From Acidobacteriota bacterium (GTDB taxonomy: Bacteria; Acidobacteriota; JAAYUB01): DNA of 42,083 nt. Both the position numbers and the translations under genes were made by a program. Below are positions 1 through 42,083 of this stretch, one piece after another; positions within the stretch are counted from its first letter, which is position 1, and the number at the start of each line of letters is the position of its first letter. The stretch lies in the NCBI GenBank assembly GCA_016935015.1, contig JAFGRT010000060.1, positions 1-42,083 of the forward strand, read 5' to 3'. A model generated the notes under the pieces. It was not told where the DNA came from. It made no database searches and saw only the letters and a program-made list of their open reading frames with translations.

Positions 1-1675
1 CCGCCTCCTCGGGATGCTCGCGCTTGAACTTCTGCCAGTATTCCCGCACCGATTGTTTCATGTCTTTGTGCAGCAATAGGATACCAAAAAGGTTGGGCAC
101 GGCCATCAGCACAATAGCCACCGCCGCCAGGGACCAGACGATGGTGGTGTCGATGAGGGCGGCGGCAAAAAAGGCGACGATATAGACCAGCCGGTAGGGG
201 AGAACGAACTTTGCCCCCAGGAGGTAGGTGATGGCCCGGTCGCCATAGTACGACCAGGAGATGACCGTGGAAAAGGCGAAGAGCATCAGGCCGATGGAGA
301 CGATGTACTGGCCGTTGTCGCCCAGCAGCCCCTGCTTGAAGGCCTCGGTGGTCAGCACGGCGCTGTGGACCAGGGATTTGCCCGCCACCACCACGTCGGT
401 GTCCACCAGTTGGCCGCCCTGCACATGGAGAACGCCATCCACGGGGGCGCCGCCGCGGGAGAAGAGCACGTCCTCGGCGATGGAACGGGCATGGATGATG
501 GTGATATCCCCGGGGACCACCACCCGGCCGTCCTGGACCGTCAGCTCACCCGAATAGGCCCGCACCGGATCGTCCCGTTTCTGCAGGATGTGCCTGGCCA
601 GGTCCGCCTTGTGCTGCTCGTTCTGCTGCAGGTAGACGCCCTGGATGATCTCCATGTCGGCCCGCTGGAAGATGTTGGGCACCTTGTCGGTCCAGATGCC
701 CGAGGCCAGGATGGTCAGGCCGGTGAGGGTGCAGATGATCAGGGTATCGATGAACGGCTCCAGGATGGCCACCATCCCTTCGGAGACCGGCTCGTCGGCC
801 TTGGCCGCCGAGTGGGCGATGGCGGCCGAGCCCTGCCCCGCCTCGTTGGAGTATATGCCCCGGTTGACGCCCCGGTTGAAGGCGTAGGCGAAAGAAGCGC
901 CCAGGAAACCACCCATGGCGGCGCTGCCCGTGAACGCCCCCACAAAGACCGACTGCAGCGAGGGGATCACGTTCTCCAGATGGGCCACGATGACCAGGAG
1001 GGCGCCGATGAAATAGAGAATGGCCATGAAAGGCACGATCTTTTCCGTCACCCGGGCGATGCGCTTGATGCCGCCGATGATGATCAGGAACAGGAACACG
1101 GACAGCACTGCAGCGGTGACCCACGGCGCCAGGCCGAAGCTGGCCTCCATGGCGATGGCGATGTTGTTAATTTGGGGCATGTTGCCCGTGCCGAACGAGC
1201 AAATGACGGTGGCCACGGCGAAGATGACGGCCAACCACTTCATGTTGAGCTTTCGCTCCATGTAGTACATGGGGCCGCCGGCGATGGCGCCTTCGGCGTC
1301 CACAGTGCGGTACTTGTGGGAGAGGGAGCATTCCACGAACTTGGTGGTCATGCCGAAGAAGGCGGTGGCCCACATCCAGAACAGGGCGGCCGGGCCGCCG
1401 ATGTAGATGGCCAGGCCCACGCCGCCGATGTTGCCGGTGCCGACGGTGCCCGACAGGGCGGTGGACAGGGCCTGAAAGTGGGTGGTGTCCCCCTGGAACT
1501 CCTCTTTTTCGAACTTGCCCGTCACGATCTGCAGGGCATGCCGGAAGAAACGGATCTGGGGGAACCGCAGGTAGAGCGTGAAGAAAACGCCCGTGCCCAG
1601 CAAAATCAAAGGGAACCAGTCGCTGGCGCCGAGATAGCTGTCGAGAGTTACCAGGAATTCATTGATTTGATCCAC
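1..1675 (-). CDS. AGCS-family sodium:alanine/glycine symporter (3' end beyond window)
   Basis: Inner-membrane Na+-coupled amino-acid carrier of the alanine/glycine:cation symporter family. About 558 residues are visible and the C-terminus runs off the left edge. Family hallmarks read directly from the minus strand: [19 protein letters not shown] near residue 75 and the signature [17 protein letters not shown] in the middle, amid many hydrophobic helices. The start is a GTG at 1673-1675 preceded by GAGGAGG four bases upstream; no better ATG lies nearby. Oddity: between roughly residues 338 and 440 there is a polar, apparently beta-rich insertion of about 100 residues ([19 protein letters not shown] ... 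[11 protein letters not shown]) where typical members have a short loop. A TTGACA hexamer lies upstream (near 1705) but without a good -10. Family assignment is firm; the substrate (Ala, Gly or other) is not determined. Confidence 0.93.
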
Positions 1676-1930
1676 CGTGCCTCCTCGATAGGGCGATTCA
1701 GATTGTTCAGCAAGGGGTGTCAAATAGCCGCTGCGGCAACGGATGCCGCTCGAAAAGAGGGTATGCGGTAGGCCGGGGCATTCAGCCGGCGAAACCTCTC
1801 CTCGGTGCAGGATTCAGGGTATCTTACCCAAAAGGCAGGCCCAATGCAAGAGATCACAACCAATCGGGCATGACAGGCGGCCGCCGGACCGGCCGTCAGT
1901 TGGATCAATCGCTGGCTGACACGGGCTGAA

Positions 1931-3502
1931 TCAGTTTTTCGGGACAGAGGCCGGAGCCGTCGCCGGGGCCGCCGCCCCGGCGGGTGCCGGCGACTGGAGT
2001 AGCGGGTAGGCTGTCCGCAGCCGCCGGTCCATCTGCTCGTGGACCTGGTCGATGATCTGCCGCCAGACGCCGTCGCCGTGGCCCCCTTCGTCCAGGATGC
2101 GGACGAACACATCGGCGTCCAGCTCTTTCATCGCCTCATCCAGCCGGCGGACGGGCGTACACAGGTCCGCCTCTTCGGCCGCCGAGACATAGATGAACAG
2201 CTTGCCGGCCAACTTGTCCTTCAGCGCCGGCCACTGCTCACGCAACCGGAGGCAGATGTCGAACTGTCGCCAGTGTGCGACCACGGCCGGATCCACGGCG
2301 CCGGTGCGGCGGTCCCACAGCCGTCGCGGCTGACCGTTCTCCCCCACAGGACTGAACTGGGCCTCGAACGTGGCCAGGAACCCGTTGTCGCCCATCCGGT
2401 CTTCCAGGTCGGAGATTTCCCGATACGTGTACAGCGTCTCGCCGCCGGCCTCGCCCAGGGCGCGCTCCTGGCCCGCGTTGTCCGTGAACATGTTGACGCC
2501 CCCCTCGTAGAGATCCACGCCCAGAAAAGAACGGAAATCCACCGGATCGGGCGAAGCGGCCCAGGCTCCGCCGAAGGTGTCGGGATAGATGAGCTGCAGC
2601 CACAGCGCGGCCCAGGCGCCCGAGGACTGGCCGGTGAGGAGTCGCACCGGCCCGGCGGCGATGGTGCGGTAATTGGCGTCGATGTGGGGGATCAGTTCCT
2701 TTGCCAGGGCACTGGCCCAGGGACCGTTCACCGCCGAATCCACATAGCAGGGATGCCCGGTGGGACAGTCGCCGTCCAGGAAGACGAAGATCTTTTCCAG
2801 GCCGTGGTCGCGCATGCCGTACCGCTGCTGGTTCCACGGCCCCATGAAGATGTGGTAGTGCCGCCCGCCGAAGCCGGGGATGGCGTAGACCACCGGGTAG
2901 CGGGCTTCGGGGCGCCGGTGATACGATTCGGGCAGGACCACCGCCGCCTTCAGGGAGACCGGCCGGCCGAGATGAGCCGTCAGCCGCCGGCTGGGCAGCA
3001 CCACCTCCTTCTGTAGCTCCGATTCCTCGTATTGCGGCGGTTCCTTCCGCCGGTCCAGGGTGATGTCGATGCTCTCCGCCGCACCCGGTCCGAACACGCG
3101 CACCAGCTTCCGGCTGTAGATATTGCCCGGCGCCAGGTGGCTCTGTTCGGTCTCGTCGCGGTCCAGCACGGCGGCCAGGGCGTAGCGGCCCCGCAGGTCC
3201 TTCATGGCCCGGCCGAACCATTCGGCCGTGTCGTCGAGAACCAGCACCTGGCCCGGTTGCCAGTCCATGACGTCTTTGGCATAAAACGGGACCTGATGGG
3301 TGGGGCTCGGCCCGTAGTGGGGCGAGGCGGCCGTATCATCGGTCAGAAACACGTAGACGCGCCCGGCGAGGGGTTCTGTGCTGACGGTATCGGGGAAGGT
3401 CAGGCGGAATTCCACCGCCCGGCCGGCACCCACGCTGCATGTCAGCAAGACAAAAAAAACGATGATTCGTGTCATCAAACGGAATTCAACCAAACGGCGC
3501 AT
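1931..3502 (-). CDS. Exported alpha/beta-hydrolase esterase (enterochelin-esterase-like)
   Basis: Predicted secreted or periplasmic serine esterase of 523 residues. The start at 3502 is chosen because an AGGAG lies 8 nt upstream and the protein then opens with a signal peptide (MRRLVEF...IIVFFVLLTCSVGAGRA). An N-terminal beta-rich region of about 170 residues is followed by an esterase domain: VVLPESYHRRPEARYPVVYA, then the nucleophile elbow GQSSG with Ser293, and a probable catalytic His475 in EGGHGDG. The C-terminal end is Pro/Ala-rich. The architecture resembles the PF00756 'putative esterase' group (enterochelin esterase, S-formylglutathione hydrolase); the substrate cannot be inferred. 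It is transcribed divergently from the S41 peptidase across a 217-bp gap that should hold both promoters; no convincing -35/-10 pair was seen there. Confidence 0.82.
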   Translation of the reverse strand: MRRLVEFRLMTRIIVFFVLLTCSVGAGRAVEFRLTFPDTVSTEPLAGRVYVFLTDDTAASPHYGPSPTHQVPFYAKDVMDWQPGQVLVLDDTAEWFGRAMKDLRGRYALAAVLDRDETEQSHLAPGNIYSRKLVRVFGPGAAESIDITLDRRKEPPQYEESELQKEVVLPSRRLTAHLGRPVSLKAAVVLPESYHRRPEARYPVVYAIPGFGGRHYHIFMGPWNQQRYGMRDHGLEKIFVFLDGDCPTGHPCYVDSAVNGPWASALAKELIPHIDANYRTIAAGPVRLLTGQSSGAWAALWLQLIYPDTFGGAWAASPDPVDFRSFLGVDLYEGGVNMFTDNAGQERALGEAGGETLYTYREISDLEDRMGDNGFLATFEAQFSPVGENGQPRRLWDRRTGAVDPAVVAHWRQFDICLRLREQWPALKDKLAGKLFIYVSAAEEADLCTPVRRLDEAMKELDADVFVRILDEGGHGDGVWRQIIDQVHEQMDRRLRTAYPLLQSPAPAGAAAPATAPASVPKN

Positions 3503-3719
3503 GTGCAATTCTCCTATTGTGCTCTTTCGTATTACGCCAAATGACAGCGGATCGTTGCCGGAGAAAATTGCCGGTGAATGGATATTCATCAGCGACAGCC
3601 GTGGGCACGGTTTCCGCCACCGCCGTCGCGTGAAATCCGGCGGGCCGGCGGCGAATGGAACATGCGCGGCCGGATTTTCGTATGAGCAAGAAGTCCAATT
3701 TTTCTGGTGGGGGTATGAC

Positions 3720-6002
3720 ATGACACTGGGCCTGTTTCGGTTGGTTTGTTGCGCCATCCTGCTCCTTGCCAGTCTGCCGGCTGCCGCGTCGGCTCCCTCC
3801 CGGGAGATCCAAAACCTGCGCGCCTTTGCCAAACTCTACGGCTACGTCCGTTTTTTTCATCCCAGTGACGAAGCCAGCGCCATCGACTGGGACCGTTTCG
3901 CCATTCACGGTGCCGCCCGGGTCAAGGCAGCGGCGGATGATCAGGAGCTGCAACAGGCACTTGACGAGCTGTTCCGGCCGCTGGCGCCCACCCTCGCGTT
4001 GGTTCCGCCCGGAGCAGACTTCCCCGCTCTGCCGGAGACCACCGGCGACAGACCGGACGCCGGCTTGGTGGCCTGTCAGCACAACGGAGTCTGGCTGGGT
4101 TATTCGCCCGCCTACAAGAGCGTCCGGCTGAACCGCGAAACCACGATCCGCGTTCCCTCCCCATCGAGCTTCGGCACCGTTACCCAGGCCGTCGACGCCA
4201 CGGCCTGGCGCGGCCGGCTGATCCGCCTGACCGCCCGTGTGCGGGCGGAGGTGACGGGTGCCGGAAACCAGGGGCAGCTCTGGTTGCGCGTCGATCGTCC
4301 CGACAACCAGCGCGGTTTCTTCGACAACATGGCCGACCGGCCCATCACCGCGGCCGAATGGACCACCTACCACATCGAAGGCAGCGTGGCCGACGACGCC
4401 TCGCAGATCTTTCTGGGTTGTTTTCTGCTGGGCGCCGGCAAGGTGTGGGTGGATGACGTCCGGCTTGAGCAGCAGACGGACGGCGGTGAGTGGACCGCGA
4501 TTCCCCTGACCAACGGCGGCTTCGAAGGCGAGGTAAAGGAAGACCGGCCGACGGGCTGGGCGGCGGTTTCACCCGGTTATCAGTACCGGGTGACGGGTGA
4601 GCAGGCACCCGAGGGCCAACGATGCCTGATGATCAAACGAGCGGACGCGGAGGTCACCCTGCGCGGCCCGCTGTTCGATGCCCGGCCCGAACCGGGCGAG
4701 TGCATTACCGCCGACCTGGGCGGCGGGCTGCGCGGCCGTCTGCCGCTGACCTTGCCCGACCGGGACGGCCATACCCGGCCGGCAGGGGATGCGGCGCTTC
4801 TCCAACAGCTGGCGGAACACCTAAACCGGCTTCCCCTGCCAGAACTCACCGCCGATCGGGAGGATGTCCGCCTGGGCGACGTGGTCATCACCTGGAACGT
4901 GTTCCAGCATTTCTACCCCTATTTCGACCGCATCGACACGGACTGGGACGCCGAGCTGACCCGGGCACTGCAGGGAGCCCTCGCCGACCAGACGCCACGT
5001 GATTTTTACCGCACCCTCTGTCGGCTGGTGGCCGCCCTGCACGACGGCCACGGCAGCGTGCTGCACGCCCTCCTGCAGGAGGAAGCCGGCTTTCCCATCC
5101 GGGTGGAATGGATCGAAAACCAGGCCGTCGTCACCGTGACGCAGGATCCCGGGCGTTTCCAGGTGGGCGACATCATCGACAGCGTCGACGGCACCCCCGC
5201 GGCCGACATCATCGCCGTCGAGGAGACCCTGCTCTCCGGATCGCCTCAGTGGAAAAGGAAGCAGTCCTGCGCCACGTTCGCCTTCGGCCCCCGCGATTCA
5301 ATGGCGAAACTGCGTCTGCGGCGCGGCGGGGAATCGCTGACGGTGGAATGCCCGCGAACGTTTCGCGGGTATCTGCCCGAACCACGACCTGACAAAATAA
5401 CGGAACTGGCAGCGGGCATCTGGTATGTCAACCTCGACCAGGCGGCCATGCCCGAAATCAACGCCGTTCTGGACAGGCTGGCCGTCGCCCGGGGGGTCAT
5501 TTTCGACCTGCGCGGGTATCCCAAAGGCAATCATGAGATCATCAGCCACCTGATCGATCAGCCGGTGCAATCGGCCAAGTGGAACATCCCCCAGGTTATC
5601 TATCCCGACCGGCAGCGACCGGCGGGCTACGACACCGACGGCCGCTGGACCCTCGACCCTCACGCCCCCCGGCTGACGGGCAAGATCGTGTTTCTCACCG
5701 ACGGCCGGGCCATCAGCTACGCCGAGTCGGTCATGGGCATCATCGAGCATTACCGCCTCGGGGAGATCGTGGGGCAGACCACCGCCGGCACCAACGGCAA
5801 TGTCAATCCGTTCCCGCTGCCCGGCGGCTTCCGGATCGTGTGGACGGGCATGAAGGTCCTCAAGCACGACGACTCGCCCCATCACCTGGTGGGCATCCGG
5901 CCGACTGTGCCGGTGACACGGACCCTTGCCGCCGTGCGCGAGGGACGGGACGAGTTTCTGGAAACAGCCCTGGGCCTCATCAAACAGGCCGCCGGGAAAT
6001 AG
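3720..6002 (+). CDS. Exported S41-family peptidase
   Basis: Secreted or periplasmic C-terminal-processing-type peptidase (S41), 760 residues. The ATG at 3720 gives a clean signal peptide (MTLGLFRLVCCAILLLASLP...ASA). The N-terminal block LRAFAKLYGYVRFFHPSDE is the usual opening of the large S41 proteins of Acidobacteriota and Bacteroidota. A carbohydrate-binding-like beta domain follows, then a PDZ-like stretch around residue 477 (PGRFQVGDIIDSVDGTPAAD), then the peptidase core with LTDGRAISYAESVMGIIEHY. Ser666 is the best nucleophile candidate. GQTTAGTNGNVNPF downstream is typical of this subgroup; the Lys expected 25 residues after Ser in CtpA/Tsp enzymes is not obvious. The gene converges on the DUF4139-like gene with only 18 bp between stops. 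The family is secure; the substrate is unknown. Confidence 0.88.
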   Translation: MTLGLFRLVCCAILLLASLPAAASAPSREIQNLRAFAKLYGYVRFFHPSDEASAIDWDRFAIHGAARVKAAADDQELQQALDELFRPLAPTLALVPPGADFPALPETTGDRPDAGLVACQHNGVWLGYSPAYKSVRLNRETTIRVPSPSSFGTVTQAVDATAWRGRLIRLTARVRAEVTGAGNQGQLWLRVDRPDNQRGFFDNMADRPITAAEWTTYHIEGSVADDASQIFLGCFLLGAGKVWVDDVRLEQQTDGGEWTAIPLTNGGFEGEVKEDRPTGWAAVSPGYQYRVTGEQAPEGQRCLMIKRADAEVTLRGPLFDARPEPGECITADLGGGLRGRLPLTLPDRDGHTRPAGDAALLQQLAEHLNRLPLPELTADREDVRLGDVVITWNVFQHFYPYFDRIDTDWDAELTRALQGALADQTPRDFYRTLCRLVAALHDGHGSVLHALLQEEAGFPIRVEWIENQAVVTVTQDPGRFQVGDIIDSVDGTPAADIIAVEETLLSGSPQWKRKQSCATFAFGPRDSMAKLRLRRGGESLTVECPRTFRGYLPEPRPDKITELAAGIWYVNLDQAAMPEINAVLDRLAVARGVIFDLRGYPKGNHEIISHLIDQPVQSAKWNIPQVIYPDRQRPAGYDTDGRWTLDPHAPRLTGKIVFLTDGRAISYAESVMGIIEHYRLGEIVGQTTAGTNGNVNPFPLPGGFRIVWTGMKVLKHDDSPHHLVGIRPTVPVTRTLAAVREGRDEFLETALGLIKQAAGK

Positions 6003-6020
6003 ACCGGGTATCCGGCCGGC

Positions 6021-7703
6021 TTAGCGATTGATCAGCAAGGAGTAGCGGTAGGTGATTTCCCGCTTCTCCCCGGCCGGCAGGTCAAATTCCCACTCGATCT
6101 CCGACTGGGGATTCACCGCCAGAATTTTTTTAGCCACCTTGCGCATCTCCCCGGCCGGCTGGCTGTCCATCACCGTTCCGGTCATGCTTTTCACGAGGTT
6201 CAGGCGGATGGCTTCGTCCTTGCCGTTGTGAACGACCACCTGGCCGGCGACTTCCACTTTTTCGTAATCGTCGCCGGAGATCATGACCACCGTGCGGGCT
6301 TCTTCGGTCTGGGCCACTTCGGCCCGCACGTCCGTCGCCACCGTCAGGCGGACGGTATTGCGGGCGCCGGGGGCGGTGTACGGCAGCAGCCCCTGGGCCA
6401 CGGGCAGCTCCTTCTTGACCACCAGCACCGGCGCCGTCGTCCACGGCAGGCCCGAGGTATTCTTCACCCGCAGGGCATGCCAGACCTGGACGGTGTCGCC
6501 GTCCGGCTGACCCGAATTGCGACGGTACCCCCGCTCGTCCACGTTCATCTGGTCGGGCAGTTCCAGCAGGTAGACATGCTCATACGGGACCGCAGCCGAC
6601 AGCAGGCTATAGCGGGCCCGCTCACCCGCCTTCAGGGTCACATTCTCCTGATGGTAGAAGAACAGGTCCTCCTGGCTCTCGCCGGGCGACGGCGCTGCGG
6701 CGGAATAATTGGTGGCCGGATCGAGATCATAGTCGGCGATATTGGCCAGTGATTGGGTCATCATACTCTGATCCAGGTTGCGCCGGAAGCGATTACCGCC
6801 CGATTGCAATGCCCGCAGGAAGTCGGCCACCGACTGGTCCAGCGACAGCGGGCTGCTCACGTCGGCATAGGCGAAGGAGGGGAAACCCACCACGAAGGAG
6901 ACGACACAGTTTTCGAGCTCCTCCACGTCGTTCACCAGGACGGCCTCCATCACCAGCCCGGCCTCTTCGGGAGTGGTGATGTCGAGGCGGTAGGCGGGAG
7001 TCCAGTGCAGACCCTTTTCCAGATAGGCCATGGTCAGGGTGCCGCCGCTCGCCACGCCGTCCAGCCGCAGACGGGCGCGGGGCTCCTGCCGGATCCGCCG
7101 GGTCACCAGGGCCGGTTCATCGGTAAAGCTCACCGATTGGATCGCATTCAGGGGGAACAGGATGGTCTGCCCCAGGAGAGGGCCGGTCTGCACCTTCAGC
7201 CGCACCAGTTCGATGCCCGCTTCGGGGGTCGGCAACGGGCGGGCAGCGCTGATCCGCGGATCCGGCTGCGGCGGCGGGTTCGGCTGGTCTCCTTCGGCCA
7301 GGGGCAACAACTGCCCGGCCAGCGGGTTGGGGATTCCGGCCAGGCCGTGGGTCAGGGACACGTTCCGGCCCATGTTGGCCTTCATCAGCTGGCGGACATC
7401 GGCCACCGGAACGGTGTCCGTCACGGATTCCCGAAAGGTGATGACCTCGGCCACCGCCGCCCGATCCGTCCCGAACCACAGGGATCCCAACGTCGCTTCG
7501 GGCAACCGGTCCAGCATCAGCCATTCCGCACCGGCCGGCATCTCGCCCTGGCGGATGACGAAGCCGAGTCCGTTCTTGAAGACCGCCACCCGTTGCACCG
7601 TGGTTTTCACCGCGGGTGTCGCGTCATCGGCCAAAAGGCTCGCTCCCGGCAGACCCGCCAGCAGCAGGCCCAGAAGCGTCATCTTCCAGAATGTTCGTCG
7701 CAT
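6021..7703 (-). CDS. Exported protein, DUF4139-like, unknown function
   Basis: A 560-residue exported protein. I place the start at 7703 (MRRTFWKMTLLGLLLAGLPG), 7 nt after GGGAGG; the ATG two codons upstream abuts the ribosome-binding site. A signal peptide ends near ASLLADDA. The body is a beta-rich extracytoplasmic protein opening with VQRVAVFKNGLGFVIRQGEM. A central block (LHWTPAYRLDIT, LVNDVEELENCVVSFVVGFP) and the C-terminal TVRLTVATDVRAEVAQTEEA and EIEWEFDLPAGEKREITYRY resemble the DUF4139 group, which is known only as a repetitive beta-sandwich family often annotated as 'mucoidy inhibitor A-like'. The N-terminal coiled coil common in that group is absent, so the assignment is tentative. 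The role is unknown; it stands alone as a transcription unit. Confidence 0.72.
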   Translation of the reverse strand: MRRTFWKMTLLGLLLAGLPGASLLADDATPAVKTTVQRVAVFKNGLGFVIRQGEMPAGAEWLMLDRLPEATLGSLWFGTDRAAVAEVITFRESVTDTVPVADVRQLMKANMGRNVSLTHGLAGIPNPLAGQLLPLAEGDQPNPPPQPDPRISAARPLPTPEAGIELVRLKVQTGPLLGQTILFPLNAIQSVSFTDEPALVTRRIRQEPRARLRLDGVASGGTLTMAYLEKGLHWTPAYRLDITTPEEAGLVMEAVLVNDVEELENCVVSFVVGFPSFAYADVSSPLSLDQSVADFLRALQSGGNRFRRNLDQSMMTQSLANIADYDLDPATNYSAAAPSPGESQEDLFFYHQENVTLKAGERARYSLLSAAVPYEHVYLLELPDQMNVDERGYRRNSGQPDGDTVQVWHALRVKNTSGLPWTTAPVLVVKKELPVAQGLLPYTAPGARNTVRLTVATDVRAEVAQTEEARTVVMISGDDYEKVEVAGQVVVHNGKDEAIRLNLVKSMTGTVMDSQPAGEMRKVAKKILAVNPQSEIEWEFDLPAGEKREITYRYSLLINR

Positions 7704-7916
7704 GGTCATTCCTCCCGCTTGCATTTCTCTTGACTGAGACAAATTGTTGGTGGCTCTATCTTATGACGGCAGCCCCCCGGCCGCAACGCTTTTTGCCGGC
7801 CGCCGGGTCACGGATGACGGAAATGGGGCGTGCAACAGACGATGGACAGGCAGACACACCTGAAGATAGCCGGTTTTTCGGCAATGAGGAAACTTTTCAG
7901 CCGTGCTGCGGTGGAA

Positions 7917-9449
7917 CTACCACGGCCGGTTTTTCGGCCACAGTTCTCGCAGATCATACTTGGGCTGGCGGCAGATGGTCACCGGAAAGTCCGCGCCGCC
8001 CGGCGCAGCGTGCTCCAACCGGATTACCCTCGCCACCTCCACCTGATCGAAGAGCTTCTCCATGGTCTCTTTGTCCCAACCGACGCCGATGACGGGAGTG
8101 AGGGGATCCTGCTCGGGCAGCCCCCACAGCCAGTACGACATGGACAGGCAGGTGGCCCGCGGCAGGCCGTATGCCGGGCCGAACAGATCCACGGCACCGG
8201 CGTTGCCGTAGCCGGGGGCCCAGATCACGGCCGTGGCCTGCTCCCCGGGCGGCAGGCCGCGATACACCGCCGCCACCGCCGCCACCCGCTCCCGCCAGCC
8301 GAACATGCCGCGCAGGTCGCGGGTCAGCTCGTAGACGTTTTCGAAGGCGCCGAAAGTCATGCGGTGGATGTATTGCTCCGTGGTGTCGATGTCGAGGATG
8401 GGCAGGGACAGGGGGGCCAGGACGGCGCCGGCCAGGATGAGCACCCCGGTCGTGACCGGCCGCAGCCAGGACCGCCGGCAGCGCTCCACCCAGCGCGTAA
8501 GGGCCACGGCGCCGCCGGCCAGCAACATGGGGTAGGCCGGTGCCAGGTAGTAGATCTTGCTCCGGGTGATGACCAGCAGGACGAAGACGGCCACCCACAT
8601 CCAGCCCAGGGCGCGGTATTCCCGGCCCGGTCGGGTGAAGAAGAACACCAGCCCCCAGATCCACAGGATGGCGTTGATGGGATTCAGGTACAGCACCTGG
8701 CCGGCCACGAACTGCAGCACGGAGATGCCGCTCATCACCCCCTCGTTCAGGTTCATGAGAAATCCGACAGTGGCCCAGTCGTTGGCGGCCTGCCAGATGA
8801 GATTGGGCAGAAAGATCAGGCCGGCCATGACGCCGCCCAGGTAGAGCCAGGGCGATTTGAAGTGGCGGCGCAACGGCGTCAGGGCCAGGGCCACCACCAG
8901 GCCAAAGCCGAAGAAGAGCATGGAATGCTTGTTGAGGAGGCCGACGCCCGTCACCGCCCCCAGCCAGAGCCACAGCCGGGGGTTGTCCTCCTGGATGATG
9001 CGTACGAGAAAATACGCCCCCAGGGTCCAGAAGAGGGGCTCGAAGGCCGGGATGCACAGCATGTTCTGGGAGCGCAGGTAGACCGGCGCGATGAGGTAGG
9101 CCAGGCCGGCCGTCAGCTGGGCGAACATGCCGCCGCCCAGCCGCCGCACCAGCACCGCCAGCAGGAAGATGGCGGCGGCGCCGGCCAGCAACGGGAACAG
9201 GCGCAGGCCCAGCAGTGAATCGCCGAACAGGCTGGTGGACAGCCGGGCGATCCACGGCACCAGCGGCGGGTGGTCCACGTAGCCGAAGGCCGGATGGGCG
9301 CCGCAGGCGATGAAATACAGCTCGTCGTGGTGGAAGCCATAACGGGCCAGTACCGGCAGATGCACCAGAAGCTTCAGCCCGGCCAGCGCCAACGGCAGCA
9401 AATGGGATTTCCGGATGGACGAAGACAATATATCAGCCGAATTGCTCAT
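7917..9449 (-). CDS. GT39-family membrane glycosyltransferase (PMT/ArnT-like)
   Basis: Polytopic inner-membrane glycosyltransferase of the GT-C fold, 510 residues, expected to transfer a sugar from a polyprenyl-phosphate donor. The N-terminal region carries the GT39 loop HHDELYF with the Asp42-Glu43 pair expected at the active site, followed by FGYVDHPPLVPW (DHPPL at 59-63), both hallmarks of this family. About ten hydrophobic helices follow (e.g. LRLFPLLAGAAAIFLLAVLV, GVMAGLIFLPNLIW), and a roughly 150-residue soluble C-terminal part ends with KYDLRELWPKNRPW. The start is supported by GAGGAG 7 nt upstream of the ATG. The acceptor (lipid A, glycolipid or protein) cannot be told from sequence, and no other envelope-glycan genes are adjacent. 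It is divergent from the MFS exporter. Confidence 0.88.
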   Translation of the reverse strand: MSNSADILSSSIRKSHLLPLALAGLKLLVHLPVLARYGFHHDELYFIACGAHPAFGYVDHPPLVPWIARLSTSLFGDSLLGLRLFPLLAGAAAIFLLAVLVRRLGGGMFAQLTAGLAYLIAPVYLRSQNMLCIPAFEPLFWTLGAYFLVRIIQEDNPRLWLWLGAVTGVGLLNKHSMLFFGFGLVVALALTPLRRHFKSPWLYLGGVMAGLIFLPNLIWQAANDWATVGFLMNLNEGVMSGISVLQFVAGQVLYLNPINAILWIWGLVFFFTRPGREYRALGWMWVAVFVLLVITRSKIYYLAPAYPMLLAGGAVALTRWVERCRRSWLRPVTTGVLILAGAVLAPLSLPILDIDTTEQYIHRMTFGAFENVYELTRDLRGMFGWRERVAAVAAVYRGLPPGEQATAVIWAPGYGNAGAVDLFGPAYGLPRATCLSMSYWLWGLPEQDPLTPVIGVGWDKETMEKLFDQVEVARVIRLEHAAPGGADFPVTICRQPKYDLRELWPKNRPW

Positions 9450-9673
9450 GGATTTTCTCCTCGTCGTGCGACGGTTTTTCAGCGGTTCGAATCGAGGTCG
9501 TGGTAGCTCGAATGCTATTCATGATACGTCTCGACAGCTGAAAATGTTGCTCCCCGTCCCGCCATTTTCCGACCATCATGAAACGGGGAACTCCCGCTGG
9601 TCGGGTATAGTTGATCTGCCAAGTAGTCATTGACTGTCCCGGTCGCCTGTGCCACGATAGGCGTTATTGGCCT

Positions 9674-11104
9674 ATGGACGAACAAACGAAATACCGCCGC
9701 TCCGCCCTCCTGGTCGCCATGCTGACGTCGTTCCTGACGCCGTTCATGGGTTCGGCGGTGAACATCGCCCTGCCGGCCATGGCCCAGGATCTCGATCTGG
9801 GCGCCATCCTCCTCAGCTGGGTGGCCACCGCCTACCTGCTCGCCTCGGCCGTCTTTCTGGTCCCTTTCGGCCGACTGGCCGACATCCGCGGCCGCAAGCT
9901 CATCTTTAGCTGGGGCATCGGCATCTTCACCCTCGCCTCCCTCCTCATCGGCTTGGCCGTGACGCCGGCCATGGTCATCGGTTTCCGCGTGCTGCAGGGG
10001 GTGGGCAGCGCCATGATCTTCGGCACCGGCCTGGCCATCCTGGTTTCGGTGTACCCGCCCCACCAGCGGGGCCGGGTGCTGGGCTTCACCGTGGCCTGCG
10101 TCTACGCCGGCCTGTCCCTGGGACCGACCCTGGGCGGCCTGCTGACCCACCACCTCGGCTGGCGCAGCGTCTTTTTCGTCAATGTCCCTTTCGGCCTGCT
10201 GGTTCTGGCCGTGGCCCTCTGGAAGCTCAAGGGGGAGTGGGCCGAAGCCCGCGGCGAGCGGATGGATCTCATCGGCGCCGTGATCTACGGCCTCGCCCTG
10301 TCCGGTATCATCTACGGCCTGAGTCGGCTGCCCGCCGCCACGGGTGCCGGGCTGATCCTGGCCGGCCTCATCGCCCTGGGATTGTTCATCCACCGCGAAC
10401 TGCGTCTCGACCAGCCGGTGCTGGACATCCGCCTCTTCCGCGGCAACCGCGTCTTCGCCTTCTCCAACCTGGCCGCCTTCATCCACTACAGCGCCACCTT
10501 CGCCGTGGTCTTTCTGATGAGCCTCTACCTGCAGTACAACCTGGGCCTCAGCCCCCGCGACGCCGGGCTGATTCTCGTCTGCCAGCCCATCGTCATGGCC
10601 GTCTTCTCGCCGGCGGCCGGCTGGCTGTCGGATCATTGGGATCCCCAACGGATCGCCTCGCTGGGCATGTTCATCACCAGCATCGGCCTGACCATCCTGG
10701 CCCTGCTGGACGGCGACTCCGCATTGCCCCAGCTGGTCACCGGCCTGGTGGTGCTGGGCTTCGGGCTGGCCCTCTTCTCCTCGCCCAACACCCGGGCGGT
10801 GATGAATTCGGTGGCGCGGAAACACTTCGGCGTGGCCGGCGGCACCGTCAGCACCATGCGTGTCTGCGGCCAGATGATGAGCATGGGCGTGACCACCATG
10901 GTCTTCAACATCCTGCTGGGTCAGACGGAAATCACCGCTGACCGGTTTCCGGCCTTTCTGTCCAGCATGCGCACCACCCTGACCATCTTCATCGCCCTGA
11001 CCGTCTTCGGCATCGCCGCCTCCCTGGCCCGCGGCCGCACCCACCCCCGGCCGGCCGGCGAAGACCGGGCAGCGGCGGCTCCGCCGGACCTCGGGCGCGG
11101 CTAG
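9674..11104 (+). CDS. MFS drug/solute exporter, DHA2 (EmrB/QacA) type
   Basis: Proton-driven efflux transporter in the inner membrane, 476 residues with about 14 hydrophobic helices, the count expected of the DHA2 branch. The start is the ATG at 9674 (MDEQTKYRRSALLVAML); the upstream ribosome-binding site is weak. Family motifs seen: SAVNIALPAMAQDL in helix 1, motif A FGRLADIRGRKL (residues 65-76) in the first cytoplasmic loop, and the motif-C region GPTLGGLLTHHLGWRSVFF. A TTGACT hexamer at 9630-9635 could be a -35 but the matching -10 is poor. No regulator or membrane-fusion partner is adjacent, so the substrate is unknown. The C-terminus is a Pro/Arg/Ala-rich tail. Confidence 0.9.
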   Translation: MDEQTKYRRSALLVAMLTSFLTPFMGSAVNIALPAMAQDLDLGAILLSWVATAYLLASAVFLVPFGRLADIRGRKLIFSWGIGIFTLASLLIGLAVTPAMVIGFRVLQGVGSAMIFGTGLAILVSVYPPHQRGRVLGFTVACVYAGLSLGPTLGGLLTHHLGWRSVFFVNVPFGLLVLAVALWKLKGEWAEARGERMDLIGAVIYGLALSGIIYGLSRLPAATGAGLILAGLIALGLFIHRELRLDQPVLDIRLFRGNRVFAFSNLAAFIHYSATFAVVFLMSLYLQYNLGLSPRDAGLILVCQPIVMAVFSPAAGWLSDHWDPQRIASLGMFITSIGLTILALLDGDSALPQLVTGLVVLGFGLALFSSPNTRAVMNSVARKHFGVAGGTVSTMRVCGQMMSMGVTTMVFNILLGQTEITADRFPAFLSSMRTTLTIFIALTVFGIAASLARGRTHPRPAGEDRAAAAPPDLGRG

Positions 11105-11238
11105 CCGGCCGAATCCCCCACCTTGCGGAAACCATCCGACCCACCGGGACGTATACACTGCCCAGGGATGCGTCTTTTTTCACATCAAGGGCTCACCCGG
11201 CCGGCACGGCCGCGCCGTTCCGCCTGAAAGGAAGTAGG

Positions 11239-11829
11239 ATGAAACCGAACCGTCTTCTCCCCCTCCTGCTGATGCTGGTGGCCGGCCTGTTGCCGGCCTG
11301 CGGCCAGAGCCGGGACGAGTGGCAGCAGCCCGAGCGCATCATGGACGTGGCCGGCTTCCGCCCGGGCATGTACATCGGCGAAATCGGCGCCGGCGAGGGC
11401 TATTTCACCTTCAAGCTGGCCGAACGCGTCGGCCCCGCAGGGAAGGTCTACGCCAACGAGATCCAGTCCCACCTGTTGCAGACCGTCCGCGACCGGGCCC
11501 GGCAAGAGAACATCACCAACATCGTCACCGTGCTGGGCGCCGAAACCGAGCCCCAGTTCCCGGCGATGACCCTGGACGGTCTCATCATGGTCTACGTCTT
11601 TCACCACCTGTCCCGCCCGGTGGAGTACCTGCACAATCTCCGCTCCTATTTTGGCGAGGACACGCGACTGGTGATCGTGGAGCGGGATCCGGTGCGCTAC
11701 CGGGATTACATGTCCGACCATTTCATGAAAAAGGAACGGGTGTTCGATCTCCTCAAGCAGGCCGACTACCGCCTGATCCGGCTGGAGGAATTCCCCCGCG
11801 ACAACATATTCATCGTGGTACCCGACTAA
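11239..11829 (+). CDS. Lipoprotein-anchored class I SAM-dependent methyltransferase homologue
   Basis: A 196-residue protein combining a type II signal peptide (MKPNRLLPLL...GLLPA, lipid-modified Cys21) with a compact Rossmann methyltransferase fold. Motif I is EIGAGEGYFTFKLAE (about 48-62), followed by KVYANEIQ (acidic end of strand 2) and LDGLIMVYVFHHL (strand 4). The arrangement RPGMxIGEIGAGEGYF...GPAGKVYANE matches a known group of 'predicted methyltransferases' with export signals (COG4798-like). AAGGAAG at 11228-11234 sets the start. Because SAM is cytoplasmic, an exported member is biochemically puzzling; it may have lost catalysis or act before export. It converges on the pseudo-ProRS gene, with 99 bp between stops. 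Confidence 0.83.
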   Translation: MKPNRLLPLLLMLVAGLLPACGQSRDEWQQPERIMDVAGFRPGMYIGEIGAGEGYFTFKLAERVGPAGKVYANEIQSHLLQTVRDRARQENITNIVTVLGAETEPQFPAMTLDGLIMVYVFHHLSRPVEYLHNLRSYFGEDTRLVIVERDPVRYRDYMSDHFMKKERVFDLLKQADYRLIRLEEFPRDNIFIVVPD

Positions 11830-11928
11830 ACGCCAGAACAGGCGGCCATCCATAGGAGCGGTGACCATCTCTTTTCCAAATGGGGATTTTCAGAGGATTA
11901 TTCGTCCACTCATGATCCGCCGTGGCTC

Positions 11929-13635
11929 TCAACCCTGCAGCAGGAAGCGGCGGATGCGGGCCAGGGCCGGCTCCAGGCCCAGCAGCGTCTTCTCCGTCTG
12001 GTGCCGGAAACGCAGCTCCACCTGACCCGCCTGGTGGGTGCGGCGGCTGAGGGTCAGCAGCACGGGCATGCCCAGCAGTTCGGCGTCCCGGAATTTATCG
12101 CCGGCGCGGGTGTCGCGGTCGTCGAACAGTACCACCAGCCCCTCCTCCTGCAGGCGGCCATACAGATGTTCCGCCGCCCGGTGGACATCCTGATCGTCCA
12201 GGTTCAGGCCCATAAGGTGCACCTGGAACGGCGCCACGCCCACGGGCCAGACGATGCCCGCCGGGTCATGATGCTTTTCCACCACCGCCGCCAGCAGTCC
12301 CGTAAAATCCAGGGTCAACGCCGCCAGCCACGCGGGCCGCTGCCGACCTTCATCGCTGACGAAACAGCATCCTGTCGCCTGCGGCAAGCCCGTTCCCCAC
12401 GGGACCACTTCTCCCAGCACTCCCACCGGCTCGGGCGCCAGCCGGCCCGTTTCGCAACGGGCGCAGAGATGCCCGGCCGTGGCCTGGCGGAAATCACCAA
12501 ATTCCGGTTGCGGTAAATCCCGGTCGAAATTGACGTTGATGTAGTGATGATCCGTCCGGTTGGCACCGCATTCGAAATTGACCCGCTCCCGGGTGGCCTC
12601 ATCGGCCAGCAGACACACTTCGTCCGGCAAGCCAATGGGCCCGGCATAACCCACCTCGGCCCCCGTCAGCTGCCGCACCCGCTCGGGCGGCGCCAGCACC
12701 AGCCGCCGGCAACCCAGCCGCCGCCGCACCTTGGCCTCGCTCACGTCGCAGTCGCCGCGCACCATGACCGCCACCGGCTCGCCGTCGGCTTCGAAGAGGA
12801 GCATCTTGGTGGTCTTCCAGTGCGGAATGTTCAGAAACTCGGCCAGGGGTTTCGTCTGGATCAGCCCCGGCCCGTGCACCGTTTCACACGTCCGCGGCTC
12901 TTCCTCACGCCCATGGGTAATGATGCGGGATACGGCCACGGACGTCATGGCGGCATAGCCGCAGGCGGCGCAGTACAACACTTCTTCCGGACCGTCCTCC
13001 TGGGGGGTGACCAGCCGCCGGGCCGGCGGGCCTTCGGCGCCGGGACGGCCGGCATCCACCCAGCGTCCGTCCAGGCCGGCCCGCCGACAAACCCGCTCCA
13101 GCACCCGGGTGAGGAGCCGCATCGTGTTGGCCGTGTCGGCCTCGTTGGCATCCAGGGCCCAGGCATGGAGGACGGAAATCTCCCGGGCGCTGACCAAGCC
13201 CAGCACAGAGCGATAGTCATCCTGATACGCCGGCACGATCTGAAAGATCCGCCGCGGCAACTGCTTGTATGAATTGATTTCGCGGGCCAGCAAGTGCAGC
13301 ACCAGCCCGTCCTGGGGACCGGCCAGGGTCAGACGGGCACCGCGCCGATCCATGATCTCAAAGGCGGATCGCTCACCCAGCCACGTTGGGGATGCGGAAT
13401 CCGCGGCGAACTGGAGGCGCGGCAGGCGCCACTCCTCGGCTCCCAGCTGGGTCAACTCGGCGCGCAGGATGGCGGTCAGACGGTCCAGCGCCTGGATCTG
13501 CAGCGGCAGGGCGGCGAAAAGGCCCGGCGCCGATTCGCGGATATATCCGGCCTGGATGAGCAGGCGGTGGGCGGCGGTGAGGGCCTGGCGGGGCCCCTGC
13601 CGGGCCGGCCGGACCAGCAGTTGCGACATCTTCAT
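11929..13635 (-). CDS. Prolyl-tRNA synthetase homologue with eroded catalytic motifs and intact editing domain
   Basis: Full-length (568 residues; E. coli ProRS is 572) bacterial-type ProRS homologue. The N-terminal fold aligns throughout (AHRLLIQAGYIRESAPGLFA; EINSYKQLP), but catalytic signatures are degraded: GPTHEE is GPQDGL (106-111), the motif 2 FRDE is YQDD (137-140), SHEF is PARR, and motif 3 GIGxxR has Gly446 in place of Arg. In contrast the YbaK-type INS editing domain (about 230-400) keeps IQTKPLAEFLNIP, Lys277, VMVRGD and GANRTDHHYINVN with tandem His363-364. Two CxxC pairs (222/225, 391/394) remain, and the anticodon-binding domain is good (FDDRDTRAGDKFRDAELLGM). The start is set by GGAGGAA 7 nt upstream. 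It is probably not an aminoacylating enzyme; a trans-editing or tRNA-binding role is inferred. A normal proS must exist elsewhere if this is inactive. Confidence 0.85.
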   Translation of the reverse strand: MKMSQLLVRPARQGPRQALTAAHRLLIQAGYIRESAPGLFAALPLQIQALDRLTAILRAELTQLGAEEWRLPRLQFAADSASPTWLGERSAFEIMDRRGARLTLAGPQDGLVLHLLAREINSYKQLPRRIFQIVPAYQDDYRSVLGLVSAREISVLHAWALDANEADTANTMRLLTRVLERVCRRAGLDGRWVDAGRPGAEGPPARRLVTPQEDGPEEVLYCAACGYAAMTSVAVSRIITHGREEEPRTCETVHGPGLIQTKPLAEFLNIPHWKTTKMLLFEADGEPVAVMVRGDCDVSEAKVRRRLGCRRLVLAPPERVRQLTGAEVGYAGPIGLPDEVCLLADEATRERVNFECGANRTDHHYINVNFDRDLPQPEFGDFRQATAGHLCARCETGRLAPEPVGVLGEVVPWGTGLPQATGCCFVSDEGRQRPAWLAALTLDFTGLLAAVVEKHHDPAGIVWPVGVAPFQVHLMGLNLDDQDVHRAAEHLYGRLQEEGLVVLFDDRDTRAGDKFRDAELLGMPVLLTLSRRTHQAGQVELRFRHQTEKTLLGLEPALARIRRFLLQG

Positions 13636-13719
13636 GATGAACTTCCTCCCTCCCTTTCTCCCCAGGCCCGGTCCGTCCATCGACCGGGTGTCCGTCCAGC
13701 TGTTCGGTGATATAGGGAT

Positions 13720-13748
13720 ATTTTACGGCAGCCGCCGTACGATTGCAA
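13720..13748 (-). promoter_or_regulatory. Probable sigma70-type promoter of the ProRS-like gene
   Basis: On the minus strand, TTGCAA (13743-13748) and TAAAAT (13720-13725) are separated by exactly 17 bp, about 85 bp upstream of the start codon. The -10 matches five of six consensus bases and the -35 four. Seen in sequence; activity inferred. Confidence 0.55.
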
Positions 13749-13904
13749 CCACACAGCGACAGGGCGGTAATACTGGCATTTTACCGGATCCGCCGGGTGT
13801 AAATCGGCGAGATAAATGATGAATCAATCGGGGTGGGGTTTTGCCATTCGGAAACTCAGCCGGATTTCCCTTCCAGCCCGGATTTTAAATGTACGATCGG
13901 TTTT

Positions 13905-14190
13905 GGGGTCGGACCAAGACAATATTCTCAAAATTAACAGGTTAACACCGAAACAAAGGTCAAAACTGGCCTTAAAAGCCTGTTTTGGGGCCTGAAAATG
14001 CGCGGTTAACGTCCCCTGTATACACGGGGCCAGTTTGCATCCGCTCCCCTCGCGAGACCGGCGGATGGAACAGACAAAAACCGAGCCCACCCTATGAAAA
14101 TACCCCCAAAAAGTGGCGTTTAAGGCCAAAAACAGGCCAAATTTTGCATTTATATTGTTTTATTGCAACATGTTGTCCTGGTCCGACCCC
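13905..14190. mobile_element. MITE-like element with 18-bp terminal inverted repeats
   Basis: The left end GGGGTCGGACCAAGACAA (13905-13922) and the right end TTGTCCTGGTCCGACCCC (14173-14190) are inverted repeats matching at 17 of 18 positions, enclosing about 250 bp without a coding frame. The right 95 bp (14096-14190) recur as a direct repeat at 14428-14524. Ends of the form GGGGTCxGACC are, from memory, frequent next to REP-associated Y1 transposases; a relic of such an enzyme lies in this window at 41198-41380. The non-autonomous mobile-element interpretation is inference; the repeats themselves are visible. Confidence 0.65.
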
Positions 14191-14227
14191 AAGTGCCTAA
14201 GGCCTGGAGGGCCGATAAGTCCGGTAG

Positions 14228-14254
14228 CCGGGGGTGAGCGGAGCGAGCCCCCGG
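14228..14254. repeat. GC-rich hairpin between the two element copies
   Basis: CCGGGGG (14228-14234) pairs with CCCCCGG (14248-14254) around a 13-nt GA-rich loop (TGAGCGGAGCGAG). It is set in a segment with further short GGCC palindromes (GGCCTGGAGGGCC, GGCCTGAAAGGCC). It has no T-tract, so is more likely a repetitive palindrome than a terminator. Confidence 0.55.
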
Positions 14255-14427
14255 AAAGGATGCCCATCAAAATTGGTGAGGCCTGAAAGGCCGGCCCGAG
14301 AACAGGCACGGGATCGGATCACGTCACGACATGCGCAATCAACATGAGCCATCATCGATTCAGGAAAATGTTTACTTCTTTGCGCCGTCGCGGGCGGATC
14401 GTCACGCCACGCCGCCACGCGCGCAAC

Positions 14428-14524
14428 GAAAAATCCCCCCCAAAAAGGGGCGTTTAAGGCCAAAAACAGGCCAAATTTTGCACTTATATTCTTTTATTGC
14501 AACATGTTGTCTTGGTCTGACCCC
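14428..14524 (+). repeat. Second copy of the MITE-like right end
   Basis: About 97 bp nearly identical to 14096-14190. Shared core segments include GGCGTTTAAGGCC, AAAAACAGGCCAAATTTTGC and TTTTATTGCAACATGTTGTC, ending in TTGTCTTGGTCTGACCCC. Differences are scattered point changes plus length changes in the C-run, as expected of an older duplicate. Confidence 0.8.
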
Positions 14525-14755
14525 GAATTGGGGCAGCACGGCTTCGAACCGGCTACCGATCCAGGCGGCGAAGGCCACGGCGCTGGTTCATGCTGTTCCT
14601 CCCATGATGGATCCGTATTCTATCTGCGGATTATATGCCCGGACAGTTTTCCATCCAGCCCGATTTCCGGCCGTTCATCCCTTCGCAGCTTCATTTTTGA
14701 ACATCTTTAACCGCAAGGCCATTTATACTGTCATAATCATCCGGAGGTGTCACCC

Positions 14756-15535
14756 ATGCTGCGTCCGGCCGTTATCAGCCTTTTCTGCCTGTTGACCAGC
14801 CTGTGCGTTCCGGCGGCCGATCCCGCGCCAGGCCTCATGTCTGACCAGGAGGCCAGGCAGACCCTGGAGGAATCCCCCTGGTCCCGCCCGTTCGTCTGGA
14901 GCCGCGTGGAGGGAGCCGACGATTTTTACCACGCCTTCCAGACCCAGGTTTCGCCGCGGATCACCGTCACGGTGCAACTGTTTTCAGCCCACCCCGTGCG
15001 GGAAGCGTACGCCGTCCAGAGCGCCCGCGGCAACCCCGCCCTGTTGAAGAAATGGGAATGGTTTTACACCCAGGAGTTCGCGGATGAAATCGTCATTTCC
15101 TGGATGATCGACTGTTCCGAGGCCAGCAGCCCGGACTTCCGGGATTTCATGGCCCAGCTCAACACCCTGCCGGCGGCGGAATGGCGGAAGGACACCTGCC
15201 TGCTCACCGACACAGGCCGCCGGGTCTATCTCAAGGATTACCTGCCGCCCACGCCCGACGGCACCGGCGCCAAGTTCATCTTTCCCCGGTTCGCCGACGA
15301 CGGCCAGCCGCTGGTGACGACCGACGTCCGCGCCCTGGAGTTTCACGCCCTGCCTCTGGTCATCGCCAGCAACCAGCCCACCGGCTATGTCCTGAACCGC
15401 TGCCAGGCCCGTGGCCGGGACTCGGCCACCGAAGCCATGGTCCGCGACATGAAGCGCGAGCAGAACTCCACCCTGCGCGTAAAGGTCGCCTTCGACTTGG
15501 AGAAATGCCGCTACCACGGCCAGACGGAGTACTGA
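14756..15535 (+). CDS. Exported protein of unknown function
   Basis: A 259-residue protein with a signal peptide (MLRPAVISLFCLLTSLCVPAA). The ATG at 14756 lies 8 nt after GGAGG; an in-frame GTG at 14747 overlaps that site and is rejected. The mature N-terminus LMSDQEARQTLEESPWSRPF and the later FADEIVISWMIDC and LEFHALPLVIASN resemble exported proteins often left hypothetical in Acidobacteriota; I do not know a function. Three Cys (116 region, 152 region and 'DLEKCRYHG' near the end) could form a disulfide. There are no membrane helices after the signal. It converges on the membrane-protein gene with 12 bp between stops. Confidence 0.78.
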   Translation: MLRPAVISLFCLLTSLCVPAADPAPGLMSDQEARQTLEESPWSRPFVWSRVEGADDFYHAFQTQVSPRITVTVQLFSAHPVREAYAVQSARGNPALLKKWEWFYTQEFADEIVISWMIDCSEASSPDFRDFMAQLNTLPAAEWRKDTCLLTDTGRRVYLKDYLPPTPDGTGAKFIFPRFADDGQPLVTTDVRALEFHALPLVIASNQPTGYVLNRCQARGRDSATEAMVRDMKREQNSTLRVKVAFDLEKCRYHGQTEY

Positions 15536-15547
15536 CGCCCCAGCCTA

Positions 15548-16042
15548 TCAGCCGGCCAGCCAGGCCAGCAGCGCGCTCAGGGGAATCATGATGACCAGGC
15601 CGCAGAGATGGGCCCGGAAATGATGGGAAAAATCCCGGTAATCCGCCTTTTCCGTCCCCGGAATCATGACGAAACGGGGGGTGAGGCGGACGATGATCAG
15701 CCAGTCCAGCAGACACCAGTCGACCAGCGATGTCAGGAAAAACAGCCCATAGACATGCAGCCAGACCACCCCGAAAGCGATAGGTTCAGCCCCGCCGGCG
15801 AGGATCAGCTGAACGAAAACGAAAGGTAAACCCAGCGTCAGGGCCAGAAAGGGAATTCCCAGCAGCACGGATCCCATTTTTTCACGGCGCGTTTTGGGCG
15901 GCACTTTCTGCTTGATCCGCTCCGGATAATCCTGCAGGCCCCAGATACGGGGGCTGACGGACATCATCAGCAACAGCAGGTAGCCGTTGATGATGAGGGC
16001 ATACACCAGTGCATGCAACAACGATGGGAGGAAAACAGCCAT
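15548..16042 (-). CDS. Small four-helix membrane protein, unknown
   Basis: A 164-residue integral membrane protein with four hydrophobic helices (LVYALIINGYLLLLMMSV; LGIPFLALTLGLPFVFVQLI; VWLHVYGLFFLTSLVDWCLL; HLCGLVIMIPLSALLAWLAG) and a basic cytoplasmic loop YPERIKQKVPPKTRREKM between helices 1 and 2. The ATG at 16042 has AGAGGTG just upstream. I do not recognise a family with a known role. No neighbour on the same strand suggests an operon. Confidence 0.75.
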   Translation of the reverse strand: MAVFLPSLLHALVYALIINGYLLLLMMSVSPRIWGLQDYPERIKQKVPPKTRREKMGSVLLGIPFLALTLGLPFVFVQLILAGGAEPIAFGVVWLHVYGLFFLTSLVDWCLLDWLIIVRLTPRFVMIPGTEKADYRDFSHHFRAHLCGLVIMIPLSALLAWLAG

Positions 16043-16360
16043 GGCGCACCTCTTTGCTGCCGGTCACGGCGAAGGGTATTCCGCCGACTCCGTCCCGGCT
16101 GCGGGTTGCTCCGCCCACATTTTCACCGGCCGGATTCATGTGCCACAACCGCCGGTTGCCTGTACTCCCTTGTCTTTCACCAGCGGCATCGATAACACCG
16201 CCCGTGGCCCCCCCCGGGGGAGGGGGGGGCGACGGATGGCCGACGGCGACCTTCGGCCCCGCACGACACCACATTCCGTACTGGATTTTTTAACCGGGAC
16301 CGACTAAGATCAACGGCGACGAAATCCGGACAATAACCGACTCTTCAGACGAGGTGAAGG
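16043..16360. other. Divergent intergenic region with a C8/G8 hairpin
   Basis: A 318-bp gap between the divergent membrane-protein and lipoprotein genes. It contains no credible frame. The notable content is a perfect 9-bp stem, G-C8 (16207-16215) and G8-C (16222-16230), with loop GGGGGA. Neither a convincing promoter nor a T-tract is apparent. Confidence 0.6.
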
Positions 16361-16918
16361 ATGAATTTCCGATGGCTGATGATGTTGGGCATGCTGGCGG
16401 GGCTGCTGGGCGGCTGCAGCGGCGGAAAGGCCGAGACCATGAATTCTCCGCAGAATGCCGATGATTATCCGCACGTGGGCATGACACTGGCGGAGTTTCG
16501 GGCCATCTTCCCCGCCGTCAAGCCAGACAGTTACGGGCAATGGCCCCGCAACGCCGAGCTGCACGGTCTGGCCGGCGGCTGGACCTACACCTTCCAGGAC
16601 GGCCGGTTGCAGTGGTTCCTGTTCGACGTCTACGAACGGACAGTGGACGCCGCTTATTTTGACCGCTGCCTGCAGGCCACCCGCCGGCTGATGGAGGACT
16701 ACCGGGCCCGCTACGGCGAGCCGGCAGACGTGGAGGAAGGGACGACCCGATTTCGCGACCCGGGCCAGGACCATCACTGGGGCTACCCAGTGCTGAAAGC
16801 CAGCTGGATCACCGCCGCCGAGAAGATCCGGGTCTCCTTCCAGTTCAAGGGGAGTCACGGCGATTACTATTTTCTGGTAAAGGTGGAACATCACGACCGG
16901 AACGATCCCCTGGCGTGA
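16361..16918 (+). CDS. Small lipoprotein, unknown function
   Basis: A 185-residue predicted lipoprotein: type II signal peptide MNFRWLMMLGMLAGLLGGC with lipobox LGGC (Cys19). GAGGTGAAGG precedes the ATG. The mature part opens MTLAEFRAIFPAVKPDSYG, a pattern like SmpA/OmlA-type small lipoproteins ('G M T x x E' then a proline-rich turn), and contains WTYTFQDGRLQWFLFDVYE and RYGEPADVEEGTTRF, also reminiscent of proteins with a BLIP-like/SmpA fold. That similarity is weak, so I leave the function open. Confidence 0.8.
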   Translation: MNFRWLMMLGMLAGLLGGCSGGKAETMNSPQNADDYPHVGMTLAEFRAIFPAVKPDSYGQWPRNAELHGLAGGWTYTFQDGRLQWFLFDVYERTVDAAYFDRCLQATRRLMEDYRARYGEPADVEEGTTRFRDPGQDHHWGYPVLKASWITAAEKIRVSFQFKGSHGDYYFLVKVEHHDRNDPLA

Positions 16919-16966
16919 CGCGCCCGCTGCGGGCGGGCCCGCGCCGGGAGTCCGACCGGACGGCAG

Positions 16967-17512
16967 TCACTCCGTCACGCGGATGTAGTCGAAGCGCAAT
17001 TCCTGCGCCGAGCCGTCTTTCCGGGTTGAGCTGACGAAGACGTGGAGACGATCCGCGCCGTCCCGGCGAAACGTCAATCTCGAAAAGTACGCTGCGGTGG
17101 CCGTCAGTTTCACCAGCGGAAAATCCACCGTCTCCGCCTGTTTTTCCCACCCCTTCAAACCGGCGTCAAAATGCTTCAGGCGCAGGATGAGGCTGCCCTG
17201 CTCCGGGCTGATGGTCAGAAGTTCGTAAAACACCGGCCGCCCGTCCTTGACCAGACGGAACATGCCCATCATGGCCCCACCGGCTGGCGGGCTCCACACC
17301 TCGTCACACCGGCCGCCCAGGGCCGCGCCCTGCCAGGCGCCGGCGAGCCAGGCCACGGCCTCGATGGACGCCGGCGGCGAGGATTCGCCCGGGGCCAGCG
17401 TCAGGATATTCTCCGTCGCCGGGTCGGCGGCGACGCTCCAGGCGCTGCCCGCGCCGGACAGCAGCAGCACCAGGCCCGGTAGCATAAAACGGGTCAGGGA
17501 ACCGACGATCAT
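16967..17512 (-). CDS. Exported DUF6265-family protein
   Basis: A 181-residue exported protein. A signal peptide (MIVGSLTRFMLPGLVLLLSG...) is followed by a lipocalin-like small beta-barrel domain typical of DUF6265: VAWLAGAWQG, CDEVWSPPAGGAMMGMFRLV, FYELLTISPEQGSLILRLKH and LTFRRDGADRLHVFVSS. AGGAGG is 4 nt before the ATG. It lies 36 bp downstream of the alpha/beta hydrolase gene and is probably cotranscribed with it. The family has no established biochemical role. Confidence 0.85.
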   Translation of the reverse strand: MIVGSLTRFMLPGLVLLLSGAGSAWSVAADPATENILTLAPGESSPPASIEAVAWLAGAWQGAALGGRCDEVWSPPAGGAMMGMFRLVKDGRPVFYELLTISPEQGSLILRLKHFDAGLKGWEKQAETVDFPLVKLTATAAYFSRLTFRRDGADRLHVFVSSTRKDGSAQELRFDYIRVTE

Positions 17513-17548
17513 CTTTCCTCCTTTGAAAAACCGGGGCAGCCGCGCCGG

Positions 17549-18454
17549 TCATTGCAGCAGGCTGAACACGGCCCGGCGCACCATCTGCCACGCCCCGGAG
17601 TCGGGATCGATCAGTTCGAAATGCCCGGCCGGGTCGATGACGCTCAGCTGGACATTGCCCCGGTTGGTCCGGGACAACACCCGGTAGGATTCGGACTGGG
17701 CCAGCGGCACGATGATGTCGCGCCGCCCGTGAACCAGGCGGACGGCGATGTCCGGCAGGGGTAGTTGCTCCCGGGGCGAGGCCTGGTGGTACCGCTCGCC
17801 CACATCCGCCGGGGTGCCACCCATGAGTTGCCGGACGGCGTCCCCGCAGCCGCCTGTGTACGTGCGCAGGTCCGTGATCCCGGCCAGGGACACCACCCCG
17901 CGCAGGGCCAGGGGTTTGGCCAGATAGAGCGGGCTCTGCCGGGGGATCTTGTACCGGGCGGCCGCCCACAGCGCCAGATGCCCGCCGGCCGAATGGCCGA
18001 TGATAACCACCCGCTTCAGATCGAGGGGATAATGGTACTCCAGCTCCCGCAGATGGTCGATGCCCCGCCCGACGTCCAGAAAGGTGCCGGGCCAGCCGCC
18101 GCCCTCGTCACCGATCCGCCGGTATTCCAGGCTCCAGGTGGCGACACCTTCCGCCGTGAGGGCGGCGCAGAGGCGGCCGATATGATCCAGGTTGTACTCG
18201 GCCTGCCAGCAGCCGCCGTGGATGACCACCACCACCGGAAAGAGGCCGTCGCCCGGCGGCAGCCGCAGTTCACCGAACTGCAGCGGGTCCTTGCCGTAAG
18301 GCAGCCGGTGATCGTACGGCGCCGCCGGCCACTGCAGGATATCCCGGGCCGTCATCACCGGTGCCGGGTCCGGTGATTCCAGTGGCTTCGTCTGTCCGAG
18401 CACGGCCCCCGCGGCCATCAACATCACCATAAACAGTTTGCTCCTGATACGCAT
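17549..18454 (-). CDS. Exported alpha/beta hydrolase (BD-FAE/carboxylesterase-like)
   Basis: A 301-residue serine hydrolase with a signal peptide (MRIRSKLFMVMLMAAGAVLG). AGGAG lies 5 nt before the ATG. The oxyanion-hole motif HGG (79-81) in VVVVIHGGCW, the nucleophile elbow GHSAGGH with Ser155, an acidic residue in HGRRDIIVP and His in DPAGHFELI make a complete catalytic set. The layout (HGGxW, YRR, DVxxxxxxLR, GHSAGGH) matches the group containing feruloyl-esterase-like BD-FAE and kynurenine-formamidase-like enzymes. It is the likely first gene of an operon with the DUF6265 protein. The substrate is unknown; probably an ester. Confidence 0.87.
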   Translation of the reverse strand: MRIRSKLFMVMLMAAGAVLGQTKPLESPDPAPVMTARDILQWPAAPYDHRLPYGKDPLQFGELRLPPGDGLFPVVVVIHGGCWQAEYNLDHIGRLCAALTAEGVATWSLEYRRIGDEGGGWPGTFLDVGRGIDHLRELEYHYPLDLKRVVIIGHSAGGHLALWAAARYKIPRQSPLYLAKPLALRGVVSLAGITDLRTYTGGCGDAVRQLMGGTPADVGERYHQASPREQLPLPDIAVRLVHGRRDIIVPLAQSESYRVLSRTNRGNVQLSVIDPAGHFELIDPDSGAWQMVRRAVFSLLQ

Positions 18455-18617
18455 GTTTTCTCCTGGAATGAATCTGCCGATTCCGGTACATGGCGTCCGG
18501 ACGTTTCGACCGGTTGTCCGATGCGCCGGCTGTCATATTCAGATGCATGACTTTCGCCGACGGAACCGGCCGGGCCTTTCATTTCAGGAGGATTTTTTCT
18601 GTCGGCGGGCACAGGGA

Positions 18618-19403
18618 TCACCGATCAGCGGACCGGCGTGTGAACAACAAACCGGACCATGTCTCATCGATGGCGCAGATCTTGTAGTCCACCAGCCCGG
18701 CGGCCAGTGCGGTCGCCCGCACCCGCACCTGGGTCAGATCCGCAGCCAGGGCCGAGCCCTTCTTGGGCCAGGCGATCCAGACGGGCGCCTGCGCTGCCAG
18801 CGGCAGCACCTGCGCCAGCCCGGCCTGCAGGTGCCGGTCCGACCGCACAAACCAGATCACCAGGTCCGGCTGGTCCGCCGCCGCTTCGGTCACCGTCGCG
18901 CCCGCCGGCAGACCGCCCAACGTCCGGCGGAAACCGGCGGGCGGCGCCAGCAGCCGCACGTTCGTATGTTCCTTGATCCCCAGTTTTTTCGGCAGCGGCG
19001 TGCCGCTGTAACCGGCCAGGGCCGATGACGGCACCACCGGCGACTCCGGCGGCTCGGCCAGAGCCTGTTTCAGTGTCGCCGCCATGTCGTCCCAACCGGC
19101 GAAGAAGGCATCGGGCAGCAGTTCGCCTATCCGGCCGACCTTGGCCGGATCGCCGTCGGCAAACACCAGCGGCACCGGCCGGGTGGCGACCGACTGCCGC
19201 AGGGCGAGGCCCATATCACGGCCCCGGGAGGGAAGACGGGTGAGATCGATGACGAAGAGGTCCGGCGGCCGGGCCCGCAGGCGGCGCAGAAAACCGGGGG
19301 TATCGGGGATTTCAAAGTCCACGGCATACCCTAGCGCCCGGAGTTCCGCCGCCCGGGCGGTGCCCGCATCGGGATGCCAGTGAATCAGGCACAACCGTGT
19401 CAT
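18618..19403 (-). CDS. Pseudo-receiver domain fused to DUF3052
   Basis: A 261-residue cytoplasmic protein with two parts. Residues 1-115 fold like a CheY receiver (LCLIHWHPD, PPDLFVIDLTRLPSRGRDMG with Asp53 at the phospho-acceptor position, PVPLVFADGD), but the N-terminal acidic pair of a true receiver is absent and a His-rich IHWH sits there. Residues 128-256 match DUF3052: LAGYSGTPLPKKLGIKEHTN, DLVIWFVRSD, APVWIAWPKKGS and VDYKICAIDETWSGLLFTRR. The start is 42 bp downstream of the 601-residue unknown gene, so the two probably form an operon. Signalling is inferred from the fold only; DUF3052 itself has no firm function. Confidence 0.85.
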   Translation of the reverse strand: MTRLCLIHWHPDAGTARAAELRALGYAVDFEIPDTPGFLRRLRARPPDLFVIDLTRLPSRGRDMGLALRQSVATRPVPLVFADGDPAKVGRIGELLPDAFFAGWDDMAATLKQALAEPPESPVVPSSALAGYSGTPLPKKLGIKEHTNVRLLAPPAGFRRTLGGLPAGATVTEAAADQPDLVIWFVRSDRHLQAGLAQVLPLAAQAPVWIAWPKKGSALAADLTQVRVRATALAAGLVDYKICAIDETWSGLLFTRRSADR

Positions 19404-19445
19404 GGCTCGTCGTCGCCGATCTGAAAAACCGCCCCCGGCGGTGGG

Positions 19446-21251
19446 TTACTCCAGTTCCCCGGTGGAGGCGATCTCCAGCCAGGAGAACCAGAGGGGGTGC
19501 CGTTCCTTATACCAGCGCAGAATTTCCAGCAGTTTTTTCTGCTTGGGGATGGAGATCACCTCGGGCGGGATCCGGTCGAAATGAATGCGGATGCCTTCAT
19601 TCTTGAGAAATTCCAGCGCCTCGATGCACAGGGTCTGCAACTCATTGCGGATCCGCCCGGAATCGGAGATCTTCACCGCCCGCTTCGTATATTCCTGGCC
19701 GGCCAGGAAGCGGTTCAACAGGGGATTGAACACCAGCCAGCTTTCCTCCATGGACTCCATCAGGCGCAGGGTGAAAATGATGCGCTTGTCACCGCGGGGG
19801 GCCGCCAGCTTGACCGTCACCCGGTAGATGCCCGGCTCCACTTCCTCCACACCATGGGCGCCGGAATAAGGATCCAGACCCATATAGCCCAACACGGCCA
19901 TCACTTCCCAGCGCTTCTCCGGAAAAAAATCATCGGCGTCGATGGTGGCCTTACTGAGGTTGAGGCCCGCGCCACGCGCCTCCTCGATCATGGCGGCAAA
20001 GCGTTTGACGTCCTCGGTGGAGAGGGGCCGACCCACCAGTTCGGCCAGGGCGGAGCGAAAATCCGGCGCTTCCGGATTCAGGCCCATCACATACTGCTCT
20101 TTTTCAAAGGGCAAACCGAACTTGGAAGTAAAAACGGCCAGAGATGCTTCCAGATCCAGCATGGGCGCCAGGCTGGCCGCCTGCATCGCCTCCGCCGAGG
20201 CGGCATAGCCGTCACAGAGGAACAGATGCCGCTCGTTCCGCACGTCCTGCCAGGTACCGATAAGATACGTGGGAGCATACGTGCCCGAGTCGGTGAAGGC
20301 GGCGATTCCCGTCGGCAGTTCCCAGCCTTCATCCACCAGATGGACGCCCTGCTCCTCCCACTGCTGCCAGAGGCCGCCGATGCGCTCGTCCCGGCCCTTG
20401 CCGCGAAGAGTCCAGACATGAATATTTTCCCGGCGAATGCCCGGATAGGTCAGCTCGATGGCCTTGACCACCAGGGAACGGGGGGTGCGGAATGTGATGA
20501 GGATGGCGTGTTCGGCGGCTTGCCGGACCACTTCGCCGGGCAGGAAAAGATTGCCCATGTAGCCCTCGTAGGGCCGGGTGATCCGCAGCGGCTGGTCGAA
20601 GAGGTGCAGCACGGTCATGGGCCCTGTCTCACAGCCCTTGGCGAAGCGGGACGTGTTCTCCAGGGTATCGATGGCGGCGCCCCAGACCGTAAGACCGTGA
20701 TCCTTGATCTCCTGGTAAAAATCGTTCCAGACGTAATCGGCCTCGTTCAGCAGGCGCACCACCCGCCGATCCAGCCAGCGGGCCACTTCCGGCCGGGCGT
20801 AGACGCGCCCGAAGCCGAGCTGGGGATTGGAACCCATTTCGGGAGTCTCGCCGACCTTGGGCATGAGGCCCTCGCCCAGACAGACCATGACGGCGTGGTT
20901 TTCCGGCAGCTGGCGAGTCAAATACCAGAGGCTTTCACTCATGACATAGGCCGAGATGGCGTCGGCATCCTTCTTCACCTGGTTGAGGATGGCCTTGTCC
21001 TGGCCGGCCCCTTCGCCGAAACGGCCGAAGATCTGGGTCCCCAGGGCCGTCACCGCTCCCGTCATGGCGAAAAGACGCTCCATCTGCCCGTTGAGGAAGG
21101 AGATGTCCTTGGTGAACTCCTTGGCCGCCGCGCCACGGTCCCACTGGATATCGACATCCTCGAGCCACAGGTGAAAACGGCCCAGGATGGGACGCGTGTC
21201 AAAGGCCCATTGGGCGATGAGATCTTTTTTTTCCGTACGAGAATCGCTCAT
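19446..21251 (-). CDS. Unrecognised 601-residue cytoplasmic protein
   Basis: A large soluble protein that I cannot assign to a family. The start at 21251 (MSDSRTEKKDLIAQW) is chosen for GGGAG 8 nt upstream. It has no signal peptide or membrane helices. Stretches that look structured and conserved: FDTRPILGRFHLWLEDVDIQ, MVCLGEGLMPKVGETPEMGS, MTVLHLFDQPLRITRPYEGY, AILITFRTPRSLVVKAIELT, AAFTDSGTYAPTYLIGTWQD and FLCDGYAASAEAMQAASL. The region around the last two has the small-residue density of a nucleotide- or sugar-binding fold, but no standard motif. The C-terminal 100 residues (KRIIFTLRLMESMEESW ...) look like a separate alpha/beta domain. It is followed by the receiver-like/DUF3052 gene and preceded by a good promoter (21318-21346). 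Confidence 0.82.
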   Translation of the reverse strand: MSDSRTEKKDLIAQWAFDTRPILGRFHLWLEDVDIQWDRGAAAKEFTKDISFLNGQMERLFAMTGAVTALGTQIFGRFGEGAGQDKAILNQVKKDADAISAYVMSESLWYLTRQLPENHAVMVCLGEGLMPKVGETPEMGSNPQLGFGRVYARPEVARWLDRRVVRLLNEADYVWNDFYQEIKDHGLTVWGAAIDTLENTSRFAKGCETGPMTVLHLFDQPLRITRPYEGYMGNLFLPGEVVRQAAEHAILITFRTPRSLVVKAIELTYPGIRRENIHVWTLRGKGRDERIGGLWQQWEEQGVHLVDEGWELPTGIAAFTDSGTYAPTYLIGTWQDVRNERHLFLCDGYAASAEAMQAASLAPMLDLEASLAVFTSKFGLPFEKEQYVMGLNPEAPDFRSALAELVGRPLSTEDVKRFAAMIEEARGAGLNLSKATIDADDFFPEKRWEVMAVLGYMGLDPYSGAHGVEEVEPGIYRVTVKLAAPRGDKRIIFTLRLMESMEESWLVFNPLLNRFLAGQEYTKRAVKISDSGRIRNELQTLCIEALEFLKNEGIRIHFDRIPPEVISIPKQKKLLEILRWYKERHPLWFSWLEIASTGELE

Positions 21252-21317
21252 GAGTTCTGCTCCCGATTCAAAAATGCTCCACTTCGCGGTCCAGCGAAGC
21301 AAATGGGTGGAAAGACA

Positions 21318-21346
21318 ATAGTAAGGCTTTGTTCGTTTGATTGCAA
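21318..21346 (-). promoter_or_regulatory. Probable promoter of the 601-residue protein operon
   Basis: On the minus strand, TTGCAA (21341-21346), a 17-bp spacer and TACTAT (21318-21323), ending 66 bp upstream of the ATG. The same -35 hexamer and spacing occur before the ProRS-like gene. Confidence 0.5.
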
Positions 21347-21416
21347 GTGTTTTGGAATGCTTGGTGTCGGCCGGCAACCGAAACGCCGGATCAGGGGATG
21401 GAAGGTGGGGATGGTC

Positions 21417-21450
21417 AAAAAAAAAACGACGCTCAAGAATTACAGCGTCG
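21417..21450 (-). terminator. Rho-independent terminator after the two-component operon
   Basis: Read on the minus strand: CGACGCT, a 10-nt loop, AGCGTCG (arms 21444-21450 and 21427-21433) and then ten consecutive T (21417-21426). It lies 230 bp beyond the stop of the response regulator, and upstream of the promoter of the next operon, so it separates the two units. The 230 bp between (21451-21680) hold no credible gene. Confidence 0.85.
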
Positions 21451-21680
21451 CAAAACAGGTCTCCCCCCCAGACTCTTGATTCTTCATGCCCACTAGAAGA
21501 AAGTAACTATCTCCCCGATGTATCATTGCCCTGAACCCGGACCATTATTATCGCGGATTCTCTTTCATGATATTTGTTTTTCAGATGATGTCTATAGAGG
21601 GATACACTCAAATTGAACGGATATACGTGGCTGGGATCAGGAGATTTTCCCAAGTATTTGTGAATTTATCCCGGGAGTGT

Positions 21681-22358
21681 TTATTTCATCCAGGAGTCGA
21701 TATCGATAAGACCCAGCCGGGCGGCATAGCGTACCAGCTCCAAGGTGCTGTGAACACTGAGCTTGCGCATGATGTTGGAACGATGGTTCTCCACGGTTTT
21801 GTTGCTGATGCACAAGCGATCAGAAATATCCTTGGGTGACAAACCTTCGGCCAGCAGGCCCATGATCTCCTGCTCGCGTTTGGTGAGGGTTTCATACATT
21901 CGATCGACGTGGCGTGATAATGACGGTGGCCGGGCGATGAGTTTTCGGACCACATCGTTGGTCAACACCGTATCGATGAAATACCGGCCGTCGGCGATGG
22001 TCCGCAGTGCCTGCAGCAGGATTTCCGAGGCCGAATCCTTGACCACATAACCGAGAGCGCCCGCGCGAAACGACTCGGTGACATAATCCACCTTGGCGTG
22101 CATACTGACAATGAGAACAGCCAGGTTAGGCTGGACGTGCAACAGCTCCTCGGTCAGCTGGATCCCCGTAATATCCGGTAACGAAATATCCACCAGCGCC
22201 AAAGAGGGCGCCAACCGGCGGACAAGGCGCAAACCCTCCCGGCCTTCCCCGGCCTCACCCACCACCTCGAACTGGCCGTCATCATTCAGAATGGCCCGCA
22301 GGCCGGCCCGAAACATGGCATGGTCGTCAATAAGCACCAGGGTGTGTTGTTCGCTCAT
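21681..22358 (-). CDS. NarL/LuxR-family response regulator
   Basis: A 225-residue two-component response regulator and DNA-binding protein. The receiver domain (1-120) has the acidic pair Asp11-Asp12, phospho-acceptor Asp57 in LVDISLPD, Ser85 and Lys107. The C-terminal LuxR-type helix-turn-helix (about 155-220) reads LTKREQEIMGLLAEGLSPKD and CISNKTVENHRSNIMRKLSV. Its ATG overlaps the kinase stop by one base (TAATG on the minus strand), so the two are translationally coupled and almost certainly cognate. The target genes are unknown. Confidence 0.96.
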   Translation of the reverse strand: MSEQHTLVLIDDHAMFRAGLRAILNDDGQFEVVGEAGEGREGLRLVRRLAPSLALVDISLPDITGIQLTEELLHVQPNLAVLIVSMHAKVDYVTESFRAGALGYVVKDSASEILLQALRTIADGRYFIDTVLTNDVVRKLIARPPSLSRHVDRMYETLTKREQEIMGLLAEGLSPKDISDRLCISNKTVENHRSNIMRKLSVHSTLELVRYAARLGLIDIDSWMK

Positions 22359-24022
22359 TACCGGTCCTTGTTTATCTGCTGCCCGGAGGAGCGCACTCCC
22401 TCCGCCGCCGCATAGGGGATTTTGACGCTGATCCGGGTACCCTCGCCCGGGCGGGACTGGATCCGGAATTGTCCCTGCAGCAGCGAGATGCGCTCCCGCA
22501 TGCCTTCCAGCCCCATCCGCCGTTCGTCACACGCCACCGCCAGCCGTTCGCTCACATCGAAACCGCCGCCGTCGTCCTGGATGCGCAGGATCAGGTTGGG
22601 AAAAGAAACAACCAGATGCACTGTCACGAGCGAGGCGCCGGCGTGGCGACGAATGTTGGCCAGCGCTTCCTGGATCACCCGGTACAGATTGATTCGGATA
22701 TCATAGTCGAAACAGATATTTTCCAGTCCGGCGGTCGTCAGATCCACCGGAATGCCCGTTTTGCGTGAAAAATCATCACACAACCGGCTGACAATGGATT
22801 CCAGTCCCAACTGATCCAGGCCCGGCGGGCGCAGATCATACGCCAGGTTGCGCACGGCGGTGATGGTTTTTTGCAGGATGACCAAAGACTGGCGCAGGCT
22901 GTCCGTCATGGCGGGCGGAAACTTCGTTGATTGCTCCAGCAGCATTTTGAGATTCAGGTTGAGGGAGGACAGGTCCTGGGCGATGTTGTCGTGCAAATCA
23001 GCCGAGATACGCCACCGTTCCGCTTCCTGGGCCTGGATGCACGCCCGGGTCAACTGCCGGACCAGCTCCTCGTTTTGCTTCCGTGCGTGAATGTCCAGTT
23101 GAACCCCCAGAAACCGGACGGGCGTGCGGTCCGGGCGACGCTCCATGACCTTGCCCGTTGTCAGGACCCAATGCCACTTGCCCGACTTGGTCCGGATCCG
23201 GTATTCCGATTCGAAATACGGGGTCTCCCCCCGCAGATGCGCCTCGATCTTTTGCTGGGCTTCCGGTTTGTCATCGGGATGCACCAGATCCAGCAACGAC
23301 TTGTGATCACTGTATATTTCCTCTATTGTGTAGCCCAGCATGCCAGCCACTCGTTCGTTGACCACCACGTCGTCGGTGATGAGGTTGCGGTCCCACAGGC
23401 CCAGATTGGCCCCCTGGATGACCAGGGCCAACCGTTCCTGGGTTTCCCGCAACTGGTCGGAGACCCGGGACTGGTGAATGGCCGCCCCCAGAAGATCGGC
23501 CGTCGTGCGCAGGCCGTCGATTTCGCATTCCCGCCATGACCGTTCACAGCGGCATTCGTGAAGGCCCACAAAACCCCACCAATCATCACGGAAAAAAATG
23601 GGCACGATCAATACCGACCGAACATCATGAGCGACGAACAGGCGACGTTCGTCTTCGCTCATCTGACTGACGTGCAGCGAGATCTTTGACTTCGAGGCCA
23701 GGATTTCCGTCCAGCGCCGGAAAGGGTACCTGTCGACGGGTACATGATGCAGAGCCTCATCGGAGAGTTGCGGCGCCACGCCGGGTGCGCACCATTCCTG
23801 GCTCTGGCGGACACAGGTATGGCCGGCCGGATCCTGGAACATGGTGAAGATTAACACCCGGCTGACATCCATCGCCGCACCCAGCTGCGCCAGGATGTCA
23901 GGGACATGTTCCTCCCAGGTCATCCCGCGCAACAACCGGGCCGCCGCCTGGTAGAGAACTTCCAGGATGAGATTGCGTTGTTCTGCCTGTCGCTGAAGCG
24001 AGGGAGTGACTTCACCTGTCAT
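22358..24022 (-). CDS. Soluble GAF-PAS histidine kinase (NarX/DegS-type HisKA_3)
   Basis: A 554-residue sensor kinase without membrane helices, so it senses a cytoplasmic or diffusible signal. Domain order: GAF-like domain (about 20-185, PIFFRDDWWGFVGLHECR), PAS/PAC (about 195-315, ANLGLWDRNLITDDVVVNER, YRIRTKSGKWHWV, FLGVQLDIHARK), then HisKA_3 with the phospho-acceptor His344 in ERWRISADLHDNIAQD, then HATPase_c (N-box RVIQEALANIRRHA, G-box DDGGGFD, GMRERISLLQG). The GAF region has several His/Cys (HECRCERSWREC), which might bind metal or haem, but this is speculation. Overlap with the response regulator start defines an operon. Confidence 0.93.
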   Translation of the reverse strand: MTGEVTPSLQRQAEQRNLILEVLYQAAARLLRGMTWEEHVPDILAQLGAAMDVSRVLIFTMFQDPAGHTCVRQSQEWCAPGVAPQLSDEALHHVPVDRYPFRRWTEILASKSKISLHVSQMSEDERRLFVAHDVRSVLIVPIFFRDDWWGFVGLHECRCERSWRECEIDGLRTTADLLGAAIHQSRVSDQLRETQERLALVIQGANLGLWDRNLITDDVVVNERVAGMLGYTIEEIYSDHKSLLDLVHPDDKPEAQQKIEAHLRGETPYFESEYRIRTKSGKWHWVLTTGKVMERRPDRTPVRFLGVQLDIHARKQNEELVRQLTRACIQAQEAERWRISADLHDNIAQDLSSLNLNLKMLLEQSTKFPPAMTDSLRQSLVILQKTITAVRNLAYDLRPPGLDQLGLESIVSRLCDDFSRKTGIPVDLTTAGLENICFDYDIRINLYRVIQEALANIRRHAGASLVTVHLVVSFPNLILRIQDDGGGFDVSERLAVACDERRMGLEGMRERISLLQGQFRIQSRPGEGTRISVKIPYAAAEGVRSSGQQINKDR

Positions 24023-24147
24023 TCCTGCCTACCATCACTCGTAGCGCTGCCTGAGCCGCTCTCTCCGGATCGGACGACCGGCGGCCTCCGTATCGAAAAG
24101 GGCCCGGTCTTCCCCGGAAAAATGGCGGTCAATTCCTGATCATCACG

Positions 24148-24153
24148 TATAAT
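24148..24153 (+). promoter_or_regulatory. Consensus -10 element upstream of the cupin gene
   Basis: A perfect TATAAT on the plus strand, 65 bp upstream of the cupin ATG, in the divergent region between the histidine kinase and the cupin. No good -35 is found at 16-18 bp, so it is only a partial promoter match. Confidence 0.35.
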
Positions 24154-24218
24154 AAAGGTTTGACGGCAAAATTGCAAAGTGGAAATCTGCAACCAAATAC
24201 GGCCCCGGTGAGGACACC

Positions 24219-24563
24219 ATGCCCTTTGAGAATCTGGATCATTATCCCGAGCACGAGATCGTGCCCGGCTATCGCGCCCGTTTCATCCACACCGAACGGA
24301 TGACGTTGGCGTACTGGACGGTGGACGCCGGCGCGGCCCTGCCGGTCCATGCCCATCCCCACGAACAGGTGGCCCATGTGCTGGAAGGAGAATTCAAGAT
24401 GACTGTCGGCGGCGAACAGCAGGTGCTGAAACCGGGTATGGTGGCGGTTATCCCGGCGGACATGCCCCACGGCGGGCGGGCACTGACCCCCTGCCGCCTG
24501 CTGGATGTGTTTCAGCCCGTCCGCGAGGATTACCGCACCACATTCAGTCCGCCGCTGGAGTAA
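24219..24563 (+). CDS. Small single-domain cupin protein
   Basis: A 114-residue cupin_2 protein, a metal-binding beta-barrel. Motif 1 is visible as LPVHAHPHEQVAHVLEGEFK: HxH followed four residues later by Glu, giving the usual metal ligands. Motif 2 follows with VIPADMPHGGRAL, supplying the last His. GTGAGG precedes the ATG. Small cupins of this type are often found in sugar or aromatic metabolism or as stress proteins; the neighbours do not fix its role. It converges on the adenylating-enzyme gene, 50 bp between stops. Confidence 0.88.
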   Translation: MPFENLDHYPEHEIVPGYRARFIHTERMTLAYWTVDAGAALPVHAHPHEQVAHVLEGEFKMTVGGEQQVLKPGMVAVIPADMPHGGRALTPCRLLDVFQPVREDYRTTFSPPLE

Positions 24564-24613
24564 GGCCATCGCTGCGGTCGGGACCGTTTTCCTCTGCTGG
24601 GCTTTCCGCCTGA

Positions 24614-26041
24614 TCAGACCGGTGGTTCCAGCTCTATTTCACTGCGGTACGGAATCATCTTGACGTCATCGGGAGTCGCCCCGTCACTGGGCATGATGTG
24701 CACGTCGATCACGGCATCGGCGCCGAACAGTGCCCGCAGTCTCTCCCCGATCGCCGTTTCGTCCAGGTCACACCCGGGCAGGGGTTGCAACGCCACCTCA
24801 CACCGGCCGTCCCGGCGCTGCACGAAGCGGTGCCGCACGAAGAGAAACTCGCGCAGCACCCGCCCCACATCCACGGCATTGATGACCGAACCATCCGTGG
24901 CCCGGAAAAAGACGGGCCGCCGACCCTGCAGGTCCAGGATGCGCGGCGCCGTGTCGCCGCAGGAATAGGCCGAGCGATCCACCCGCCCGAAGTCGCCGGT
25001 CCGGTAACGCAAGAGCGGGACATACGGATTGCGTCCACCGGTCACTGCCAGTTCGCCCCGCTCGCCGGCGGGTTGCGGCCGACCGTCCGTGTCCAGGGCT
25101 TCGATGAACAGGTCCGGCGGCAGCAGGTGCCAGCCGTTGTCGTCGGGACAGGCGTACGCCACCGGGCCCGTCTCGGTGGTGGCGTACGTGTCGATGACCG
25201 GACAGCCGAACCACTCGGCCAGATGCTCACGAAAACCGACGGTCAGCTCGAGGGCGGTGGAGATGAGGGCCCGGGGCGACAACCGGATCTCCCAGCGGAT
25301 CATCTCGGCGAAACTCACCGGGTCGCCGGACAGCAGCTGCGGCGCCATGTCTCGGAAGAATCGCCGCGCCGCCGCCCGATCCGGCCAGTCGTCGGGGTGC
25401 AGGTTCACTTTGGCGAAGCACGACTGGTTCCAGGCCGTGAACACCGTGGCGAAGGTCACCGTCCGGGCCTGGGCGCAGACATTGATGGCCGCCGTGTGTC
25501 CGGGACCCGTCTCCAGGCGGATGCCGTAGCGCAGCAGCAACCACTCCAGCAGCAGCAGATTAAAGGCATTGGCCAGGGGATGGTGGGGCACGCGCAGGGC
25601 GTGGCCGGTGGTGCCGGAGGTATCGTAGACAATGAGCCGCGTCAGGTCGGCGCCCGCCGGCAGCAGCGACTCGGGCCGCCGCACCAGGTCGTCGCGGTTC
25701 ATGGTGGGCAGATGCGGCCATTCGCGGACAAGGTCCGTCCCTGCAGGCACCATGTCCCGGATTCGCGGTACGACCTCTCGCCAGAGCTGGATCCGCTGCC
25801 GGATCTCTTCGTCCGGGAACGGATCCGCCCCGGGCCGCTGCCGGCCCACCCGGGCGCGAAAATCGGCCAGGGCCGGCAGATCCTCCGGCGTCAGCCGATC
25901 CCCCACCTCGTAATTCCAGCGCGGGGCGTCAGGGTGCTGCACCATCGCCTGCAGGGCGGCGTAGCCTTCGTCGGTCAGCAGCGGATTGCGCTCCTGCCGC
26001 TCCGGCGGAATGATGGATGTTTTCTCGGGTCGTTCAGCCAT
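24614..26041 (-). CDS. PaaK-like AMP-forming adenylating enzyme (ANL superfamily)
   Basis: A 475-residue cytoplasmic protein of the phenylacetate-CoA-ligase-like group, which activates a carboxylate as acyl-AMP. The start at 26041 (MAERPEKTSIIPPERQ) follows AGGAG by 8 nt. The phosphate-binding motif is IVYDTSGTTGHALRVPHHP (TSGTTG 141-146); the A5-type motif is DTYATTETGPVAYACP; the A7-type motif is LLRYRTGDFGRV. The C-terminal domain (RPVFFRATDGSVINAVDVGR, EVALQPLPGC) is the small PaaK-type lid; the conserved C-terminal Lys of AMP-binding enzymes may be the one in PDDVKMIPYR. The acid substrate is unknown. No CoA-pathway or carrier-protein genes are adjacent. Confidence 0.85.
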   Translation of the reverse strand: MAERPEKTSIIPPERQERNPLLTDEGYAALQAMVQHPDAPRWNYEVGDRLTPEDLPALADFRARVGRQRPGADPFPDEEIRQRIQLWREVVPRIRDMVPAGTDLVREWPHLPTMNRDDLVRRPESLLPAGADLTRLIVYDTSGTTGHALRVPHHPLANAFNLLLLEWLLLRYGIRLETGPGHTAAINVCAQARTVTFATVFTAWNQSCFAKVNLHPDDWPDRAAARRFFRDMAPQLLSGDPVSFAEMIRWEIRLSPRALISTALELTVGFREHLAEWFGCPVIDTYATTETGPVAYACPDDNGWHLLPPDLFIEALDTDGRPQPAGERGELAVTGGRNPYVPLLRYRTGDFGRVDRSAYSCGDTAPRILDLQGRRPVFFRATDGSVINAVDVGRVLREFLFVRHRFVQRRDGRCEVALQPLPGCDLDETAIGERLRALFGADAVIDVHIMPSDGATPDDVKMIPYRSEIELEPPV

Positions 26042-26183
26042 GGCCACCGCTCCTGAAACCGGTGCGAGATTCGATATCCGGGGCAACGGATCACCCGTAT
26101 GGCCCACCATTATAATCCATCACCCGGTATCCGGCCCCGAAAAACGTACGACCGGCGGTGATCCTTCGCCCGCCGGCCGGCCA

Positions 26184-26211
26184 TAAAAAGGCCCGGCACG
26201 GAGCCGGGCCT
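26184..26211 (-). terminator. Rho-independent terminator of the S9 peptidase operon
   Basis: On the minus strand: AGGCCCGGC, loop TCCGT, GCCGGGCCT (arms 26203-26211 and 26189-26197) followed by TTTTTA. It starts about 50 bp after the S9 peptidase stop, between it and the next minus-strand gene. Confidence 0.85.
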
Positions 26212-26261
26212 GCGATCGTCGGGAACGCCGCGCCGATGGTGCGCGGCCGGTTACGGGCGAT

Positions 26262-28352
26262 CTACTTCGTCTCGCCCTTGACCCACTGATCCAGCCAGCC
26301 GAGCACGGTCTCATGCCAGAAGATGCTGTTGTGGGGTTTCAACACCCAGTGGTTCTCGTCGGGGAAATAGACCAGCTTGCTGGGGATGCCGCGGCGCTGC
26401 AGCAGGTTGAACGTGGAGAGTCCCTGGGTGTCCACCACCCGGTAGTCCAGGGCGCCGTGGATGACCAGCATGGGCGTCTGCCACTTGTCCACGTACTCCA
26501 CCGGATTGTGCTTGCGATAACCCTCGGGATTGGTCCACGGCGTGCCCATGTGGTCGCGTTCGGGGAACCAGAGCTCCTCGGTGTCGTAGTAGGCCATCCG
26601 CTCGTCCAGGTTGCCGTCGTGGCAGATCAGGGCCTTGAAGCGGTCGGGCCAGTTGCCGGCGATCCAGTTGATCATGTAGCCGCCGTACGAGGCGCCGAGC
26701 GCCCCCACCTTTTCGCCGTCGATCCACGGATACCTGGCCAGGGCCGCCGCCAACCCCTTCTGCAGGTCTTCCAGCGGTTTGCCGCCCCAGTCGCCCTGGA
26801 TGGAATCGGTGAACGCCTGGCCGTAGCCGCTGGAGCCATGGAAATCCACCATCACGGCCGCATACCCGGCACCCGTATAGGCCTGGGGATTCCAGCGGTA
26901 ATGGAAATGATTGCCGAAGGATCCCTGGGGGCCGCCGTGGATGAGGAAGGCCACGGGGTATGTCTTGGCCGGATCGAAATCCACCGGCTTGACGATGTAG
27001 CAGTAAACCGTCTCGTCGTTCCAGCCCTTGAAGGTGAACTGTTCCGGTTCACCCCAGCGAATAGCCGCCACTTTCTCGTCATTGATGGCGGTGATCTTCC
27101 GGATGTCGCTGCCATCGGGTTTCACCGCGTACAGCTCCACCGGTGACGTGAGGTGATCCATGGCGAAGACGATCCGGTCGGCCAGGGCTGTCGGGGAACC
27201 GATGTTCCCGTCCTTGACCACGGTCCTCACCTTGCCGGTGGTCGTGTCGATGGCGAAAAGCGATTGCTGGCCGAGATGGCTGGCCGTGGCGTAGATGGTC
27301 TTGCCGTCGGGGGCCCAGGTGATGGACGACGGCGAGCGATCCCAGTCCTCGGTGAGGATCCGTTCGTCCCCGTCGGGCCAGGCGCGCAGCACGATGCGGT
27401 AACGATCCGCTTCATAAACAGGCGTTTTCATGGCCAGATACGCCAGGGTTTTGCCGTCGGGTGAAAAGACCGGCGCGGTGTCCCATGCGGCGTTCTCGGC
27501 CTGGGGATCCCACAGGTTGGCGGTGGTCAGCTTCTCCGGCGCCCGGGAGGCGTCCACCGGTGCATGGAACAGGTCCCAGTCGGTGGACCAGGCCTCTTCG
27601 CGGCCCACATCCTTAGCGGTGAACACGATACCGGCGCCGTCGGGTGTGAAGGTGAATTCCTCGGTACCGCCGAAGGGCTTGGAGGGACTGTCGGCGTCCA
27701 TGTCGGGCATGACATCCACCGGATCACCGGCCGGTTTGCCTTGATCCAGGGCATGGACGAAAATATGGTAGCGGCGGCCGTCCATCCAGGCGTCCCAGTG
27801 CCGCACGAACAGGCGGTCATAGACCCGGGCCGAGATCTTGTCGTTTTCCCGGGCTTGCAGCTTGTCCACCGTCTCCTGGATGGTGGCCCCGGGAAACACT
27901 TCCAGGGTGTAGGCGATATGTTTGCCGGTGGGCGACACGATCAGGTTGGCCACATCCAGCGGCAGGTCCGTCATCTGCTGCGCCTCGCCGCCGTCGGCGG
28001 GAATACGCCACACCTGGGAAGAGCCCGAGCGGGACGTCAGGAACCAGATGGCTTTCCCGCAGGGAGACCAGACGGGATTGGAGTCGCCGGCCGGATGGGT
28101 GGTCAGCCGCCGTAGGCCGCTGCCGTCGGCGTTCACCAGCCAGAGATCGGTCCGGCCGCGGTCGGCTTCCAGATCGGTGGTGCGCAGCACGAACACGATC
28201 CGGCTGCCGTCGGGCGAGACCTGGGGATTGCCGATGCGGTCCATGGCCATCATGTCGTGCACCGAAAAGGGATGGGTGTCACTCATGGGCATATCTCCAT
28301 ATCCGAGAAATGCAAAAACGAACAGACACAAGGCGTACAAACTCGATCGCAT
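26262..28352 (-). CDS. Exported S9-family prolyl oligopeptidase / acylaminoacyl-peptidase-like
   Basis: A 696-residue peptidase with a signal peptide (MRSSLYALCLFVFAFLGYG) and GAGGAGGT just before the ATG. The N-terminal two-thirds is a WD40/beta-propeller (repeats such as NPQVSPDGSRIVFVLR, NPVWSPCGKAIWFLTS, APVFSPDGKTLAYLAM, SSITWAPDGKTIYATA) that gates substrate size. The C-terminal hydrolase domain has the triad Ser555 in GASYGGYM, Asp636 in HGALDYRV and His668 in DENHWVLK, plus LIHGGPQGSFG for the oxyanion hole. It is the last gene of a run of four minus-strand genes starting near 30.8 kb and ends in a strong terminator. It probably releases dipeptides or acylated residues from peptides in the periplasm. 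Confidence 0.94.
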   Translation of the reverse strand: MRSSLYALCLFVFAFLGYGDMPMSDTHPFSVHDMMAMDRIGNPQVSPDGSRIVFVLRTTDLEADRGRTDLWLVNADGSGLRRLTTHPAGDSNPVWSPCGKAIWFLTSRSGSSQVWRIPADGGEAQQMTDLPLDVANLIVSPTGKHIAYTLEVFPGATIQETVDKLQARENDKISARVYDRLFVRHWDAWMDGRRYHIFVHALDQGKPAGDPVDVMPDMDADSPSKPFGGTEEFTFTPDGAGIVFTAKDVGREEAWSTDWDLFHAPVDASRAPEKLTTANLWDPQAENAAWDTAPVFSPDGKTLAYLAMKTPVYEADRYRIVLRAWPDGDERILTEDWDRSPSSITWAPDGKTIYATASHLGQQSLFAIDTTTGKVRTVVKDGNIGSPTALADRIVFAMDHLTSPVELYAVKPDGSDIRKITAINDEKVAAIRWGEPEQFTFKGWNDETVYCYIVKPVDFDPAKTYPVAFLIHGGPQGSFGNHFHYRWNPQAYTGAGYAAVMVDFHGSSGYGQAFTDSIQGDWGGKPLEDLQKGLAAALARYPWIDGEKVGALGASYGGYMINWIAGNWPDRFKALICHDGNLDERMAYYDTEELWFPERDHMGTPWTNPEGYRKHNPVEYVDKWQTPMLVIHGALDYRVVDTQGLSTFNLLQRRGIPSKLVYFPDENHWVLKPHNSIFWHETVLGWLDQWVKGETK

Positions 28353-28446
28353 ATGACCTCCTCTCGTCGATTAAAAGATTCTTTCCATATCCAGTGCCGC
28401 CGGGCCCGCGCGCCGGTCCAAAAACCGACAGTGCCCGCCGGTCCGA

Positions 28447-29586
28447 TCATTCCGCCAGGTGCCGGGCGAAGGCCTCGGCCATGCTCACGGCAGGGATGAA
28501 GCCCAGGGACCGCAGGGATTGGTCCAGTCCCCGGAAGGTCCGGAAGAGTTTGTCTTCGCGGCAGTTTTCGCCCATGTGCCCAATGCGGATCACCTTACCG
28601 GCCAGGCGGTCAAAGGCGCCGGCCAGCAGGATGTTGTGCCTCCGCAGCAGCTCGTTGCGTATATCCGCCTCGGACAGACCGGCCGGCGGGCAGAACGCCG
28701 TCACCGTATGGGACCAGCCGGCCCGGGGATAGAGTTCCAGGCCCGCCGCCGTCAGCGTCTGCCGCACGGCCTCGCCCAGGCGCCGGTGACGGCCCGGGGC
28801 GTCAGGATCGGCCAGCCGCCGGTCCAGGGCGGCGTCCAGGGCATACAGGTCGGAAACGGGCTGGGTATAGGGGAACCATTTCTGCTCGTACCAGTCCCGC
28901 CACAACGACAGGTCGCCGTAAAACGAGGCGATGGGCCGGCGGCGATCCGCCAGGCGGCGGCGTGCGGCATCACTGAGGCTGATGAGGGTCAGGCCGGGCG
29001 GCGCCGACAGGCATTTCTGGGAGCCGCCCAGGGCCACGTCCACCTGCCAGGCATCGGCGCGGAAGGGTTCGCCGCCAATGGACGAGACGGCGTCCACCAC
29101 GGTCAGGATGCCCCTTGCGTGCAGCCGGGGCGCCAGGTCGGCCACGGGATTGAGTACACCCGACGGTGTTTCGCAATGCACAAGGGTAGCCAGGGTGAAG
29201 TCGTGTTCCTTGTCCAGAAATTCGGCCAGCCGGTCCGGATCCAGCGGCCGGCGGTCGTCGCCGGTGAAAAACACCGGCTCACCACCGTAGATCCGCACAA
29301 AATCAGCAAAACCCCGGCCGAAAATGCCATTGTCCAGGCAGAGGACCCGGTCGCCGGGCTCGATGAGCGACGCGCAGGCGGCCTCCAGGCCCAGGATGCC
29401 CTCGCCGCTGAGGATCAGGACCTCATTGTCGGTCTCGATCAGCCGGGCGAACTTGCGGGCGGCGTGGCGGTAAAACTCGAAAAAATCCGGATCCAGGTCG
29501 GGGTTGAGCAGCGGCCGGGCCATGGCCTGCCGCACCTCTTCATGGACCTCGGTGGGGCCGGGCGTCATCATCAATGGTCGCGGCAA
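28447..29586 (-). CDS. Class V PLP-dependent aminotransferase (serine-pyruvate / alanine-glyoxylate type)
   Basis: A 379-residue cytosolic enzyme that transfers amino groups using pyridoxal phosphate. It opens with LMMTPGPTEVHEEVRQAM, the family start motif TPGPT, and has HCETPSGVLNP, VVDAVSSIGGEPF and the PLP-binding LGGSQKCLSAPPG with Lys191. The chosen start is a TTG at 29584-29586 because AGGAGG lies 4 nt upstream; the next ATG five codons later is too far from that site. The gene is 27 bp after the CpcT-like gene and 94 bp before the S9 peptidase. Substrates (Ala/Ser to glyoxylate/pyruvate, or phosphoserine-like) cannot be resolved. Confidence 0.9.
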   Translation of the reverse strand: MPRPLMMTPGPTEVHEEVRQAMARPLLNPDLDPDFFEFYRHAARKFARLIETDNEVLILSGEGILGLEAACASLIEPGDRVLCLDNGIFGRGFADFVRIYGGEPVFFTGDDRRPLDPDRLAEFLDKEHDFTLATLVHCETPSGVLNPVADLAPRLHARGILTVVDAVSSIGGEPFRADAWQVDVALGGSQKCLSAPPGLTLISLSDAARRRLADRRRPIASFYGDLSLWRDWYEQKWFPYTQPVSDLYALDAALDRRLADPDAPGRHRRLGEAVRQTLTAAGLELYPRAGWSHTVTAFCPPAGLSEADIRNELLRRHNILLAGAFDRLAGKVIRIGHMGENCREDKLFRTFRGLDQSLRSLGFIPAVSMAEAFARHLAE

Positions 29587-29613
29587 ACTCCCTCCTATCC
29601 GGCAGTCGCCTTC

Positions 29614-30279
29614 TCATTCCAGCGGCAAGTCCCTGATTTTCCGGAACACGTAGCCCCCTTTTTCCGCGCCCCAGACCTGATGGCCCTGTTCGTCAAAGCC
29701 GCGGTCCCAGCTCACCATGCCGTCGGCCGTGATGGTGACCTGCGAGGTTGCATAGGTCGCGCCGCGGTGCGTGCTGCGGCAAAGATCGGCCAGGGTGCTG
29801 CCGACAAAAGCGTCCCCGCGGCGGCGCAGGAGAATGGCGCAGCCGTCGCGGGTCTCCAGACGCTCCGGGGACAACTCCGCCAGGAGTTCCGGTTTCTGCC
29901 AGGCCCTCACCAGCTTGACCGGCTGGGGGACTTCGTACACCTGGCTCTCGTAGATATCCCGCCCCACGTGGAGCAGCCGGTAGATCCGCTGACGGTACGG
30001 CTGATCGGGGGTTTCAGCCACGGCCTGCTCCACGTACAACCAGAGGCCATCGGTGCGATCCGGCCAGACGCGGGCCATGACCAGCCGGATGGCGAAATAG
30101 CTGTCGTCGCTCTCGGCCTGGGCCTTGCTGCTGAACTCGCCCGTCATCCAGGCGGCCAGTTGGCGCAAGCCTTCGGGAAAACCGGTCACCGGTGCTTTCG
30201 TCACCGGTTCCTGGCCGGGAATGAAGCCGACCAGCAGGATCAGCCAGCCGGTTATCCAATGTACGCCCTGCCGTTTCAT
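29614..30279 (-). CDS. Exported CpcT/CpeT-family protein
   Basis: A 221-residue protein with a signal peptide (MKRQGVHWITGWLILLVGFI). The mature part is a CpcT/CpeT-type lipocalin-like barrel: LAAWMTGEFSSKAQAESDDS, DGLWLYVEQAVAETPDQPYR, RIYRLLHV, DGCAILLRRRGDAFVGST, RGATYATSQVTITADGMVSW and DRGFDEQGHQVWGAEKGGYV. In cyanobacteria CpcT/CpeT attach bilins to phycobiliproteins, but nothing phototrophic is present here; homologues in heterotrophs have unknown ligands. It is probably cotranscribed with the PNPOx-like gene (61 bp upstream) and the aminotransferase (27 bp downstream). Confidence 0.87.
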   Translation of the reverse strand: MKRQGVHWITGWLILLVGFIPGQEPVTKAPVTGFPEGLRQLAAWMTGEFSSKAQAESDDSYFAIRLVMARVWPDRTDGLWLYVEQAVAETPDQPYRQRIYRLLHVGRDIYESQVYEVPQPVKLVRAWQKPELLAELSPERLETRDGCAILLRRRGDAFVGSTLADLCRSTHRGATYATSQVTITADGMVSWDRGFDEQGHQVWGAEKGGYVFRKIRDLPLE

Positions 30280-30340
30280 GCTTCCGTATCCTTTGCCGTC
30301 GTTCCACCGGGCGGGCCTGTCGCGAACCCGGCGCCGGGAG

Positions 30341-30790
30341 TTATTGCGCCGCCCGGTGACGGGGCCGGTAGACCTGGAACTGGCTGATCGGTCCCTGGCG
30401 CCATTCCACGCGGTCCACCCGGACGCGCAACAGGCAAAAGTTTTCGCTGTCCGGCCCCTCGGGGAAGTACCGGCGCAGGTTGTCTTCGGCGATGGTCCAG
30501 ATGCGCTGCTTTTCCCCGGCCGCCGCCACGATCACTGCCTGGCCGTACACGTTGGCTTCCCGGGTGTAACCCGGTATCTCCAAAAAGGAGAGGCAGATCC
30601 GGGGATTCTGCTCGATCTGCACCACCTTGCGCGACTCGCGGAACGTGACGATCCAGATGTTCAGATCGTCATCCACAAAAGGCGCCACTACACGGCAACT
30701 GGGCTGATCCCCGTCCACGGTGGCCAGGAACGCGTGCTGCCGGGTGGCCTGCAGGAGGGCCGCTACGTCACGTCGAACACTTCGGGTCAT
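30341..30790 (-). CDS. Pyridoxamine-5'-phosphate-oxidase-like flavin protein
   Basis: A 149-residue split-beta-barrel protein of the PNPOx-like group, which binds FMN or F420. The family pattern is visible: HAFLATVDGDQPSCRVVAPF, LNIWIVTFRESRKVVQIEQN, PRICLSFLEI and ANVYGQAVIV. The C-terminal YRPRHRAAQ is short and basic. It most resembles the 'general stress protein 26' subgroup, whose members are mostly uncharacterised; a true pyridoxine oxidase would be longer with a C-terminal RxxPxxxE segment, absent here. The ribosome-binding site is weak. It is the first gene of a four-gene minus-strand run. Confidence 0.85.
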   Translation of the reverse strand: MTRSVRRDVAALLQATRQHAFLATVDGDQPSCRVVAPFVDDDLNIWIVTFRESRKVVQIEQNPRICLSFLEIPGYTREANVYGQAVIVAAAGEKQRIWTIAEDNLRRYFPEGPDSENFCLLRVRVDRVEWRQGPISQFQVYRPRHRAAQ

Positions 30791-30827
30791 GGATGGTGTT
30801 GCCTCTTGAGCGAGATGGAATCACTAT

Positions 30828-30856
30828 AACTTACTGGGGAATGGGAAGAGTGTCAA
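30828..30856 (-). promoter_or_regulatory. Probable promoter of the PNPOx-aminotransferase-S9 run
   Basis: Minus strand: a perfect TTGACA (30851-30856), 17-bp spacer and TAAGTT (30828-30833); an overlapping TATAGT (30823-30828) is a better -10 sequence but gives a 22-bp spacer. The -35 forms the loop of a 6-bp hairpin, AAGAGT/ACTCTT (30846-30851 and 30858-30863). Confidence 0.5.
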
Positions 30857-30975
30857 TACTCTTTTGCACATTTCGCCGCCGGGCAGGCTGTCCCCTCGGC
30901 CACCGCCCCGCCCTTGAAACCGGGATTTTTCCAAGGGCTGTTCGGCGGGCTGTCCGCATTTATCACGCGAAGGGA

Positions 30976-31004
30976 TTGCATTCGCGCCCCACTCGGTGTA
31001 AATT
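30976..31004 (+). promoter_or_regulatory. Weak candidate promoter of the sulfurtransferase gene
   Basis: TTGCAT, 17 bp, TAAATT on the plus strand, 90 bp before the ATG. Three of six and four of six consensus matches only. Nothing else stands out in the 303-bp divergent region apart from this and the opposing promoter. Confidence 0.3.
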
Positions 31005-31093
31005 GCATGACTTGAAGTTCCCGTACCAAGGGATCCGGGACGCACCGCCTGGCGATCCGCTTCACCCCACCTGACCGGCGAGGAGAGGTCGAT

Positions 31094-31915
31094 ATGTACG
31101 AATTTCTGATTTCTGTCCATGATCTGAAAGAAATGCTCGGTGATCCACGCCTGATGGTGGTGGATGTCCGCCACGATCTGTACGATCCCGAGTGGGGCCG
31201 TCACATCTACCGGCGGCAGCGCATCCCCGGCGCCGTTTTTTTGCACATGGACGAAGATCTGGCCGGGCCCATCAGCCTCCCTGCCGGCCGGCACCCCCTG
31301 CCCGCCCCGGAGAAATTCACCACCGTTTTGCGCCGCATCGGCCTGCAACCCTCACAGCAAGTGGTCATTTACGACGATATCTTCGGCGGCATGGCCGGGC
31401 GTCTGTGGTGGATGCTGCAGGCCGCGGGACATCGTGCCGCCGCCTTACTGGACGGCGGCTACACCGCTTGGTTCCAAGCCGGCTACCCGACGGAGGAAGG
31501 CGAGCCACGGCCACCCGAAACGTCCAATTATCCGGCCACATCCCCCTTCGACGGCCAGGTGGAAATCACCCCGGCCAATCACCGGCAGTACCTGCTGGTG
31601 GACACTCGCGCACCGGAACGCTACGCTGGCCTGCAGGAACAACTGGATCCGGTGGCCGGACACATCCCCGGCGCGGTCAACCACTTCTGGAAAGAGAACC
31701 TGGACCAGAACGGCCTGTTTTTACCGGTCGACCAATTGCGCGAGCAGCTGCAGGAATACCGGCAGCCCGTGTTCTACTGCGGCTCGGGCGTCACGTCCTG
31801 CCACAACATCCTCGCCTGGCGTTATGCCGGCCTGACGGGCGAGCTTCTCTATCCCGGCTCGTGGAGCAAGTGGTGCAACAATTATCCGGATCATATTGCC
31901 ACGGAAACATCGTAA
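31094..31915 (+). CDS. Two-domain rhodanese: thiosulfate/3-mercaptopyruvate sulfurtransferase
   Basis: A 273-residue cytoplasmic sulfurtransferase made of an inactive N-terminal and an active C-terminal rhodanese domain. The N-terminal domain has VVDVRHD, IPGAVFLHMDEDL and VVIYDDIFGGMAGRLWWML (no Cys at the active position). The C-terminal domain has LVDTRAPERYAG, HIPGAVNHFW and the loop FYCGSGVTSCHN with persulfide-forming Cys229. CGSGVTS is the pattern of 3-mercaptopyruvate sulfurtransferases (rhodaneses proper have CRKGVT), so the MST activity is preferred. AGGAGAGG lies just upstream of the start. It is followed 44 bp downstream by the S46 peptidase and may be cotranscribed with it. Confidence 0.92.
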   Translation: MYEFLISVHDLKEMLGDPRLMVVDVRHDLYDPEWGRHIYRRQRIPGAVFLHMDEDLAGPISLPAGRHPLPAPEKFTTVLRRIGLQPSQQVVIYDDIFGGMAGRLWWMLQAAGHRAAALLDGGYTAWFQAGYPTEEGEPRPPETSNYPATSPFDGQVEITPANHRQYLLVDTRAPERYAGLQEQLDPVAGHIPGAVNHFWKENLDQNGLFLPVDQLREQLQEYRQPVFYCGSGVTSCHNILAWRYAGLTGELLYPGSWSKWCNNYPDHIATETS

Positions 31916-31959
31916 GCGACTCCCGTTGAGTCGTCCCATCTTTCAGGAGGGTATGTGTC

Positions 31960-34101
31960 ATGAAGCGTCTGATTATCCTGCTTGCCGGCCTGGTTCTCCT
32001 GACCGCCTACCTGCCGGCGGACGAAGGCATGTTCGCCATGAACGAACTGGACCGGCTGGATGCCGCCAAACTCAAAAGCATGGGCCTCGAAATCACCATG
32101 GGCGACGTGACGGACCGGGTGGCCCGCGCCGTGCTGGACCTGGGCGGCGGCTCCGGCTCCTTCGTCTCCCCCGACGGACTCATTGTCACCAATCACCACG
32201 TCGCCTACCGGGCCATCCAGTACAACTCCACCGGCGAAAACAACTACATCGTGGAGGGCTTCTATGCCCCGACCCGCGACAAGGAGCTACCGGCGCCCGG
32301 CTATACCGCCGGCGTGCTGCTGGGCTGGGAGGATGTCACCCAACAGGTCATCGGCAGCCTCACCGCCGTTATGACGGACGAGGAACGCTTCCAGACCATG
32401 GAAAACGCCCAAAAGCGCCTGCAGAAGGAAGTGGAAGCCAAGGAGCCGAACGTCTACACTGAGATCGCTGCCATGTACCAGGGTAAGTATTACCTGCTCT
32501 TCCGCTACCTGCGGCTGCGGGATATCCGCCTGGTCTACGCTCCGCCCGACGCCGTCGGCGAATTCGGTGGCGACATCGACAACTTCGAATGGCCGCGCCA
32601 TACCGGCGACTTCTCCTTCATGCGCGCCTATGTAGGGCCCGATGGCCGGCCGGCCGATTATGCGCCCGAAAACGTCCCGTACCATCCCGAGCACTATCTG
32701 AACGTTTCGCGGCGTTCCCTGGCCGAGAACGATTTCACCATGGTCATCGGCTATCCCGGCTCGACCGATCGCTACCTGACGTCCGGCCAGATCCGGGTGC
32801 TGCTGGAGCGCGAGCTGCCACTGAAGATCAGGCTGTTCCGCGACATCGTGGCCCTGCTCGAGGACATCGGCCGGGCCGATCCCGAAAAGGCGGTCCGGGT
32901 GGCTTCGCTGGCGAAGGGATTGAACAACGCCATCAAGAAATACGAAGGCGATTTCCAGGGCCTGACCCGGGATGACGTCATCACCCGCTTCAGCCGGCGG
33001 GACGTGACGGTCCAGGAATGGATCTCCGGTCAGCCGGCGCGGCAGCATGACGCCGGCCTCATCGCCGACCTGAACCGCATCAACGACCAGCTGGCCGCCA
33101 AACTGGAGTTGCGCACCATTCTCGGTTACCTGCTCCGGTTCGTGAACACCCTCGACGCCGGCCGCACCATCAGCCGCTGGGCCCAGGAAAAGACCAAGCC
33201 GGATCTGGAGCGGGACCCGGCCTACATGGACCGCAACATCCCCGAACTGAAGAACGATCTGCAGACCATGCAGCGCAACCTGCTCTCTGAAAAGGATCTC
33301 AAATTGATGGTTTTCAGCCTGCAGAAGCTGCGGGCGCTACCGGCGGCGCAGCGTTCGGCGGTGGTGCAGAAGTGGTTCGGCGACATGACCCACGAGGAGA
33401 TGGTTGTTCGACTGGATGCCATGATCTCGGGTACGGGCCTGCTGGATGCGGACACCCGCCTCAAGTACTTCGATCTGCCCGCCGGGGAGCTGGCCGAAGT
33501 GGACGATCCATTGCTGGCCTTCGCCGGCGAACTGGGCGTCGAACTGAAACAGCTGCGCGATGAGGCGGACACCCTCAACGCCGCCCTCCAGCGCCTGCAG
33601 CCGCGGTTCATCGATCTGCTGCACGCCTATTCCCGTAATGAGCTCTACCCCGACGCCAACTCCACCATGCGCCTGACCTACGGCAAGGTCACCGGCTATG
33701 CCAAGGATGGCGTCACCTTTACGCCCTTCACCACCCTGGACGGCGCCATTGCCAAGGAGCGCGGCACGCGCCCCTTCGCCAACCCGCCGCGGCTCATCCA
33801 GCTTTACCGGGCCGGGGAATTCGGCGACTACGCCGAACCAAACCTCGGCCACCGGGTGCCCCTGAACTTCCTGAGCGACGTGGACACCACCGGCGGTAAC
33901 TCCGGTTCGCCCACCCTCAACGGCAAAGGTGAGCTCATCGGCCTGCTCTTCGACGGCAACTTCGAGAGCATTTCGTCGGACTATTTCTACAACCCGGCCC
34001 TGACGCGCAGCATCGTGGTGGACGCCCGCTACATGCTCTACATCCTGGACAAATTCTCCCACGCCACGGCGTTGCTGGAGGAGATGACCATCGTCAGGTA
34101 G
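31960..34101 (+). CDS. Exported S46-family dipeptidyl-peptidase (DPP7/DPP11-like)
   Basis: A 713-residue periplasmic exopeptidase that removes dipeptides from peptide N-termini. A signal peptide (MKRLIILLAGLVLLTAYLPA) is preceded by AGGAGGG. The chymotrypsin-fold triad is visible: His79 in GLIVTNHHVAY, Asp217 in HTGDFSFMRAY and Ser648 in TTGGNSGSPTL. The residue 18 after the catalytic Ser, which in this family sets P1 preference (Arg in Asp/Glu-specific DPP11, Gly in DPP7-type), is Gly666, so hydrophobic P1 is predicted. Position 81 is Val where many relatives have Cys. The length fits the family. It is terminated by a strong hairpin at 34124-34163. Confidence 0.94.
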   Translation: MKRLIILLAGLVLLTAYLPADEGMFAMNELDRLDAAKLKSMGLEITMGDVTDRVARAVLDLGGGSGSFVSPDGLIVTNHHVAYRAIQYNSTGENNYIVEGFYAPTRDKELPAPGYTAGVLLGWEDVTQQVIGSLTAVMTDEERFQTMENAQKRLQKEVEAKEPNVYTEIAAMYQGKYYLLFRYLRLRDIRLVYAPPDAVGEFGGDIDNFEWPRHTGDFSFMRAYVGPDGRPADYAPENVPYHPEHYLNVSRRSLAENDFTMVIGYPGSTDRYLTSGQIRVLLERELPLKIRLFRDIVALLEDIGRADPEKAVRVASLAKGLNNAIKKYEGDFQGLTRDDVITRFSRRDVTVQEWISGQPARQHDAGLIADLNRINDQLAAKLELRTILGYLLRFVNTLDAGRTISRWAQEKTKPDLERDPAYMDRNIPELKNDLQTMQRNLLSEKDLKLMVFSLQKLRALPAAQRSAVVQKWFGDMTHEEMVVRLDAMISGTGLLDADTRLKYFDLPAGELAEVDDPLLAFAGELGVELKQLRDEADTLNAALQRLQPRFIDLLHAYSRNELYPDANSTMRLTYGKVTGYAKDGVTFTPFTTLDGAIAKERGTRPFANPPRLIQLYRAGEFGDYAEPNLGHRVPLNFLSDVDTTGGNSGSPTLNGKGELIGLLFDGNFESISSDYFYNPALTRSIVVDARYMLYILDKFSHATALLEEMTIVR

Positions 34102-34123
34102 TCCGCATCGACTCATTGCCATT

Positions 34124-34163
34124 GGCCGGCACTTCCCCTCAGGAGGCGCCGGCCCCTTTTTTT
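34124..34163 (+). terminator. Rho-independent terminator after the S46 peptidase
   Basis: GGCCGGC (34124-34130) pairs with GCCGGCC (34148-34154); the loop contains a smaller CCTC/GAGG stem; a run of seven T follows at 34157-34163. It is 22 bp after the stop codon. Confidence 0.88.
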
Positions 34164-34216
34164 GTATGACGGATATGCCTCCAGGTGGGGATCGGGTAAC
34201 GGTTCCGGAGGGACGT

Positions 34217-35142
34217 TCAGAACTTCCACAGTCCCAGCCGGCGAAGCTCCGGATCCTTGATGGCGGCCTGGATCACCGGGCCGTGATCCATCAGCCAGGG
34301 GCTGGACGAATCGCTCAGGCCCTGATGCCGCAACTCGCCCACCAGCACGACCGCGAGGGCTTCCATGCAGCGAATCCGGGCGGGCCAGTCGGCGGCCGCC
34401 ACCATTTCCGTTACCCGGGTGTGGATCTCCTTTCCCAGCAGCGGCAAGTCGGCCACCGCCCGGTGCATCCACTTGTAAAAGGGGCAGTAGCGCCGGTTGA
34501 GCAGAAAGACCAGCATGATGGCATCGGCGCAGAACCGGGTCTCGGCGTAACGGGCGGCGAACCACTCGCCGCGCTGAACCGAGCGGGGCAGGTTGTACTG
34601 CCCGGACTGGGTCAGGCTGGTGCAGCGTACGGCCAGCTTGTGGCGCCGGACGTCCTCGGGGTAGTAATCCAGCAGCATCCGCCGGCGGCGGCTGAACTCG
34701 CCCGGCTCGTCGACAAACACGGCGCCGTTGGTGACGGCGGCCAGACCCGGCTCGGGCAGGGCCAGCCACTCCCGGTTTGTGCGGGGCGGGCGTTCCAGCC
34801 CCAGGAACCGCCGGTAGAAGGCGCCGATCTCGAACACGCCCACCCGTTCGTCCCGGGCCGCCGTGTCGCGGCGGGGCCTGAAGCCGGCGAAGGAGGATGG
34901 CAGACGGGAGTAGGCCCGGGCCAGGTCCGCTCCCCGGGCGCGTAGTCCTCCGCCGTCAGCCACAGGCAGAAGCCGGGTCCCCAGTCGTGGTCCCGGGAGA
35001 GATCGTCGTCAAAGCCGAAGCACTCCGAGCCGTCACCCACCAGGCCGGCGGCAACGCGGCCCCGCAGATGCGGGAAGGACTCGGCCAGCATGGGCCGGCC
35101 GTATTCCTCGAAATACCGCCTGGCCAGTTCAAGCCCTTTCAT
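34217..35142 (-). pseudogene. DUF4037-domain nucleotidyltransferase-like gene, split by a frameshift
   Basis: The intended protein of about 308 residues is split between two frames. The 5' part (start 35142, GGAGG 8 nt upstream) reads [56 protein letters not shown]; the rest continues in another frame as [46 protein letters not shown] and so on to LRRLGLWKF. Adding one C to the plus-strand CCCC at 34932-34935 restores a continuous frame (...[12 protein letters not shown]...). The N-terminal [16 protein letters not shown] has the acidic motif of a nucleotidyltransferase fold, and the remainder matches DUF4037. It may be a real pseudogene or a homopolymer error; everything else in the gene looks unworn. 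Confidence 0.85.
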
Positions 35143-35300
35143 GTCGCCTGCCTCCCCGGGTAAGGTGCCACCCGGATGATATGCCATGAAAACCGGATTT
35201 TGACACAGATTGCTGCACACCGCAACCTGGCTGAAAGGGATATGACCAGTATATGGTGGATGAAGGAGGTCGGTGTTTCCCGCATTCGGGCGGGAACTAT

Positions 35301-35334
35301 CCCGGCGCCGGCAGATAAGGCCGGCGGCGCCGGG
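35301..35334 (-). terminator. GC-rich stem-loop after the TonB receptor gene
   Basis: CCCGGCGCC (35301-35309) pairs with GGCGCCGGG (35326-35334), with further GGC/GCC pairs inside. It starts 8 bp after the receptor stop on the minus strand. No T-tract follows, so it may stabilise the 3' end or act as a weak terminator. Confidence 0.5.
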
Positions 35335-35342
35335 ACCTGTTT

Positions 35343-38300
35343 TCAGAAAATGAACTTTATACCGATCTGGATCTCCCGGCTGGCGGCGGCGCTGAACGTC
35401 TTGCCCATATTGGAGCTGGTAAAGGAGCGGCTTGGCGCGTCGAAATTGGTGTGATTAAGGAGATTGAAGACTTCACAGCGCAGTTGCAGGCGCGAACCTT
35501 CACCCCAGAACCAGGGCAACGGGATATCCTTGAACAGGGAAAAATCCACGTTCCAGTAATCCGGTGCGCGGAAGAACCCCTTGTAGTAACCGCCCTGATA
35601 GCCCGGTGGATACTGGGCGTTGCGGCGCGAGGACGTCCAGACGAAGTTGGACTGGGTTGGCCCCACCAGGTTGCCCTTCGTCTTGACCACAGTGTCCGCC
35701 ACATCCGGCCGGCATGGGCCGCGGTCGTTGGTGTAGCCGGTACCCAGCGTGTCGATGGGCACCTTGTAGTCCAGCGGATAGCCGGTGTTGGCCTGCACGA
35801 TGCCGTTGGCCTGCCAGCCGCCGATGATGTGGTCCAGGATATACCCCAGGACGCCGTCCATGTCGGCGTCCAGCCGTCTGCCGGGGCCGAAGGGTAATTC
35901 CCAGATAAAGCTCGCATTGAAGGTATGTCGCACGTCGAAGGCGGCAAAGCCCTTGTCATAATTCCGGTTATACCAGTTGGACGTGAACGGGTTGCTGCCA
36001 TTGTAGGTGTAGACGGCGTCGGACCCGTTGTCGAACCCCTTGGCCCATGTGTAGTTAAAATGCAACTGCAGACCGCTGTGAAATCGTCGGTCGAAGGACA
36101 GCTGCAGGGCATCCCACCGGCTGTGACCGTCGGAGTTGACAAGGTTCAACCGGTTCCACTGGGTGTTTTGCGCGGAATAGTAGGAGACAAACCAGGGCAG
36201 GTAGGCTCCGCCGGATGATACATAACCATTATCGATCAATTCGTCGACAACCTCTTCTGAAGGCGGGGGCATCTGGTTGGGATTGGCGCGGATGAGCAGG
36301 TGGACGCCCGAGCTGCCGGCATAGGCCGCCGTCACGATGTTGCCCGGCGCGAGCTCATGCTGGATGCTGAAAGTCCAGGTCTGAAAATAGGGCTGGTTCA
36401 TGTCGGAATTGAACACCGTCTGATTGGAGAATGTCTTCGGCTCCGGGTGCAGGTTGATGGCCGGGGGGGTGTGGCCGTGGAAGTAGTAGGCGACTCCATC
36501 GGGATAAATGCCGTTGAAGCCACTGATCTGGGCGTCGAGGATAGCCGAATGGCTGAAGGGAAGTTGCGAGTTGGTCCAGTTCAGCAGATTGTAGCAGGGC
36601 CGGCCAAAAGATATGCCGTAACCACTCCGCAAGGCGGTCTTGCCGTCGCCCCGGGGATCCCAGGCGAAACCCAGCCGCGGACCGAAATTGGCGTAGTGCC
36701 CGTCGAATACCCGCTGATCACTGCTGTCCAGATAGATATCCGCCCCTGAACCGATCCACTCAATCGGCTTGAGGTTCCACCAGGATCCGTTGAGCCAGTT
36801 GGCCTCGTCGAAAAAATTGGCGTTGTTGGGTAACCTGTAGCCCTGGCTGACCAGTTCGGACGTTCGCACGTTGGACAATCGCCCCTCCGCCTCGAAGGGG
36901 GCCGGTCTGACCTCATAGCGCAACCCGAGATTAAGAGTCAGGTTGGACCGTATGCGCCAGTCGTCCTGAATGAAAAAATCATATTCCCGGGCCCGCCAGT
37001 GGCGCAGATCACCTCTGCCACTGAAAAACTCCCGGCCGTCGCCGTAAACGGTCTGTGAGACGGTATCCACCCATCCGGCCATGATATTCCGGCCGGTCCT
37101 GCCATATGGACTCTGGTTGAAGTATGCACTGAAATAGTATATGGGGTGCAGTCCGAAATTGCTCTCGTCATTGTTCTGGATCCATCGCCAATCGATGCCG
37201 AACTTGAATATGTGACCGCCCCGGACCCAGGTCACCGCATCTTTCACATGGAGCACATTCGTGCACCTGCCTTGATCACCATAATCCGGCATCCCCCAGT
37301 CCGTCGCCAATGGATATGAACCGACGATTCCGCCATGGAAAGCCAGATCGGCAATGCCATCGAAGGAACGGTCCCAGTCATAATCGGCTATGTTTCCCCC
37401 TGTCGTCAGCATGTTCACCAGGGTCGGTGACACAAACCAGGTCCAGGTGCCGCCAAGGACCAGCTCCTGACCCTCGAACTGGAACGCGCCGTTAGTCGAG
37501 TGGGGCAGAGTGCCTACCCTCGGATGATCCATGAAGTTGGAGGTGAAAAAGGCCCGCAGCGTATGACGGCTTTCAATCAAATAATCAATGGACAGACTGA
37601 AAGCCCGACTGTCGGATTTGGTCGCCTCGGCCCAGGCGTACATGCCGTTCCAGGGAACCTGGCCTGTCTCATCGAAAACCGAGGGATTGCCGGCGTTGGG
37701 AAGGGGGTAGTAGGTATTGAATATATTGGCGATGGCTGGATTGGTAATCTGGTTGCGGAAGGCCTGGGTCGGCGTCTGCGCAACATACGTGCCGGCCTCC
37801 CGAGAGGTCAGGAATTCGGTGTTGAAGAAGAAGAACAGCCGGTCCCTGACGATGGGGCCGCCGAAGCTTCCCCCGAACTGATTGCGCTTTGACTCGCGTT
37901 TGCTCAGGTCGTAATAGTTCTGTTGCCAGGTGGCGGCATCCAGATTGTCGTTGCGATGAAACCAGTAGACATTGCCATGGTAGTCCCTGCCGCCCCTCCG
38001 GATGGCGGTGTCGACCTGGGCGCTGCCCATGGGATTGTATTCGGCCGCCGGGGCTGAGTAAACGACGTACATCTCTGATACGGCGTCCGCATAGGGTGAA
38101 ACGATGTCGCCGATTACGGCAGTATCGTTGTTGTCCACGCCGTTGAGCTGAAAATTGTTGCTGTGAATCCGCCCGCCGCTGGCCGACGGGTAGTCTCTCA
38201 GATTCACCACACCCGGGGCCAGGCTTACCAGATCCAGGGGATCTCGCCTATTGAGCGGCAGGTCGGTGATGCTCCGGGTATCGATGAGATTGTCCTGCTG

Positions 38301-38690
38301 GGATTTCGTAACGGAAACCTGTCCAGGCGGCAGCGTCAGTTGCTGCGGCGCGTCCGGTGCCCCGGCGGCCAGGACGAGGGGATAGAGCAGCCGGTCACCG
38401 GTTCGGACCTCGATACCCATCAGTTCCACGGGGCGAAAACCGTCCTTGCTGGCGCGGAGCTGGTATCGGCCCGGATTGACCTCGGGGAAAACGGAGCGGC
38501 CATCGGGATCCGTTACGGCCGTTCGGACACTTCCCCTGTCAAGATCGGTCAGTTGGACCTGCACTCGCGGCATCCCGTTGCCGCTGGAGTCTTTGGTCAC
38601 CACTTCGAGGAGGGCGCTGTTGCCGAAGAGCAATGTCCCCATAAGAAAACAAATCCCCCCAAGGAACATCCATCGCATTCTGTCAGTCAT
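35343..38690 (-). CDS. TonB-dependent outer-membrane receptor with carboxypeptidase-regulatory-like domain
   Basis: A 1,115-residue outer-membrane protein of the Oar-like type common in Acidobacteriota. AAAGGAG lies 7 nt before the ATG. A signal peptide ([20 protein letters not shown]) is followed by a CarboxypepD_reg-like beta-sandwich (about 27-108: [38 protein letters not shown]), a plug domain ([40 protein letters not shown]) and a long barrel rich in aromatic alternating strands ([52 protein letters not shown]). The last residues IQIGIKFIF end in Phe as required for barrel assembly. No TonB box is obvious. The ligand is unknown: probably a peptide or glycan import or adhesion role. Its codons are visibly less GC-rich than those of its neighbours. 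Confidence 0.95.
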
Positions 38691-38712
38691 GATTGCGCTC
38701 CTTTATGAATGA

Positions 38713-39089
38713 TATGCAGGACATACCCGCCCACAGGCCCCGCCTCTGGATGAATAAATCATAATTATTCAGCTACATTCGATTTCCGTCACGTGTATTG
38801 ATTAAATCCCCAAAAGAAAAGAGATGAGTCCCCCTGAATGATTTTCAATCCCCAACCGGCAAATCTTCGTAATCAGACAATATTACACATGGAGCAAGGA
38901 AAAATTCTATGTAGCAACAGAAAAATTGTCAACAGATTTCAGAATGGAGAGATAACATCCCTGCCTCAGCAACGGTCAGCAGAAGGCTCAACCGGGCAGG
39001 CGTCTCCACCAGATGAGCCCGCGGTATCACAACCGCTGATCCCCAGTCATCACTCGCGGGCTTTCTGCAGCTACTTACCAAACTGAAAA
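38713..39089. other. AT-richer divergent intergenic region
   Basis: About 380 bp between the TonB receptor and the PurF-like gene, noticeably richer in A and T than the rest (e.g. AATAAATCATAATTATTC). A short plus-strand frame (38838-39086) has no ribosome-binding site or protein-like composition and is not called. The receptor promoter should lie here; TATGAT on the minus strand near 38765 is a possible -10 but has no -35 partner. Confidence 0.6.
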
Positions 39090-39118
39090 TTGAATCAGGG
39101 GGTGGGTAGTGCTAGACT
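39090..39118 (+). promoter_or_regulatory. Probable promoter of the PurF-like gene
   Basis: TTGAAT (39090-39095), 17-bp spacer, TAGACT (39113-39118), 86 bp upstream of the ATG. Each hexamer matches the consensus at four of six positions. Confidence 0.5.
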
Positions 39119-39204
39119 GATTTCAATCCCCGGGAACATGCGCGGCCCCGCGGTCGAGGCGGCGGCAGGACGGCAAGACGTCATACAAAGTGAAGGAGGC
39201 TGGC

Positions 39205-40644
39205 ATGGGTGGTGTTTTTGGCGCGGTCCATCACGCGGACTGCCTGTCCGATCTGTTTTTCGGCACTGATTACCATTCCCACCTGGGCACGCGTCGCGGC
39301 GGTCTGGTGATCCGCACATCCGAAGGCTTCAAGCGCAACATTCACGACATCACCAACGCCCAGTTCCGCTCCAAGTTCGAGGAGGACCTGCCCAAGCTGC
39401 ACGGTCCCATGGGCTTGGGCGTCATCAGCGACAACGAGGACCAGCCGCTCCTGATCCGCTCCCAGCACGGGTCCTATGCCATCGTCACCGTCGGGCGGAT
39501 CCTCAACCTGGAGGCCCTGGCCCGCGAACTGCTGGCCGGCCACGCCCTGCATTTCTCCGAACTGAAAGATAATCAGGTAAATCCCACTGAGCTGGTGGCC
39601 GCCCTCATCGACACCCAACGGGACCTGGTGACAGGCATCCGCTACGCCCAGGAGCGCATCCACGGCTCCTGCACCCTGCTGCTGCTCACCGAGGACGCCA
39701 TCTACGCCGCCCGCGACCGCCTGGGCCGCACGCCCCTGGCCCTCGGCCGCAAGGCGGACGGCTGGGCCGTGACCCTGGAGACCGCCGCCCTCCCCAATCT
39801 GGGCTTCCGCACCCATCGTTTCCTCGGCCCGGGCGAAATCGTCCGCCTCGACCACGACGGCGAGCGCCAGGTCCAGCCACCCGGCGAACGGATGCAGATC
39901 TGCGCCTTCCTCTGGATTTACTACGGTTATCCCGCCTCCAGTTACGAAGGGATCAACACGGAAGTGGTGCGCAACCGCTGCGGCGCCGCCCTGGCGCGGC
40001 GGGAGACCCTGGACATCGACCTGGTGGCCGGCATCCCCGACTCGGGCATTGGCCACGCCATCGGCTACGCCGCGGCAGCGGGGATCCCCTACCGCCGCCC
40101 CTTCGTGAAGTACACGCCCACCTGGCCGCGCAGCTTCATGCCTCAGGACCAGCGGATCCGCGACCTGGTGGCCCGGATGAAACTGATCCCCATCCCCGAA
40201 CTTATCGAGGGAAAACGGATCCTGTTCTGCGAGGACTCCATCGTCCGTGGTACCCAGCTGCGGGACATCATCAGCCGCCTGTTCGACGTCGGTGCGCGGG
40301 AGCTGCACATGCGGCCGGCCTGCCCACCCCTGGTCTTCGGCTGCAAGTTCCTGAACTTCTCCCAGTCCAAGTCGGAGCTGGACCTGGCGGCGCGCAAGGC
40401 CATCCGCGAACTGGAGGGTTCCGCCGATGCCCACCTGGCCGACTACGCCGACCCGGACTCGCCCCGCTATGAGGCCATGATCGAAAAGATCCGCCAGCAG
40501 CTGGGGCTGACCTCCCTCCGCTACCAGCGGTTGTCCGACATGCTGGCGGCCATCGGCCTGCCCCGCGAGAAAGTCTGCACTTACTGCTGGAACGGTGAAG
40601 AGCTCTACGGGCCGGAGGCGGATGACCTGCCGTTGCGGCCATGA
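39205..40644 (+). CDS. Amidophosphoribosyltransferase (PurF) homologue lacking the glutaminase Cys
   Basis: A 479-residue PurF-family enzyme. The ATG at 39205 follows AAGGAGG by 5 nt; the protein starts MGGVFGAVHHADCLSDLFFG, so residue 2 is Gly where PurF needs the N-terminal nucleophile Cys after Met removal (MCGIxGI). The rest of the Ntn-amidotransferase fold is clear (YHSHLGTRRGG, GPMGLGVISDNED). The phosphoribosyltransferase half has the PRPP loop ILFCEDSIVRGTQLR (339-353). Four Cys fit the [4Fe-4S] ligands of Bacillus PurF: C233, C380, C458 and C461 (CTYCWNGEELYG). Gly-2 paralogues occur in Bacteroidota and others. It may use free ammonia or have a regulatory role. No other purine genes are near. 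Confidence 0.9.
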   Translation: MGGVFGAVHHADCLSDLFFGTDYHSHLGTRRGGLVIRTSEGFKRNIHDITNAQFRSKFEEDLPKLHGPMGLGVISDNEDQPLLIRSQHGSYAIVTVGRILNLEALARELLAGHALHFSELKDNQVNPTELVAALIDTQRDLVTGIRYAQERIHGSCTLLLLTEDAIYAARDRLGRTPLALGRKADGWAVTLETAALPNLGFRTHRFLGPGEIVRLDHDGERQVQPPGERMQICAFLWIYYGYPASSYEGINTEVVRNRCGAALARRETLDIDLVAGIPDSGIGHAIGYAAAAGIPYRRPFVKYTPTWPRSFMPQDQRIRDLVARMKLIPIPELIEGKRILFCEDSIVRGTQLRDIISRLFDVGARELHMRPACPPLVFGCKFLNFSQSKSELDLAARKAIRELEGSADAHLADYADPDSPRYEAMIEKIRQQLGLTSLRYQRLSDMLAAIGLPREKVCTYCWNGEELYGPEADDLPLRP

Positions 40645-40720
40645 ATGGCCGCGCGGCGGCTTCATTCCCACGCCCGGCCGGCGCGGGCTGTGGCTGTAGC
40701 CGCCTTCTGCCGGAAGGCGG
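40635..40720 (+). repeat. Multi-hairpin repeat, unit 1 (overlaps the PurF-like stop codon)
   Basis: Three successive hairpins. (i) GCGGCCAT-GA-ATGGCCGC, 40635-40652, whose centre is the TGA stop of the PurF-like gene. (ii) CGCCCGGCCGGCGCGGGC, 40671-40688. (iii) CCGCCTTC-TGCCG-GAAGGCGG, 40700-40720. The same order recurs in units 2 and 3 with changed sequences but preserved pairing. Confidence 0.75.
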
Positions 40721-40786
40721 GAGAAGAATCTCTCGCAACAGACTGATTTCCAGCCAAAATTTCCCTGGGCGACATCTTCTCCCCAC

Positions 40787-40876
40787 CCCCGGGGTCATCC
40801 ACCCCGGGGTAATGCCCCGCGCCCGGCATGCGCGGGCTAAGGTCACCGTCCGCGGGCGCCTTCTGCCGGAAGGCGC
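40787..40876 (+). repeat. Multi-hairpin repeat, unit 2
   Basis: Hairpins in the same order as unit 1: CCCCGGGGT-CATCC-ACCCCGGGG (40787-40809, 9-bp stem), CGCGCCCGGCATGCGCGGGC, then GCGCCTTC-TGCCG-GAAGGCGC (40856-40876). Relative to units 1 and 3 the outermost pair of the last hairpin is G-C instead of C-G: a compensated change. Confidence 0.75.
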
Positions 40877-40908
40877 TGATATATATGGATATTGGAATAG
40901 AAAGAATT

Positions 40909-40998
40909 CCGGGTTTGGCCAACCCGGAGTACCCCCCCCCCGCGCCCGACAGGCGCGGGCGATGCCTGCACGCGTAGCCGCCTTCTGCCGGAAGGCGG
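40909..40998 (+). repeat. Multi-hairpin repeat, unit 3
   Basis: CCGGGTT-TGGCC-AACCCGG (40909-40927), a run of ten C, CGCGCCCGACAGGCGCGGGC, and CCGCCTTC-TGCCG-GAAGGCGG (40978-40998). Units 2 and 3 are the same length, 90 nt; unit 1 is 86 nt. Confidence 0.75.
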
Positions 40999-41088
40999 AT
41001 AATCTGAAGATTTCAATCACCTCAGATCTCTGAGCACGCTGCCCGACTTTGCGCCAACACTCAGCGGGATGAGGCAGCCATAATCCCG

Positions 41089-41191
41089 GCGCCCCGGTCA
41101 GGGGCGCGGGGCCATTAGCCGGGGGCGGCGCCGGAGGCGCGGCCCCCGGATCGCGGCATAGAGTTTGTTCACGCGCCCCGGCCAGGGGCGC
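41089..41191. repeat. Hairpin cluster 3' of the transposase relic
   Basis: Two near-identical hairpins, GCGCCCC-GGTCA-GGGGCGC (41089-41107) and GCGCCCC-GGCCA-GGGGCGC (41173-41191), flank a larger one with CCGGGGGC/GCCCCCGG arms (41119-41126 and 41142-41149) and an inner GCGCC-GGA-GGCGC. The last hairpin ends 7 bp from the relic's stop codon, the usual location of REP palindromes bound by Y1 transposases. Confidence 0.7.
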
Positions 41192-41197
41192 GGGGAA

Positions 41198-41380
41198 TCA
41201 GTCACCCTGCACATATCGAGGATCGAACGGAATGTTATGCTTCCGCAGCAGATCCTCATATTCTTCCCGAAACGTTCGCCACCGGTGATGCTCCGCCTGC
41301 CATTCCGGTTGGATGGATTGCACGCGTCCCAGCGTCCCGAAAATGACATGGATCAGCATACAGGTAAACGTCGACGGCAT
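41198..41380 (-). pseudogene. Internally deleted IS200-like (Y1) transposase relic
   Basis: A 60-residue frame with an excellent ribosome-binding site (AAGGAGG, 5 nt before the ATG). Its first part, MPSTFTCMLIHVIFGTLGRV, matches the start of Y1/IS200-like transposases (MPxSxxxxLxHxVFSTKxR). Its last part, RTFREEYEDLLRKHNIPFDP followed by RYVQGD, matches their C-terminal end (FxxEYxxLLxxHxIxFDxRYVW). The middle, which should hold the HUH metal site and catalytic Tyr (about 90 residues), is missing in frame. It is therefore a dead, internally deleted copy. It sits among REP-like hairpins that full-length relatives mobilise. The match is from memory of the family. Confidence 0.75.
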
Positions 41381-41584
41381 GATCGCCTCCTTGATTGTGT
41401 TTACCTGAACAAACGTTGCCGATGGAAAACGTACGCGAATTTCCCGGATTTTTTATGAAAAAATGTTCGGGCGGGCATTCAATACGTTGCGGGGCTTTTC
41501 CCGCCGCCCCTGCCCGGGGCGGCCGATTCATGACCACAGGGGACGGCGTTTGTTCCGGCCGGCGCGGGTGGTGTTCGCCGGCCA

Positions 41585-41742
41585 CCGCCGGCCTCGTGCC
41601 GGCGGAGCGGTGTTCTCCGGATACGTTTCGCGTGCAGTGAGCAGGATGGTGGACAAAGATTTCCGCCATGAACGACCGTTTGTCCATTAACCGCTGATCA
41701 TCCGAACCTCATGACACGGCCCCACCGGCACGAGGCCGGTGG
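41585..41742. repeat. Pair of inverted REP-like hairpins
   Basis: CCGCCGGC-CTCGT-GCCGGCGG (41585-41605) and, in opposite orientation, CCACCGGC-ACGAG-GCCGGTGG (41722-41742). The second is the reverse complement type of the first, loop included, with one compensated base pair per stem. This paired inverted layout is that of bacterial interspersed mosaic elements. Confidence 0.7.
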
Positions 41743-41789
41743 TGGCCACTATTGACAGGGCTGTTCTTGCTGGCATTCAGTCCTCGCTT

Positions 41790-41810
41790 CCGCCGGGTCA
41801 AGCCCGGCGG
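41790..41810. repeat. REP-like hairpin
   Basis: CCGCCGGG-TCAAG-CCCGGCGG: a perfect 8-bp stem with a 5-nt loop, the same geometry as the hairpins at 41585 and 41722. Confidence 0.65.
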
Positions 41811-41972
41811 TGGCGGTATTCGCCGTCTTGCCCGGCGTAATCCCGTCCGGCGGTACGTAGCCGGATTTGTCCTTTCGCCCATTCGCCATTTCCCGAAAAA
41901 CCAGGGGCTTTGCCGTATCGCGCCGAAAGCAGAGCTGCGGAGGACAGGGCGAACCCGGGGTAACTATTCGTT

Positions 41973-41991
41973 CCGGGTTTGGCAAGCCCGG
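41973..41991. repeat. Hairpin related to multi-hairpin unit 3
   Basis: CCGGGTT-TGGCA-AGCCCGG followed by AGTAC, almost identical to the first hairpin of unit 3 (40909-40932), which is also followed by AGTAC. One pair is a G-T wobble. It lies 6 bp beyond the stop of the partial minus-strand gene. Confidence 0.7.
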
Positions 41992-41997
41992 AGTACT

Positions 41998-42083
41998 TTA
42001 CCACTCCCGCGCCGCCGTGGCAAAGTGCCGCCAGTGGGTTTCGCTCATGGCCCGGGCGTCGAACAGGGAGACCCCCGCGGCAC
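41998..42083 (-). CDS. 3' end of an unidentified gene (5' part beyond window)
   Basis: A minus-strand frame entering from the right edge and ending in TAA at 41998-42000. The last 27 residues read AAGVSLFDARAMSETHWRHF followed by ATAAREW. The composition looks like a real protein end, and the hairpin at 41973-41991 lies just after the stop as for other genes here. Too little is present to name a family. Confidence 0.5.
   Translation of the reverse strand, partial: AAGVSLFDARAMSETHWRHFATAAREW

Follow-up and report, generated by a model that had tools for sequence, protein, structure and literature searches.

The window, i.e., the whole 42,083-nucleotide stretch of an Acidobacteriota contig that was analysed, carries on its minus strand a gene for a pseudo-prolyl-tRNA synthetase (pseudo-ProRS; 11929..13635, P0005), with its ATG at 13635 and its stop codon at 11931-11929. 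The 568 aa product has the full-length architecture of a bacterial-type ProRS, uninterrupted by any stop or frameshift. Starting from another in-frame ATG, at 13680, would lengthen it by 15 aa, and a Shine-Dalgarno-like GGAGGAAG is present before 13635. All features of the protein given below lie on this minus strand.

The N-terminal catalytic-fold part (residues 1-205, 13021..13635) has lost its catalytic residues. In the former TxE proline-binding loop (13303..13326), LAGPQDGL replaces LGPTHEEV, and in the former motif 2 (13204..13227), YQDDYRSV replaces FRDEIRPR, with loss of the Arg and the Glu. The equivalent of the acceptor-stem Arg144 is a Val, and Gly446 (12298..12300) takes the place of the motif 3 Arg in the C-terminal catalytic part (residues 391-466, 12238..12465). 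The stretch AREINSYKQLPRR ahead of motif 2 is invariant within the family to which the window genome belongs.

The remaining parts are well kept. The INS (YbaK-like) editing domain (residues 251-390, 12466..12885) retains Lys277 (12805..12807), the equivalent of E. coli Lys279 involved in editing and invariant in 30/30 aligned ProRS. According to the alignment, it also retains the GxxxP loop of the editing site as GYAGP (G329xxxP333, 12637..12651), together with the invariant His364 (12544..12546), which corresponds to the editing-pocket residue His369 of E. coli. The two CxxC pairs, Cys222 and Cys225 (12961..12972) and the one at 391/394, are present, and DDRDTRAGDKFRDAELLGMP is kept in the anticodon-binding domain (residues 467-568, 11932..12237). 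In Pfam searches, PF04073 (editing domain, 77 bits) and PF03129 (anticodon-binding domain, 54 bits) were both found above their cut-offs; neither the class II catalytic-core family nor a DNA-binding or other added domain was matched. The protein falls below both NCBIfam proline--tRNA ligase cut-offs (363 vs 558 bits and 300 vs 306.7 bits). Its AlphaFold2 model is a confident ProRS fold (pLDDT 87.5, pTM 0.83; TM 0.88-0.89 to 2J3L, the E. faecalis ProRS), in which the low-confidence segments, residues 79-88 and 141-150 (mean pLDDT 52 in the latter), correspond to the degraded active-site part.

An earlier sequence-only reading of this gene, which did not state its strand, had described a dead catalytic site beside a kept editing domain in a frame without stop or frameshift, and this was confirmed. 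All its residue assignments held in the numbering that starts at 13635 (LAGPQDGL, YQDD, PARR for SHEF, Gly446, Lys277, GANRTDHHYINVN, and CxxC at 222/225 and 391/394), as did its ribosome-binding site, at least as the Shine-Dalgarno-like element mentioned above. Its "good promoter" did not, as the promoter scan gave one match where 0.9 are expected by chance. The change of SHEF to PARR, which it had counted among the lost catalytic signatures, is real but carries little weight alone, because SHEF is not universal: intact relatives carry GSQEF or GSHEF.

Around the gene, a methyltransferase-like gene on the plus strand (11239-11829) is convergent with the pseudo-ProRS, and the minus-strand ORF lying over it (11185-11868) is probably spurious. 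Upstream of the pseudo-ProRS there is an 88-nt direct repeat (14103-14190 and 14437-14524, 94% identical) with shorter inverted copies (13903-13990), which ends in a GGGGTCGGACCAAGACAA-like element and resembles an interspersed repeat family. An Rfam scan of 10.5-15.5 kb gave no match, and no tRNA gene was found by a tRNA scan restricted to the window. Farther along the same contig, a prolyl-oligopeptidase-family (S9) peptidase is encoded on the minus strand at 26262-28352, a probably coincidental association.

A second ProRS and purifying selection

The window genome (G000) is a 4.75 Mb draft in 237 contigs, 97% complete. Contig C224 carries a canonical proS, 33% identical to the pseudo-ProRS, which displays MTHEE, FRDE, SHEF and motif 3 and scores 743 and 602 bits on the two NCBIfam models. 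From these motifs, we infer it to be the aminoacylating paralogue. Its INS domain retains the Lys, the GxxxP and the His. The possibility that the pseudo-ProRS is the sole ProRS of the genome is thus rejected. These two proteins are the only PF04073 matches in the window genome, in which no free-standing YbaK/ProXp was found; the sister genomes do have such proteins. Because of this absence, the pseudo-ProRS may also cover the YbaK/ProXp role there.

Both the pseudo-ProRS and a canonical proS are present in 4/4 genomes of the family (f1, two genera), and the pattern of losses and retentions is common to the window copy and the three sister-genus copies at 53-54% identity. Four copies at this distance sharing the same pattern place it clearly beyond chance. 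No comparable match was found in the other 293 sampled Acidobacteriota (904-920 bits within the family vs <=552 elsewhere). Among the three sister-genus copies, omega over the whole gene is 0.19-0.21, with an upper 95% limit of 0.29. By part, it is lowest in the INS domain (0.08-0.13, vs 0.22-0.27 for the catalytic part), and the INS domain also has fewer amino-acid differences in two of the three pairs (p = 0.0004 and 0.003; 0.09 in the third), although these pairs are not independent. For the window copy against its relatives, dS is about 1, so that dN/dS approaches saturation and was left out of the main claim.

The identities agree with this picture. The window copy and those of the sister genus are 76-79% identical in the INS domain and about 45% in the N-terminal catalytic part, while the canonical proS of the same genomes shows the reversed order (INS 69-71%, N-terminal catalytic part about 76%). 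Compared with its intact relatives, described below, the window copy is 31% identical in the N-terminal catalytic part, 65% in the INS domain, 29% in the C-terminal catalytic part and 47% in the anticodon-binding domain. Among themselves, these intact relatives reach about 78% (N-terminal catalytic part, 73-80% with one outlier at 57%), 72% (INS) and 57% (anticodon-binding domain), and ordinary ProRS show 53-60%, 31-44% and 38-46% for the same three parts. The pseudo-ProRS is under purifying selection and does not follow the pattern of a decaying gene. Strain-specific decay is rejected, as the form occurs in all four family genomes and in other phyla, with omega at about 0.2.

The sequence-only reading had named the lack of another proS and a recent decay confined to one strain as observations that would count against it, and neither was made. 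The dN/dS below 1 for which it had proposed a test was found, and the selection on a non-aminoacylating function for which it argued is well supported by the second proS, the conservation and omega.

A lineage of related ProRS and the loss of aminoacylation

A scan of 84,980 species genomes retrieved relatives at 37-54% identity in Verrucomicrobiota, Planctomycetota, Acidobacteriota and Deltaproteobacteria. This lineage shares an unusual INS signature, VAVMVRGDC ... NFECGAN. In thirteen members, the active site is ordinary wherever the contigs cover it, and such an intact member is usually the sole ProRS found in its genome, the exceptions being G065 and G076, which have another. In the former, a Verrucomicrobia genome, an intact NFECGAN-type ProRS (L045) stands beside a second canonical ProRS (L122), possibly an early stage before the loss of catalysis.

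Eight copies are dead. Four belong to the window's family, and the others are L057 (Sedimentisphaerales), L050 and L051 (both Deltaproteobacteria) and L059 (Desulfobacteraceae). In all eight, the THEE loop is lost and motif 2 is altered without any frameshift or stop, and the equivalents of Lys277, GxxxP and His364 are kept; the motif 3 Arg is lost in the four Acidobacteriota copies. Another ProRS is found in every genome with a dead copy (family f1, G070, G071, G077 and G079). The form is rare, being restricted to family f1 among 297 Acidobacteriota; in samples drawn evenly from two other phyla, it turned up once among 395 genomes and once among 392.

Three further copies of Desulfobacterota type (L039, L041 and L043) are only partly altered. 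In L041 and L043, THEE, FRDE and the motif 3 Arg are unchanged and the alterations lie elsewhere (CHDF, GCYCLG, MNDAY), and the partly altered copies score well above the NCBIfam cut-offs that the window copy fails. Another ProRS accompanies them in two of the three genomes (G063, and G060 with an archaeal-type partner); in the third, G061, a small assembly, only one was seen. L039 was considered as the sole ProRS of its chromosome and rejected as such when the search with the archaeal-type family found the second one. This Desulfobacterales chromosome (CP070694, G060) thus encodes the partly altered bacterial-type L039, the archaeal-type L226 and three free-standing INS-family proteins.

Whether aminoacylation was lost once or twice depends on the positions considered. 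In the full-length tree, all eight dead copies branch together (100/99). This grouping is suspect, since the fast-evolving catalytic columns invite long-branch attraction. The trees of the retained domains split the dead copies into branch A (the window's family and L057) and branch B (L050, L051 and L059 with the partly altered L039, L041 and L043), with supports for A and B of 100/93 and 99/95 using the INS domain alone and of 88/93 and 97/86 using the INS and anticodon-binding domains. Nevertheless, a single clade of dead copies was not rejected by the AU tests (p 0.27 and 0.21). At the position of E. coli Ile263, a Thr is found in the window copy, L057, L046 and L056, which agrees with a derivation of branch A from the Verrucomicrobia/Phycisphaerae side. 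Overall, the balance tips towards two separate losses over one, without proving them.

Hydroxyproline genes beside one branch

In branch B, the ProRS-type gene, dead or partly altered, is located within hydroxyproline or proline-analogue catabolic islands in several Deltaproteobacterial genomes. L050 is flanked by genes for an aldehyde ferredoxin oxidoreductase, a HypD activase, HypD (1240 bits, cut-off 1100), an SDR and AcnX (of the cis-3-hydroxyproline dehydratase family, here below the cut-off of that model), and proline-racemase family and ABC transporter genes are found farther along the locus. L043 and L041 each have an ornithine-cyclodeaminase/pyrroline-2-carboxylate-reductase family gene on one side and, on the other, a gene of the proline-racemase/trans-3-hydroxyproline-dehydratase family, with AcnX genes adjoining, and the 19 kb contig of G063 also carries AcnX, a transporter, the HypD activase and HypD. 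An ornithine-cyclodeaminase family gene precedes L039, L051 is followed by a HypD activase gene, and L059 follows an oxidoreductase gene whose product is 89% identical to that of L050's neighbour. L284 and L286 belong to the context of these islands. To our knowledge, a ProRS in hydroxyproline clusters has not been described, as none was found in the open-access literature searched, which is not proof of absence.

In contrast, the gene of branch A stands alone, and the window copy is not near hydroxyproline genes. HypD, the key enzyme, is nevertheless encoded elsewhere, above the cut-off, in 5/5 branch-A genomes (on contig C40 in the window genome). As HypD above the cut-off also occurs in other Acidobacteriota (44 of 293; also given as 16% of those sampled), its presence in the window's family is only weak, suggestive evidence. 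It was found in 5 of the 11 surveyed genomes with intact copies. The linkage to hydroxyproline genes is shown for one branch only, and that the window copy shares the role of the Deltaproteobacterial copies is an inference.

The trans-editing reading and its rivals

We propose that the pseudo-ProRS is a catalytically dead, full-length ProRS kept as an anticodon-guided trans-editing deacylase of mischarged tRNA(Pro). We consider this reading likely (roughly 0.66), although both the deacylase activity and its substrate are inferred and there is no biochemical evidence. The anticodon-binding domain would capture tRNA(Pro), and the INS domain, through Lys277, the GYAGP loop and His364, would hydrolyse the wrong amino acid attached by the separate canonical ProRS, with the catalytic fold surviving mainly as a scaffold. 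Such proteins would have arisen from the VAVMVRGDC/NFECGAN INS lineage by loss of aminoacylation in genomes that leave the charging to another ProRS, an event that probably occurred two or more times. The loss of the catalytic residues, the retention of the INS and anticodon-binding domains, the purifying selection and the second ProRS are shown, and trans-editing explains them best, since the domains kept are precisely the two on which editing by ProRS relies. Indeed, editing of Ala-tRNA(Pro) by the E. coli ProRS needs the anticodon nucleotides G35/G36 and not the acceptor stem (PMC3973320, PMC11295145), which predicts that the INS and anticodon-binding domains would be retained and the synthetic site lost, in the window copy together with the Arg144 equivalent. 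It is the anticodon-binding domain that reads G35/G36. The functions given here to Arg144, Ile263, His369 and GxxxP are those of the E. coli enzyme.

Trans-editing with a built-in recognition of tRNA(Pro) had also been the suggestion of the sequence-only reading and remains unproven. Its substrate, Ala-tRNA(Pro), is the least compelling detail: the canonical ProRS of the same genome already has an INS domain with the key residues, and plain Ala editing by the pseudo-ProRS would thus be redundant. The natural substrate may instead be a proline analogue on tRNA(Pro), e.g., hydroxyproline, a possibility raised by the position of the Deltaproteobacterial-branch gene as part of hydroxyproline catabolic islands. 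Bacterial ProRS can charge hydroxyproline at a low rate (PMC7595273). On the other hand, the E. coli ProRS is reported to edit only substrates that are smaller than proline (PMC7934785), and this counts against hydroxyproline unless the specificity of the pocket has changed. The window's branch has Thr or Pro at the E. coli Ile263 position, and its pocket specificity may therefore differ. Hydroxyprolyl-tRNA(Pro) as the substrate is an attractive hypothesis that stays unproven.

The closest idea to the pseudo-ProRS is the archaeal ThrRS-ed, a synthetase paralogue without aminoacylation that keeps its editing and anticodon-binding domains beside a catalytic paralogue, ThrRS-cat (PMC7916415, PMC11295145). 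Similarly, the window genome has a separate canonical paralogue, and the editing and anticodon-binding domains are kept under purifying selection, editing in trans being inferred. The differences are that another synthetase and another editing domain are involved, that the catalytic fold is retained, and that the canonical partner has an editing domain of its own. With the INS-family trans-editors (YbaK/ProXp), which consist of one domain and generally lack a separate module for RNA binding (PMC11295145), the window copy shares a homologous editing domain with the catalytic Lys, GxxxP and pocket His and, by inference, action in trans; unlike them, it is not single-domain, its 568 aa keeping the synthetase fold and an anticodon-binding domain. 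With the bacterial-type proS with INS, it shares the fold, the domain order and both retained domains, but it lacks the aminoacylation residues, falls below the NCBIfam cut-offs and has a second canonical proS alongside.

Two other systems deserve comparison. CtdA is a deacylase of canavanyl-tRNA(Arg) whose gene lies next to those for canavanine degradation (PMC10018355), much as an editing-type protein is encoded beside analogue-degradation genes in the Deltaproteobacterial branch; however, CtdA is PheRS B3/B4-like and not ProRS-derived, and the window's own copy is outside any such cluster. The ProRSx of Streptomyces is a duplicated bacterial ProRS that still charges a special tRNA (PMC9437257), whereas the charging site of the window copy is destroyed and no odd tRNA(Pro) gene was found by the scan limited to the window. 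No description of an inactive ProRS paralogue was found in the open-access literature searched, although this does not prove its absence. What is new would be a synthetase-derived trans-editing factor, its editing inferred, with the synthetase fold intact and in the tRNA(Pro) system.

Among the alternatives, the one that survives best, although we consider it unlikely, is a regulatory or accessory pseudo-synthetase that binds tRNA(Pro) or an amino acid, signals how far charging has gone or acts as the partner of another protein (like HisZ in histidine synthesis), the INS domain being kept for binding. A sensor would also suit the position within catabolic islands, and the invariance of the stretch before motif 2 in the window's family is in its favour. 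Against it, there is no DNA-binding or other added domain, and the INS domain is the most constrained part and still has its hydrolytic Lys, its GxxxP and its His, although mere binding would not require them. The tRNA-sensing regulator that the sequence-only reading had offered as an alternative thus has no specific support but is not excluded.

Two further possibilities appear very unlikely. An altered-specificity ligase would imply that L041 and L043, in the hydroxyproline clusters, remain able to charge or activate proline or one of its analogues, and that the dead copies derive from such forms; indeed, in both, THEE, FRDE and the motif 3 Arg are in place with other residues changed. However, none of the eight dead copies retains the proline-amine loop, and motif 2 is altered in every one, so that no class II activation is expected, and it is the partly altered copies, not the window copy, that exceed the NCBIfam cut-offs. 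A decaying relic, i.e., an ancestral or acquired ProRS displaced by another and drifting away with the INS domain fading last, would fit the fast evolution of the catalytic part and the patchy spread (one family among the sampled Acidobacteriota, one genome in each of the two other phylum samples). It is contradicted by eight copies without frameshift or stop, by the low omega even in the catalytic part, by an INS domain far more conserved across genera than the N-terminal catalytic part, and by retention throughout the family. A functional ProRS despite odd motifs is all but excluded, as its confident ProRS fold is set against the lost proline-binding, ATP-binding and motif 3 residues, the scores below both cut-offs and the presence of a canonical proS.

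Returning to trans-editing, a bolder reading, which we put forward only tentatively, is that whole-synthetase trans-editors ("ProRS-ed") emerged two or more times from a single ProRS lineage and deacylate tRNA(Pro) mischarged with hydroxyproline or related proline analogues, as self-protection in hydroxyproline-feeding bacteria. If true, ProRS-ed would be a previously undescribed class and the tRNA(Pro) counterpart of CtdA. It would mean that a whole synthetase, and not just a free-standing domain, can be converted, maybe more than once, into a dedicated proofreader that keeps its own tRNA-recognition module. Two questions become testable: whether an INS domain can edit when the synthetic site beside it is inactive, and by what means bacteria living on hydroxyproline exclude it from their proteins. 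The analysis also flags a likely annotation error, since some dead copies pass the automatic proline-tRNA ligase cut-offs. L050 (6001-7743) scores 567 vs 558 bits and L051 (4377-6086) passes one of the two models, TIGR00409; both are likely to be annotated as proS in databases.
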